Below, piece after piece: positions 1-64,000 of a DNA stretch of 64,000 bases. The translations under genes and the position numbers were made by a program. The first letter of the stretch is position 1; the number at the start of each line of letters is the position of its first letter. A model generated the notes under the pieces. It was not told the DNA's origin. It made no database searches and saw only the letters and a program-made list of their open reading frames with translations. The stretch is from Saccharomycopsis phalli (taxonomy: Eukaryota; Ascomycota; Saccharomycetes; Ascoideales; Saccharomycopsidaceae), in assembly GCA_020342235.1 (NCBI GenBank), contig CP073212.1, positions 2,271,167 to 2,335,166 on the forward strand, in the 5' to 3' direction.

Positions 1-2
1 CT

Positions 3-2576
3 TCGGAGGATGATACTACAACTACTTCTGATGATCCTGCAACAACCACGTCTGATGATCCTGCAACAACTACGTCTGATGATCCTGCAACAACTACTTC
101 AAATGATCCTGCAACAACTACGTCTAATGATCCTGCAACAACTACGTCTAATGACACTGCAACAACTACTTCTAATGACACTGCAACAACTACGTCTAAT
201 GACACTGCAACAACTACATCAGGTGATACTGCAACAACTACTTCTAATGACACTGCAACAACTACTTCAAATGATCCTGCAACAACCACGTCTGATGATC
301 CTGCAACAACTACTTCAAATGATCCTGCAACAACTACGTCTGATGATCCTGCAACAACTACGTCTGATGACACTGCAGCAACTACTTCTAATGACACTGC
401 AACAACTACGTCTGATGATCCTGCAACAACTACGTCTAATGATCCTGCAACAACTACGTCTAATGATCCTGCAACAACTACGTCTAATGACACTGCAACA
501 ACTACTTCTAATGACACTGCAACAACTACTTCTAATGACACTGCAACAACTACTTCAAATGATCCTGCAACAACCACGTCTGATGATCCTGCAACAACTA
601 CGTCTAATGATCCTGCAACAACTACGTCTAATGATCCTGCAACAACTACATCAGGTGATACTGCAACAACTACTTCTAATGACACTGCAACAACTACTTC
701 AAATGATCCTGCAACAACCACGTCTGATGATCCTGCAACAACTACGTCTGATGATCCTGCAACAACTACTTCTAATGACACTGCAACAACTACTTCAAAT
801 GACACTGCAACAACTACTTCTAATAACACTGCAACAACTACGTCTGATGATCCTGCAACAACTACGTCTAATGATCCTGCAACAACTACATCAGGTGATA
901 CTGCAACAACTACTTCTAATGACACTGCAACAACTACTTCTAATAACACTGCAACAACTACGTCTGATGATCCTGGAACAACTACGTCTGATGACACTGC
1001 AGCAACTACTTCTAATGACACTGCAACAACTACGTCTGATGATCCTGCAACAACTACGTCTAATGATCCTGCAACAACTACGTCTAATGACACTGCAACA
1101 ACTACTTCTAATGACACTGCAACAACTACGTCTAATGACACTGCAACAACTACATCAGGTGATACTGCAACAACTACTTCTAATGACACTGCAACAACTA
1201 CTTCAAATGATCCTGCAACAACCACGTCTGATGATCCTGCAACAACTACGTCTAATGATCCTGCAACAACTACGTCTAATGATCCTGCAACAACTACATC
1301 AGGTGATACTGCAACAACTACTTCTAATGACACTGCAACAACTACTTCAAATGATCCTGCAACAACCACGTCTGATGATCCTGCAACAACTACGTCTGAT
1401 GATCCTGCAACAACTACTTCTAATGACACTGCAACAACTACTTCAAATGATCCTGCAACAACTACGTCTGATGATCCTGCAACAACTACGTCTGATGACA
1501 CTGCAGCAACTACTTCTAATGACACTGCAACAACTACGTCTGATGATCCTGCAACAACTACGTCTAATGATCCTGCAACAACTACGTCTAATGATCCTGC
1601 AACAACTACATCAGGTGATACTGCAACAACTACTTCTAATGACACTGCAACAACTACTTCAAATGATCCTGCAACAACCACGTCTGATGATCCTGCAACA
1701 ACTACGTCTGATGATCCTGCAACAACTACTTCTAATGACACTGCAACAACTACGTCTGATGATCCTGCAACAACTACTTCTAATGACACTGGAACAACTA
1801 CGTCTGATGATCCTGCAACAACTACTTCAAATGACACTGGAACAACTACATCTGATGATCCCGCAACAACGAAAACTCTTGCTCCTTTTCGGAATTCTAC
1901 AACTACTACTGGTTCCTCTTCACAAAAAGTTACTTCATCGCAAACAACTATTGTGATTACTTCTGACTGTGATAGTCAACCATGTCGTGTTGTGACAGTT
2001 ACTTCTGTTGTTCCATCGGTACCAAAACATGGTACTCCAACTGATGGGCTAGGTGATGGCTCGAACTCTGGGTCTGGATCAAATTCTGGCTCTGGTTCTG
2101 GTGCTGATGCTGGTTCTGTATCTAACTCACGTTCAGGTTCAGATTCTGACCCTAAGCCTGGTTCAGGTTCAGGCATTGGTTCTAACATTGGTTTCAACTC
2201 CGGTTCAGGTTCAGGTTCGGGTTCAGACTCTAACTCTGGTTCCAGCTCGGTGTCTAACACTGGTTCTTACACTGGTTCTGGCTTAGTTTCAAATCCTGTT
2301 TCGAGCACTGGTTCTGATTCTAACTCAAACTCCGGTTCTAACTCAGGTTCTAACTCAAACTCCGATTCTAACTCAAGTTCTATTTCTAACTCCGGTTCAG
2401 TCTCAGAATCTAGCTCTCCAAGCCGGCAAGGAGTAAAGTCTTCTACTACTTTATCCATATCTGTTGAATCACCAAGTTTGCCTGTTCTTGAATCCATTCA
2501 GCAATCGAACGCTGCCAAGAAAATACCCAATCCTTTTGGAGATTTGATTGCGTTGGTTATCAACCTTTCTTTATAA
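3..2576 (+). CDS. Repeat-rich cell-wall protein, 5' end outside window
   Basis: The frame is open from the left edge to TAA at 2574-2576 (857 codons visible); the start lies upstream of the window. About 77 copies of an 8-residue Ser/Thr/Asn/Asp-Pro-Ala unit (24 bp; [16 protein letters not shown]) occupy roughly codons 7-622. Then come a short Thr/Ser linker, a two-cysteine motif (SDCDSQPC followed by VVTVTSVVP), a Ser-Gly-Asn low-complexity stretch, and a C-terminal tail with [10 protein letters not shown] followed by ten mostly hydrophobic residues. The tail and two-Cys motif recur in the proteins at 7068 and 15170, which fixes this frame as the real one. The tail resembles a GPI-attachment signal: small residues, a basic spacer, then a hydrophobic end. 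A heavily O-glycosylated wall protein or adhesin is inferred; no ligand-binding domain is visible. Confidence 0.85.
24..1870 (+). repeat. 24-bp coding tandem repeat, about 77 units
   Basis: Consensus unit is close to TCTAATGATCCTGCAACAAC plus TACG. Subtypes (AAT/GAT, GATCCT/GACACT, an ATCAGGTGATACT variant) recur in the same order in larger blocks of about 8-12 units, for example near 640-780, 880-960, 1150-1250, 1290-1400 and 1600-1720. This implies block duplication rather than single-unit slippage. All units stay in frame. Confidence 0.9.
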
Positions 2577-2890
2577 ATGAATGACTAAGTTTTATTATTG
2601 TTGTTAAAAAGTTCCTGGTAGTTTACCTTTAATAATAGCATGAATGTGAAACAAACTAAATTAATTATATATATAAATATCATGTCTTTATTTAGCTTTT
2701 AGGTGGCTCATACCGATGCAAGATCAAAGTGCACCAAGACAAAACCAAGCTCCTTCTTACGGAAATTATGCTAGTATTTTATCAATTTTGTTTGTCTTTG
2801 GCAATTGTGCCTCTACCTTTTATCCGTTGAGCTTTATCTTTTTCCGAAATAACCAATTTACAGCTGATAACTAATTCCAATAGGCCTTAG
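2577..2890. other. Intergenic, no gene seen
   Basis: AT-rich sequence following the wall-protein gene. I see no coding region or recognisable element here. Confidence 0.6.
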
Positions 2891-2899
2891 TTATTCTCT

Positions 2900-3005
2900 G
2901 ATGAGAGATTATTTCATTCCCTTTTCAAGTATAAATAGTTCGACTTTTCTCTGAATTGTCAAGCGAATATATTTTAGCTATTTTACCAACTTCGTATCCT
3001 AGTTT
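2900..3005 (+). repeat. LTR-like remnant, family D
   Basis: Contains CAAGTATAAATAG and GCGAATATATTTTAGCTATT, shared in order with copies near 32500, 33240, 34960 and 37990. A TATA box followed about 50 bp later by the conserved block suggests the promoter half of an LTR. Ends are not resolved. Confidence 0.5.
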
Positions 3006-3904
3006 GTTGAGGTTGAACACTACGAGTAAGTCACTGATACCCTCCTGACATATCGAATAGAATCAAGCCAAAAACGGTGCATAACTACTCTAAAACGGAC
3101 TGGTTAAAGGTACGTGCAATACTAGACAAGCGTCGGTTCGCAAGCGCCATCCACACAGAGGATGAATTAAACAGGGTATCCGCCAAGTTAACTCAGACTC
3201 TAAGGCAACTAATTGACAGAAACACTCCGATGAAACTAGTAAATAGCCGTTCAAAAAGGTGGTTCACTCAAGAAGTCAGAGACGCGTATCGAACTGTCAC
3301 TAGCCTCGCAATGGACGATCCAGAACGAAGCAATGCTCAAAATGCCTTTCAGGAAACTGTTCAAAAAGCCAAATCCAAGTGCTGGAATGATTTCCTACTC
3401 AAGTTGGATCACACCACCATCTGGACTGCTTACCGATACACAAACCCAGCAAAGCGCCATAGAATGATGAAACTGTACGAGGAACAACACGAAGCCTTCG
3501 GCAAAACCTTTTACCACAGATTACCGTGGGTGAGAGCCTCACGCCAGCTTCATTCCAACCGCACAACACTCATTGGGACGACATCGAACCAATAACGAAG
3601 GAGGAAATATTCAACACCATCAGATACCTAAAGCTCAAAAAAGCCCCAGGTCCTGACCAACTTACCGTTGGTCAAATCAGGGAGCTTTGGCAGGGGAAAG
3701 CCTTCTCTGACCAGTTGGAATTGATCTACAACGCGTGCCTCAAACTTGGAGCATTCCCCACACAGTGGAAAACTAGCATCACGGTAGTAATCCCGAAACC
3801 AGGAAAAGCCAATTATGAGACACCAAAATCATTTCAACCAATCAGCTTACTCAATATACTTGGGAAAATCTTCGAGTCAATCATGACCCAAAGATTGGTC
3901 GCCA

Positions 3905-3938
3905 GGGGGCAGGAGGTTTGGGGGGGCAGGAGGTTTGG
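3905..3938 (+). repeat. Perfect 17-bp tandem duplication at SINE 5' end
   Basis: GGGGGCAGGAGGTTTGG occurs twice head to tail (3905-3921, 3922-3938). The second copy supplies the 5' strand of the tRNA-like acceptor stem. GCCCC at 4013-4017 directly follows the 3' strand. Confidence 0.85.
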
Positions 3939-4392
3939 CCGAATGGAAAACACCTCATGCCTTATGGAGGGCGCATCATGAGGTAGTTACCGGGTTCGAG
4001 CCCCACCAAACCGCCCCAATACTCAAGAAAGTCTCCAGAAAGAGCACACTACGCCTCAGAAGGGCAATACAAGGAAGTCTCGCAAACGAGCAATGAACGA
4101 CCCCGACGAGTCGTGCGCCCATCGTCACGAGATTCAGCGGCCGGATAGCGCCGGCATTTAGCCGAAGGATGGCCAGGCTTCTCGCATAACCAATAGCCAG
4201 TCACGTTAAACCACTAACAACACTGCTCCCATTGAAGTTTTTCAGCCCATATAACCGTTTAGGGTTATAAAGGGTTTTCTTCAATAGAATGCTGCCTCAG
4301 GATGTTCCTGAGTGAAAATATATCTGTCGAATCACCGTGTTTCCGGAGACAATATATAGCTAAATACAGAACTAAATATACTTAACTTAACT
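3905..4392 (+). mobile_element. tRNA-derived SINE inserted in the LINE
   Basis: The 488-bp insertion is flanked by a perfect 10-bp target duplication TTGGTCGCCA (3895-3904 and 4393-4402) that splits the LINE coding frame. The 5' part is tRNA-like (3932-4012). A box TGGCCGAATGG lies at 3936-3946, B box GGTTCGAGCC at 3993-4002, and a perfect 7-bp acceptor stem pairs GGTTTGG (3932-3938) with CCAAACC (4006-4012). The 3' half (about 4129-4375) matches the LINE's own 3' end (about 5640-5872), including CTGCCTCAGGATGTTCCTGA and GGAGACAATATATAGCTAAA. Pol III transcription and mobilisation in trans by the LINE are inferred from the classical SINE layout. Confidence 0.9.
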
Positions 4393-5899
4393 TTGGTCGC
4401 CAAAATCCAACTCCCATCTTACCAATTTGGGGGGCGCAAAGGTTACTGCGCAACGGATGCGGTTACAACCTTAGTAAATAATCTCAAGGTCCATGCCCAG
4501 ACTCACCTCATGGACAACCAGAAAATGCCACTAAACCACTCCAATCACTCTGGAGCAGTCCTAGTTGACATTGAAGGTGCCTTCAACAACATGAGCCACC
4601 CGATCCTACTACAAAAGATGCAGGCCGTCGGAGCTCCACCCGAGATAATCAATTGGACTAGCAACTTCCTTCAAAACCGAAGCACTCAGCTAAAAATTGA
4701 TGGACAGTTATCAGACCAGCACCTCCCCGTTACGTTCGGAGTCCCACAAGGCTCTCCAATCTCTCCAATCCTCTTCATGATCTACACCCACGACCTCTAC
4801 AACCGGCTTTAGCGGAAAGGGGCAGTGGCCCTAGGATTCATTGACGACATTACAATTGTCAAAACGGGATCCCGTGGCGATATTGAGCATACCCTTCAGC
4901 GATGCTTACAGGAATGCCATCAATGGGGTCAAGAGAATTTCACAAGCTTTGACTATGGCCCGAAACTACAATACATACGATTCTTCCCGAATCGAGGACG
5001 GTTACCGAACTGTGAATCCAGCCTCCAGCTTCCGGACGGAGGACGAAAGGAGGAAACCAACGAGGTCAAGTTATTAGGCATTACCCTTGATTCAAGACTC
5101 AGCTTCAGGAGCCATCTAAAACAAACATTGTCCAAGATGCGCCGTACTGCTGAACAAATAAGGTACTTAAGCCGAATGACACGAGGAACCACGGGACGCA
5201 CCACGATAATATTGTTCAAAACGTGTGCAGTCCCAATCATATCGTATGGACTCGAGGTGTTCTATAACAGCATGACAAAAACCCAATGGGGTCAGGTCAG
5301 TGTGATATTCAACTCAATCCTACGGCTGGCTCTAGGCCTCCTCAGACCCACATCCACCCCGATCATCTATATCGAAAGTGGTATTCCACCACCAACGATC
5401 CTACTCAAGTCCTTGGCAATAATGAAATCCATGAGATGGTTCATGAATACATGACCCAAAGTGCAAACGATGCAGAATTCACTCCCGCTCCATCATACAT
5501 AACCTCCAATGTCCAGAGCTCTTAGAAGCTCGAATTCTATCACGCATTGATGACATACTAGATTCCACCCATGGCATACACAATACGCTTGGAAAAGTGT
5601 TTGCGAATCGGTTCATGAGTTTAGTTTTACCAGAACATGATGAGATTCAGCGGTCACATTCGACAACAAGGGTGACCAGGCTTCTTACGCAATCAATACA
5701 AGCACTACCTATCAACAATATGACTGCTCTCATTGAAGCTTTTAATCCCAAGCAACTAAATGAGGGTTGACAAAGGGTTTTCTTCAACAGCAATGCTGCC
5801 TCAGGATGTTCCTGAGTGAAACTATATCTGTTGAATAACCGTAATGCCGGAGACAATATATAGCTAAATACAAATATAAATATTATTATTATTATTATA

Positions 5900-7067
5900 A
5901 CCGTTGTGGAGCCTTCTTGGAATGAATCACGATGCCGTGCATCAGGTGATTAATATTGCAATCTTCAGTTAGTTGATTTCATCGTAAACCTCCTTCACCA
6001 ACACTATAAACCTTATATATCACATTTCTACGCATGTATTACCTAACGCTTATTAATAACGATTAAATATGCTTACTATCGCAGGGTAAAGAAATGCGGA
6101 AGAACCCCTTTAGAATTGTAAAATGGCTGTTAAATGCATTTCTATGCATAGAAGCCATTTGATGGCTCGGATAATGATAACGTACATGGGAATATATTAA
6201 TACAACAGATCAGCCTATTTTCATACTATTCAACATTGTATCTGGTTGAATTTTTGATGCTTGGCAATTTCTTAAGCAGTATATTTCCTTCGATCCGGTA
6301 TCTTTTCAAGTAATGCCATATATGTAAATATTAGAGTCCATACAACTGCAGATGGGGTAATATTCTTATTTTCATTTGATTCCGCTTTAAGAAATTGAAT
6401 TCACACTTGGATGCATATGAAGTTTATGACAAGGGAATAATGGATATTAAATTTATTAAAAGGAAAGAGCGTTTGACATGTGAAGATTTTCCGATACTGG
6501 ATCTGTATCTGGTTATTTGTGAATATTAAGAATGCGATTTTACTATAACAGAACCTAGTTCATGTGGAAGTAGAACAAGACAATAGAAACTAGAATTTGA
6601 TATAGGCATGGAAAATAGAGATTACACTGGCTGTGGTTCTGTTGACCAGTTCCTTGCCTACTAGTAGCAGTCACATTGGGGCACTAGCTAGGACTATTTT
6701 AAATTGAAATATTTCTTTTATGGCTCGTAAAAATTTTTAGAGTTTAAAAGTAAATATGAAAATTACTTTGTGTACCATGTATTTGAAATTAATTACAGCC
6801 AAAGTACGGAATACGCAATCTCAAATTATCAAAGAAGCAAGATGCCACTATAAGAAAGATATTCATTCTGATTTCATCACTCATTCATTACTATTTTAGT
6901 ATCCTTGCGATGTCCTGTTAGAGTGTTATAACGGCATGCAAGGGTGAATTCTTGCATTATGACACAGATGCTTTTCCGGCATTAATAGAAGAGAGTTCGT
7001 TTTCGAGAATGTCTATACCTGAATACTATTTAAAACTACTAGTCGGGAGATTCTTGTTTAACCAAAT
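5900..7067. other. Intergenic, no gene seen
   Basis: About 1.2 kb of AT-rich DNA between the LINE tail and the wall-protein gene at 7068. No open frame or tRNA is recognisable. It should include the 7068 promoter; the best TATA-like run I see is TATTTAAA near 7026. Confidence 0.5.
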
Positions 7068-9146
7068 ATGATTCTTTCAGCTTTACTGCTATTGTACCAA
7101 TTGGCTTTTACTGTTGCCTCTAGACCAGATTCATCACCAAATAACTTGATTTCAATTATCGATACTTCTTTTGGCAAAAGAAATGCTTTAGCGAAATATT
7201 CATCCTCTGTCACATCTTCAGCACTTTCTATGGCTTCCGAAGCTGCACTGAGCCTTGCCTTAGCTCAAACAACTACCGTCAGCATGAATTTTTCCAAGTT
7301 TACTCAGAGTGCTTTAGACGATGCGTCTCTGGAAGTAACAAATGTATACTTGTCCGATACCCTTGAAGCAAGCGCAGCATCTGATGCCGCATCTTCAGCA
7401 CTATCACTGGTTGTTGCTGGTGAAACAACTGCGGAAGCCACCGTTGCACTCAGTACTGATTATGTTGCCTCAGCTACAGTGACACCTGCTTCTGCACGTG
7501 CATTTATCGGTATTGGTGTTGGTATAGCTGAGATAGATCTTGATTTTGGTAACGGCGTCATTTCCACCATTGCATGTACTACAAGTGTGACACTCACTGT
7601 TGTAACAGATATTAGCTCTACTATTTCTGCTACTGTTACTGAAACTGTTGAAAATACTGCTACAGGATGGGCTACTAATACTGCCAGTTCAATGGCTTCA
7701 TCTTTTGGAACTTTACTGGCCTCCGAGCTTAGCTCTCTAGTCGCAGAAAGTTTGGCATCCACTTTCTCAGACCAGGTTTCATCTTCTGCTGCCGAAAGTG
7801 CTTCCTCATTAGCATCCGAAAGTGCTTCTTCCTTAGCAACAGCAGCTGCTACAGATTCTGAAGTCACCACTACAGCTACAGCTACAGTTTCAACTAGTAC
7901 TGAATCAACGTACACCAATACTGTGACTCAAACGGTTATGCAAGATGCTACTGCCACAATACTGAGACTAGGATTTTTAATGGAAGCAAACCCATTCAAG
8001 AGAGACTTGGGTAAGAGAGATGATATTGGTGATGTTATTACTGTCACAACTACTACACCGGTTGTTGTTACCGTACCTGTCACTATTCCGTTTACATTTG
8101 ACAATTTCGTTGTTGCAAGTGCCGTGGCTTCAGCACTGCCAACAATAACTACTCCGGAGGACAATACTAAAACTACCACTCCGGAGGATGATACTACAAC
8201 TACTACGCCAGAGGATAATACTACAACTACTACTCCAGAGAATGATACCACAACTACTACTCCAGAGGATGATACTAAACCTACTACTCCGGAGGACAAT
8301 ACTACAACCACTACTCCGGTGTTCAATAGTACAACTACTACTCCGGAGTACAACACTACAACTACTACTCCAGAGGATGATACTACAACTACTCCTCCGG
8401 AGGATAATACTACAACTACTGCTCCAGAGGACGGTACTACAACTACTGCTCCGGAGTACAATACTACAACTACTACTCCGGAGGATGATACTAAAACTAT
8501 CACCTCAGAAGATGACACTACAACTACTTCAAATGATCCTGGATTGACAGTTCTGTCCAAATTTCAGAATTCTACAACTTCTATTTGTTTTTCTTCACAA
8601 ACAGCCATTTCTTTGCAAACAATCATTGTGACAACTTCTGACTGCGATACTCGACCATGTCATGTTGTGACAGTTACATCTGTTATTCCATGGGTACCAG
8701 AACATGGTACTCCAACTGATGTGCCAGGTGATGGCTCGAACTCTGGGTCTGGGTCTAATTCAGATGCTGGCTCTGGTTCCAATACAGGTTCCAACTCCGG
8801 TACTGGTTCTAGCACTGGCTCTGGTGCTGATTCTAACTCCGGTTCTAACACTGGGCCTGGATCTAACTCTGGGTCTAGATCTAACTCTGAGACTATTTCT
8901 AATTCTGGATTAAACACTGACTCTGGTTCAGAATCTAACTCTTATTCAAACACATGTTCTAACTCTAGTTCTGACTCTAGATCCAACTCTCCAACCTCAC
9001 AAGCACCTGATATTTCTACTTTATCTTCGTCAGTTCAGTTGCAAAGTTCTCAAGTCATTGCGTCATTTCAACATGCCAATACTGCAAAGAAAATACCTAT
9101 TCCATTTCAAGACTTAATTATATTTGCCATCAACCTTGCATTATGA
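7068..9146 (+). CDS. Secreted Ser/Thr-rich wall protein with PED-Thr repeats
   Basis: 692 aa from ATG 7068. Residues 1-18 form a signal peptide (MILSALLLLYQLAFTVAS). Residues 20-300 are Ala/Ser/Thr-rich. Two Lys-Arg dibasic sites near residues 310-320 (NPFKRDLGKRDD) look like Kex2 sites. Residues about 361-487 are a 9-residue repeat (PEDNTTTTT variants), followed by the two-cysteine motif SDCDTRPC with VVTVTSVIP (about 524-543), a Ser-Gly-Asn stretch (about 555-640), and the C-terminal tail NTAKKIPIPFQDL with a hydrophobic end. The layout matches the partial protein ending at 2576, so the two are paralogues. GPI-type anchorage and heavy O-glycosylation are inferred. Function in adhesion is plausible but no binding domain is visible. 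Confidence 0.88.
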   Translation: MILSALLLLYQLAFTVASRPDSSPNNLISIIDTSFGKRNALAKYSSSVTSSALSMASEAALSLALAQTTTVSMNFSKFTQSALDDASLEVTNVYLSDTLEASAASDAASSALSLVVAGETTAEATVALSTDYVASATVTPASARAFIGIGVGIAEIDLDFGNGVISTIACTTSVTLTVVTDISSTISATVTETVENTATGWATNTASSMASSFGTLLASELSSLVAESLASTFSDQVSSSAAESASSLASESASSLATAAATDSEVTTTATATVSTSTESTYTNTVTQTVMQDATATILRLGFLMEANPFKRDLGKRDDIGDVITVTTTTPVVVTVPVTIPFTFDNFVVASAVASALPTITTPEDNTKTTTPEDDTTTTTPEDNTTTTTPENDTTTTTPEDDTKPTTPEDNTTTTTPVFNSTTTTPEYNTTTTTPEDDTTTTPPEDNTTTTAPEDGTTTTAPEYNTTTTTPEDDTKTITSEDDTTTTSNDPGLTVLSKFQNSTTSICFSSQTAISLQTIIVTTSDCDTRPCHVVTVTSVIPWVPEHGTPTDVPGDGSNSGSGSNSDAGSGSNTGSNSGTGSSTGSGADSNSGSNTGPGSNSGSRSNSETISNSGLNTDSGSESNSYSNTCSNSSSDSRSNSPTSQAPDISTLSSSVQLQSSQVIASFQHANTAKKIPIPFQDLIIFAINLAL
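8151..8530 (+). repeat. 27-bp coding tandem repeat, about 14 units
   Basis: Units encode PED(D/N)TTTTT with variants such as PVFNSTTTT and PEYNTTTTT. The unit is one residue longer than the 24-bp unit of the paralogue at 1-2576, so the arrays either arose separately or diverged in unit length. Confidence 0.85.
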
Positions 9147-9220
9147 GCAAATCGCAAAATTTTATTAGCTTGAAGACTAGTTTTTCATCTGTCGCAGAGT
9201 TTTCTTTCGACGACTACATA

Positions 9221-9318
9221 GCAGCACCGTCCTTAGTCTTCGACGGCGAAGTATAAATCTCCTATAGGAGCCTAGTATAGCTATAGCCTTAAATAAATAT
9301 TATTATTATTATTATTAT
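9221..9318 (+). mobile_element. LINE-type 3' tail, second tail class
   Basis: Sequence starting CACCGTCCTTAGTC and ending AGTATAGCTATAG, AAATAAA and seven ATT units. Both ends match the 3' end of the LINE remnant at 37251-37338, and the two ends also occur around the block at 43227-43595. Interpreted as a very short 5'-truncated retroinsertion about 75 bp after the wall-protein stop codon. Confidence 0.6.
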
Positions 9319-9640
9319 GCTATGATGGACTATACGTACTTGCGTAGTGCACTACTTGCTGTGCATATCCTACATGGCAAATACCTGCTGATTTGACACA
9401 CGTGAGTGTATCCAAGCACAAAAATTCAGAGGTCCCATAAATGCGAAATATGAACTAAAAATGTGTATGAATTGTTCTGCACACAGGTTATCTACGAAGG
9501 ATCCTTCAAACCCAAAGCAAACTGGTAATGCCTTTATCAGCAGCGTTGGGCACTGTTAAAAATATTCTCAGATCTATTAGGTAGAGAAGAATATTCTCCT
9601 TTAGGCTTTAATAATCAGATACAGTAGTGTGGGTTGGTAT
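9319..9640. other. Intergenic, nothing recognised
   Basis: No gene or known element is visible between the tail insertion and the next LINE copy. Confidence 0.5.
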
Positions 9641-10650
9641 GATTATAATTATAATAATCATTATTATTGTCTCTCGATACACAATGATTCGACGAATATA
9701 TTCTCATTCAGGAAAATCCTGAGGCAGCATTACTGTTGAAGAAAACCCTCTGTCAACCCTCACTTGGTTGCTTGGGATTAAAAACTTCAATGGGAGCAGT
9801 CATATTGTTGGTACTCAGTGCTTGTATTGACTGTGTAAGAAGCCTGGTCACCCTTGTTGTCCAATGCGACTGCTGAATCTCATTATGTGTTGGATGAGTC
9901 TTGCTCCAACACGTTCTGGTAAAACTTAATGAGTTTGTGGACTGATTTTTGGTCGGCAAACACTTTTCCAAGTGTATTGTGTATGCCATGAGTGGAATCT
10001 AGTATTTCATCAATGTCCGATATATTCCAGCTAAGAGCTCTGGATGAAGATCATTTATAATGGTTATCATATATAATGGAGGGAGATTATGTTCCACATC
10101 TTTTGCATTTCGGGTCTTTATTGCCAAATAGATTGATGAACAAGCCTGTAGGAGAAATGGTTCCTTGATATCATCAGTTGTTGCAATATCTAAAGACCCT
10201 TACAGTCTGAAACAACGGATTAAATCTCCCTTAGTGCATGGCTTGACTCTGGGTAGTACGACAAACAGCATAGCCTGGTTATGATAGGTCGTTTGAAACT
10301 AATTGTCAGATCCAAGCACTTAGCCGCATCACTTACAGATCTCGATGACGCACTACACTAATATTGTCTAAGACATACACAGTACCTCTTGTCCACTACG
10401 GACTGGAAGTCATCTATGACATGTCAAACCCCAAATATAAACCATCAGAGATTTTCTAGAATATTTCATTTCAAACGACACAAGGTATTCTAGAGCTTTC
10501 TTTAGGCAGAATCCTCAACATTGCAGCAAAATCACACCAGATCCAGCTACACCTAAGACGCATTACCATTGATAGATGCATCCAATGGTTTATCAAGATC
10601 AATTCACAAAATACGCTCAAAAGAAAAGCACTAATAAATAGTGCAAGGGG
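9641..10650 (-). mobile_element. Decayed LINE copy with 5' inversion
   Basis: On the minus strand, 10175 down to 9641 matches LINE positions about 5440-5899, including the C-terminal coding block (9753-9989), CTGCCTCAGGATTTTCCTGA and an ATT/AAT-rich tail. Adjacent to it, about 10300-10650 matches LINE positions about 5160-5460 but on the plus strand (PLVHYGLEVIYD corresponds to PIISYGLEVFYN). Neighbouring parts of the LINE are therefore joined in opposite orientations, the signature of a 5'-inverted insertion. Many stops make it inactive. Confidence 0.7.
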
Positions 10651-13600
10651 TAATATATCGTGACTTCTACTTACCGCTTATTTGAGGAATACCTAATGTC
10701 CTTGAGATCAGTGCACCATACCAAAGGCCGTTTGACAAAGTCACTTCCAAGATAAATTACAAAGTAGAAATAATAACCCCGACCAGGTCAGGGTAGCTGG
10801 TATACCCATCGCTGTACACAAGCAAAAAAAATATGGGCCCTCGTAGAACAAATAACCGAGGAATTTACCAAGGAATGATAAAACAAGAGTATACCAAGGT
10901 GAGTACTCTTCGGATCCACTGAATTACTCTTCAGAACACTAATTCAATATGTTTCATGTCAAGTTATGACATGTCGCTTCTCTCAAAAGCTTTGGATGAG
11001 CACAAAAACACCACATACACAACCAGTAAGATTCTCAATGGAAACTGTCTAGTCATCTTCCATGGCCGATCCTGTTCACGTTTAGAGGCCATTTAGTCCA
11101 AGAAACAATAGACGAGACACCATGAATAAACATTCGTTATGTTTTATGTCATGATTTAAATTACATTGAGAATCATCATGTTCACTAGCTTTGGAAATTT
11201 TGGAACCAGACACTGTTAATCAGGTCTACAAATGATCAATGTATTTTGCTTTTTTTATCGGATTAGAATGGACGATAGAATATCCCAGGCATTCTTGACG
11301 TTTAGTCTCCCGGGTACTTTTCTGCCTGCCCTTATATAGTCGTTCATCCAGATTAATTCTTTCTCCAGAAACTGAACTATTACTGGTATTCACCTTCAGG
11401 TAGCTTAATGGCTACGTATCGCGTTAGAGATCCAATATCTAATCCAGTAGTTAATTTTACAACAGAATAGGATATTGTGCTACCATATAGGCTGATATCC
11501 TTTATTTGATTATTCTGTTGCAGAGGATCTTGAATCGCACTATGAAAAAAGAGGATTTCTTCCACTTGTAGATGGTTTTGATAGATGGTTTTCACTAATT
11601 ACTCATCACATTTGACATTCAAGGCAGAAAGAGATAATCCAAGTTATTTGCAACTTATCCGCACGCCTGGACACAATATATAGGTTGTGTGTAGTTACTG
11701 ATTGCCTCGAGTACTACAGTCCACTTTATCCCATCCAGCACTGCATCATCAAAAAAAATCAGATTGGCCCATATCGTGGTGCTAGAACCTAACCCTTGAA
11801 TATAGATATGACCAGTGACCTGGTCAGCAAGTTGTTCCGATGCATATTCAATGATGACTCTATGAAAATCATTAACTGGTATAAACAGATGATTTAATCA
11901 GTATAAAGCGAGCATAGGGTCAATCTTTGGTAATCCTGTCATGACTACGGATAAAAAGACAGATTATCCGCAATTTTGTAAAAGCAAGCCACTCCACTCA
12001 TGAGCTATGTGAACCCACTCCACTCGGAAGCACTGGAAATCCTCAAACGGAAACTTATTCTAATTGGCCAATTAGTGAGGTGCAAGTTTTTTGTTCCACG
12101 CTAAATAAAAGCCTCGGGTGGTTCATATGAGGCGTCTTGAAATCATTACAGAATCCTTGCTCCTTCAGTAGTAGGAAACTTACATACCATATATAACATG
12201 TTACCCAAGATATTCAAGTACATCAAAGAGGTACATACCTCCGTCACTCAAATCAGTTACCATTCTGTCACCAGACAGGAAGACCTCAAATCAATTGGGA
12301 TTCACAAATTAGTGCCGGACAATGAAAAGCCTTATATTCATAGTGCACTAAGCGAATCACCAGACCAATAACTTAAATTACAAGCAACCATGTCCACTTG
12401 TAGTTTAGTTGAAAGCCCATCAATTTCCCAACCTTAACTTTAATGGATCTCTAGAACCAGCCACAAGGGTTTATTCACTTCCAAAAAGCTTGCCCCAACT
12501 TGGAGGTGCGTAGTATCAGTCATTGAATCATCAGCATTCCTTGGCAACGCAGTAAGGCTATATGCCTCAGGTAAATATATTATTATTATTGTCAATAGAA
12601 TCTTGCCAAAAATTATTTGGCCAGTCAGGCGACGGGTAATACAATGTATACATTGCATAAGACTAATTCATTTGCTACAGATGGGTGCCTAATATTGCTT
12701 ACTAATGAGATATCTACGAAATAATTTGTACCATTGTTTATAATTATTACTAATTAATATAAATTGGTATGTTTATATTATGAAATGTTATTTATTTATT
12801 TATTTATTTCATCTACACTGATTCATTATTTCTACTACTGCAATGGATTTTAAACCTCAATTGGATATAGTACGAGATCGAACTCTAATGCACAAATAAG
12901 GGCCAACATGGCACGACATTACAATGCCGTTTGATATACAGAAGCAATATCCAAAGACGGAGATTGCAACTCCATAAACTGTGCTTCCTTTGAGAAGCCA
13001 GTCATGTTTTTTTAACACATGGGATAATCAAGTGAGTTGAGGTCGTTTTAGTACTTGCTTAAGAATAAATAACAAGTAATTACGCAAACTGATTCGCACA
13101 TGTAATCTCATTCATTAACACAGCTATTGACAATTGCAAATTAATTTCTTAGAATATTTTGTATATTAAATAGTTAGAAGCAGGAGCTTTTGGCGAAATA
13201 CAATAGTTGTATTTGCCTAGTCTTGTCCATTGTATTGAGTTCTACACTTCAAGATGCACACAAAACCAGATGGAACAAACCTTTGAATTTCAATTATATG
13301 CCATTAAATTATTACTGATGATGCACTTTATCAACTGCAGACCAGTGTTAGCTCTATTAGCTCCACGGTGCAGCCAATTTTTTCCAGTATTCAATAGTCT
13401 GAATTTGCCATATAGAATTAGTTTTTAGCTCATAAGGGACAATCAAGGCACAAATATATAGATATCTTCAAACAATTATGCCTACTAGAGGTCAATTAAA
13501 AAAGGCTGGCAAATTAGCCTAAAGAAGTTACGCCTGTTGGCAGCTGAGAAACTTTTCGGTTTGTAATGCTAGGCTTATTATAAAACAAAATGACACATAT

Positions 13601-15125
13601 TAAAGGTACTGTGATAAATATAGAACCACATTATACTCATTAGAGAACTAGTGAACAGCATTAGCTACTAATGTGTATTCAGGGTGACTCCCTTGCATCG
13701 GCTCTCAAAATAGATCCGATGAAAATAGTTACTATAACCATTAGCATGATTTTTGTGCAGCTGAAATTCTCAAGGGGTCTCATTTCTAGCTAGTGGGCCA
13801 ATATTAGATTTGAGCAATTGAGGCTGTAGACAACTGGCAAACCCCATTATTACATAGCGAGTGAACAAACAAGAGATAACATTAAAAAAAAATAGATTTA
13901 TTGGTTCATCTGCCTAAGAAATAGCCTATATAATAGACACAATGGCTATTTCCTATGCCGTGACTTTACAAGCCCATGTGGTGGGTTGTCTGTAAGTTTC
14001 ATGCTGGATTTTTGTATACATGCGCAGAAAGTGATTTACGTGCAGGGTAAGATAGGTGTGAGATCTTATATACCCGATATCAAACCATCAGTCGGAATAT
14101 TATACAGATGAAATACACTAGCAATCTTGGGTTGCAAGTAATCTATCCATAGAGCCCATTAATTGGCATCGAAGACAAGGTACATATATAAATTGTATAG
14201 TACTGCCAAGCATGTCAGTTAAATTCGCTAGTGCATGGTGTATAATTTCTGCAAGTCGTATCTCCATCATGCACCTGTCCAAATATTGCTACAAATCTCT
14301 CATGGGGCAAGTATGATCAAGATAACATATGCATACATTCTGCTAATCAAATGCCAAGAATAAAGACATTGCCAGCTACATTAGTGTCAATCAGCTCTCA
14401 CCCGAAGGAGAATATATTCAGCAGGCGGCAGGTACTAATACCATATGTGAATACCAAATGATGAACAAATGTTGTCAGTTTCGGAAGCTTGTAGACAGAC
14501 AGAATGACGGGATAGGCAATTGCAGTTGCACAAATAGAGTATATTTTCGACCAAAAGAAGAAGGTGGTTTCAATGGAGTATTTTTGGAATGGCGTGAAAA
14601 TTGGGTGTATGCGGTGTTGTACCGAATCAGTTGCCAACCGAAAATATGGGGTAGCTGAATATCATGAAGGGGGAGATTCCACAGTAATAAAATGTTTGTG
14701 TAGTTTGTAAAAATACGAATATGTACAATTGCTATATGCTGTTATTCAATCTACTAGAACCCCAATGAAAAAATATCATTCTACCAAGAAGCTTGGCCAT
14801 ATGGTTTGGTCACGTGGAATCCCTCCGGGGAGTTGGCTGGTGTTTACCATTTTGTCTTTACTGCATCACATAGTTGGTGAACACTAAATACAACCACTAA
14901 CAATTTTTCGCACATGATGGAGACTATCTTCAACCATGTAGAATGCGAAAAGTTCATGGCTAAATGAATGCTTTCCTTCCGATGTCGATGAAGGTGGAGC
15001 AAAGTCGCCTGATGATCATCATTAGTGCCTTGATGCTCTGCATGTATTCGATATGCAGTGCGGTTCGCGCATGGGGATACATCCCAATATCATCGACACT
15101 CCTTCATTTCCAACATCAGAAAATG
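10651..15125. other. 4.5-kb gene-poor stretch
   Basis: No convincing gene. Short frames at 11380-11595, 12440-12658, 13207-13428 and 14398-14658 lack family features and have AT-rich, low-complexity translations. Short ATT runs (for example near 12580) suggest old retroelement tails. No tRNA cloverleaf seen. Confidence 0.5.
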
Positions 15126-15135
15126 TATATATAAA
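15126..15135 (+). promoter_or_regulatory. TATA box of wall-protein gene 15170
   Basis: TATATATAAA, 35 bp before ATG 15170. Its position inside the longer open frame that begins upstream supports starting the protein at 15170. Confidence 0.6.
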
Positions 15136-15169
15136 CAGTCTTTCTTCACAGAAAATATTCATCACTACA

Positions 15170-16504
15170 ATGCTCTATCCAGTCGCTTTAGTATTCTCTG
15201 CCTTGGCTCTCAATTCCGCCGCTGCCGGTGTCACAAGTCCTTACTTGAACACCACATCCACCACTACTGTCTCCCAACTGGACACTTCTTCTGACGACGC
15301 TAGTCTGACCACCTCGTCATCTATCTCCACTACCTTTAACCCAGCTACCTTCACTGATGCCACGGAGCTTGCTTCCGCTTCCGCTTCTGTGATAGCTTCT
15401 GCTGCTGCTTCCGCTTCCGCTTCCTCAAGTGCTTCTCAATTAGCTAGTGACGCTTTCAATGCTGGGGTTGCTCACACTACTGGTGTCTTCCTTGTTAAGA
15501 GAGCTGGTGTTTCTGCTGCTACTGCAACTGCCATTGCTATTGCTGACAGAACCGTGGTTGCCACATTAAACAACACCGTCGGTGTTGCTGCTGCTACCGC
15601 TACTGCTACTGCTACCGCTGTTGTCGGTGAGGACAGCAATGACAACAGCACTACTACCTCTTCTGACGACAACTCCAGTATTACCACCCCTATTGACACC
15701 ACCACCACTACCTCTACCGTCACCGACGACAACACCAGTGACGACAACACCACTAGTGACAACAGTGATGCTTCTAGTGAATTCACTACTAGCACTACTA
15801 CCGAGACTTTCAGCTCAGAAACCGTTGTTGTGACCATTACCGATTGTGGAACAAGAGACTGCAGTGTTGTGACCATCACTACTGTTGTTCCTTGCACCAC
15901 TCAACCAGAGCCAATTACCATCACTGCTCCATGTACCACCACTGAGGATGAATCTAACCCAGAACATACTCCAGAGTCTAACCCAGAGTCTAACCCAGAG
16001 TCTAACCCAGAGTCCAAGCCAGAATCTAACCCAGAATCTAACCCAGAGTCTAACCCAGAGTCTAACCCAGAGTCTAACCCAGGTTCGAAGCCAGAATCTA
16101 ACCCAGAGTCTAACCCAGAATCTAACCCAGAATCTAACCCAGGTTCGAAGCCAGAATCTAACCCAGAATCTAACCCAGAGTCTAACCCAGAGTCTAACCC
16201 AGAATCTAACCCAGAATCTAACCCAGGTTCTAACCCAGAATCTAACCCAGAGTCTAACCCAGGTTCGAAGCCAGAATCTAACCCAGAATCTAACCCAGAA
16301 TCTAACCCAGAATCTAACCCAGGTTCTAACCCAGAGTCCAACCCAGGCTCTAACCCAGGTTCTAACCCAGCTCCTCTGTCTATGACCAGTAAGATTACTG
16401 GAACTGAGTCTGCGTCACCAGCTGTTCAGACTGCCAATGGTGCTAGAAGAGTTCAAATTCCTCTTTACAATTTGTATTCCTTCATCAACACCTTTCTTCT
16501 TTAG
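15170..16504 (+). CDS. Secreted wall protein with NPES tetrapeptide repeats
   Basis: 444 aa from ATG 15170. The frame is open farther upstream, but this Met begins a clear signal peptide (MLYPVALVFSALALNSAAAG) just after a TATA box. After Thr/Ser- and Ala-rich segments, a Lys-Arg site near residue 110 (VFLVKRAG) looks like a Kex2 site. Then come Asp/Asn/Thr-rich sequence, the cysteine motif ITDCGTRDC with VVTITTVVPC, about 35 tandem tetrapeptides (NPES, NPGS, KPES; residues about 262-400), and a tail NGARRVQIPLYNL with a hydrophobic end. Two-Cys motif and tail tie it to the proteins at 3-2576 and 7068-9146. The extra cysteines after VVP are unique to this member. Codon use is more C-rich than in the other two, hinting at higher expression. 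Role as a structural wall protein or adhesin is inferred. Confidence 0.9.
   Translation: MLYPVALVFSALALNSAAAGVTSPYLNTTSTTTVSQLDTSSDDASLTTSSSISTTFNPATFTDATELASASASVIASAAASASASSSASQLASDAFNAGVAHTTGVFLVKRAGVSAATATAIAIADRTVVATLNNTVGVAAATATATATAVVGEDSNDNSTTTSSDDNSSITTPIDTTTTTSTVTDDNTSDDNTTSDNSDASSEFTTSTTTETFSSETVVVTITDCGTRDCSVVTITTVVPCTTQPEPITITAPCTTTEDESNPEHTPESNPESNPESNPESKPESNPESNPESNPESNPESNPGSKPESNPESNPESNPESNPGSKPESNPESNPESNPESNPESNPESNPGSNPESNPESNPGSKPESNPESNPESNPESNPGSNPESNPGSNPGSNPAPLSMTSKITGTESASPAVQTANGARRVQIPLYNLYSFINTFLL
15957..16370 (+). repeat. 12-bp coding tandem repeat, about 35 units
   Basis: AACCCAGAGTCT-type units encoding NPES/NPGS/KPES. Larger blocks ending in GGTTCGAAGCCAGAATCT recur three times (near 16080, 16140 and 16260), showing higher-order duplication. 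Confidence 0.9.
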
Positions 16505-17015
16505 ATGGGTTTAGTTTTTTTTATTGGGCAGCTTAATCACATTCGTTTCAATCTTCTTCTGATTATATTTTGATATTCTATTGTTTTTTTAATTTTTCTA
16601 ATTTAATTTTGATTTTCTTGTTTTAGACAATACAGTTCGTCTGTTGTGGAGATATCAACAAAGGTCGATATTTTTTATAGTTTAATAATTTGATATCTAT
16701 AATTTCAATTGTAATTTTAAATTTTTATTGATGTGCACCAAGAATCATATTATATATTTCTTTATAAATTTGTCACTTTGATCCATGCATCCCTGTATTC
16801 CTTCCTCGTGTAGTGATTATATTTATATATTCAATAATTAATATAACTATATCCATTGATTGTAAAATAAAATAGTCACGTAATCCCTAGAATATTGTAA
16901 ATGGTACTTGGTCCATGAAAGTTACTTAGGCAAACTGGGTGAGTTTCCAGTACCAATTCGGTTGTTTCACCCCCTAAAACCAAATCCGGCACACCGTCTT
17001 AAACTAATTTTTGTG
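16505..17015. other. Intergenic between wall gene and endonuclease V
   Basis: T-rich sequence just after the stop at 16502-16504 is a plausible 3' end region. No further gene is seen; the frame upstream of 17016 is open back to 16908 but has no ATG. Confidence 0.5.
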
Positions 17016-18086
17016 ATGAACCAAGTACTAAAACAACAGCTTCTAGCTCAAGAAAAAGAGTTAGAGAGGACATTTAAATATGAAGATTGCATTGAATTTA
17101 AGATTCCTTCATTAGAGCACAAAAGGAAAATTATAAATTGCAATGACTTAAAAATAATAGTATCAGATAACCCATTAATAAATGGACCTAAAATTCTTGA
17201 CAGGTCCTCAATTACTGGGCTAAAGTATATAGGTGCCATGGATATCAGCTATGGAAGTACCACAGGAAACTCAGCTAATCCTAATTTTGCTGTTGCCTGC
17301 TTTGTGATATTTGACTACATTACTGAGGAGCTAAAGTACTTGGATCTTCGCAAGGTTGCCTTGGAAGTTGGTTATCAGCCGGGGTTCTTTGCGCTCAAGG
17401 AAGGTAAAAAATATATTGAAATGTACCGCGAGTTTTTAAATAGTGCCCGAGCTGGAAATTATATTCACTATACTCCTCAATTACTAGTAGTTGATGGTAA
17501 TGGTACTTTGCATCCTAGAGGTTTTGGTTTGGCCTGTCACATTGGAACCATTCTACGCATTCCGACAATCGGAATTGCAAAAAACTATTTGACATTGCCA
17601 TTTGATGGATTACTTGGTATGCTGTCTAAAGAGTTAAAACAGATCTATCCAATAGCATTAAACAATTCTACTTCGCATACATTCATCAAGGAGAAGCCTC
17701 ATCAAATAATGGGAGGTAACTGGATATTATTGAATGGAAAAAAGAACATGAAGGAGTTTAATTACGGGGCAATATTGAACCCGATTAAGCTTTTTACACC
17801 TGATAACCAGTCTATAAATCCAATATTCATATCTAATGGATGGGGATTGTCTCTTGATACTGCTGTGTTTTTAACTTTGACGCTTTCTTCGTTATTTACA
17901 CCAGGTAAAAAACTGACTTCCTTTCGAATTCCCCAACCGATTCGATTTGCTGATCACCTTAGTAGAGAGGCAGTCAGGAATTTACATCGAGATTGTAATT
18001 CCGCTATTAATATATATGACGTTTTGTACAAGGGAACTAAAGGGAACTTTAAAACACCTCATAATCTAAATCGAGGATCAGTTTAA
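17016..18086 (+). CDS. Endonuclease V (inosine-specific nuclease)
   Basis: 356 aa from ATG 17016. The frame continues 36 codons upstream without ATG, so this Met is chosen. Family motifs occur in order: GAMDISYG (Asp76), FALKEG (Glu129), VVDGNG (Asp160) with LHPRGFG (His166), PTIGIAKNYL, and a C-terminal ISNGWGLSLDTAV (Asp281). These match the metal-binding acidic residues and the Y/F-P and DNA/RNA-binding loops of endonuclease V. The enzyme cuts nucleic acid one nucleotide 3' of inosine; eukaryotic members act mainly on RNA. An insertion of about 45 residues (about 195-235) separates the PTIGIAK and GGNWILL segments. The protein is longer than bacterial members (about 220 aa). All core motifs are intact, so it is probably functional. 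Confidence 0.93.
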   Translation: MNQVLKQQLLAQEKELERTFKYEDCIEFKIPSLEHKRKIINCNDLKIIVSDNPLINGPKILDRSSITGLKYIGAMDISYGSTTGNSANPNFAVACFVIFDYITEELKYLDLRKVALEVGYQPGFFALKEGKKYIEMYREFLNSARAGNYIHYTPQLLVVDGNGTLHPRGFGLACHIGTILRIPTIGIAKNYLTLPFDGLLGMLSKELKQIYPIALNNSTSHTFIKEKPHQIMGGNWILLNGKKNMKEFNYGAILNPIKLFTPDNQSINPIFISNGWGLSLDTAVFLTLTLSSLFTPGKKLTSFRIPQPIRFADHLSREAVRNLHRDCNSAINIYDVLYKGTKGNFKTPHNLNRGSV

Positions 18087-20700
18087 CCATGAATAGTGCT
18101 TCAATAAGAAATAGCTCTTTTCAAACAATTTGAAGGGATGAAACTGGAAATTGGTGATGATTGCTAATGAATAAATATTGGCTTTATATAACGTCTCATT
18201 GGTATTAACTCTGTGTAATCATGGTATTAGTAGTTCTGTCTAAACATTGACTCTAAAAAAAATTAGCAAATTATTAATTATTTAAAATTCTAGGCTTTTA
18301 AGTCTCATAGAATCATACCCAAATAATCTAGGTATTTGTTTGCTAAGATTTACCTAGCCCTTAGAATTCAAGGTATTCGTACGTATTCTGAAAGTATTAT
18401 CTTAATATGGAACTTGCAATAATAATTAAAATATTTCATTACTATATTATTTTGTTAATTAATTGATCAGTGCACTCTGTATGAGTGCTTTGTCACATAG
18501 TATGATGCTAAAAGTGTATTAGATAACATTCTATATGGGGTGTCATGTAACCATGTGAAGTATCTGAGATACCATCTGAGACATGTGCTAATCGAAAAGA
18601 TCAGAGGGTTGTATGACTAGATAAAATATGGGATAACGTGACGCTGTCAGAAGAAATGTACGAGCAGTGTATTGAGAATTAGTATGTTTGCTACTAAAAT
18701 GGATTATGCAATTAGAATAAATTCTGTTATACACATCACACTAAGCAGAATGATTATCAGACGCTAAAACATGAAGCGATTGATGCCTCGAGGTACTCTT
18801 AGTAATTCGCTCTTCATAAGTTCATAAAGGAGCATAATCGTAATTTAGACGATCCCCCTTTACCTGTATCACTTAATGTAGAAGCACATTACGTTTGTGC
18901 ACGTTATTTTTGTCTACGCCTTGAACTGTATTAGAGCCAGTTTTCTTTTACCTTCTAAGGATAAATGCAAGTTGATATATTCATGCATGTTTATACCTGA
19001 TTATACATTAAAAATCAATACTAGCATGACATTAATCTTGACGAAAGGGGAAATTACGTGGCATCACATAAAAGGTTTGTAATTGGTTCAGCTCGCCAAT
19101 TTAGTTTTCAATGAGTCTTGAAATTATCATATACATTTCTACAAAGCGATTTGCAATCTAGGAGACTCTTTTGATGGCAGTTCTAGTGTAATCTAATGGG
19201 GAAATTTGATTTATCAAACCTGGGTCAAGAACCTCAAAAAATTGGTTTATAGGCAGCTGAAAATTTTCCAGGCAGTTGGTGAGTTCCCTATTCTATATGT
19301 GCTGGTGTTTATTTCGTCAGTTGGATTAACTATTATAGTGTAAACTATAAACACTGTATTGTTTGTTTTGTTTCTTTGCGGTTGAATAACCGGATGAGTG
19401 GATAATTGGTTGGAACTAGTCTTACCTCCAACAGCGGGAGACTGCAAATTGTTCCCGAATTAACTTCAGTCGCGCGTTATAAACTAATATTGTGTAAGCT
19501 CAATTTGTTCGTAACCACAATACTGTCTGTGTAAATGTTTGCTAGTTTTAGACGTATAGAGCTTGCCGATTATCAGAAATATTAAAATAGAGCACTACGC
19601 GTTGTGAAGTCGTTAACATTATCGGCTACCTTTTCTTAGGGGCTCAATTTACAGTATTCTTTGAGAATTTTTATTCAAAGTCCTGGTTAGATTTTAGCAG
19701 TGAGTTATTTAATTAGTATTTTATGAATAATGGGTCAAGAATACACTAGCGACTAGTCTACACATTTAGTAAAACTTATAACACTATTTCATCTTTTATG
19801 GTTAAGCACAACGTTGCTAACCATTGCATCTCAGTCATAAGATCCATCCATGATGAATTAGGATCATAGCGACTAACGAGCACTGGAGGATATAAGACCA
19901 TGATAGTCTATTTATTAACATACTATGATTATTATAAGAATAATTTAAGCAGTAAGAGCATGTAGCTCTGAGTATAACAGTGTCAAGCTGTGTCAGAGTT
20001 TATATGCAGTCTTGTAATATCGGAACATCAGGTGATCACGACAAAGCTGTGCTGATAAATAAAGAGAAAGAGCATAGATTAATGAATTGGTATACATTAA
20101 CTATTTACCCAATTCATCTGGGTATTCAATTCCAAAGGAACATAGTTAATAATGTAGGTTTCATAGTTTACATTAATAACCATAGTTGATCTGAGTAACT
20201 CAATAAACCCTAAAAATCAATGATAGTGCACCGTCTCTGTTATGTTCTGTAACACACTACTGTACGTTTACCATCTCATTCTATGTGTATTTGCGTTATA
20301 AGTCGTTGGTTTGCTTGTTAGATCTTACTGCAGTCCCAGCACAATCTTTGATACCTCAAATTCTACCTTTCCATTAAGATTTTTAAGGTCTAAAACTACT
20401 GTGATTTACGGTGTCGAACTGTCATACCGTTTGATGTGTACTTCATATATAATTTAAATTAATTTGGAACCGCTTATTAGACATATCGCTGCTTTAGTAA
20501 AACTACTTTCCCAATATTAACGTATTTATTACAAGTTATTCTTCAGTAAAATTACATTTATTATTACTATAGCTACTTTACACAGTCATTCACAGTTTTC
20601 ACAGAAAATTATTTTGTCAATATTTCTTTAACTTTTAATCTTACTTCATTTTATATTACATAAAATTACGTATAAGATCGTAATGTCCATTTATTTCAAC
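18087..20700. other. Gene-poor stretch with short dispersed repeats
   Basis: No supported gene in 2.6 kb. Frames at 18897-19082 and 19980-20189 look random. A short repeat (family F) occurs at about 19300-19400 (minus) and 20100-20190 (plus), sharing ATCCGGTTATTCAA or a relative and AAAGGAACA with copies near 43430, 44370 and 61190. Confidence 0.5.
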
Positions 20701-20705
20701 AAGTG

Positions 20706-20998
20706 TGTAACGATATAAGGTCAGGTGGACCTTTCACGTGACAACGTGGTCATGTGAACATGGCACGTGTTAATGATCTGGTAATGGATGAATGGTTAAG
20801 GAGACATGATGATCTCACTTGGACGATAAGGTTAGGTTTACCCTACTTAAGAGAATGATAAATAGAAAAGAGAACAACATGAACGGGACTGGTATTCTGA
20901 GCTCATCTTACAACTTATACATTGTAGTCAACAGGCCTTGGGCTGTTGGATAAGGATTATAAGTGTTATAACGATTAGCCCGGACTAAATTCGTTATA
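20706..20998 (+). mobile_element. Solo LTR, Ty3-type, relative of the 287-bp LTR
   Basis: 293 bp starting TGTAACGATATAAGGTCAGG and ending AAATTCGTTATA, paralleling the start (TGTAACGAGAAAAGGTCAAG) and end (AAATTCTGTTATA) of the neighbouring Ty3-like LTR. Flanked by a perfect 5-bp duplication AAGTG (20701-20705, 20999-21003). Removing the later insertion at 21005, it lies 53 bp upstream of tRNA-Gln. Confidence 0.85.
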
Positions 20999-21004
20999 AA
21001 GTGC

Positions 21005-21291
21005 TGTAACGAGAAAAGGTCAAGACTACTCTTCACGTGATTGTACCCTGTGATAATGTTGTGATTGTGTTCCTTAGTACTATTGTGATTGTGTTCGGAG
21101 TGTCCCACATATTACACAAGTACAAATCCATTCTTAGGAAAAGTATAAATAGCTGTTTAAGTTGCTAGTAATGGGATATCTTAAGTTCACTTTAGAACTA
21201 TTTACAACTTATATTTGTAGTTACTCTTATTATCTTATTGATTAACTCGATATAAGTGTTATAGCAGAAGCGTTGAATAAATTCTGTTATA
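21005..21291 (+). repeat. 5' LTR of Ty3-like copy 1
   Basis: 287 bp, from TGTAACGAG to TCTGTTATA. Contains CACGTGA early on and a TATAAATAG box near 21144. By eye it matches the 3' LTR throughout, suggesting recent insertion. Confidence 0.93.
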
Positions 21292-21293
21292 TT

Positions 21294-21303
21294 TGGTAGC
21301 GCC
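21294..21303 (+). promoter_or_regulatory. Primer-binding site, initiator tRNA-Met
   Basis: TGGTAGCGCC begins 2 bp after the 5' LTR and is complementary to the 3' end of yeast initiator tRNA-Met, including CCA. The same 10 bases serve as the minus-strand primer site in Ty1. Confidence 0.88.
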
Positions 21304-21345
21304 ACAAGGTTATACATTAGAAGAAGAAGACAACCAGTCATCATC

Positions 21346-21681
21346 ATGCCACCACGAGCACAGCAGGTCACAAGTGAAGGGACAACCGACGAACCTCGCA
21401 AGCCGGATCACTTTCAGAAGATACCAGACCTCACTGGACAAGCCACGGGGGAAGAAGCAATGAATTTTAAAACAGCTTGCATGAGAGGAGTACACCACGG
21501 ATGGGATGATGCGACAAAAATCAATGCCATAGGAAGTTGCATGAAGGAGACGGCAGCAACATGGTTTAATCAATATTGGACGACTTTATCAACATGTGTT
21601 CAGGGAAGATTTACAGACAAATGGGGCCACATTCCAAAGAGTATCACATTATATCTATATCATTCCTGGAAGCAAACCTAG
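21346..21681 (+). pseudogene. Truncated gag of Ty3-like copy 1
   Basis: 111 codons from ATG 21346. The first 90 or so resemble a gag N-terminal region (FKTACMRGVHHGW, then ETAATWFNQYW). The frame then crosses a deletion junction near 21640 into RT sequence read out of frame and stops. The rest of capsid, nucleocapsid and protease is missing. Confidence 0.75.
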
Positions 21682-21813
21682 TTACAAGCGACCATATCGA
21701 ATGAACCCGGAAGATCGTGTGGAATTAAAGAAACAAATTAAAGAACTTATTGAGCACCAGAAGATTTTCCCCACGTCGTCGCCATATGGAGCTCCGGTGT
21801 TATTTGTAAAGAA

Positions 21814-24036
21814 GAATTCAAGGTAGAATCCCCAGCACAAGCGAGGTCCTTTGCAGGATTAGCCAGTTATTATCGAAGATTTATCAAGAATTTTGCTCAA
21901 ATTGCGAAGCCGCTTCATGATTACCATAATAACAAAGTAACGGAGCCAGAAGCACTCAAGGCTGCCGTGCTAGCATTAAAGTATAAGTTGACTCATGCAC
22001 CGGTGTTACAAATTTTCAATCCAGATTTAACGTGCAGGGTAACAGCAGATGCATCCAAAGAGCATATCGGAGCAGTACTGGAACAATACGATCAGAATGG
22101 AAAAACGGTGGGAGTCGTGGCGTATATGTCCAAGGCTTTACAAGGTGCTCAATTGAATTACGACATCAGAGAGAAAGAATTACTTGCTATTATTGAAGCT
22201 TTTAAACAATGGCGCCATTATCTTACTATGCCGTTTGAAACCTTTTCAGATCACCACTCTCTCACATATCTCAATTCAGCAAAGAATGAAAACAACCAAC
22301 GTTTATTGAGATGGCAGCATTTCCTAGCAGATTTTAATTTTGTGATCCGATATAAACCGGGGTATAATAAAGTTGCTGATGCCCTTAGTCGAGACACAGC
22401 CGCTAATGCAGTGGCCAATTTAGAAGAACTACAAAATGATGAAGACGTCCAGCCAAATGAATTAGAGCAAGGACCTGAAGAAGAGCGAATCATTCCTCCA
22501 AATTTAAAGAATACGGAAGCAGAACGCTTGCCTAAGCTTACCAAAGAGGATTACTTGGCAGACAATTATTTCAAAGAAATTTATCAAACTCTCGATGGGG
22601 ACATAGAATGCCCTAGAGAATTAAGGAGTCTTGTCAAGAAATTTAAGATCGCATCATTTGAAAATATCAGATTATTAGTATTCAGAACGTCTGCCAATGC
22701 GGTAGTCAGATTATGCATTCCACATGGTTCAATTAGACATAGAATAATGGAGACTGTACACACGTCCCTTGGAGGTCTACACATGGGAATAACCAAAATG
22801 GTATATCAAATTCAAGACTTACATCTTTATTGGCCCAATATGTGGCAAAGTATACGACGTTTTGTGACGCACTGCAGTACATGCGCACGAATAAAAGCAT
22901 CCAACCAATATACGGCAGGAATATTAAGACCTTTGGAAGTTCCTCAAGCAAGATGGTCGGATTTGTCCATGGATTTTATAACGGGCATTCCTATGGCAGG
23001 AAAAGAGAAATATGATTCTATTATGGTCGTGGTCGACCGTCTCACAAAGCGGGCGACGTTTATTGCAAATCATAAAAAAGATACCGCTGCGGACATCGCG
23101 AAACTTTTCTATCAAAGAGTAGTTTGTGAGCATGGATTACCGGTGACCATAGTGTCAGATAGAGACAAAATATTTACAAGTGACTTTTGGACAGCACTTA
23201 CCCAATTGATGGGAATAAAACAACAGTTATCCACGGTGGCCCATCCTCAAACAGACGGTCAAACGGAAAGAATGAATAGAGAATTAATAAAACTCATGAC
23301 AATTCATAATTTGGATAAAGATAATGAATGGGATGAAGTTCTTCCTACCATACAGTTTGCATATAATAGTCAGTTCCAAGAAAGCATAAAAACGACACCC
23401 TTCTTTGCAGATGTTGGATATCATCCTAGATATTGGACCGTAATGACTGAGTTGGAAACGTTAGCAATTATGACTAGTATTCCTAAACTAAGTGCCATCC
23501 AATTTATAAGACGACAAACTAAGATTATTGCGGATATACAAATTCAAATGGCTGAAGCTCAAGCTACACAAAGCATTCAATTTAATAAGAAGCGTACTCA
23601 TATGACTTATGAGTTAGGAGAACTAGTACTCATTCACAGAAGAATCTTAAAAGATTATGAAAGGAAGCCAAAGAAATTTGTGCCTATATTTTATGGCCCG
23701 TTTCCTATTACTAAAACGTCAGAGTTCAATGTGTATCGAGTACGAATTACTCCCCGAAAAACTATTAAAGTTAATATCAAAAATATGAGAAAGTACTATC
23801 CTATGGAGTTAGCTGAAATAGGTAGCAAGTTTGATAAAGAAAGAAACGATATTATCTCAATTCTAGAAACAGGAGATTCCAGTGTGGTCGTACTTTATAA
23901 AAACTACTCGGAACCCGTGACTATACCAAAAGAATGGATATACTCCCTATCTCAAGATCATCAACAACGATTAATGAGGGAACTACAAAATGAGGAAGAG
24001 AGTTTTCCTGATCTTGGTCGAGACGCCCAAAAATAA
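21814..24036 (+). pseudogene. Pol remnant: RT end, RNase H, integrase (copy 1)
   Basis: Open from the junction at 21814 to TAA 24036 with no proper start codon. It begins at the RT/RNase H connection (RSFAGLASYYRRFIKNF), then RNase H with acidic residues in TADAS, REKELLA and FSDHHSL. Integrase follows, with an N-terminal zinc-binding region (HTSLGGLH, then CSTCARIK) and a D,D,E core (SMDFITG, IVSDRDKIF, GQTERMNREL), then a C-terminal GPF-like segment (FYGPFPITK). An RT N-terminal stub lies just before in another frame (21650-21826: YRMNPEDRVELKKQIKEL, then SPYGAPVLFVKK). The RT region with the catalytic Asp pair is absent. RNase H and integrase look intact but need a fused or rescued start to be made. 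Confidence 0.88.
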
Positions 24037-24047
24037 AATGGAGCGTA

Positions 24048-24334
24048 TGTAACGAGAAAAGGTCAAGACTACTCTTCACGTGATTGTACCCTGTGATAAT
24101 GTTGTGATTGTGTTCCTTAGTACTATTGTGATTGTGTTCGGAGTGTCCCACATATTACACAAGTACAAATCCATTCTTAGGAAAAGTATAAATAGCTGTT
24201 TAAGTTGCTAGTAATGGGATATCTTAAGTTCACTTTAGAACTATTTACAACTTATATTTGTAGTTACTCTTATTATCTTATTGATTAACTCGATATAAGT
24301 GTTATAGCAGAAGCGTTGAATAAATTCTGTTATA
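24048..24334 (+). repeat. 3' LTR of Ty3-like copy 1
   Basis: 287 bp, same ends as the 5' LTR. Preceded by AAAATAAAATGGAGCGTA, a weak polypurine-type tract. Confidence 0.93.
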
Positions 24335-24391
24335 AGTGCCAATTTTCATTGTTTGTTATAGCTTGATAACTATAAAAAATTTGCAAGCAGC

Positions 24392-24464
24392 GGTTGTATA
24401 GTGTAGAGGTTTAACACGGCGGATTCTGATTCCGTAGACCCCGGTTCGAACCCGGGTACGACCT
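24392..24464 (+). tRNA. tRNA-Gln (CTG)
   Basis: 73 nt. Acceptor GGTTGTA pairs with TACGACC, the anticodon loop is TTCTGAT (anticodon CTG), and the T arm is CCCGGTTCGAACCCGGG. A run of five T follows as Pol III terminator. Ty3-type insertions sit 52-53 bp upstream. Confidence 0.95.
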
Positions 24465-24469
24465 TATTT

Positions 24470-25277
24470 TTGTTTCACATATTAAGTGATGATCACGTGA
24501 TTGACTAAGTGTGGCTCGATCGAATTGAAATGTCCACTACCGTTAATTACAATTGTAACTTTGAATGGATCAAGGATTTTATTCGAGTTTCCAATGTACC
24601 TAGAATACTCAATATGATATGTGCATACTCCTCAATATGTTAGATATATTGCAATATGCATTACGTGGTTTGTTTCCACGCAGATGGCAAATATTTGGAG
24701 AAAACTCCTTTGCTACAATTACAGTTGAATCAGAATAAATGGATTTATACCATGTCAATTTTTTACCATTGAATAGAAACACTATTTTGGTCATGACGTG
24801 CATGCCATCATTCAGAAGATTTAACTTTGTATGTGATATTCCAAGTGTCTACTTTATAATGTGAAGAGATACTCGGGTCAAATACAGACACATATCATCA
24901 TCTACTCATCTACCATGAAATTAAGTTTAATGGTATCTTTATGACTCTCAGCACACACAGGTTATAGCTAATTATCTTTGGCATACTTATAATTATACGC
25001 TTGTTCTGTTATTAACTTAATCAGTGCTACTCATCTAACTAACTAACTACATTAATACGTCATTTAATTTTTCACGGAGGATTACATTTGGTATATGTGG
25101 TTCAAAGCCTAATGACTTGAATGGTCCATAAGGGCTTATGCGTTTTAATTAATAAAGGGTTTTTTTGTTTGGATTGCCGATCTGACTATTGTATTGATAT
25201 CATTTTTCCATTATTTGATTATCAAAATTCAAACTTTCATATTTTTTGAGACACTCTCCGACATTTACCGTCCGAAA
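24470..25277. other. Intergenic, no gene seen
   Basis: AT-rich region between tRNA-Gln and the orphan gene at 25278. Only short frames occur, with no recognisable feature. Confidence 0.5.
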
Positions 25278-26579
25278 ATGTTACGACGATCAGTGAATGT
25301 ATTAGCGAGACATTGCCCTACTGACTTCATGATGATCGGAATATGCAAGTCTCTAAAAAATGTGGCTTCTGTGAGACTGATTGATCCATACTATTTTAAC
25401 GTTGCAAATGGGATAAAAGACAAGGTCTTGCTCCCTCAACTCTTCAAAATGTATGAGATTTTTGGTCAGGTGGCTAATAGCCATTGCAAGACGTTAGGTT
25501 ATTATGATTATTTGTTTGGACAATCCAGTTTTGCCATAATAAGTGAAAGCAGCATAATTGGATCATATTCTGTTGATGCGAATGGCAAGGTCTACTTTGA
25601 CGATGAACGGAGTCTCGGTTCGTTTCAGCAGCTGAAAGTTGCGAGAAGCATCGATTTAGCTAAGAACTGGGAAAACTTCCGTGTACACCTATCTACTTCA
25701 CGCCGTCCACGACTTGAAACGTTTTTGAAAATGTTGGAAGCCTGTGAGGAGAGGACTAAGCAAATAAATAAGTGTGACTTTTGCTGCGCCAAGGGTGTTT
25801 TGATGAAACTCGGTAACTTGTCTTGTTGCTACCTTCGGCGTGAGAAAATCGAGATTAATATTTGTAAAATAGGTAATCGGATTTTTATGAGTTACGATAA
25901 CCCAGAACCACCTGCTAGAAATATGATTAAAACTTACTGCATTGGTACACGGTTTGCTGAAGTAGCAACAGGGCGTATGCGTCCTAATGGAAATAATTTA
26001 GCCAAATATTGGGCGATAAGCAATGCAACTTTCACTGCAGGAGGTCTGGACGACGAAATCAGTGTGATATTCCCTACAGTAGTTGACTGTTGTGAACTGA
26101 AAGACAAGTCTTCAAAAGATCTAGAAAACTTTATTGAGTTGTGTTGTCATTGCGATACATCTAATAAAAGTTTTGATAAAAGGCTCTTCAGAACATACAT
26201 GAGCGGCTATATTTCTCAGATTCCTAACGTATTCATTGGACACCGGTCCAAATACGACCACATCACACATATTTCAAAATTTGCAATTGACGAGCTTCCT
26301 TCTCAGTTTAAAGAACCTATTATGTTTGATGTGGAACGTGCTAAAGTGTACTTGTATGATACATTAAATTGGATCAAGTTGACTATTGGCAAAGACCACA
26401 GTGGTAGCGTATGGAAGTTGGTTAATGATAGGGATAACAAGAGGTTAGAACTAGTCTCGGTGATTGACCCGGTCAAACAAAAAGAGATATGTGATAGTAT
26501 TGTTTCCTCACTGTTTGAAAAGCAACGCAATATGGACGATGATCAAATTCTTCTGCGATTGGACATTAATCAGGAGTAG
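25278..26579 (+). CDS. Orphan protein with Cys clusters, 433 aa
   Basis: ATG 25278 opens 433 codons. The frame extends 28 codons upstream without ATG, through hydrophobic, AT-rich codons. I do not recognise the family. Visible features: no signal peptide with this start, mixed alpha/beta-like composition, and two cysteine clusters (CDFCCAKG followed 14 residues later by SCC, near residues 170-195; VDCCELKD and LCCHCD near 275-300). These could bind zinc but match no finger I know. There is no low complexity, and a 433-codon open frame in AT-rich DNA is unlikely by chance, so it is probably a real gene. It stands alone between tRNA-Gln and tRNA-Val. Confidence 0.75.
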   Translation: MLRRSVNVLARHCPTDFMMIGICKSLKNVASVRLIDPYYFNVANGIKDKVLLPQLFKMYEIFGQVANSHCKTLGYYDYLFGQSSFAIISESSIIGSYSVDANGKVYFDDERSLGSFQQLKVARSIDLAKNWENFRVHLSTSRRPRLETFLKMLEACEERTKQINKCDFCCAKGVLMKLGNLSCCYLRREKIEINICKIGNRIFMSYDNPEPPARNMIKTYCIGTRFAEVATGRMRPNGNNLAKYWAISNATFTAGGLDDEISVIFPTVVDCCELKDKSSKDLENFIELCCHCDTSNKSFDKRLFRTYMSGYISQIPNVFIGHRSKYDHITHISKFAIDELPSQFKEPIMFDVERAKVYLYDTLNWIKLTIGKDHSGSVWKLVNDRDNKRLELVSVIDPVKQKEICDSIVSSLFEKQRNMDDDQILLRLDINQE

Positions 26580-26754
26580 AATGGATATGCGGAGTTTACC
26601 AAGAATTTGCTATGAGCTTGCTCTATATTTGCTAATTTTTGTCGTTAAATGTGATTCAAGGTTAGGATTGTAAAATGACTATATCTTTTCTGATAGTCCC
26701 GTCTTTTTATAGAAGAAATGTAGTACCTGTATTAAATCTCAACTGAGTTCATTG

Positions 26755-26895
26755 AAGATGGTTATGACGGACCTTCAGTTTACAGGGGTCACTTTATGGT
26801 ACTGGTAGGTTTAGCAAAGTTCTCAGTGTGCAACCCCATTGTATTAGATACAGTTCACTAATTACAGCCGTAATAAATGTAAGATATATAAAAAA
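26755..26895 (+). repeat. Dispersed repeat, family G
   Basis: Contains GACGGACCT, TTTACAGGGGTCACTTTA and AATGTAAGATATATAA-like text, shared with 32970-33100 (plus) and about 37440-37490 (minus). In the 32970 copy it is followed directly by a family D block, so G and D may be the two halves of one LTR. Confidence 0.5.
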
Positions 26896-27480
26896 TTGCT
26901 CCCCGATTTGGTGGATTGTCTGTGCCTTAAAGACTGAATTTATGTCACGGACATTTTTTAGACGATATCCTGAACCATTTGTTATTGTTTTATCGGAGTA
27001 ACTAGCATTATTCAGTACACACGTAGTATGTACATTAGGTTAACCTATACCTAGACCAAACAAGGTCGAGCTACTCATGTGACTAAAGGATAACGCTGTA
27101 ATCAACTGGTAATGAATCTGCTACCTATGATAAGACCACATCAATAGTTTTGTTTACATGTCCTTGGCCAGTTTTTGTGAGAGTGTTATAATAGGTCATT
27201 GGAGGGGAAATGTGCTTACGCTTGAATCCGGGTGGCTTTGACAGCACTTAGTCGAGGATACTAGTATGATAGCTCTCCAACTATTTGTTGCACAGCACTC
27301 TTCTGGAACATTGAGGCAGGACCCTCAAAAGTCCAGACTTGACTCAAATACCAAGAAAATACAGATTCTGACGCGTAATTCAATGATTGTACTCTCAGGA
27401 CTATTTAAGTTTTTCTTTCGCTATAGTAATCATGTGACTTTGAAGCAATGCACTATATATCCTAATTGCAAAACTTGTCG
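26896..27480. other. Intergenic upstream of tRNA-Val
   Basis: No gene seen. Fragments such as AAGGTCGAGCTACTCATGTGAC and AACTGGTAATGAATCTGC (27062-27125) weakly resemble the 20706 solo LTR, so an old Ty3-type LTR may lie here; not certain. Confidence 0.35.
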
Positions 27481-27486
27481 TTAGAT

Positions 27487-27559
27487 GACCCCTTGGCGTA
27501 GAGGTTAACGCGTTTGCTTCACACGCAAAAGGTCCCGAGTTCGAACCTCGGAGGGGTCA
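27487..27559 (+). tRNA. tRNA-Val (CAC)
   Basis: 73 nt. Acceptor GACCCCT pairs perfectly with AGGGGTC, the anticodon loop is TTCACAC (anticodon CAC), and the T arm is CCGAGTTCGAACCTCGG. A T5 terminator follows. Near-identical to the minus-strand gene at 38118-38190. Confidence 0.95.
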
Positions 27560-27768
27560 TATGTTTTTGTCACAGACTATATTTGGCAATATTTTTTAAC
27601 ACAATTGGTTAGTTGAGCGGTTTTTTGTCGTGATAACGTTACTCAGGCAAACGACATACATGTACCTAAGAAACGTACATAACGTACAGTATATTTCTAT
27701 TATACCTCATGTATGTTTCAGAGGTGAACTATCACTCTGACAAGTATTAGAGACTACATGAGTTACTA

Positions 27769-28101
27769 TGTGACATTGGTGGATTGTACTTATTCTATCA
27801 GAGTTGTTGGTCTCGTAACCACGATTGATGTTCTGGTTATACCCGGATTGGAAATGTATTACCCTGCTCACAGCAGTATATCAAAGGGATTTACAGGCTT
27901 TTGAATATTCAGTTTAGAATTTTATATACAGAATGTATGTTACGGTATCTATTAGAGCATTATACTACGGTTATAATAGTTACCGATGGATCTGTGTTTC
28001 GCACCTATGATATTATTTATTTAATATTATGGGCCGTATTCACGTATTAGGTGTTTCCTTGTGATTGATCACAGTCTGAGGTTTCTTGTCAGTACATCAC
28101 A
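27769..28101 (+). mobile_element. Probable solo LTR, family E
   Basis: 333 bp running from TGTGACATTGG to GTACATCACA. A reverse-oriented relative of 337 bp lies at 37523-37859 and fragments near 34545 and 35858. Shared internal text includes GGTCTCGTAACCACGATT and TAATATTATGGGCCGTA or near relatives. No clean target duplication found. Confidence 0.6.
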
Positions 28102-29728
28102 GATCAGTCTATTAGAGTTTACACATTAATATCTTTATCGTCAATCATTTGTACCCAAAGGAACAACAAAATACATGGTCCTGTATGGAACATCTAAAGT
28201 ATGCCTGACCCTCAAGCTAGCCACGCTAGTAATTATGTTGGACTACGGTTATTTTTCCACCATGCTTTGCCATTATCGACGTCGTACTGTGAGCTATCTC
28301 TTATCTTAGTAAAGGGTTGACCGATGCAATAAAATATTAAATGCTGTAAATCCAAAAGTATCAGGACTTGTCTTGATTACTCATTAGCAGCGTATGTGGC
28401 ATTGATAGAAGATATTACACTTTATTGCGACGATGAATTGTAACTAGTGTTAGGGGTAATAGAGTGCGTTATTTTGATTCAAGGCAATATGGAACTAAGT
28501 ATTTTTGTTGCTCCCTTGGGATGGAATCTCAGATACCCTGGTTTTGCGCGAATCAATGCACATGTACATGTAACGACGCTCGTAAATCTCTAATCTTGTT
28601 GATATTCTTGTTTATCAAGCTGGCCAGTGATATTTTTGGTCTTGTATCATGTGCGGTATGAGTTAACTACTGTGACATACCCTGTATGCTCATCAAGATC
28701 TAGGAAGCTTCTGAAATTTAAATATAGACACCACTACTATTCTAATTATATGCAGGTGGTGCACCATTAATGATTTTGTAGATCATTCTTGACTAATGTA
28801 CAATAGGCTACTTGACGACTCAACTGCAGCCGTACCATATTAGATCACTTCAGTCACATGGTTAGATGAGCAGTGATTAGTCAAGGTGTAGGTAGAATCA
28901 CCACAATAATATAGTGATTTAGTTGGATTCGAAATATATGTTGGATATGTAAAAATTGGCAGTCCTATTTTAATTATCGGCTAGTTCTTTACATTGAAGC
29001 ATTTTTGGGCTTGATTATTGTCACAGCTTAATCCTTTTTGCCATGTTCCACTTTTGTCTATACGCGTTTTGTTGTTTCCAAACATGTGATGCACGTCAGT
29101 GAGTGATTAGTTATCAAGATATCGTGTATTTTTTATACACACGTGACGTAGGCTCGCCAACTCATACTGTCCAAATTTATTTGTCTGTAAGGATAAAAGC
29201 AATGTCGTATTAGGATATTATTCTTTCATTATGACGCATGATATTTTGCTAAACATAGGTTTGGCCATGGGAGTTTGAAGATGCTTGAGAAGTGAGGTCT
29301 TGTCTCACCAACAATGCTGGGTACTCACCATGTGAATACTGGTATGCGAGATTGGTGACGCGTACTGAATAATAATCCCAATAAAGGAAAATAGGAATAA
29401 AAGGCATACTGTGAGGAATTAACGGCACACTATGAGGATTTGCAAGGCGTACTGTGAGGATTTGCAAGGTGTACAATCCCGAAGAAGAAGAAGTCGACTG
29501 GCCGGCTAATCAGCCAGATGCTTACACTAACTAGCTACTCTCAGGAAATGGAGAACCAACCCGAGATGTCGAGTTGATTCAATTGGATCTTGGCTATCCT
29601 GGGCAGTGGGGAAGACGCCAAGCCGGGTGTCATATATGCATATCCACGCACTCCATTCACGTGCGCCAAGCGGCACTCCTCGACCCAGAAAACTGTTTCC
29701 TTTACAATATAATCACAATTGTAACGAG
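28102..29728. other. Intergenic, no gene seen
   Basis: 1.6 kb without a supported gene. The right part (29400-29728) includes three short GGCRTACTGTGAGGA repeats (29404-29470) and the likely promoter of the gene at 29729. Confidence 0.5.
29404..29470 (+). repeat. Short imperfect tandem repeat upstream of 29729
   Basis: Three spaced copies resembling GGCATACTGTGAGGA with an intervening ATTTGCAA. About 260-325 bp before the start codon, so they might be regulatory sites; no factor is assigned. Confidence 0.4.
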
Positions 29729-32098
29729 ATGCCAGATCCACAGACGACAACGCTCCTAGATAGCGTCAATGAGAACTTCAAGAAATTCACCTTGGCTCTG
29801 GCCAAGCCAATAGCGAATGTCCCAGCCAAACAGGGGTCCAATTCGGGCTGGGGTGCACCTTCAGGAGCTAGTGACGGGGGATGGGGAAATCCGTCAGAGA
29901 CGGTGCCAGCAAGTGATTCAGACGCGTGGGCCAGTGCTCCTGGTCCGCCAGAAGTGTCGGGAACTCTGCCATATGTTCTGAATGGAGCAGCGTACTTGCA
30001 ATCGCAAGCCACTCCACGATCTGTCACGTCGATTTCTACGCCAGTTCCATCGATTTCTACGCCAGCCCTGTCGATTTCTACGCCAGCACCATCGGTTTCA
30101 ACACCAGCACCATCGGTTTCAGTCCCAGTCTCAACTTCTAGCACCCAAAACTTCACCCCCGTCAACCAAAGGGGTCCCGGAACCCTGGACCCTGGACCAG
30201 GTTCGGTAAATCCAAGTGCAACAGAAGACGACTGCATCTATCCCTGCTTCTACAACTGCGACGTGGAACTTTACTACTTCCCTGAGGCACCTGAAGGCAC
30301 AATCTGTGTCGGATGCTTCAACACCCACATTGCACCATATGCGCGGCACATGGTGAAACATCGCTTGGTACGCCGGTGCCAGAGCCCCGTGTGCCTGTTT
30401 AACACCGAGTCGGTGAAACTCCACTGGTACAACAAGGTGCTCCAAAGCCCGGACAACAAGTCGTACTACTTTGAGCTCTTGATGTACCTCAAGGAACGGA
30501 TAAACGTGCCGGCTTGTACCGGCGATCAGGCAGTCAGTGGCGGTCTGGCTGAAATGGCATACACTTTGGTCGACTTTTTTGACGACAGCGTCTGCTTCAT
30601 TGCGTGTCAGGGATGCTATCATGACTACGGCAAGTTCGGCCGGTTCAAGGACCGGTTTGTCAAGTACCCGAACATGAGAGGAGCAGACTACAGCTGCGAT
30701 CTTTCCAACAGGTACATTGCCCGCTTGTACAAACGCTGCTCGCACAACAACGATCCGCAGAGCTTCCACGCTGAGACGCTCCGTCTTTTCACCCAGGGCA
30801 CAGAGTGTGGTCTGCACACCGTCTTGTACCGCTGGGACGCCGTTCTGCCTCTGGTGGGATTCTGTGAGGCATGTTACTTGTACTTCTTTGGTGAAACCAG
30901 CGTGGCGTCCTTGCTCAGCCCATACACGTCGTCTGCTCCATGCGTATGCCAGACCATTCCTTTCAAGGGAGAATTTACCCGTGAGTTGAAAAACCGCAAC
31001 GAGGTTCAGTTCTTCTTGACGACTCTCTCCCAGATCTTGGCAACTCCTGGGTGCTCCACCGGCGAGTCAACCGGTATCCTGTACCATTTGAACGGCTGCG
31101 ACTTTGACTTTTGCGAGTACTGCTACCTCTTGTCCATCCGGCTCCTCCACCCTTCGTTTGAGCAGCATTTTGTCCGCGAGCAAAAGGCGTTCTTGTGTGA
31201 TTTCAACGTCGCCAACCCTCAAACTTACAAAAACTTGTACAAGTTCACTGAGTCGCTTTATTTTGAAAACATCAACATCCTCAAGACCCACATAAACACT
31301 TTCCAGGCCATTCCCCCATGCCCTAGACAGTACACCACCACCGGTGTATGGTACACCACCCAAGATAACAACGTCACATTTTGCCAATTTTGCTACACCA
31401 CTGAAGCCGCACGAACTCCTTTTGCAAACAAGTTCATCGCCCACAATGATGCAGTTCCTCGTGCCTGTGACTTTATATTCGACGACTACCAGGAAATATG
31501 GTTCAATTCCCTCAATCACAATGACTTTGCACGCTTTGAAAAGTACGTCGGATTCAAGAAAAGAGTCAAAACTGCAATCGAAGTCAGCAATGCAAATCAG
31601 GCCGCGGCTCTTAAGGCTTCGCAGCAGGCTTCGCAGCAGGCTTCCACACTGCAAGGTACTACTCAGCAATATGCCAGCAATCAAAAGCAACAGAATACCG
31701 CGGCGCAGAACTATGCCCTAGGTTTCAGCGACAACATCAGGCTAGGTGATAGATTCAACATCGCCGATCAAAATTGTGCAAGAATCAACTTGGAAGTCGC
31801 CGAGCTGATCAGACAGAACTCAAATTACCAGTCTCTTTTGGCACAAAACGCACAAGCAATGAATGGTGTGTTTGGTGGTGGCACACAACAGTACCAACAG
31901 GCTCTGCAATATCAACAGGCTCCGCAGTACCTGAAACCACCAACGAGCAAGATGCATAGAATTGGTCAGGTTTTCAAATTCGGCCAAAGTGCAATGGGTG
32001 TCATTGGCGATCTATCTAATCTTGGTGGAATGGGAAATCAGTTTGGTACTGGTCAATTTGATGGTAGTCAAGTGGACGTTACTCAATTCTTCTTTTAG
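29729..32098 (+). CDS. Protein with five C-x2-C-[FY] modules, 789 aa
   Basis: Start chosen at ATG 29729 (MPDPQTTTLLDSVNENF). The frame is open farther upstream, with ATG 29636 as alternative, but that extension is Arg/His/Pro-rich and unlike the rest. Residues 35-140 are low complexity, with Gly/Trp (GWGAPSG) and STPAPS repeats at about 101-136. Residues 165-610 contain a recurring Cys motif: CVGCF (about 193), CQGCY (about 293), then CEACY, CEYCY and CQFCY at roughly 80-120-residue spacing, each preceded by other Cys residues. The C-terminal 170 residues are Gln/Ala-rich. Repeated CxxC modules suggest metal binding, but I recognise no named domain. GC content and C-ending codons are clearly higher than nearby, suggesting strong expression or a separate origin. 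No signal peptide or membrane segment. Confidence 0.85.
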   Translation: MPDPQTTTLLDSVNENFKKFTLALAKPIANVPAKQGSNSGWGAPSGASDGGWGNPSETVPASDSDAWASAPGPPEVSGTLPYVLNGAAYLQSQATPRSVTSISTPVPSISTPALSISTPAPSVSTPAPSVSVPVSTSSTQNFTPVNQRGPGTLDPGPGSVNPSATEDDCIYPCFYNCDVELYYFPEAPEGTICVGCFNTHIAPYARHMVKHRLVRRCQSPVCLFNTESVKLHWYNKVLQSPDNKSYYFELLMYLKERINVPACTGDQAVSGGLAEMAYTLVDFFDDSVCFIACQGCYHDYGKFGRFKDRFVKYPNMRGADYSCDLSNRYIARLYKRCSHNNDPQSFHAETLRLFTQGTECGLHTVLYRWDAVLPLVGFCEACYLYFFGETSVASLLSPYTSSAPCVCQTIPFKGEFTRELKNRNEVQFFLTTLSQILATPGCSTGESTGILYHLNGCDFDFCEYCYLLSIRLLHPSFEQHFVREQKAFLCDFNVANPQTYKNLYKFTESLYFENINILKTHINTFQAIPPCPRQYTTTGVWYTTQDNNVTFCQFCYTTEAARTPFANKFIAHNDAVPRACDFIFDDYQEIWFNSLNHNDFARFEKYVGFKKRVKTAIEVSNANQAAALKASQQASQQASTLQGTTQQYASNQKQQNTAAQNYALGFSDNIRLGDRFNIADQNCARINLEVAELIRQNSNYQSLLAQNAQAMNGVFGGGTQQYQQALQYQQAPQYLKPPTSKMHRIGQVFKFGQSAMGVIGDLSNLGGMGNQFGTGQFDGSQVDVTQFFF

Positions 32099-32261
32099 TC
32101 CCAGTGTGTGTGTTTTTTTCTACTCAATAAATTCTTTCTTTAAAATTCTGTAATTTAGCAACCAAATTTGCTCTCAGTTAGACAGCCTTCTTTCTCGCCC
32201 ATATGAATCGGGAACGACACAGCTTCTCTGAAGATTCATTCCAAGTATAATAAGCATGATA

Positions 32262-32352
32262 ATGTGTCTTCCTGGGCGAAAAGTATATATTTTTCAAATT
32301 ACTGGGTACTTGGAGACAATATTTAGTTGAATTTAAAATAAATAATATTATT
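32262..32352 (+). mobile_element. Diverged LINE/SINE 3' tail, first tail class
   Basis: Contains TTCCTGGGCGAAAAGTATAT, then CTTGGAGACAATATTTAG and AAATAATATTATTA, collinear with the ends of the LINE at 5815-5895 and the SINE at 4305-4385. The 5' extent cannot be determined. Confidence 0.55.
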
Positions 32353-32499
32353 AAGATTGGCCCTTCTATTAAGGTATGTCATGTCGTATGTCGGTGAAAT
32401 ATGAGACAGTCAAGCCACTTTTACCGTCGTTGTAATAGAGACCAATACCTGTTTTAATTAATTCCAATACGAGTATCAAACTGTTTAATGCTACATCTA

Positions 32500-32615
32500 G
32501 GCATGTATCTGGGTTTCATTTTCCTAGCTATAAATAATATAACTTTTTTTAGAAAGTGTCCAGCAAATATATCTTGGCAACTTTCCTAATACACATTCTA
32601 GTTACTATCCTACAG
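32500..32615 (+). repeat. LTR-like remnant, family D
   Basis: Block CTATAAATAATATAAC then GCAAATATATCTTGGCAACT and CTAGTTACTATCCTACA, collinear with other family D copies but more diverged. Confidence 0.45.
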
Positions 32616-32811
32616 ACTTGCTCATTTAGTCATACTTATTTTCTTATTTTAGCATTTTTCAGTCAAATTCACTTGCCGTGTTCAGTACACCACAAATCAC
32701 AGCCTGAATTCAACCTTTTTACCAGTGCATGCAACCTTTGAAATTTACCAATTTTCGATAAATTCGACACCCAGCCTCATGTAGCAAATTTTAATTCAAC
32801 TAAACAGATCA

Positions 32812-32883
32812 TCCGATATAGTGTAATGGCTAGCACGGTGCTCTCTCACAGCGCAGATCGGGGTTCAATTCCCCGTATCGGAG
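32812..32883 (+). tRNA. tRNA-Glu (CTC)
   Basis: 72 nt. Acceptor TCCGATA pairs with TATCGGA, the anticodon loop is CTCTCAC (anticodon CTC), and the T arm is CGGGGTTCAATTCCCCG. A T5 run follows. Close to the S. cerevisiae tRNA-Glu consensus. Confidence 0.95.
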
Positions 32884-32969
32884 TTCTTTTTGCCTGACTG
32901 GCGAGATATTTTTGCATGACTAGTCATCCGTGTCTAAAGAGTATCATATCACGTGTGGTTGAGCGGTAC

Positions 32970-33310
32970 TGTGACGGATCTCGAATTTACAGGCCACTTT
33001 AAGGTAATAGCAGTAGCTTTGGCAAAATAATCAATGTGCAACAGCATTGTATTTATTACAGCTTATTAGTTACGGCAGTAATATATGTATTGTAATATAG
33101 CAGCTGTAGTAATGATGAAGAAAAAGTTACCCTGAAATTCTATATGCCGTCTTTTCTGGCTCTCAGGAAATGGTCTAGTCAAGTCCATTCCTTTCGACCA
33201 AAGAATATGTCTTATCTTCTCCAGATATAAATAGCCAGACTATTCAAAGAATATTTAAGCAAATATATTTTAGCTATTTTACCAATTCGTGTCCTAGCTA
33301 CTATATTACA
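32970..33310 (+). mobile_element. Probable LTR combining repeats G and D
   Basis: Starts TGTGACGGATCTCGAATTTA (family G) and continues into family D text (GATATAAATAGCC, AAGCAAATATATTTTAGCTA), ending CTATATTACA. TG and CA termini and an internal TATA box fit an LTR of about 340 bp. No matching target duplication was found, so the ends are provisional. Confidence 0.5.
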
Positions 33311-33446
33311 GCAACTAAGATACATGTTGTTAAAATGGTTAGAATATATTCGCTTGACCTAATTGGGAACAAGCCAGACTATACATAGATAGTGGTGAAG
33401 TAGCCAGGAACGGAGGGACGTAAACGTACGGTACGATTGCCTTGGC

Positions 33447-33673
33447 TGTTGATGAATACCATTTGAGGATAAGGTTTAACCAAACACTATTAGAGTTAAC
33501 ATTCCATAATAAGGTTCAACTGACAGTGAAGACAAGTATCCGGAATAGGAACAAACTGGTAAACAGAATGTGAGTATAAATAGTATAGGATACGTATAGT
33601 TAGAATAACAAGAATTGACTTATTTACACCAAGTAAATATGGAAGCCGTACAAAGAGAAGCTAGATTACAACA
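33447..33673 (+). mobile_element. Solo LTR, family A (Ty1-like)
   Basis: 227 bp, TGTTGATGAATACC to GATTACAACA, with TATAAATAG inside and a perfect 5-bp duplication TTGGC (33442-33446, 33674-33678). The last 35 bases read ATG GAA GCC GTA CAA AGA, an open frame leaving the LTR, as when Gag starts inside the 5' LTR. Confidence 0.92.
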
Positions 33674-33679
33674 TTGGCA

Positions 33680-34540
33680 TTGCGTCAAATGGTCTAGAGA
33701 ATGAGTCTGGGTAATTATCCAAGAGTAATCGTAGGAAGTCAAGTCTTGGATCAGGAAGAATTAAGATAGGTATGAACATTACTACAATATAAAATGTTCC
33801 TCTCTGAGTTAGCGGGCCTTCTGTCCCTTAAATACTAGCGACATGTCTTAGATAGCTGGCGTCAGTTCGTCCCGACATTCGAGATTGTCAATGTCTATTT
33901 CATCATTTAAAGAGTGTGACATCATTATAAACTAATGCTCAGATATTTACTTAATTATAGATGAGTGTTGTTCCCTTGAACTACAGAAATATCTACCCTT
34001 TGTAGTATAGATACTCCCTTATGATGTCATACGAAGTATGATACAAGAAGATGGTCACGTGATAAGCGGAATAAGCAACATGGGAAGCATAGGCGCCGAT
34101 CTATGACGATACGCAATATGACTCCGCCACCTCACAGTGGACACGTATATGTGAGAGATGCAGGTATAAAAGATAGTAGTTTAGACCTGAAGATCTTTAG
34201 TTCAAACTAAATATAGTATACGTTTGTAAGATAGCCCGGCACTATCAATAATACCTCGTATCTTACTGAGCTCGCTACTACTACTTATTATTTATTTATT
34301 AATACTAGTGCAAAGTCCCCATCAGAGAAGAGACAACACTAAGTACGTCACCTTATAACATCCTATGATCATGAGTTTCACATGTCATTACAACCGCATA
34401 ACTACTAAGTTGCCATGTTTAGTGAGTAAATTCCAACGTAGAATTGCTTCTCCGTTATAGGTGTCTTACTTGTGGTTTTCAACCTCAACACCTTACAACT
34501 GCATGCCTGCAATAATATGGATTAACAACGAGCCTTGTAG
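33680..34540. other. LTR-like debris, no gene
   Basis: Sequence around 34018-34320 carries GGTCACGTGATAAGC, GCAGGTATAAAAGATAG and a long AT-rich 3' part, the composition of Ty3-type LTRs, but ends and target duplication cannot be assigned. Confidence 0.35.
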
Positions 34541-34544
34541 TTAT

Positions 34545-34720
34545 TACAGTGATCAATCACATTGGTGCTATGACAGGACACTTGACTTTTTTAAAATACA
34601 CGCGCTCATAAGAAGTTTAAATTATAAGAACTCACAAGTGAAAATTTAATATTTAAATACGGCCTATAATATTGGTTAGTCATAGGTTCATAGCACAATA
34701 GTATTAGTAGCCACTATAAT
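34545..34720 (-). repeat. Family E LTR fragment
   Basis: Shares GTGATCAATCACAT-type and TTTAAATACGGCCTATAATATT text with the minus-strand copy at 37523-37859. Confidence 0.4.
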
Positions 34721-34849
34721 CGTTACACAATGGTCTAACAGATAACGCAATCTAACAAAAAAAAAGAGGAGTTTTAACTCCCTGAATCTTTTATTATCTT
34801 TCTCATAGCTCTTCTTTATCTTTCTCATAACTCTTCTTTATCTTTCTCA

Positions 34850-35026
34850 CAACTTCTTTCTGATTCTGTCTCTTGTCGCAAAGGTCATGGTCTAGCCAGG
34901 TTCATTCCATTTTTACAGAGAAAACGAGTCTCCTTGCCCAAATACAAATAGTCTTACTTTTCCTTAATATCCAATCAAATATACTTTAGCTAATTTACCA
35001 ACTTGTATCATAGTTGGTACATTACA
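34850..35026 (+). repeat. LTR-like remnant, family D
   Basis: Contains GGTCTAGCCAGGTTCATTCC, GAGTCTCCTTGCCC and CAAATATACTTTAGCTAATT, ending GGTACATTACA; collinear with 37930-38080. Confidence 0.5.
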
Positions 35027-35114
35027 ACCAGCATGACCTCCTATTTATATTTTCTTTGTATGATTAGTCATCATCGACACCGTTATAATTTCAAACTCAA
35101 AATATAAAAATCCG

Positions 35115-35555
35115 TGTAACGGGCAATCCTCGGTACCTCTCCTCTGGAGTATAGAAGTTACACGTGAATGGCACGTGAATGCATACAACATGCAATGAAC
35201 AACAGGAAGAGGACCGGGCTTGTGGGTGAACAAGGTATAACCCTTGTGAAGATACGCCTTTAGGTCACGTACATCAAGATACCGGTATACTCTTTCCTAT
35301 TAAGGATAAAGAAGGTCTAGGCCGTCCTAAAAGGGATTCTGACGCCTTTACCAGACGCAAGTCAATGGCACACCGCCACCATATAGAATAATATAAATCG
35401 CTGGGAAACCTGCTATGAAGCTAACTCACTCTGGGAGAAATTCCATCTTAGCTTATTACAACAAACATTATTGTAAGCTTCTTCTATCCCCTCGGAATAG
35501 TACTTTTATTGAGGTAATACTGAATATCCTGACGATTTGGGATATTGATATTACA
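35115..35555 (+). mobile_element. Solo LTR, Ty3-type, at tRNA-Asn
   Basis: 441 bp from TGTAACGGGCAATCC to GATATTGATATTACA with a perfect 5-bp duplication ATCCG (35110-35114, 35556-35560). The duplication ends 8 bp before the mature 5' end of tRNA-Asn, close to where Pol III would initiate. It shares TGTAACG and CACGTGAATG features with the 287-bp family but is otherwise different, so it is a second Ty3-type family. Confidence 0.88.
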
Positions 35556-35568
35556 ATCCGACATCAAA

Positions 35569-35642
35569 GACTTCGTGGCCAAGCTGGTTAAGGCGTGCGA
35601 CTGTTAATCGCAAGATCGAGAGTTCGATCCTCTCCGAGGTCG
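35569..35642 (+). tRNA. tRNA-Asn (GTT)
   Basis: 74 nt. Acceptor GACTTCG pairs with CGAGGTC (one G-U), the anticodon loop is CTGTTAA (anticodon GTT), and the T arm is GAGAGTTCGATCCTCTC. A T6 terminator follows. Confidence 0.95.
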
Positions 35643-35857
35643 TTATTTTTTGCCCTGAATATCTATTCAATGGAAAATTAAATGTATTTTCGTTGTTGGA
35701 CACTGGGAAAAATTGGATTATGCAACGTATCGCGAAACGCGTTTACATTTTTCTTACTCCTGAAAGCACAAACATTCAGAAACAAAAAACGCAACAAGAG
35801 AATCAACAGCACTTTATTTAGTCCATCCTTAAATATTTGATGTACAGCAGTGAAACG

Positions 35858-36085
35858 TACTTATCTAATCAGAGTTTTTAGTCTCGTATCCATGGTAGAT
35901 GTTGTGGGTACACTCGGGACGCAGAGTTACCCTGCCTCTCACAGTTTGAAAAAGTAGATTTCTGGCATCAAGAATATTCAGCTTAGGTTTCGATCTACAG
36001 AATGTATATTACAGTGACTTTTAGAACGCTGTAATACAACTGTGTTAGCTACTTATACTTCTGTACCATGGGCCTCTGATATTAT
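35858..36085 (+). repeat. Family E LTR fragment
   Basis: Contains ATCAGAGTTTTTAGTCTCGT and GTCTACAGAATGTATATTAC-like text collinear with 27797-28020. Truncated on the right by the LINE remnant. Confidence 0.5.
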
Positions 36086-36099
36086 CTTTTGCCCGGAGA

Positions 36100-37338
36100 A
36101 TTCTGTAGATGAAGGCCTTTCCCCGAGCACATTCTCCTCGCATAAAGTTATCATTAACTCTATCAGCCCGATAACCAAAGAGGAAATATAAACACATTAT
36201 GCTACTTGAAATTAAAGAAGGCCCCAAAGTCGAACTAAGTAACGGTGGAGCAGATAAGACAACTATGGAAAGGATCACATTTCCTGTATCAAATTGAAGT
36301 CATCTACAACCCATGCCTCTACCTATGAACGAGCCCGAACCAGTGGAAGGAAAGTATCATAGTGATCCCCAAATCAGCTAAACCCGATTACAAAAATGCC
36401 AAGACATATTTGCCGATAAGTCTCTTGAATATCACGTGGAACATCTTTGAATCATGGAGCGTTTCGCGGATTCGATCAGACTACCAGACCAACAGTTTGG
36501 AAGTCAGACAGGATAATATGCGACTGATGATGTTATGGAACTAATCAATGATGCGGACATGGTCAAAAATTGCTAGAAGAAACGTAAACTACGAAGGTAC
36601 CAGAAGGATATCAGCACTCCCCCATCCTCCTTCTCCCCAATGGGACAACAAAGGACGAGTCTTCAGAGGTGAAACTACTAGGGATATATCCTTAGACTCA
36701 AAACTAGGCTTCAAGCAACACATTGTAAACATTTAACTTTGATTAAAGAGAACAATCGGCCGGATATAGGCTACCAGTTGCATCAAAAATGGAACCCGGA
36801 GGAAAACCTCGCTGATCTTGTTTAAGACATGCGTGTTACCCCTCATCACCTATGGACTAGAAATCCTCTAAAAGTTTAACCCTGACTGCGATCCCAAGTG
36901 CACTAGATGCAACAATCCCTCCCCAACAATATTTCTTGACCTATGATGCCCAGTATAGAGGTATTTTGAACACATGAAACATTAGGCGAAGGCATCATAA
37001 GCAGAGCGTAGATTCGCCGCCTCTTCACAGAAGCAAAATCAATTCACCCCCTTATAGAATTCTACATGTTAATGATGGATGGGTAGATTCTCTTCCTTTC
37101 TTGTTATAGCATCTCAAGGGCGACAGGTGGTCCTAGGAGCAAGACTCCACGGCTCCTTCTGAGTCATATCTCTTCAATAGTTCCTTAAAGGTCAAGTTGA
37201 AAGTTTTTATCCCCATTTCAAGGGTTTTCTCTCGACTCAAAAATTAGCGGCGCCGTCCTTGGTTGTTTAGACCGTGAAATATCAACATCGTCTTTCAGGG
37301 GAGCCTATATAGCTATAGAAGTAAATCAACGTAATATT
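36100..37338 (+). mobile_element. LINE remnant, second tail class
   Basis: Decayed ORF2 blocks in order: CCGATAACCAAAGAGGAAAT and following (36170-36300), VIPKSAKPDYKNAK with PISLLNI (36355-36435), a QFGSQT-like block near 36490, an ETTRDISLDSKLGFKQH block (36660-36725), and a thumb-like region (36740-36880). Most of the palm is deleted. The end (37240-37338) carries CGCCGTCCTTGG and CTATATAGCTATAG, unlike the first LINE's 3' UTR, although coding blocks are homologous. Confidence 0.7.
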
Positions 37339-37379
37339 GACGTACATACTACGTATGTGACGAATAATCAAGGTTGTGT

Positions 37380-37490
37380 TCAGAGAGTACTTATAACACA
37401 CAACTGCAATGCAGGATTAGAGGAAGAAAGAGAAGCAAACAACAACCTAAAGTGGCCCCGTAAATTCGAGGTCCGTCAAATATTAACATG
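37380..37490 (-). repeat. Family G repeat fragment
   Basis: Plus strand has AAGTGGCCCCGTAAATTCGA then GGTCCGTCA, the reverse complement of the family G start at 32970. Confidence 0.5.
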
Positions 37491-37522
37491 ATTTGATCAC
37501 CTTAACATATTCACGGGCATTT

Positions 37523-37859
37523 TGTGATGTACTAACAAAAAACCTTAGACTGTAATCAATCATAAGGAAAAACTTAATACGTAAATACGGCCCACAATAT
37601 TAAATAAATAATATTGTAAGTTCGGAGCACAGAACTATCAGTAGCTACTACAACAATTATACATTGTTCCAATCGATACCGTAATATACATTGTGTATAT
37701 AAAATTCTGAACTAAATTACTTGGAGGCAGTAAAGCCCTTTTATAAGGTATTATAGGTAGGGTAATACTGCTCCATCCGGTTGTAACCACATCATCAATA
37801 ATCGTGGTTACGAGACCAAGAACTCTGATAGGATAAGTACATTTCACTAATGTACGTCA
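37523..37859 (-). mobile_element. Probable solo LTR, family E
   Basis: 337 bp, on the plus strand TGTGATGTACTAAC to AATGTACGTCA. Reverse complement of the type at 27769-28101. A CATTT direct repeat lies at 37518-37522 and overlaps the right end at 37858-37862, so the right boundary is uncertain. Confidence 0.6.
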
Positions 37860-37867
37860 TTTTGTAA

Positions 37868-38080
37868 TGAAGAAGAATGCTTACCATAATATTTTTGTTA
37901 CTTCCTATTGTTTTCTAGTCCAATCTCTTGTACAAGGGCAATGGTCTAGCCAAGTCCATTCCCTTTCTACAAAGAGAATGAGTCTCCCTTTTCCAAGTAT
38001 AAATGGTTAGGCGTTTCTTTGCACACACAAGTAAATATATTTTAGCTATTTTACCAACTCCTATCCTAGTTACAATACTA
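37868..38080 (+). repeat. LTR-like repeat, family D
   Basis: Contains GGTCTAGCCAAGTCCATTCC, CCAAGTATAAATGG and GTAAATATATTTTAGCTATT, near-identical in blocks to 33160-33300. Lies just 3' of the minus-strand tRNA-Val. Confidence 0.55.
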
Positions 38081-38117
38081 AACTTTCACTTTGCCGTTGG
38101 ACAAAAAAATTAACAAA

Positions 38118-38190
38118 TGACTCCTCCGAGGTTCGAACTCGGGACCTTTTGCGTGTGAAGCAAACGCGTTAACCACTGCGCCAAGGGGTC
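38118..38190 (-). tRNA. tRNA-Val (CAC), second copy
   Basis: 73 nt, near-identical to 27487-27559 with anticodon CAC. The 3' acceptor strand reads AGGAGTC instead of AGGGGTC, making a C-A mismatch at the fourth acceptor pair. The D-loop also differs (GGCGCAGTGG rather than GGCGTAGAGG). A T7 run follows on the minus strand. Ty3-like copy 2 lies 50 bp upstream. Confidence 0.92.
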
Positions 38191-38245
38191 ACTCTGAAAT
38201 AAAGAAATTATCTAGCCATAAGCACATAGCAGGAAACAGCCAATG

Positions 38246-38532
38246 TATAACAGAATTTATTCAACGCTTCTGCTATAACACTTATATCGAGTTAATCAAT
38301 AAGATAATAAGAGTAACTACAAATATAAGTTGTAAATAGTTCTAAAGTGAACTTAAGATATCCCATTACTAGCAACTTAAACAGCTATTTATACTTTTCC
38401 TAAGAATGGATTTGTACTTGTGTAATATGTGGGACACTCCGAACACAATCACAATAGTACTAAGGAACACAATCACAACATTATCACAGGGTACAATCAC
38501 GTGAAGAGTAGTCTTGACCTTTTCTCGTTACA
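38246..38532 (-). repeat. 3' LTR of Ty3-like copy 2
   Basis: 287 bp; reverse complement starts TGTAACGAG and ends TCTGTTATA. Confidence 0.93.
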
Positions 38533-38543
38533 TACGCTCCATT

Positions 38544-40769
38544 TTATTTTTGGGCGTCTCGACCAAGATCAGGAAAACTCTCTTCCTCATTTTGTAGTTC
38601 CCTCATTAATCGTTGTTGATGATCTTGAGATAGGGAGTATATCCATTCTTTTGGTATAGTCACGGGTTCCGAGTAGTTTTTATAAAGTACGACCACACTG
38701 GAATCTCCTGTTTCTAGAATTGAGATAATATCGTTTCTTTCTTTATCAAACTTGCTACCTATTTCAGCTAACTCCATAGGATAGTACTTTCTCATATTTT
38801 TGATATTAACTTTAATAGTTTTTCGGGGAGTAATTCGTACTCGATACACATTGAACTCTGACGTTTTAGTAATAGGAAACGGGCCATAAAATATAGGCAC
38901 AAATTTCTTTGGCTTCCTTTCATAATCTTTTAAGATTCTTCTGTGAATGAGTACTAGTTCTCCTAACTCATAAGTCATATGAGTACGCTTCTTATTAAAT
39001 TGAATGCTTTGTGTAGCTTGAGCTTCAGCCATTTGAATTTGTATATCCGCAATAATCTTAGTTTGTCGTCTTATAAATTGGATGGCACTTAGTTTAGGAA
39101 TACTAGTCATAATTGCTAACGTTTCCAACTCAGTCATTACGGTCCAATATCTAGGATGATATCCAACATCTGCAAAGAAGGGTGTCGTTTTTATGCTTTC
39201 TTGGAACTGACTATTATATGCAAACTGTATGGTAGGAAGAACTTCATCCCATTCATTATCTTTATCCAAATTATGAATTGTCATGAGTTTTATTAATTCT
39301 CTATTCATTCTTTCCGTTTGACCGTCTGTTTGAGGATGGGCCACCGTGGATAACTGTTGTTTTATTCCCATCAATTGGGTAAGTGCTGTCCAAAAGTCAC
39401 TTGTAAATATTTTGTCTCTATCTGACACTATGGTCACCGGTAATCCATGCTCACAAACTACTCTTTGATAGAAAAGTTTCGCGATGTCCGCAGCGGTATC
39501 TTTTTTATGATTTGCAATAAACGTCGCCCGCTTTGTGAGACGGTCGACCACGACCATAATAGAATCATATTTCTCTTTTCCTGCCATAGGAATGCCCGTT
39601 ATAAAATCCATGGACAAATCCGACCATCTTGCTTGAGGAACTTCCAAAGGTCTTAATATTCCTGCCGTATATTGGTTGGATGCTTTTATTCGTGCGCATG
39701 TACTGCAGTGCGTCACAAAACGTCGTATACTTTGCCACATATTGGGCCAATAAAGATGTAAGTCTTGAATTTGATATACCATTTTGGTTATTCCCATGTG
39801 TAGACCTCCAAGGGACGTGTGTACAGTCTCCATTATTCTATGTCTAATTGAACCATGTGGAATGCATAATCTGACTACCGCATTGGCAGACGTTCTGAAT
39901 ACTAATAATCTGATATTTTCAAATGATGCGATCTTAAATTTCTTGACAAGACTCCTTAATTCTCTAGGGCATTCTATGTCCCCATCGAGAGTTTGATAAA
40001 TTTCTTTGAAATAATTGTCTGCCAAGTAATCCTCTTTGGTAAGCTTAGGCAAGCGTTCTGCTTCCGTATTCTTTAAATTTGGAGGAATGATTCGCTCTTC
40101 TTCAGGTCCTTGCTCTAATTCATTTGGCTGGACGTCTTCATCATTTTGTAGTTCTTCTAAATTGGCCACTGCATTAGCGGCTGTGTCTCGACTAAGGGCA
40201 TCAGCAACTTTATTAGTATACCCCGGTTTATATCGGATCACAAAATTAAAATCTGCTAGGAAATGCTGCCATCTCAATAAACGTTGGTTGTTTTCATTCT
40301 TTGCTGAATTGAGATATGTGAGAGAGTGGTGATCTGAAAAGGTTTCAAACGGCATAGTAAGATAATGGCGCCATTGTTTAAAAGCTTCAATAATAGCAAG
40401 TAATTCTTTCTCTCTGATGTCGTAATTCAATTGAGCACCTTGTAAAGCCTTGGACATATACGCCACGACTCCCACCGTTTTTCCATTCTGATCGTATTGT
40501 TCCAGTACTGCTCCGATATGCTCTTTGGATGCATCTGCTGTTACCCTGCACGTTAAATCTGGATTGAAAATTTGTAACACCGGTGCATGAGTCAACTTAT
40601 ACTTTAATGCTAGCACGGCAGCCTTGAGTGCTTCTGGCTCCGTTACTTTGTTATTATGGTAATCATGAAGCGGCTTCGCAATTTGAGCAAAATTCTTGAT
40701 AAATCTTCGATAATAACTGGCTAATCCTGCAAAGGACCTCGCTTGTGCTGGGGATTCTACCTTGAATTC
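38544..40769 (-). pseudogene. Pol remnant: RNase H and integrase (copy 2)
   Basis: Counterpart of 21814-24036 with one extra Thr codon. RNase H acidic residues and the integrase D,D,E residues are present. The RT catalytic region is absent and there is no proper start codon. Confidence 0.88.
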
Positions 40770-40901
40770 TTCTTTACAAATAACACCGGAGCTCCATATG
40801 GCGACGACGTGGGGAAAATCTTCTGGTGCTCAATAAGTTCTTTAATTTGTTTCTTTAATTCCACACGATCTTCCGGGTTCATTCGATATGGTCGCTTGTA
40901 A

Positions 40902-41237
40902 CTAGGTTTGCTTCCAGGAATGATATAGATATAATGTGATACTCTTTGGAATGTGGCCCCATTTGTCTGTAAATCTTCCCTGAACACATGTTGATAAAGT
41001 CGTCCAATATTGATTAAACCATGTTGCTGCCGTCTCCTTCATGCAACTTCCTATGGCATTGATTTTTGTCGCATCATCCCATCCGTGGTGTACTCCTCTC
41101 ATGCAAGCTGTTTTAAAATTCATTGCTTCTTCCCCCGTGGCTTGTCCAGTGAGGTCTGGTATCTTCTGAAAGTGATCCGGCTTGCGAGGTTCGTCGGTTG
41201 TCCCTTCACTTGTGACCTGCTGTGCTCGTGGTGGCAT
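40902..41237 (-). pseudogene. Truncated gag of Ty3-like copy 2
   Basis: Same 111-codon truncated gag as copy 1, with the same junction into RT sequence. Confidence 0.75.
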
Positions 41238-41291
41238 GATGATGACTGGTTGTCTTCTTCTTCTAATGTATAACCTTGTGGCGCTACCAAA

Positions 41292-41578
41292 TATAACAGA
41301 ATTTATTCAACGCTTCTGCTATAACACTTATATCGAGTTAATCAATAAGATAATAAGAGTAACTACAAATATAAGTTGTAAATAGTTCTAAAGTGAACTT
41401 AAGATATCCCATTACTAGCAACTTAAACAGCTATTTATACTTTTCCTAAGAATGGATTTGTACTTGTGTAATATGTGGGACACTCCGAACACAATCACAA
41501 TAGTACTAAGGAACACAATCACAACATTATCACAGGGTACAATCACGTGAAGAGTAGTCTTGACCTTTTCTCGTTACA
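41292..41578 (-). repeat. 5' LTR of Ty3-like copy 2
   Basis: 287 bp, followed on the minus strand by the same initiator tRNA-Met primer site (GGCGCTACCA at 41280-41289 on the plus strand). Confidence 0.93.
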
Positions 41579-41583
41579 CAATG

Positions 41584-42227
41584 TGATTTGTCCACGTGGT
41601 GTGATCTATGCTACTCTCCCGAGAAATTTGTACTTCACCATCTACAAAGGCAAGTGTCACCATTTGAAGAACAGGCGAAAATACTGCTCACAGTGATAAA
41701 AGGCTTCTGAGTGATGTTTGTGATTATATAATTGTGCGGTGATAGGTATGACAACGAGTTTCTGTCTAAATCATAAGTATCCTTGGTCACCTCCGGTTCA
41801 CAATACTAGCATAATAGCCATTTTAATATGCTGTTAGGAGGAGATGAGATTCTTGTTAATGTGTTATCAGGCCCGAGTGAGCAGTAGATTATCACATATG
41901 AAGTCGCAGAATGTTAATGGAGGATGGTCACCGTACATGGTGTATGGCGGGCTAGTTTCGGCATTTACTGGGTTCCTGCTTTTATTTAGGGTTCATTAAT
42001 GAGTTGGTGGACTAATATCCCGTGAATTAGCAAGCATTTGCCGCTGTGTAGCGGGTGTTCTCTTGATGACTTCTTTGAGGGCATGCATTTTCTGGAGTAA
42101 ATGCAGTTATCAAGTTTACAATAAACAATCCATTAGTACCGAGTCAATGATCTTAGCCATATTTATCGTTTAAATCCAAAATTTCCACAGCATCATCGAG
42201 TCACCTCATCCGCTACGGGCTTCTTTG
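41584..42227. other. Intergenic, no gene seen
   Basis: AT-rich flank between the Ty3-like element and the broken subtilase. No coding or RNA feature recognised. Confidence 0.5.
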
Positions 42228-43173
42228 CTAATCGCTGACACCCTGCATGTATTTTGTCCATGTTTCCAAGCTCTGTTGATACAATGAAATACCATTTCCA
42301 ATAATCCGTGCAGTAGTTCCCTTGCTCAGCTTAATAGGATAACTGTTGGAAAAGTTTTGGAGAACCTTTTTCATTTGCTGTGATGTGAGGTCATTATTCA
42401 TAAACCTACTTCCCGGGTTTGGGTTGGTGGAAATGAAGTATGCAATAAGACCAGAGACTTGTGGTGCTGCATACGATGTCCCCTGAACCACTGCATAACT
42501 CAAATTGAGATCTTCGCCTGTAGCTAAAAAGTCGACACATTGCCTATGGTTTGAAAAATACGATTCGACTCCTTGAATATTGCATGAACCGACTTTTATT
42601 GCTTTAGTAGAACTTACTATAGGAAGTTTGCAGGCATCTACCCCCGTGTTTCCTGTTGCAATAACAACATGAACATTTGGGTTTTTTTTGAAGAATTTTA
42701 TCCAAATATTACAGCAGGACATGAGGCCCATCGAAAGGATCTTCGTCATAACCTAAACTGACATTAATCACTAAACCCTTGGGATACTTCTTTACACCGA
42801 TTGACTTGTAATGCTGAAGAGAAAACTCAATTGCGTTCGTAAGATTACGTACGTTGAGTTTTTTATCAAATTTTACTGGCACTATAAAGACCTTGGCCAG
42901 TGGTGCTACACCAAAATCTTTTCCAGCAGCAAGAAGCGCAACATCCCTAGCGTGAAAAGTGCCATCCACATTAACAGCACGCCCTTTATCCTTTGGATTT
43001 AAATAGAGCACTTCGGGCGGGTATTTAAACTTCCTAGCGTGAGTAGACGGTGATATCACAGATGCTAAGTCCACTACGTAGATCGCAACTCCATTACCAC
43101 CTTCTGAAAGGTAATCATAATGGCGAGGCCCAATAGCTTTTGGTAGAGTCTGCCAATAGATCTCGTTGAACAA
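42228..43173 (-). pseudogene. Subtilisin-like serine protease, broken
   Basis: Paralogue of the intact protein at 61543-62502. Reading from 43173, the first block contains the Asp region (GVAIYVVDLA) and a diverged His region (TFHARDVALLAAG) and ends at an in-frame TAA (42709-42711). The second block, one frame over, contains VHVVIATGN (oxyanion Asn) and GTSYAAPQVSG (catalytic Ser). The frame change coincides with a run of eight A (42682-42689 on the plus strand), a typical slippage site. The N-terminus also lacks a signal peptide: upstream in frame there is a stop and retroelement-like sequence. Two lesions plus a lost 5' end make it a pseudogene. Confidence 0.85.
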
Positions 43174-43226
43174 GCCAAACGTTTTTATTGCTATCCAATG
43201 GGTTTACTTCTGGCATTCATATTAGC

Positions 43227-43595
43227 GCTGCCGTCCTTAATTATTGTCGTGGTTCAGCCATTTACCGACTGAATCCGTAGATACTAAGCACACCAGATCA
43301 ATAGTGGCGCAGAAATTTTTCATGTACCTGGTAAGATAATCGCTGTTGTTATCCATGAATATCAGCCATCTTCTGTAAGGGATTTACGCTAGTTAGGGGA
43401 CAATTATCGTTTAGCTATCACACCCATCCGGTTATTCAATACAAAGGAACAAAACAATTATTTAGGAAGTTTATAGATATAATCTAATTAATCATGGCTA
43501 ACCGTGCTGGTAAATCTAAACTTCAATAATTATCATACGGCAAAGAATCAATCTGGCATAGTATAGCTATAGATCACAAATAAATATTATTAGTA
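43227..43595 (+). repeat. Composite repeat with LINE-type tail, family F
   Basis: Starts GCCGTCCTTAATTATTG and ends GCATAGTATAGCTATAG with AAATAAATATTATTAG, the second tail class. The middle (about 43246-43518) is repeated in inverse orientation at 61114-61384. It begins TGGTTCAGCCATT, which in the other copy (TGGTTCAGCGG) fits an A-box consensus. Either a tail split by an insertion or a SINE-like element; no clear B box. Confidence 0.5.
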
Positions 43596-43599
43596 TTTG

Positions 43600-44671
43600 C
43601 AACATCAAGCCCAAAAAATATTGATACCTATAACTGAAATCATCAACCACATGCAGACATACAAGTAGATCTGGAGGCCAAGGGCTTTTCATGTAGTCTC
43701 ACTCGGAAAAAATATAAATCGAAGTTAAAATAGTTTGAGAACATAAAAAGTACCAAATTATTCTATCATAGTAAGATATGAGTGTCATATTAGAGAGAAT
43801 CCACAAATTACAACAAATATCGTACATGTGCTAATTTTCACAACTCCATGGTACCCCTTTTCTCGGCTTCACACACAACATAAAGCCACTTATCTAAACT
43901 TCATAACAGGAAAAGAGACAATTTACATTATATCTCCTTTGTGCCTAGCCCCTTGTAGGGTTAATCATACCACCTTTAAATCCTTCATACGACAATATTA
44001 TCAACTAAACCTTAGAATTTCTTCGTGAGTAGTGTAGATGGAAATTCTTAAAGACTAAAATCCTTCGCCAGGTTCACTTAAAAATACACTGCGATTGACT
44101 TTAACCTTAATGATTTCACGTCACCAAAGCCTGCCAAGTACGCCCAATTTTCAACAACATCGAGAAGTACAAAGAGCTCTATTCCAACTAAACTAATTTT
44201 TTTAGATTCTAGCAACTAAATACTCAAAAAAGAACATATTACTAAGCCCTAGATGACCCATTTTAAGAATTTATTTCACCCTTCCCGGGAGAAGATTATT
44301 TTTACCTAAGCGTCCAGTTATGCTAATTGTGTAAAATAGGAAAGTACGCAAGTACTCTGTTTCTTTAGCATTGAATAACCCAGTGAATGGGTAATGGTGA
44401 ACTTCCATTTTCTTCATTGGCATTTCAGTTTTGCAGCAGCGTAGATCTTGAACCAACACAGTTGCTATATAGTGAATGATGCCATTCATTACAAGCTCCT
44501 GATATTTAGCTTTGCAAAACTATTCATTCAACTCTCTATGTGGCTACATTCTCTTTGAATCTTCGTCCAATCCTTGAACGCCTCTAAAATACAGGCATCA
44601 GGAAATCGAGTGATTTTAAAATGCTCATGTTATTCGTCAGTCAATAAATTGTTGATTTTTTGCGGTCTGTG
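43600..44671. other. Intergenic, no gene seen
   Basis: No supported gene. A family F fragment with TTGAATAACCCAGTGAATGG lies near 44360-44400. Confidence 0.5.
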
Positions 44672-45145
44672 ATGACAGGTGAGCCATTCAATTTAAACTT
44701 CTCTAAATTTGTCAGACATTTAACTTATCAGAATACCACTCATTCTAAACTGCAGGGTTCTTTTAAGCCAGCCCAATTACTTACGCGACGCTTTCAAAGC
44801 CTATATGGATTTGACATGCGTTTGATTAGAAACCCGATTCTTAAACATGCAAACCATGTCAGGCACACCACAAGTTTATTATCAACTTCAGTCACTGTGA
44901 TACTTCAACTGTTTGGTTCCCAAACATATCTTGATGACACTTTCTTCAAATATATGTTGCAGTTGAAATTGACGAACTATTCAGCAGAAGAAATTAGGGT
45001 CATCAGAAATATCCTTACTTGTCAAAGGTCGTTATCACAGGAAAGTAAATGCCAATTAATAGCAGAACGACTCCATACATCGTATACCAACAGTTCTTTT
45101 ACAATGAATGAGCAATTTCCTTATAGATATATGGTTGAAATATAG
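44672..45145 (+). CDS. Orphan ORF, 157 aa
   Basis: ATG 44672 (MTGEPFNLNFSKFVRHL) to TAG. No known domain, signal peptide or low complexity; moderately basic with Leu-rich helical-looking segments. TGEPFN resembles TGSPFN in the protein at 45912, so the two might be diverged relatives or pieces of one ancestral gene. An in-frame stop just upstream excludes an N-terminal extension without an intron. Could be a small gene or the remnant of a larger one. Confidence 0.4.
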   Translation: MTGEPFNLNFSKFVRHLTYQNTTHSKLQGSFKPAQLLTRRFQSLYGFDMRLIRNPILKHANHVRHTTSLLSTSVTVILQLFGSQTYLDDTFFKYMLQLKLTNYSAEEIRVIRNILTCQRSLSQESKCQLIAERLHTSYTNSSFTMNEQFPYRYMVEI

Positions 45146-45911
45146 AGACAAATCGCTTTGCTCTATTCATTTTTAGCAAGAGAGATATTATTACCTACTA
45201 GCACAGCCTAGCTAATCTTTCACAAATCTGGGGTACAAAACTTTTGGGATAAAGATATCACGCCCAACATACCTGGTTTCCAAATTCCAAATGTGAGAAA
45301 TCTATTATACCCACATAGACATTGATCCTGTATCCTCCATTTGATGTCCCTCATATCTTACGAGGGATATCTGTCGTCAACATAAACATGATTAAGGAAA
45401 TGGGAATAAATAAATTGTTATTGGACTGAAACCACTTGTCTTAAATACATAATAATATTTCACCGTGTCTGATGTTTAACTTGCAAAGCGCGATCTTGCA
45501 AAATGTAAAGTACGCTCCCATTACCCGGATATAAAATATAGCGACATTTGCTGTCTCTACTTTACGTCGTAGTGGAATATATAGCATAATTCGAATATGA
45601 AGTAATGCTCGCTAAGCTAGATAAATTCTATTCAAGGAAAAGAAATGTGTGAAATAAGTATGCTATGGTGAAATTAACTGACGATATTATAGCTTAGATG
45701 AGCTATGACTATCTCAACCACCCGGGATATTATTCTCCAATTCATGAATAGTATTATAATATCTAGGCACATGAGTCTAATGGCATTGCTACAAGATCTA
45801 TCCAAATGATATTGGTACATTGTGATTATAACATTGCCATGCTCAAAACACAAAAGCACAAGAACATATAAATCACCAATGTACAATCTAGCCTGCTAGC
45901 CTTTTTACACC

Positions 45912-46484
45912 ATGGATACATTACTTTTGGACAGACTCTCTTCTTTTTCGATTAATTTATATTTGAGCTGCAACTCGGTTGTTTTCCAGATGCAGCGCTT
46001 ACTTCCATCTGAAAATAGCTACGTTCTCCACCTTGAGAGTGTTCTTGGGTATATTGGCGAGGTATCTGAAGGCGTACCAATAAGTCAAATGTACATTTTT
46101 AGATTGGAACTTATTATGGCGTTTCTTACTGGTAGTCCCTTTAACCATGACCTTACCAACACTTCCTCTTTTATACCACCAACACTACCCCAGGATATTA
46201 ATAAGGAAATGGTAAACCTTTTACTAAAAAAGGCAATCAATTATTATATCAGACATAAGCTGATAGTTGACCAATATCTATCAAACAATACTGATAATTC
46301 AGATTTAATCACAGCGACTATCAATGAAATACAAAATATTATCATAGACCCCGCCAGGCCCGTTATTACAGGGGAGGGTGTCACCATGCTCAGATTTACT
46401 GTCTTGAAACTACTGGTGAGATACAATCCCTTATTATTGCAGGATTGGCAAGTGTCATTCATCAGCCATAGATATAATCTCTAG
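45912..46484 (+). CDS. Orphan ORF, 190 aa
   Basis: ATG 45912 (MDTLLLDRLSSFSINLYLS) to TAG 46484, with a TATAAAT box 40 bp upstream (45868-45874). Leu/Ile/Asn-rich, predicted mostly helical, no signal peptide or membrane span; family unknown. Shares a TGSPFN motif (about residue 75) with the ORF at 44672. Length and a well-placed TATA box favour a real gene. Confidence 0.5.
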   Translation: MDTLLLDRLSSFSINLYLSCNSVVFQMQRLLPSENSYVLHLESVLGYIGEVSEGVPISQMYIFRLELIMAFLTGSPFNHDLTNTSSFIPPTLPQDINKEMVNLLLKKAINYYIRHKLIVDQYLSNNTDNSDLITATINEIQNIIIDPARPVITGEGVTMLRFTVLKLLVRYNPLLLQDWQVSFISHRYNL

Positions 46485-47990
46485 ATTAAGTTTGGTATTT
46501 CAACTGACTTATTGGACGAGTTGATGATCCCAGGCTTTAACATTTTGATGTAATTCTATAGTCTGAAAAAGCATGCTATATTCTCAGTAAGTGTAATCTG
46601 AAATTAGTTTTGTGGTATGTATCTTTGATATATTGCAGATTACAAGTTCACTTGCCACTTATGGATTAACTAGAGAGTGTAGGATTGAACTTATCAATAG
46701 TCACTATAGGACTAAATTGAGGACATGTGAAGCAGAAAATACTATAGAACATGAAAGATATGTTTTAACATTATCAAAATGGACGGAGTGTAGAAAGTAG
46801 ACATAATCCGAGCAATATCATGAAATATACAGTTATTCAAGTATAATTGTATTTCTAGTAATGTTTTGGGCTAGGTAACATGCCACTTTATTCTGCGATT
46901 AAACACTGGTAATTCGGACACAATGACAATGTCCCAGAAAAACAATTCCATGGATGCTGATATTGAAGATTTCGTGGTTAGTAAAGACAAGCTGTTGTAA
47001 TTAATTGGATAGTCTACTTCTAAAATCTTGCTGGGCAGATTTTTTTCGAGGATCAGCCTACACGCAGATAAAATACTGCTTAGCAAGTATAAGGGTAAGA
47101 TTAAGCCAGGGTTCAAACCATGTAAGATAAACTTCAACGGATGTTAGACAAGAATTTATTTTTTAATTGTGATAAGCACTCAGTGGCTTGAGATTGTCTT
47201 CTCTTCTATCCATTGAGCAGTATAGGAATATACAAAAGTTGCATTTATATTCTGATAATAGGGGAATCACAATTAATGGCATGATTAATTTTTCCGTCAC
47301 AATTGATCTAGTGGATGTAAGACTTTAACGTACAGTAGCTTGCGAGTACGCGATTTTACCAGGAAACCAATGTTGTAAAGTCACTTCACGGCATGAAAAA
47401 AATGCAACTATGGAAATCTCTTTTTTTAACTAACCTTTGAACGCTGAGCAGTCAATTAGAAAGAGGGAAATAAAGTGATCTGCTGAGCAACTTTAACAAA
47501 TATGAAATTTAAAGACGCTAAGATTTATTCGGAGTTGAATTAGAATTGCGTTAGTAGTAAGCACACCTATCCGTGTATGTATTACTCACGCATAAAATTA
47601 GATTAGGTAAGCTCCCATATGCTACGTAGATCAATTCTCCATTGGGGAAGATAACACTTTCCTGGTACCTTGCAGATTTACAAATCTTCTAAGCTAAGCC
47701 AACTTAGCTCCCGTACCTTGCAGCAACGGGTGTATACTGTTTGATTTATAGACAAGGAGAGTAAAAGAGAAGAGAAGTTTTGGCCTCTTTGACAAGAGTT
47801 ATAGTAATCTCATTAAACCATAATGAATTAGTACAGACCAAAAGAAATCAGTACAACAAATTCTTTAGTTAAACAGCCTAGGCACAGCATTCGTTAGTGA
47901 AAGCAATGTGATTGCGTCAAGACAAATCAGTTATACATTCATTCCAGCATATCACAAAATATGCAATCTGCAAAAGTCGCAAAAAAGTAA
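46485..47990. other. Intergenic, no gene seen
   Basis: 1.5 kb of AT-rich DNA with only short random frames. The right end is the promoter of the 48033 gene. Confidence 0.5.
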
Positions 47991-47998
47991 TATAAATA
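47991..47998 (+). promoter_or_regulatory. TATA box of DUF1996 gene
   Basis: TATAAATA, 35 bp before ATG 48033. Confidence 0.65.
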
Positions 47999-48032
47999 GG
48001 GTTCTGAATCCCTTTTTATTTCATCACCAACA

Positions 48033-49325
48033 ATGCAAACCAGCTTAGCTATATGTTTCGCGATCCTTGCCTCCCTTGGTTCTGCCTTTTGGAGAATGCC
48101 TGTTCAGGCTCCAATTGTCTATGGCCGTCTTGATTCTATTGTCAACCCAGGAGGAATTGGTTCTCACAACCACATGGTCGCAGGTGGTACTGGATTTAAC
48201 GTTGGGGAGACCTATGAGGACACCCAAAACGCCAAGGACACTACTGCTGTTGTCACTGCTGACAAGTCCAACTACTGGGTTCCAACTTTGCATTTCTGGG
48301 ACTCCTCCAAGGACGAGGACCAATTTGTCTCAGTCAAGCCAGTTGGTGGTCTCTTGGCATACTATTTGCAACGGTACAATTCTCCTACTGACACCAAGTT
48401 GACTGCTTTCCCACCGGGATTCAGAATGCTTGCTGGTAGCCCAATGCGCAGAAGCTTTGACGAAAACTCTCTTGAAGACAAGGCCATCAACTACGTGTGC
48501 TTGGGTCCAGACTATGAGTACAACGTCGCCAATTTCTCTTTCCCTGGTTTGACTTGTGACAATGGTTTCCGTCAACAAATGGTCTTTCCATCGTGCTGGG
48601 ACGGTAAGAACCTCTACATTCCAGAAAACGGCCACATGGCTTACCCAGATGGCGTCGACAGCGGTGTCTGCCCATCAACTCACCCAGTGAGAATGGTTAC
48701 TTTGTTCTACGAGGTCACCTGGGATATTGCTGCCTTCAAGGACCAATGGGAAAGTGCCAGTGCCGCCAATGCTAAGTATGCTGCTCTTCACAACGTCTCC
48801 TATCCAAACGGAATTGCTCACCCACTTGTCTGGTCTGTCGGTGACCCAACTGGTTACGGGTCGCACGGTGACTTCTTTAACGGATGGGATATCGATGTTC
48901 TTCAAGAGGCTATTGACACCTGTACCAACCAATCTGGTCACATTGAGGACTGTCCGGTTTTTGCTAACCACATGCAAGGATACGATGTCGCTGGTACCTT
49001 TACAATCCCAGACCCACTCAATGAGCCAAACTTTGGTTCTTTCTCCACTTTGCCAGGTAACAACCCAATTCAGTTCGGTCCAGCATCTGCTACTATGGGA
49101 CCAATTCCAACTGCTAGCTGGAATATTCCTCCAAAGGCTGCTCCAACTGGTATCATTCCTTATGACGGATCTTCTTCGGCTTCTGTTTCCAACTCCACTG
49201 TTGAGACTTCTTCAAGCGGCAACAGTTCTTATGTCGCGTCTTCCTCGCCTTATGGCTCCAACTCCACTGTTCAGGCTGCTCCAAGTGTCAGCAACTCTAA
49301 TGATGGGTATTCTTCGCCTTATTAA
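48033..49325 (+). CDS. Secreted DUF1996-domain protein
   Basis: 430 aa. Residues 1-18 are a signal peptide (MQTSLAICFAILASLGSA). Residues about 22-320 match the fungal DUF1996 family: YGRLDSIVNPGGIGSHNH near the N-terminus, then PGFRMLAGSP, FPSCWDGKN, HMAYPDG and GSHGDFFNGWD, with conserved His, Asp and Cys residues. The family is secreted and its biochemical role is not established. A Ser/Asn/Thr-rich tail follows (repeats like SSPYGSNSTV) and ends at TAA 49323-49325; the sequence after the stop still encodes SNSSVES in frame, so the tail seems shortened. Codons are strongly C-ending (AAC, GTC, AAG), suggesting high expression. TATA box 35 bp upstream. Confidence 0.92.
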   Translation: MQTSLAICFAILASLGSAFWRMPVQAPIVYGRLDSIVNPGGIGSHNHMVAGGTGFNVGETYEDTQNAKDTTAVVTADKSNYWVPTLHFWDSSKDEDQFVSVKPVGGLLAYYLQRYNSPTDTKLTAFPPGFRMLAGSPMRRSFDENSLEDKAINYVCLGPDYEYNVANFSFPGLTCDNGFRQQMVFPSCWDGKNLYIPENGHMAYPDGVDSGVCPSTHPVRMVTLFYEVTWDIAAFKDQWESASAANAKYAALHNVSYPNGIAHPLVWSVGDPTGYGSHGDFFNGWDIDVLQEAIDTCTNQSGHIEDCPVFANHMQGYDVAGTFTIPDPLNEPNFGSFSTLPGNNPIQFGPASATMGPIPTASWNIPPKAAPTGIIPYDGSSSASVSNSTVETSSSGNSSYVASSSPYGSNSTVQAAPSVSNSNDGYSSPY

Positions 49326-49823
49326 TCCAACTCCTCCGTTGAGTCAATGTGAATCTAAACAAGTAAAATTGAAAGATTCGCAGTTCTTAACTGCGAGTGA
49401 AGTTTGGCATAGTTTATAGATATTATTATAGTTTAATTAATGATGGTCTAAAATAATCATTTGCCAATATTTCCTTGTCGTAAAGCTGCCAGAACAATTT
49501 TCGCTTGAGAATAATCATTCATTTTAGATAGTGCGTATGATAGTCTGGTGTGGTACAGTGTACGGGTATGTATGATGTGTTATTTCGGAAATGAAAGAAT
49601 CGAGACCCTCTCAGGAAATACCCCACGCACGTTAGGGCATGAATCAATACCAAAAAGTAAGCCGAATCATAATCATTTCCTAAAGTTTATCACAAATATG
49701 CAGGAATCTAAATACCCAGACTAGTAAACGAAATGTATGACATTGAGACACTCCAAATAGTAACGACAATAAAAAAATTTCCATGCAAAAGATTCCTACA
49801 AAGTCACAAACAACAAAAAAGAT
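49326..49823. other. Intergenic, no gene seen
   Basis: Between the DUF1996 gene and tRNA-Ser. Nothing else recognised. Confidence 0.5.
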
Positions 49824-49905
49824 CGACAACGGCAGGACTCGAACCTGCGCGGGCAAAGCCCAAAAGATTTCTAATCTTTCTCCTTAACCGCTCGGACACG
49901 TTGCC
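49824..49905 (-). tRNA. tRNA-Ser (AGA)
   Basis: 82 nt type II tRNA on the minus strand. Acceptor GGCAACG pairs with CGTTGTC (one G-U), the anticodon loop is TTAGAAA (anticodon AGA), a long variable arm GGGCTTTGCCC follows, and the T arm is GCAGGTTCGAGTCCTGC. A T6 run follows. Confidence 0.95.
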
Positions 49906-50471
49906 AGTGTTTAAAAAAATTTTGTATGGCAGTATGGTCAGAGCGAGACCTCACGTGTTAGAGCACGTGACATTTTGCATGAAATGTTATGTCACTAAAC
50001 TGGTAATTATGATATTTATTCGCTCAAGACTATAGCTATACTAGACTCCTCGGGAAGAGATTAATATTTTATTGTCTATGAACCAAGGGTGACACTGCTA
50101 TATTGCTGCTGGAAAAAACTCTGCCGCAGACACAAAAAGCTTCTGACTAGTGCTTGCGCAAGTGTTTTGTAACAAAAATTGGGCGATTATGAGTTTTCAC
50201 CTACAAAATTGGTGACTTAGACTGCTTCATGCTGGAACTATTAACATTGTGGTCCTCCTGATGCGATGTAAATAGAAGGCATTTAACAGTCCAGCATTGA
50301 TGCATACAATACTACAAGCTTTTTTACCTTCATCTTGTCCATAAAAATGAGACGGGCTTGCGTGGAGGATACTATTCCTTTTGATGATTTGTTCTTGGAC
50401 TCGGATAATCAAGAGTCCAAGACATGTGGAAATGCCAAAATTTTTTTGGTGCAAGGTCACCGAATTAAGAT

Positions 50472-51009
50472 TGTCGTAATCTGGCGTTTCTCTCAATGGC
50501 TTCTATATCTTACTGTTGTAGATATTCTTATTCTTGTTACTATTCTAGCTATTTCCTGTCCTATTTATATTCTTCTCTGAGATGCCTTCAGTTACCTTTA
50601 GCTTATGAGGTCATTATCAGTATTACCTCATATTGCTGTTAGTTCACTATTAGTATGGCCTGATAATACTATTATACCACTTGTTGATGAATACCATGTG
50701 AGGATAAGGTTTAACCAAACACTATTAGAGCTAACATTCCATAATAAGGTTCAACTGACAATGAGACAAGTATCCGGAATAGGAACAAACTGGTAAACAG
50801 AATGTGAGTATAAATAGTATAGGATACGTATAGTTAGAATAACAAGAATTGACTTATTTACACCAAGTAAATATGGAAGCCGTACAAAGAGAAGCTAGAT
50901 TACAACACCACTAACAGTATGACCTCATGTTACTGATAGATTGCTATCTTTTAGTATGACCTTATTTAGCATGCATGGTGAATTTCATAATGCATTAGCT
51001 CTTTCAACA
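50472..51009 (-). mobile_element. Solo LTR, family B, split by a family A LTR
   Basis: Reads TGTCGTAATCTGGC to GCTCTTTCAACA on the plus strand (about 307 bp without the insertion), the reverse complement of the family B LTR at 63060-63407. A family A LTR with its own target duplication is inserted at 50682, so family A was active after this family B insertion. Confidence 0.82.
50682..50907 (+). mobile_element. Solo LTR, family A, nested
   Basis: 226 bp, TGTTGATGAATACC to GATTACAACA, with 5-bp duplication CCACT (50677-50681, 50908-50912). The LTR end carries the same Gag-start reading frame as the other family A copies. Confidence 0.92.
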
Positions 51010-51222
51010 CCTTTACCGCCTGTGTTCTCCTTAATGTATGATATCGCTGTCAATCTCCTTAATTTATGTGATCCCCAGTAGGACGATCTCCTTAATCTCT
51101 CAGATCTTCAACACGATCTTCAACAATAACCTCCTAATATTATGAGATCCCTCTCAGGATGACCTCCTTCAACACAGATTCAGTCAGTAAAGGGCTGAAA
51201 CATGACATGTCATCACTAATAT

Positions 51223-51449
51223 TGTTGTAATCTAGCTTCTCTTTGTACGGCTTCCATATTTACTTGGTGTAAATAAGTCAATTCTTGTTATTCTAACTAT
51301 ACGTATCCTATACTATTTATACTCACATTCTGTTTACCAGTTTGTTCCTATTCCGGATACTTGTCTTCACTGTCAGTTGAACCTTATTATGGAATGTTAA
51401 CTCTAATAGTGTTTGGTTAAACCTTATCCTCAAATGGTATTCATCAACA
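51223..51449 (-). mobile_element. Solo LTR, family A
   Basis: 227 bp in reverse orientation (TGTTGTAATC to ATCAACA on the plus strand), with 5-bp duplication AATAT (51218-51222, 51450-51454). Confidence 0.92.
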
Positions 51450-51849
51450 AATATCTTCAACAGATACTATTATCCTACTATATATCAGTTAGTATATGTG
51501 ATGTAACAAAACAACTAGAATAAATTTCATTACAAACATGAAATCAGATAGTGTAGCCTGATTAGGAAAGGTGAGAATTCGAAACCCTCGTGTGGTATGA
51601 GCCCGGACACAACAAGGATGCATTGGTTAGGAGACGAGTATTCTCGCAACTATAATATATACTAGGCATTTGCACCCTTGAAAAAAGAAGCAAAGGCATC
51701 TTATTTAGCAGAATCAACGAGACAAAGAGTAAACCGGGAGCACTCTGGCACATTTGGTATTACCACAGTTATTCGACCACGTCTTGTAAAAGTAACAACC
51801 CAGTGTGGCCTAAAGAGGAACGCAATACTCCCACACATTCCTGTTTGGA

Positions 51850-51985
51850 GTTGAGAATAACTGAACGCATTTGAGAGAGGAATATAAATAGGACAGAAAA
51901 TTTCTAGAATAGTATCAAGAATCAAAAGACTTACAATAGTGAGATATGGATATAGATACGGATATCATTGTGAGAAATGCTAGAT
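51850..51985 (+). repeat. LTR-derived promoter of the gag-like ORF
   Basis: ACTGAACGCATTTGAGAGAGG then TATAAATAGGACAG (51883-51896) and GTGAGATATGGATATAG follow the order of the 3' part of family B LTRs (CTGAAGGCATCTCAGAAAG, TATAAATAGGACAGG, AGTAAGATATGGAAGCC). The upstream part of the LTR is not recognisable. Confidence 0.65.
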
Positions 51986-52653
51986 TGCAGCAGCTTATGT
52001 GTAACCCTGGAAGCGATTTTATTTTTGAACCGACAGAAAAGTTACATGGAGCTACTAATTATGGCCCTTGGGCGAAGTTGTTCATCCACAAGCTTTATTT
52101 GATTGGCTTTGGTCTTCATTGTTACCTTCTTGATGGGGACCTTTTATTACCGAATGGATCATCAAATGAAGTTATCGATGCTACAACGACTGCATTAGAT
52201 AATATTATTGGATTATTACTACGCAATGGGGTTACTACAAAGGTTGGTGAGCATATTAGCAAAATGCAGTGTTCTACTGCACGGGAAAGGTTTCATGCAC
52301 TTAAAACCGAGTATGGAACAATGACATTTTCTCAAGCAATGAAGGTTTATAATACTTCGTCAAAATCCTCTCGTGCAAAATCACCTGTTGAGCATGTTTT
52401 TAATCAGTATCGGGACTGTTTGCAATTTATGAATCGGGAAATGCTTATGTGCTTCCTTGCAGTATCTCTGCTCCGTCAGCAGAACGTTCCTAAGCGAGTG
52501 ATCCAAGCCGCCATTAATCTGTATAATGCTCGGGGGTTTAATGTGGATACTGCTACTTGTATAGGATTTCTTGACAGTCTTAGAAGCGCATACGAAATGG
52601 ACATGCGTTGTGTGCCTAAAGCCCAAGGCAGAAAGCACAGAGGCATTACTTGA
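51946..52653 (+). CDS. Gag-like protein of a Ty1/copia-type element, stand-alone
   Basis: 235 aa from ATG 51946. The first 15 or so codons (ending IVRNARLQQL) derive from an LTR end: family B LTRs encode AIERNARLRH and family A AVQREARLQH at the same place. Residues about 30-60 (KLHGATNYGPWAKLF) match the copia-type Gag N-terminal pattern (L-x-G-x-x-N-Y-x-x-W), and STARERFHALKTEYG fits the next conserved helix. No zinc knuckle, protease or RT follows; after the stop there is only LTR debris. The frame is intact although everything around it is decayed. It may be a young remnant of a truncated element or a retained gag gene; LTR-driven expression is inferred from the TATA box. Confidence 0.7.
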   Translation: MDIDTDIIVRNARLQQLMCNPGSDFIFEPTEKLHGATNYGPWAKLFIHKLYLIGFGLHCYLLDGDLLLPNGSSNEVIDATTTALDNIIGLLLRNGVTTKVGEHISKMQCSTARERFHALKTEYGTMTFSQAMKVYNTSSKSSRAKSPVEHVFNQYRDCLQFMNREMLMCFLAVSLLRQQNVPKRVIQAAINLYNARGFNVDTATCIGFLDSLRSAYEMDMRCVPKAQGRKHRGIT

Positions 52654-52743
52654 GTTTATTGTCATTAGTGGAATCCAGTTTCAGGGTAAGGGATTACTGT
52701 ACGGTGAATATATGAGATATTAAGGAGATCGCCGTGTTGAATA

Positions 52744-52905
52744 TGTTGACGAATACTATTTGAGGATAAGGTTTAACCAAACGCTATTAGAGTTGCTATT
52801 CCAAACTAAGGCTCAACTGACAATGAGACAAGTATCCGGAATAGGAACAAACTGGTAAACGGAATGTGTGTATAAATAGTATAGGATATGAATAGTTAGA
52901 ACAAC
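52744..52905 (+). mobile_element. Family A LTR, truncated
   Basis: Starts TGTTGACGAATACTATTTGA and is collinear with family A through TATAAATAGTATAGGATA, but ends at AGAACAACA without the Gag-start segment. Diverged, so older than the other three copies. Confidence 0.75.
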
Positions 52906-53443
52906 AGCCTCATATGAGAATCGACGTTCTGTACAAGAAGGTGGTCCATTGGCTATGACAATAACGAACTTACGACTGATTCAGCTGTATGTCTTTAGCT
53001 AGCACAGGATTGTGACAATTCTAGAGGTAGGAGGAGGCATGTCAGTGTATGAAGAAAAGGATAACTTGGTAACGATTACGGATATGTGGATTAGACAAAT
53101 ACCTTGAGAGAAAGTAGATATGTTGTTGGGCGACCTACAAGAGATTCAATCTGGTGCATGTTAGCTGGTTAAGATTGGCTGACTCTGAGAGGAGTAACTG
53201 TCCAAGGTACACTACATTGGTTATGAGAAATGGTGCCAATAGGTTAGAAGTCCTGGTGAGAGATGAGCCCGTGACTAAGCAGGAAGCCCTGGTCAGGGGA
53301 TGAGCAATGTCTGAAGCATTGCATTTCTTATATTTGTATACTGACAGAAGGAAGCAAACTCAGCTTATTCAGCAGAACAGACAAGACAAAGCTACAGACT
53401 AGAATTTTTCAATTACATTTGATCGCACAACAAGATTTTGACT
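52906..53443. other. Intergenic, nothing recognised
   Basis: No gene or clear element. Confidence 0.45.
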
Positions 53444-53677
53444 ATGCCACTGCACGACGAGAAGCTGGATTATTATGAGAGAGACAGCACTGTAGCTGCC
53501 ACAAACCAGGATTTCATAGATGAAGACATTGGCGAATATGACGAAGAAATCGACAGAGAGCCGAGCTATTTTGAGGTCTGCCAAATACTCCGAAGAAACG
53601 GATTTTATCAAGAGGGTGATGATGATAAAATCTTTGCATTGCTGGACCTCACAGGTATTTTCCCTGATGACCGTTGA
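53444..53677 (+). CDS. Small acidic ORF, 77 aa
   Basis: ATG 53444 (MPLHDEKLDYYERDSTVAA) to TGA. Very acidic (DEDIGEYDEEIDREP), no known domain. Sits among retroelement debris and may be a fragment of an element's ORF or chance. The composition is not the Lys/Ile/Tyr bias expected of random AT-rich frames, so it is listed at low confidence. Confidence 0.25.
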   Translation: MPLHDEKLDYYERDSTVAATNQDFIDEDIGEYDEEIDREPSYFEVCQILRRNGFYQEGDDDKIFALLDLTGIFPDDR

Positions 53678-54591
53678 ACCAGCAGCAATTGCTATGATGT
53701 AGGGCCGGAGTATATGAAGATATGTGCAGGGTTCTGTGACAACGGATTGCGTCATAAGTATATACTTGCTACTATAAGTTTTTATTGAGCTGCGAATGTA
53801 GGCTTGGATTTTGTCATTATAATTTGAACATAATAAAAAGGCGTACTGAACAATTGTCCACATAAAGGGTGATACCGAAGGAAAGTGATACGCATGTTTC
53901 ACGACCCAGCATCATGTCTATAGATGGGACCAATGAAAATAAGAATAAGACTACAATAAGTGGGATTCTATTGACTTAATATAAATCGAACAATTGAAAG
54001 TCATTTATGTTGATGTGTGAAATGTCAAAACGTTAAACCAACAAAAACCAAGTATCTTTCATCCTTGGCCCATACAGTTGGCACGGCTGTCCAGTCTTGG
54101 ATATCCCAGATTAATCAGGTCACTGGTACAGACGTCACAGGTTAAGGATGACTGAATTCATCTCGAATAAGAATTTAACTAGCTGTAAAATGGCTAGATA
54201 AAATAACGCGATTAGGATTATTTACTCTAGTAAGATATAGAAGCCATAGATAGAAATGCTATATTACAACAGAATGAAGGCGTAATGGCACATTAGAAAA
54301 CAAAATGGAATAGACCAAATAGGAAATATGTGTCATGTAAATATCGGGAAATGCAAAATTTCATTTGTTACAAAAACATACAATAATATGTTTTGAGGCG
54401 AATCGTGTTAATGGAATATTAATGTGCTTGATTAAGTATATATAATACAAATCAGTAGATTGGCCTCTTTAGTTTCTCCATTGTCTACTTTGGGATATAT
54501 TATTTCATGTGGAGAAGATAAATGACCTTTTCAAATCATTTTTCTTGGCGTCATGCATACAAACTGGCCAGGTTGCAATGGCTGAATCTTT
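53678..54591. other. Intergenic with an LTR-end remnant
   Basis: At 54225-54275 the text AGTAAGATATAGAAGCCATAG then AGAAATGCTATATTACAACA is the decayed 3' end of a family A/B-type LTR, with the Gag ATG mutated to ATA. No gene seen otherwise. Confidence 0.5.
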
Positions 54592-54599
54592 TATATAAA
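54592..54599 (+). promoter_or_regulatory. TATA box of DUF4246 gene
   Basis: TATATAAA, 56 bp before ATG 54655. Confidence 0.5.
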
Positions 54600-54654
54600 T
54601 GAGTTGTATCCGTACGAAAAACGAAAAAAAAACAAGAAATATATCGGATATATA

Positions 54655-56349
54655 ATGAATGATAGGTATGATTATTCTTTACTCACTTCCAATAATGAGT
54701 TTCTCAACCCATTCGGTGAGCTTACGGATCCTGCCAGATCAATTGAAGAGTGGAATATTATCAACATTGTCAAGCTCATTAGGGAAAAGACTGACTGGAA
54801 GCTGAAGATCAAAAATCCTGCTATTGTAAGTAAATGGAAAGCAGAGCTTGAAGTTATTCTTCTGTCTAGACAGTACGACAAAGTTTGGAATTATGCTTTG
54901 AAAGAAATTTCTTGGACTGAATATGTTGAGTACACATTTCCGGATATAGAAAGCCACGGCTTTCATCTTGGTTGTGATGAGAAGATTGTTTATTCTGATC
55001 ATGCCATTGAAGAGAAGACTAAAATAGCCCTCCAAAAAGCTGTAGCGGAGTATACAATTAAAGAATTTTCCAATGGCCTCGATTATCATCCAAATTCTAA
55101 TAATCAGGTCATAGACATTGTTCATCCTTCTTTGTACCCAGTGCAGTATAGAAGAACACCAATATACAATGATGGAAAACTTGAAATTGCAAAAGAGGTG
55201 TCCAGATCCGAATTGAGTAAATGTTCGAACTTGACTATTTCTCAAAACTTCCAGTGGCTTCCTGCTTTGGTCTATCTAGAAAAGTATGAAAAGCGATTCA
55301 TATTCAGATCATATATCAATAATCTTCATCCGGATAACAAGGAATTGTACGGCATAATCGAAGATGTCCTTAATGCTGCAGTTCCGGGGATCAATCTTTC
55401 ATTGGCAATGTATAAGATGGCTGACCGTGTGAGAATCAAAATTCCAGACGACTTTTACAGTGAAGAATGGCACAAAATTGAAAGCGACTATTTTGACACA
55501 ATGGATGATAAAGGACTTAGCTGGGATGACTTTGATAATTTTGAGACGGAGAACAAAGCTAAGTACTTGGTAATACCATCCGCGAACTACGAAAGGGATC
55601 CACCTTTGGACTTTGGGTTTTCACTCTACAACTTCCCATATTTGAAAGTTGTCGTGAAATTGGCCACAATTGAACTCACACCGGATAATCCAAATTATTT
55701 GGGAGGAACTTGGCATATTGAAGGATGTTTAAATGAAGACATTATTGCAACAATTTTATATTATTATGACTCAGAAAACATTACGGAGTCAAAGCTCTCA
55801 TTCCGCACTGCTTTTGATGATCCAAGCTACGAACAAGGGGATAATATCGGGGTGGAATTTGTTTATGGATTTGGTAATGATGCTATTATGAATAAAAATA
55901 TTGGCAGTATTATCTGCAAAGAAGATCGAATGGTGGTTTTTCCAAATTGGTATCAACATCGCGTTGAGCCGTTTAGTTTGGCTGACGCCTCCAAAAATGG
56001 GCATAGAAAAATCTTGTGTATGTTTCTAACCGATCCATATAACACAAAGACCCTCACTTCTGCCACAGTACCACCGCAGCAGCCAGAATGGATTAAAGCA
56101 GAAGCTAAGTTGGATAAGAAGACTGTTGACAAGAAAAATAGACTCTACAAGGAAGAATCTATGTATCAGTTTTTGCCTGAGCAATGGGCTTCTGAAATTC
56201 AAAGCTTGAATGAATTGCCAATGGACTTGAAGTCAGCTAAGGAAGTACGAAAAAAGTTAATTGATGAGCGAAGTGTTAATTTATCAAGTCACGACTATGA
56301 TGGTGATGGTGATCAGTTTACCAGGTTGTTTTCTCTATGTGAACACTGA
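54655..56349 (+). CDS. DUF4246-family protein, possible Fe(II) dioxygenase-like
   Basis: 564 aa from ATG 54655. Seventeen further codons upstream are open but lack ATG, and an ATG at 54599 is in another frame. Sequence resembles fungal DUF4246 proteins along most of its length: an N-terminal helical part, FQWLPALVYLEKY, then a core with GTWHIEGCLNEDI (His about 354, Glu about 356) and VVFPNWYQHRVEPF (His about 435) followed by GHRKILCMFLTDP. The His-x-Glu ... His ... Arg spacing resembles the iron- and 2-oxoglutarate-binding set of double-stranded beta-helix dioxygenases; this is my inference, and the substrate is unknown. No signal peptide or membrane span; a cytosolic enzyme is likely. All visible motifs are intact. 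Confidence 0.85.
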   Translation: MNDRYDYSLLTSNNEFLNPFGELTDPARSIEEWNIINIVKLIREKTDWKLKIKNPAIVSKWKAELEVILLSRQYDKVWNYALKEISWTEYVEYTFPDIESHGFHLGCDEKIVYSDHAIEEKTKIALQKAVAEYTIKEFSNGLDYHPNSNNQVIDIVHPSLYPVQYRRTPIYNDGKLEIAKEVSRSELSKCSNLTISQNFQWLPALVYLEKYEKRFIFRSYINNLHPDNKELYGIIEDVLNAAVPGINLSLAMYKMADRVRIKIPDDFYSEEWHKIESDYFDTMDDKGLSWDDFDNFETENKAKYLVIPSANYERDPPLDFGFSLYNFPYLKVVVKLATIELTPDNPNYLGGTWHIEGCLNEDIIATILYYYDSENITESKLSFRTAFDDPSYEQGDNIGVEFVYGFGNDAIMNKNIGSIICKEDRMVVFPNWYQHRVEPFSLADASKNGHRKILCMFLTDPYNTKTLTSATVPPQQPEWIKAEAKLDKKTVDKKNRLYKEESMYQFLPEQWASEIQSLNELPMDLKSAKEVRKKLIDERSVNLSSHDYDGDGDQFTRLFSLCEH

Positions 56350-56780
56350 CGGATTTTCATTTCGGATTTATAACGGCATTGGCCTTCACAATGATTATAG
56401 TTCAATTCAATTACCAAGAGGAGTACATGGCCATGTTGTAGTCCAGAAGTATACAATGTACTGGATGTGAGTAAATGAACTATGTTGTGTTTTCTATAAG
56501 GAGGAAGTCCTCAGAGGGATTTATCTTTTAATGATATTGTATTCAATTCCATTGGAGGACAACATCCACCGTCTGATCAAGGGTGGAAGTTGGTGAATCT
56601 TCACCAATGCCAACCTTGCATATAGTGAACCTATTCTGCAGTGGTTGTAAACCACGACACAATCTCTCTAGAGTGTAACGTCAATCAATATATGATCAAT
56701 CCGCTATGGTATTCCCAGTTACTAGTCAACACCTTCGGATGTCTGTACTAGTGATTTCCTTAATGCATGTGATCACTGTC
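56350..56780. other. Intergenic, no gene seen
   Basis: Between the DUF4246 gene and LINE debris. Nothing else recognised. Confidence 0.45.
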
Positions 56781-56790
56781 GATTTACGTG

Positions 56791-56975
56791 ATGAGATTCA
56801 GCGGTCCAACTTGGTAACAAGGGCGACCAGGCTTCTTACACAGCCAATACAAGTACTATGTATCAACAATATAACTGCTCACACTGAAGTATTTAATCTC
56901 AAGCAGGCGAGTGAGGGCTGACAAAGGGTTTCTTCAACAGCGATGCTGCCTCAGAATTTTCCTGAGTGAAAATTA
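56791..56975 (+). mobile_element. LINE 3' fragment, first tail class
   Basis: GATGAGATTCAGCGGTCCAA through GCTGCCTCAGAATTTTCCTG matches LINE 5638-5820, including the C-terminal coding block. The final part of the tail is missing. Confidence 0.75.
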
Positions 56976-57160
56976 ATTCCTTTCCATAGTTCCCTGATCT
57001 GCCCCGTAGTCATTTGGTTAGGCACTGAGACCTTCTTTAATTTCAAGTACCGTAGAGTATTGTATATTTCTTCTCTAGTGACAGTGCTGATAGATGTCAA
57101 CTTTATGCAGGGTGAAGCTGTTCGGGGAAACGCTTTTACAAACAGTAATCTGTGGGTAGA
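56976..57160 (-). mobile_element. LINE RT fragment, opposite strand
   Basis: On the minus strand encodes REEIYNTLRYLKLKK and TTGQIRELWKG, matching LINE 3600-3700. It abuts the plus-strand tail fragment head-on, a rearranged junction of two LINE pieces. Confidence 0.7.
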
Positions 57161-57162
57161 AG

Positions 57163-57278
57163 TGTTGAAGATGTCGAAGATCTGAGAGATTAAGGAGATC
57201 GTCCTATTGAAGACCTGAGAGATCAAGGAGTTCGTCCTATTGGGGATCTCATAAATTAAGGAGATGGACAGTGGGGTC
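57163..57278 (+). repeat. Family B-type LTR start fragment
   Basis: TGTTGAAGATGTCGAAGATC, then repeated GAGAGATTAAGGAGATC-like units. The same units occur inverted at 59345-59465 and 60880-60936, so this is the variable 5' part of a family B relative. Confidence 0.5.
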
Positions 57279-57541
57279 TGTCGTAATCTAGCAGATCCTT
57301 ATGGCATCCATATCTATTACTATAGATAATTCATCTTCTTGTTACTATAATAGCTATTTCCTGTCCTATTTATATTCTTTCTGAGATGCCTTCAGTTACC
57401 TTTAACCTATGGGATCCGTGTCGGCATGGCCTCCTCATATTATGAAATCCCTATCAGCATGGCATCCTTTAATATTGAGATCCTTGTCGGTATAATCCTT
57501 CTAAGATTATGCGATCCTAATCAGGATGGCCTCCTTCAACA
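57279..57541 (-). mobile_element. LTR, family B variant
   Basis: 263 bp, TGTCGTAATCTAGC to CTCCTTCAACA on the plus strand, with CTATTTATATTC as reversed TATA box. The outer half differs from the 348-bp copies. No matching target duplication. Confidence 0.65.
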
Positions 57542-58996
57542 ATGTAGAGGGCCCTTCATCTCCATATGGCGCATTCTATTAAATAAAGCTCTGAATTCTA
57601 GGGTAAAGCATCTCTTGGAGCGGTAACATGCCTTTTATCTCTGGAGTGTGCTTAGGAATAAGGGCTAGTGTACGATTTGTATCGCGACGAGACGTAGCGG
57701 GAAAGAGAGTTGCTGGTAAACAACACACAAAGACCATTAACCCCTTGATGTGTGTTCTTGTTAAATTCGTTTAAACAGGAGAGCCCCATGCTTCAGTGAT
57801 ACTTTCCATTGTTGTTCAGTACGCGTTTGACTCTCATGTGCTTACTCGATGCAAGGTGGATGAGTAGCATGCAAGGAGATATCATATGATGACTCCCTTG
57901 AACCAGGCTTCAAGTTATGTAATATATAATCGGAGTATCTTAAGAGACGTTGATATTAAGTGGAATAACGTGCTCACTGGTGTATGTAGTTGATGACAAC
58001 TCCCGGGGTGTAGATGGTTCCATTCTGTCGAGTCAGAGCCATCCTGTTTGTTACCGGCTGGGTATGAAGCAGTGATGGATGTTGCTAGGTTAAAAATGGT
58101 GTATGCTCCCTGGAGGATTTTATGATCCACTTCTCATAACTGAAAGGAGGCTCTTGAGCTATGACGATTACTGAAGTAATATTGTAGCGGCTCAAAGTTC
58201 TCTCTAACATTGTTAGTTTCATATGGATGCTGCTGCAAATAAAGATAATATTCATTGCTTAATGTTCTCGGACCTTCGGGGACTTTTCAGTGGAAGAAGT
58301 TCCTTTTCCTCAGGCTGAGCGTTGTTGCATCGTTCGTTGGCTTCGGAAAGGTGATAGTTTGGATCCGAGTTGCGAATTTTGCCTTGTGGGTTTGCCTATC
58401 CTCGATGAAGCTTTGGATACATGTAGTGCGGTTCGCGTCTGGCGGACCAATTTCCTCTTGTCTTGTTTTTTTCCAAGGGCAGCGGCTCGGTAATGGGTAT
58501 TGAATCGAGAATAAGCTTATTCCATTCAATTGGACCATTGTTTCTGGCATGAGGCAACGTCTTCAATGGAAACAAAAGAGATCCGCGCACAGTAAGCTTG
58601 TAGGGTTTCAGGTTCAACTTGATCTCATTCAAAATCTCTAGCCCCACCAAAGCAAGTAACTGGATCAGCGGCCAAAAGGCAGCCATCCCATTTACATTTC
58701 TGTACAAGGGATTGTGTCTAAGAGTCCTGTGGACATAGCTATAAAGTTTTGCCCGAGGATGAGGATATCCAGATGTGACAACAAAGACTTAATGACAATG
58801 GTATCAATAGAAGGCATTTACCACTGGGAAGTAAGATGCTAGTGCACTCCAAGACAGGGTCATTTATTTTGGTGGATATGCCTCTCTGGAAGTCGGCGGA
58901 AATCTGCTGCGGCTACAGAAGTAGTGGTTAGATACCCGGACATTTATACGGGTGAGATGAGGTGAAAAAAAAATTGGAGTGGCATTACCTTCATCC
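57542..58996. other. Retroelement debris, no intact gene
   Basis: An open frame on the minus strand (58396-58707) has no recognisable domain and could be decayed element interior behind the 58997 LTR. No supported gene. Confidence 0.35.
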
Positions 58997-59344
58997 TGTC
59001 GTAATCTAGCAGATCCTTATGGCATCCATATCTACTGTTATAGATAATTCATCTTCTCTTGTTACTATACTAGCTATTTCCTGTCCTATTTATATTCTTT
59101 CTGAGATGCCTTCAGTTATCTTTAGCTCATAAGGTCATTACTAGCATGACCTCATATTACTGTTAGTTCACTATTAGTATGACCTGATAACACTATCAGA
59201 TTACTAATAGTATGACCTCATACTAATATTATACTACTAACAATATGACCTCATGGTACTAAAAGATTACTATCTTTTAGTACACTCTTATTTATCATGC
59301 ATGATGTATTTCAACATGCATTAGCTCCTTCAATACTTTCAACA
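58997..59344 (-). mobile_element. LTR, family B
   Basis: 348 bp in reverse orientation, the same length as the copy at 63060-63407 and collinear with it. Target duplication not found: flanks are CATCC and TGTAT. Confidence 0.75.
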
Positions 59345-59465
59345 TGTATGACCCCGCTGTCCATCTCCTTAATTTATGAGATCCCCAATAGGACGATCTC
59401 ATTAATCTCTCAGATCTTCAACAGGAAGATCTCCTTAATCTCTCAGATCTTCAACATCTTCAACA
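59345..59465 (-). repeat. Family B-type LTR fragment
   Basis: GATCTCCTTAATCTCTCAGATCTTCAACA-type units, inverse of 57163-57278, adjoining the family B LTR. Confidence 0.5.
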
Positions 59466-60547
59466 CTTGGCTTGTAGCGGAAGTTCATAGAAAAGCAACA
59501 GGAACTGGAATGGTTTCTTTCAAAGCGAAGAGAAAATATCGTTGAGAATGTCAATAGCATAGCCGTTATTACGGAATATCTATCGATGTAGACGGTAGCA
59601 TTCTGGCTTATGTTGGGCGGAGAACCTAGTAAGACGTGAGCAAAAATGACAAGCGTTGGAAAAAATATGGTTGGGTATGGTTCAAGGGAAGTGAAGATTG
59701 AAATTGATGGGAATTAGAACAACGAAATTAGTTTCCTACTGTGTCCTGAACATAGTGGATGACTGAGTGATCAACTTTAGTGACGTGTTGGTGTGGTCTG
59801 CCGAACGCCCCAAAAAGTATTGACAGATTAGATAGGCAAGGGACGAACAGATGACTCAGAAAGTTCAAAACGTGATACCAAAAAACATGACCCCTTTGCA
59901 TAACAATTTGTACCTAGGAAAATTCAAATAGTCAATTAATCAAGGCGGAATATAATGGGACGCATGATGGCCACGTGATGACGAAAGACGAGAAATAAAG
60001 TCCACACCGATTAAAGTGCTGGTAAGAAAGCTTTGATTATCAGACGGTTAATACCTCAGTGCAAGGTATTACACGATTCGGAAGCGAATACGAAAAATCA
60101 ATTGATGACCTATTTGAAAGAGGGATCGATGGTATGGGAATCTTGCGGTGCAGTAATGGTCAGCCAGCATAACAATGGTGTAGCTCAGAGCGATGGTGAA
60201 TGTGACAACATCCAACAATAGCAGGACTCTTGGTGGAACCAAAGTGGTGATATGAGAACGAAAATCCATTCCGGTCGTCGATTGGCATGGAGATCAGGGA
60301 CTCTGCAGGACCTGAAGTGATGCTACTGGGAGTGGAAGCACAGCTGATCAAAATATCAGCATTCTATGTGAAGCTAGTGTCAATGACTGCAGGTTGTGGA
60401 ACAAAATGGAGTAGCGGAGATTCCATTATATACGTTGCGAGTTTGAAAAAATAAAGACGAAAGAAAAAGCAAGATTCTTGATCACGCAAATTGATTGAAC
60501 CAACAGTGACTGCGTATTTGGAATTGACCACTGGAATTAACTATCTT
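59466..60547. other. Gene-poor stretch
   Basis: Short broken frames only, possibly the decayed interior of an element bounded by family B LTRs on both sides. No domain recognised. Confidence 0.35.
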
Positions 60548-60684
60548 TGTCGCGATCTGGCATCTTTCACTTTGGTTTCCATGTCTACTGTTGTAGATAA
60601 TTCATCTTCTTGTTACTAATTTAGCTATTTTTCCCCTATTTATATTGTCATCTGAGATGCATTCAGTTATCCTTAACTTGAAAT
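60548..60684 (-). repeat. Family B LTR fragment
   Basis: GTCGCGATCTGGCATCTTTC through CCTATTTATATTGTCATCTG and CATTCAGTTATCCTTAACTT: a diverged half LTR cut off by the next one. Confidence 0.5.
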
Positions 60685-60936
60685 TGTCGTAATCCAGCAT
60701 TTCTCTCAATGGCTTCCATATCTTACTGTTGTAGATATTCTTATTCTTGTTACTATTCTAGCTATTTTCTGTCCTATTTATACTTTTCTCTGAGATGCCT
60801 TCAGTTATTCTTAACTTCAGATACCTTTACTGGTGATCTCCTTAATGTATGATATCGTTGTCGATCTCCTTAATTTATGTGCTCACCAGTAGGACGATCT
60901 CCTTAATCTCTCAGATCTTCAACAGGATCTTCAACA
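60685..60936 (-). mobile_element. LTR, family B variant
   Basis: TGTCGTAATCCAGC to GATCTTCAACA (60924 or 60936) on the plus strand. Closest to the split copy at 50472 in its first 150 bp. Confidence 0.6.
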
Positions 60937-61113
60937 GAAATGTCCGTACCGATGATCTCCCTTATGCACAAGATCTTCGACAGACAAACTCCTTACTCTG
61001 AGATATACAACAATCTAATATAGTAATGGAGACCGTAATATTAAGGATCCACAAATTCCAACAAGAATTTCAACTATCAGTAAAATGGAGAGGTGGTATG
61101 TGTTCATGTTTAT

Positions 61114-61384
61114 TGTTTACCGGAACGGTTAGCCATGATTAATTAGGATATATCTATAAACTTCTTAAATAATTGTTTTGTGCCTTTATATTAAATAACC
61201 GGATGAGTGTGATAGCTAAATGATCATTGAGTGTATGTCATAGTGGAATTCCCACCTTTTATACAAGGTCGGTTGTATGTGTACATATGATCAGACATTG
61301 TCCACACATTTGTGTATAGACAAAGCTTGTGCCACTATTGGTCAGTCATGTTTAGTATCTACGGATTCAGTCTGTAAACCGCTG
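61114..61384 (-). repeat. Inverted copy of the family F block
   Basis: Reverse complement of 43246-43518 with scattered differences; shares GGTTAGCCATGATTAATTAG, ATAACCGGATGRGTGTGATA and TTTAGTATCTACGGATTCAG. A copy lies next to each of the two subtilase loci. Confidence 0.7.
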
Positions 61385-61542
61385 AACCACGACGGTGTGA
61401 ATATTGAGTATGTATACATTAGTTGATGGTTTGTAATCTTTTTATTTGTTTTGAGTATATGTAACTTTATTGCCGGCAATAGGGTTAGATTATCAAGTGT
61501 TTACCGTGATGAGTATATTGTGGTTGAGAAACTTCAGGCGCG

Positions 61543-62502
61543 TTAGTTAATATCATTCTTAATCAATGGGGCTTTAGTTCCTTTGGACAGTTTAATGGCA
61601 AATTTGTTTGCGTGGTTTTTGAGATGTTCTTTCATCTGCATTGCAGTGAGATCACCATTTTTGTATACGCCTTTGGTGTTTGTTGAAATGAAATAAGCAA
61701 TAAGACCAGCTACTTGTGGAGCGGAATATGAAGTACCCTCGATTGGAGCACCACCGAGGGAAATATCTTCACCAATGGCAAAAAAATCAACGCAAGCTCC
61801 CCAGTTTGAAAATTTGGATTCAGCACCGTTGTAACCGGAAGAACCAACGATTATTGCTCTGTTTGAAGTGTTCAATGGATATTTACAGGAATCCTGGTGA
61901 TTATTACCCGATGCGACCACGACATGAACATTTGGATATTTCTCAAGAATCTCATCTAAACGAATCAGTGCTGCGTGTGGTGGGTTTACTGGGTTACCAA
62001 TATGACCAACACTAATATTGATAACGATACCCTTGGGATGAGTCTGTAGACGATTCTCGTGATAATCTTTAACTGCGTATTCAACTGCAGTCAAAATGTC
62101 CGTCATTTTAAAGCTATTTTTGAATTTAACAGGGATAAGGAAAACTTGAGATTTTGGTGCTACACCAAAAGTTTTTCCGGCGGCAATAAGGGAAACAGCC
62201 ATGGAGTGAAAGGCATCATCAGGGACTTCGCGGCTTTCATCATTTGGGTCCTTATAAAGCACTTCAGGTTGCTTGACGAAGAAGTTTTTAAATCTAGACA
62301 TTTCTAGCGGGAGAGCACAGTCAATGACGTAGATGGCTACACCATCACCAGCTTGAGACTGATATTGATAGTAGTATGTGTCACTAGTCGGTAGATACTG
62401 TTCTGCACTTGATATGCGGGCCAAATATTTTTGGCTTTGTTTTGTGATGATTTTTGCACAACTTAGATGAAGGAGATAAAAGAAGAAGATTGAAAGGAGC
62501 AT
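61543..62502 (-). CDS. Secreted subtilisin-like (S8) serine protease
   Basis: 319 aa, start chosen at ATG 62502 because it begins a signal peptide (MLLSIFFFYLLHLSCA). The frame continues 93 codons upstream with in-frame ATGs, but that part is hydrophobic, His/Tyr-rich and unlike the family. The start of the domain (YLARISSAEQY, then YYY, then GVAIYVID) aligns with mature proteinase K. Asp61, His99 (DAFHSMAVSLIAAG in place of GHGTHVAG), Asn200 (VVASGN) and Ser258 (GTSYSAPQVAG) give a complete triad plus oxyanion Asn. No I9 propeptide is present between signal and catalytic domain, which is unusual, and the Asp and His motifs are diverged, so activity is uncertain. The paralogue at 42228-43173 is a pseudogene. 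Confidence 0.85.
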   Translation of the reverse strand: MLLSIFFFYLLHLSCAKIITKQSQKYLARISSAEQYLPTSDTYYYQYQSQAGDGVAIYVIDCALPLEMSRFKNFFVKQPEVLYKDPNDESREVPDDAFHSMAVSLIAAGKTFGVAPKSQVFLIPVKFKNSFKMTDILTAVEYAVKDYHENRLQTHPKGIVINISVGHIGNPVNPPHAALIRLDEILEKYPNVHVVVASGNNHQDSCKYPLNTSNRAIIVGSSGYNGAESKFSNWGACVDFFAIGEDISLGGAPIEGTSYSAPQVAGLIAYFISTNTKGVYKNGDLTAMQMKEHLKNHANKFAIKLSKGTKAPLIKNDIN

Positions 62503-63055
62503 GATAAAATGAGAGAGATATAAGAAGATTAAGTAGATTATATATAATAATTTAAGAAGGCCGTACATAATTGCAATGCGACTAAGAGAATGAATGAAAA
62601 AAAATTGTAGGGCAAGAGATTTATGGTACGGAGTAATGAGTACTAGATGGAACGGCACGAACGCATGGCGGCTAATGTGATGCAGATGAGAGGTAGATGC
62701 GGTGTATAAGAATTTAGTGAGTGAGAGAATATATATAATGTAGAGGAAGATATATGATGAGGGAATCAAGTGAGGAACCAAATAGAGAGGGAGTGAAAAA
62801 ATAGGTATTTGGGAGAAAGGGTCTCATTAGGGATTGTAAGGTGAGGGAGGGGACAGATGTGGGACAAGGGAAAGGCACCGGATAGGGCTACATGATACAT
62901 AAAGAGGCATGAGGCGACACTTTATTAATCGTGTGATATATTTTTGTGAGGGAGTGGTAATTAGTAATTTGATTGAATGGGAGCGATATATTAGTTGATT
63001 AGATAATTGAGTTGTTGTTAGTATATTAGTAATTTTGAGGATATATGGAAGTACT
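62503..63055. other. Intergenic, subtelomeric
   Basis: Purine-rich plus strand with no gene. Short stretches such as GATGAGAGGTAGAT and GGCATGAG recur near 63600-63690, suggesting an old local duplication. Confidence 0.4.
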
Positions 63056-63059
63056 AAAG

Positions 63060-63407
63060 TGTTGAAAGTGTTGAAGGAGCTAATGCATGTTGAAAAACAT
63101 CATGCATGATAAATAAGATTGTACTAAAAGATAGTAATCTTTTAGTACCATGAGGTCATATTGTTAGTAGTATAATATTAGTATGAGGTCATACTATTAG
63201 TAATCTGATAGTGTTATCAGATCATACTAATGGTGAACTAACAGTAATATGAGGTCATACTAGTAATGACCTTATGAGCTAAAGATAACTGAAGGCATCT
63301 CAGAAAGAATATAAATAGGACAGGAAATAGCTGGTATAGTAACAAGAATAAGAATATCTACAATAGTAAGATATGGAAGCCATTGAGAGAAACGCTAGAT
63401 TACGACA
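63060..63407 (+). mobile_element. Solo LTR, family B, with target duplication
   Basis: 348 bp, TGTTGAAAGTGTTGAAGG to GATTACGACA, flanked by TAAAG on both sides (63055-63059, 63408-63412). Contains TATAAATAGGACAGG near 63312. The last 35 bases read ATG GAA GCC ATT GAG AGA, an open frame leaving the LTR. Best-preserved family B copy. Confidence 0.92.
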
Positions 63408-63692
63408 TAAAGTGGATAAGTTGGGAAGCGGCTAAGGTATTGTTTGATAGTGATCGGCGATAAAGGGCGTGTTTTGTTTTAGAATGGTTAGTAGAATATT
63501 AGATTAGGCATAAGAAAATGAATGATGTAGAAAAATGAAAGTAGTTTTGGGATAGAGGTAGAAAGAGGAAACTGTGCATGAGGCAGTGCGAGGGGGCATG
63601 AGAGGTAGATTTAAAAATAGATGAAACGGTTTTAGTGCATGGAAGTGCATATACATAAGATGGTGTGAAATGGCATGAGACGACATTATGTA
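63408..63692. other. Subtelomeric spacer before the terminal array
   Basis: No gene seen. G-rich, T-poor plus strand. Confidence 0.5.
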
Positions 63693-63696
63693 ATGT

Positions 63697-64000
63697 GGGG
63701 ATGTGGGGATGTGGGGATGTGGGGATGTGGGGATGTGGGGATGTGGGGATGTGGGGATGTGGGGATGTGGGGATGTGCGGATGTGCGGATGTGCGGATGT
63801 GCGGATGTGCGGATGTGCGGATGTGCGGATGTGCGGATGTGCGGATGTGCGGATGTGCGGATGTGCGGATGTGCGGATGTGCGGATGTGCGGATGTGCGG
63901 ATGTGCGGATGTGTGGATGTGCGGATGTCGGATGTGCGGATGTGCGATGTGCGGATGTGCGGATGTGCGGATGTGCGGATGTGCGGATGTGCGGATGTGC
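63697..64000 (+). repeat. 8-bp tandem array, probable telomere or telomere-proximal repeat
   Basis: Ten perfect GGGGATGT units (63697-63776) switch to GCGGATGT units (from 63777) that run to the window edge. Irregular units cluster near 63910-63950: GTGGATGT, a 7-bp CGGATGT and a 7-bp GCGATGT. The G-rich strand runs 5' to 3' toward the right edge, as at a right-hand chromosome end. The CGGATGT core also occurs in Candida telomeric repeats. Telomeric identity is inferred; the window stops inside the array. Confidence 0.7.

Follow-up and report, generated by a model that had tools for sequence, protein, structure and literature searches.

Insertion of a 488-bp element into a decayed LINE

What is the 488-bp insertion that interrupts a LINE at this locus, and can it be read as a SINE that shares its 3' end with the LINE? 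LINE-tailed tRNA-SINEs of animals and plants consist of a head, a body and a LINE tail, with stringent recognition of the LINE 3' end. We addressed the question in a window of 64 kb, the whole stretch of DNA analysed, which has a GC content of 39% and by its gene content looks like that of a yeast-like ascomycete (RAI1, endonuclease V, DUF1996, DUF4246 and Ty5-type Gag; also Ty3-type elements). The insertion and the surrounding LINE, hereafter LINE1, are laid out as follows.

3541 to 5897, forward strand: LINE1, an interrupted, decayed LINE, recognised by an RVT_1 match on the joined empty site, by its translations and by an ATT tail
3541 to 3903 and 4403 to 4809, forward strand: LINE1 reverse transcriptase (RT), followed by a stop (4810 to 4812), the C-terminal part (4825 to 5454), a zinc knuckle and an (ATT)n 3' end
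3895 to 3904, forward strand: 5' target site duplication TTGGTCGCCA, identical to 4393 to 4402
3905 to 4392, forward strand: SINE-like insertion, 488 bp, bounded by the 10-bp duplications
4393 to 4402, forward strand: 3' target site duplication TTGGTCGCCA, identical to 3895 to 3904

When the insert and one repeat were excised, a continuous RT frame of 257 codons was restored. The joined RT matched RVT_1 with 77.2 bits over profile positions 1-140 without interruption; the downstream half alone scored 60.1 bits over positions 54-140, and the upstream half alone gave no RVT_1 match. A 10-bp direct repeat at 488-bp spacing, with 3 bp of slack allowed, was obtained in 34 of 200,000 random placements in the window. 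The perfect duplication and the restored frame indicate a genuine retrotransposition-type event in which no target bases were lost, and the target duplication named in the preliminary description was thus confirmed. Since the insert lies inside LINE1, it is younger than LINE1 and has been exposed to decay at this site for a shorter time. The window's list of open reading frames of at least 150 amino acids contains none inside the insert. The insert combines several SINE traits, being short and non-coding, with a perfect 10-bp duplication and a clean empty site.

LINE1 itself probably extends upstream of 3541. No target duplication of its own of at least 7 bp was detected in the stretches searched. 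The closest solved relatives of its RT piece are R2 retrotransposon proteins, too remote for the LINE to be assigned to a clade.

The insert shares its tail with LINE 3' ends

We compared the 3' part of the insert with LINE1 and with three further LINE-tail copies in the window.

4129 to 4384 (end approximate), forward strand: tail common with the LINE 3' end, from BLAST and MAFFT alignments to LINE1, C2 and C3
4296 to 4312, forward strand: stem-loop CTCAGGA-TGT-TCCTGAG, identical in LINE1 (5800 to 5816)
9665 to 10063, reverse strand: C2, another LINE 3' end copy, 77% identical to LINE1 over 384 columns by BLAST
56786 to 56973, forward strand: C3, a LINE tail block alone, 84% identical to LINE1 over 187 columns by BLAST
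32269 to 32353, forward strand: C4, a faint LINE-tail remnant, 71% identical to the insert tail by BLAST (E 6e-4)

The tail corresponds to LINE1 positions 5642 to about 5888, with 78.4% identity over the BLAST-aligned part (4165-4379) and 73% over 199 columns without gaps in an alignment of four sequences, which bears out the match of about 245 bp to the host LINE's end first described. The LINE-type (ATT)n is missing from the 3' end of the insert, where about two CTTAA units stand instead. Within the shared block, a frame is open in LINE1 (the zinc-knuckle frame), C2 and C3. C2 carries an in-frame stop directly before the block, as read from its sequence, and differences among the LINE copies show no third-position excess, so that the codon-position pattern is not coding-like. 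The LINE C-terminal coding sequence that the preliminary description placed in the shared tail is thus a possibility. C3 was considered as a candidate second SINE, since its LINE similarity begins at almost the same point as that of the insert; the stretch upstream of C3 (56341-56800), aligned with the insert head and body, scored 16, and 163 of 200 shuffles did as well.

The 17-nt hairpin is imperfect in C2 and C3, and no compensatory change was seen. The 49-nt pieces around the stem-loop gave z scores of -2.46 and -2.16 (2 of 200 and 6 of 200 shuffles, respectively, folded as well), and longer tail ends folded ordinarily (z -0.19 for the 120-nt insert end, and -0.99).

Other repeats in the window touch on the LINE inventory. 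Apparent LINE 5'-end matches at 33202, 34939 and 37985 were rejected as LINE copies, as they look like solo LTRs near tRNA genes. Solo-LTR-like copies lie at 2920-3012, 32562-32615, 33216-33308, 34974-35027 and 37988-38080, some near tRNA genes, and a naive comparison of the window with itself makes them look like LINE 5' ends. The window also has a second family of LINE tails, at 9180-9318, 37200-37345 and 43216-43600 on the forward strand, with the layout of a GCCGTCCTT-like stretch, then TATAGCTATAG, then a AAATAAATATTATT-like stretch. A TTTTCT-TCGAC stretch in two of its three tails recalls the first family, and by eye decayed RT-like sequence precedes the tail near 37200. No exact B box was found upstream of any of the three copies.

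The head carries exact Pol III boxes

The 5' part of the insert was resolved into the following features.

3905 to 3921 and 3922 to 3938, forward strand: 5'-terminal tandem duplication of 17 bp, 100% identical direct repeats at a spacing of 17
3923 to 4017, forward strand: head, with a drawable stem GGTTTGG/CCAAACC (3932-3938/4006-4012)
3936 to 3946, forward strand: Pol III A box TGGCCGAATGG, exact consensus, 57 bp upstream of the B box
3993 to 4003, forward strand: Pol III B box GGTTCGAGCCC, exact consensus
4018 to 4128, forward strand: body, between head and tail, with no similarity to the C-terminal regions of LINE1 or C2 above shuffles

Positions 3936-3946 and 3993-4003 agree with the A and B box consensus at every position. 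Only three exact B boxes occur in the window, and the other two lie inside tRNA genes. Dinucleotide shuffling of the insert gave an exact A and B pair, on either strand, in 1 of 20,000 sequences. The two boxes of the preliminary description accordingly hold. Its 7-bp acceptor stem holds in part: the stem can be drawn and is present in the whole-insert fold, but it is absent from the lowest-energy fold of the head alone, which is not a cloverleaf. From the sequence, the stem can be extended by GGGGC (3923-3927)/GCCCC (4013-4017) across a 4-nt bulge. When the whole insert was folded, a 12-pair stem formed with the 3905-3921 copy of the 17-bp duplication; of 100 shuffles, 2 were equally stable. 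The fold of 3922-4020 was more stable than all 200 of its shuffles (z -2.88).

The same description had derived the head from a tRNA, a claim that found no support in the tRNA models. The Rfam tRNA model did not match the head even at E≤10, and ARAGORN called no tRNA in it at five settings. We also considered an intron-bearing tRNA with a possible anticodon-intron-like helix. Among 1092 single deletions between the boxes, one was called by ARAGORN. However, 4 of 30 shuffled controls passed through the same deletions gave at least one tRNA call, and the single call was therefore rejected as evidence for such a tRNA. Because Rfam and ARAGORN were both silent, we refer to a type-2 Pol III head, of at most putative tRNA origin.

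The stability of the head fold, exceeding that of 200 of 200 shuffles, would also suit a processed pseudogene derived from a structured non-coding RNA, the 3' part of which would share ancestry with the LINE tail by chance. No Rfam family matched at its gathering score, however; the four matches at E≤10 were all far below theirs. The tail match of about 250 bp to the LINE end is also better explained by LINE machinery. We consider a pseudogene of this sort highly improbable.

The insert contains two T runs, T5 at 4238 and T4 at 4275, at which Pol III could stop before the insert's 3' end. No second head was found in the 64-kb window, where the best BLAST match outside the insert had an E value of 0.13.

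The body was examined as possible LINE coding sequence and rejected, as shuffles aligned as well in 46 of 200 cases against LINE1 and in 135 of 200 against C2. Elsewhere in the window it had no BLAST match better than E 3.7. A body without known origin leaves room for an internally deleted LINE, in which the head and body would be a LINE 5' UTR joined to the 3' UTR and the A and B boxes would be incidental or the LINE's own promoter. The window revealed no 5' UTR of this LINE family for comparison, and the one frame examined upstream of the LINE1 RT (3077-3595) has no Pfam match at E≤0.01. Against this stands the rarity by chance of exact boxes at tRNA-like spacing, as in the shuffles above, and we regard a deletion derivative as improbable.

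Tail divergence points to a probable separate lineage

We counted private changes, that is, changes confined to one sequence, in the 199 gap-free columns shared by the insert, LINE1, C2 and C3, with C4 left out. The insert carried 31, LINE1 6, C2 4 and C3 14, and the difference between the insert and LINE1 was significant (p 2e-5). Without C3, 248 columns gave 37 changes for the insert, 16 for LINE1 and 25 for C2, in the same direction and weaker. In a second alignment, the private changes of the insert numbered 28 in 135 columns upstream of position 4281 versus 1 in 41 columns at 4281-4345 (Fisher p 0.0035, the boundary having been picked after the identity profile had been viewed). The same columns of LINE1 held 3 changes in 135 and 1 in 41 in the stem-loop part.

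Because the insert is younger than LINE1 and yet has 31 changes against 6, most of the divergence of its tail pre-dates the insertion. Together with the sparing of the stem-loop part, this makes a lineage with its own history as a SINE more likely than a one-off chimera. The pattern, with changes upstream and a spared stem-loop, is as expected if a separately evolving element kept the end that the LINE enzyme recognises. An origin of the tail from a diverged LINE subfamily would produce the same pattern.

A one-off chimera would have formed if the RT had switched from LINE RNA to a short RNA with A and B boxes during one retrotransposition, giving a product that never multiplied. The single head found in the 64-kb window agrees with this, as does the 17-bp duplication at the 5' end, a hint that the RT jumped between templates during this insertion. 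Magnaporthe is known to contain such chimeras, with duplications of 10-20 bp (PMC2104539). A chimeric tail, however, should be close to the contemporary LINE, whereas the insert has 31 private changes per 199 columns against 4-14 in the LINE copies, and its changes spare the stem-loop part. The insertion is moreover younger than LINE1, yet its tail is the outlier to three LINE copies. We therefore judge a one-off chimera unlikely, albeit the strongest of the rival explanations.

Overall, there is good support for regarding this single copy as a non-autonomous element that has a LINE tail and a type-2 Pol III promoter and entered LINE1 through target-primed reverse transcription. We read the insert as one copy of a SINE-like, LINE-tailed element, with a probability of roughly two in three. 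Of the preliminary interpretation, the LINE-tailed element with Pol III boxes was upheld for one copy, and the tRNA derivation of its head was not.

Under the reading of a SINE-like, LINE-tailed element, Pol III would transcribe the element from the A and B boxes of the head, and at its 3' end the transcript would reproduce the end of the LINE together with the CTCAGGA/TCCTGAG stem-loop. A LINE reverse transcriptase encoded at another genomic locus would presumably bind this stem-loop end, nick the target and copy the RNA by target-primed reverse transcription, leaving the 10-bp duplications. The insert would thus have been mobilised in trans by LINE machinery. The 17-bp duplication probably arose when the RT, at the end of copying, jumped back to an internal site on that transcript or on a second one. 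Further copies of the element would be expected in the genome. A more tentative proposal, to which we give slightly less than even odds, is that the host is a budding yeast and that the copy belongs to a SINE lineage which is, or was until recently, active there, parasitises the resident LINE through the shared 3' stem-loop and forms with it the first described Saccharomycotina LINE-SINE pair.

Comparison with known LINE-tailed SINEs

LINE-tailed SINEs are already known as a kind from animals, plants and the filamentous ascomycetes Aspergillus and Magnaporthe. Those of animals and plants have the same layout as the insert and a conserved 3' stem-loop; they belong to another lineage, and the tRNA models gave no tRNA parent for the insert.

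AfuSINE2-1a of Aspergillus fumigatus is described as joining a head related to tRNA to a tail that resembles the 3' UTR of the LINE I-1_AF (PMC5063351). The AfuSINE2 families measure 140-493 bp, have low copy numbers and are flanked by 4-14 bp duplications, and AfuSINE2_4c adjoins a LINE RT (PMC5063351). Like the insert, AfuSINE2-1a has a Pol III head at its 5' end and a 3' part that resembles the end of a LINE from its own genome. By the descriptions there, AfuSINE2 heads were assigned to tRNAs, whereas the head of the insert was not recognised by tRNA models, and AfuSINE2-1a ends in ACT repeats rather than in about two CTTAA units. The AfuSINE2 host is a filamentous ascomycete, unlike the apparently yeast-like host here.

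Mg-SINE has a 3' end similar to that of the LINE MGL and is thought to capture the LINE machinery, according to the passages seen of PMC2104539. Compared by description, its length of 472 bp and its LINE-type 3' end resemble those of the insert, but it is present in about 100 copies (PMC5063351, in part) against the one copy observed here. The MINE chimeras (WEIRD-MGL) of Magnaporthe, attributed in the same portion of PMC2104539 to template switching on LINE RNA with 10-20 bp duplications, likewise fuse a non-coding head to a LINE 3' end. Unlike what template switching of the MINE type predicts, the tail of the insert has diverged from the LINE copies at hand.

For budding yeasts, the genome paper on Yarrowia lipolytica, a species with LINEs, speculates that Pol III transcripts could become SINEs, and the part of it available describes none (PMC5014426). 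A review of budding yeast genomes contains, in its available text, a species name as the only word beginning with 'sine' (PMC5499181). A survey of 1,239 assemblies, budding yeasts among them, classifies repeats including SINEs, as far as its accessible text goes (PMC12543289). No yeast SINE is reported in the portions seen of PMC6416283, PMC8091737, PMC7765829 and PMC3248453. In the open-access literature, covered mostly as titles and abstracts, with subscription papers and preprints outside the scope, we found no description of a SINE in a budding yeast. The insert is possibly the first of its kind in a yeast-like lineage.

Sequence collections made up mainly of prokaryotes, viruses and plasmids yielded no confirmed match to the insert. 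Peptide patterns gave unconfirmed matches in 3 stretches of viral contigs, and a pattern matched 40 stretches of genome contigs, likewise unconfirmed. Such misses are to be expected of a eukaryotic element and, given the composition of these collections, say little about yeasts.

If the reading is true and the yeast-like host can be cultured, its LINE-SINE pair would open the LINE enzyme's choice of RNA to tests by yeast genetics, and could offer a tractable yeast model for SINE capture.

Other features of the window

The window contains two Ty3-type elements in opposite orientation, at 21005-24334 on the forward strand (3330 bp) and at 38246-41578 on the reverse strand (3333 bp), which differ only by one 3-bp indel. 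In each, the two 287-bp LTRs are identical, and a separate 5-bp target duplication flanks the element (AGTGC and CAATG, respectively). In both, an open reading frame starts within the RT/RNase H region and, by eye, most of gag and RT is missing. A near-identical pair lacking most of gag and RT makes it seem that a Ty3-type deletion derivative moved recently. One CTG codon in a Ty3-like frame falls at a conserved leucine and gives a weak sign that CUG may be read as leucine in this host.

Regions 1-2576 and 7068-9146 appear by eye to encode adhesin-type Ser/Thr-rich repeat proteins, with DDPATTTS-like and TTPEDNTT-like repeats. An 8-bp tandem array at 63696-64000, in which TGTGGGGA turns into TGTGCGGA, runs off the end of the window and is possibly subtelomeric or telomere-like. 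A subtilase-like frame on the reverse strand at 61543-62781 matches Peptidase_S8, and by eye a second one resembles it at 42228-43173 on the same strand, where it is spread over two overlapping open reading frames.
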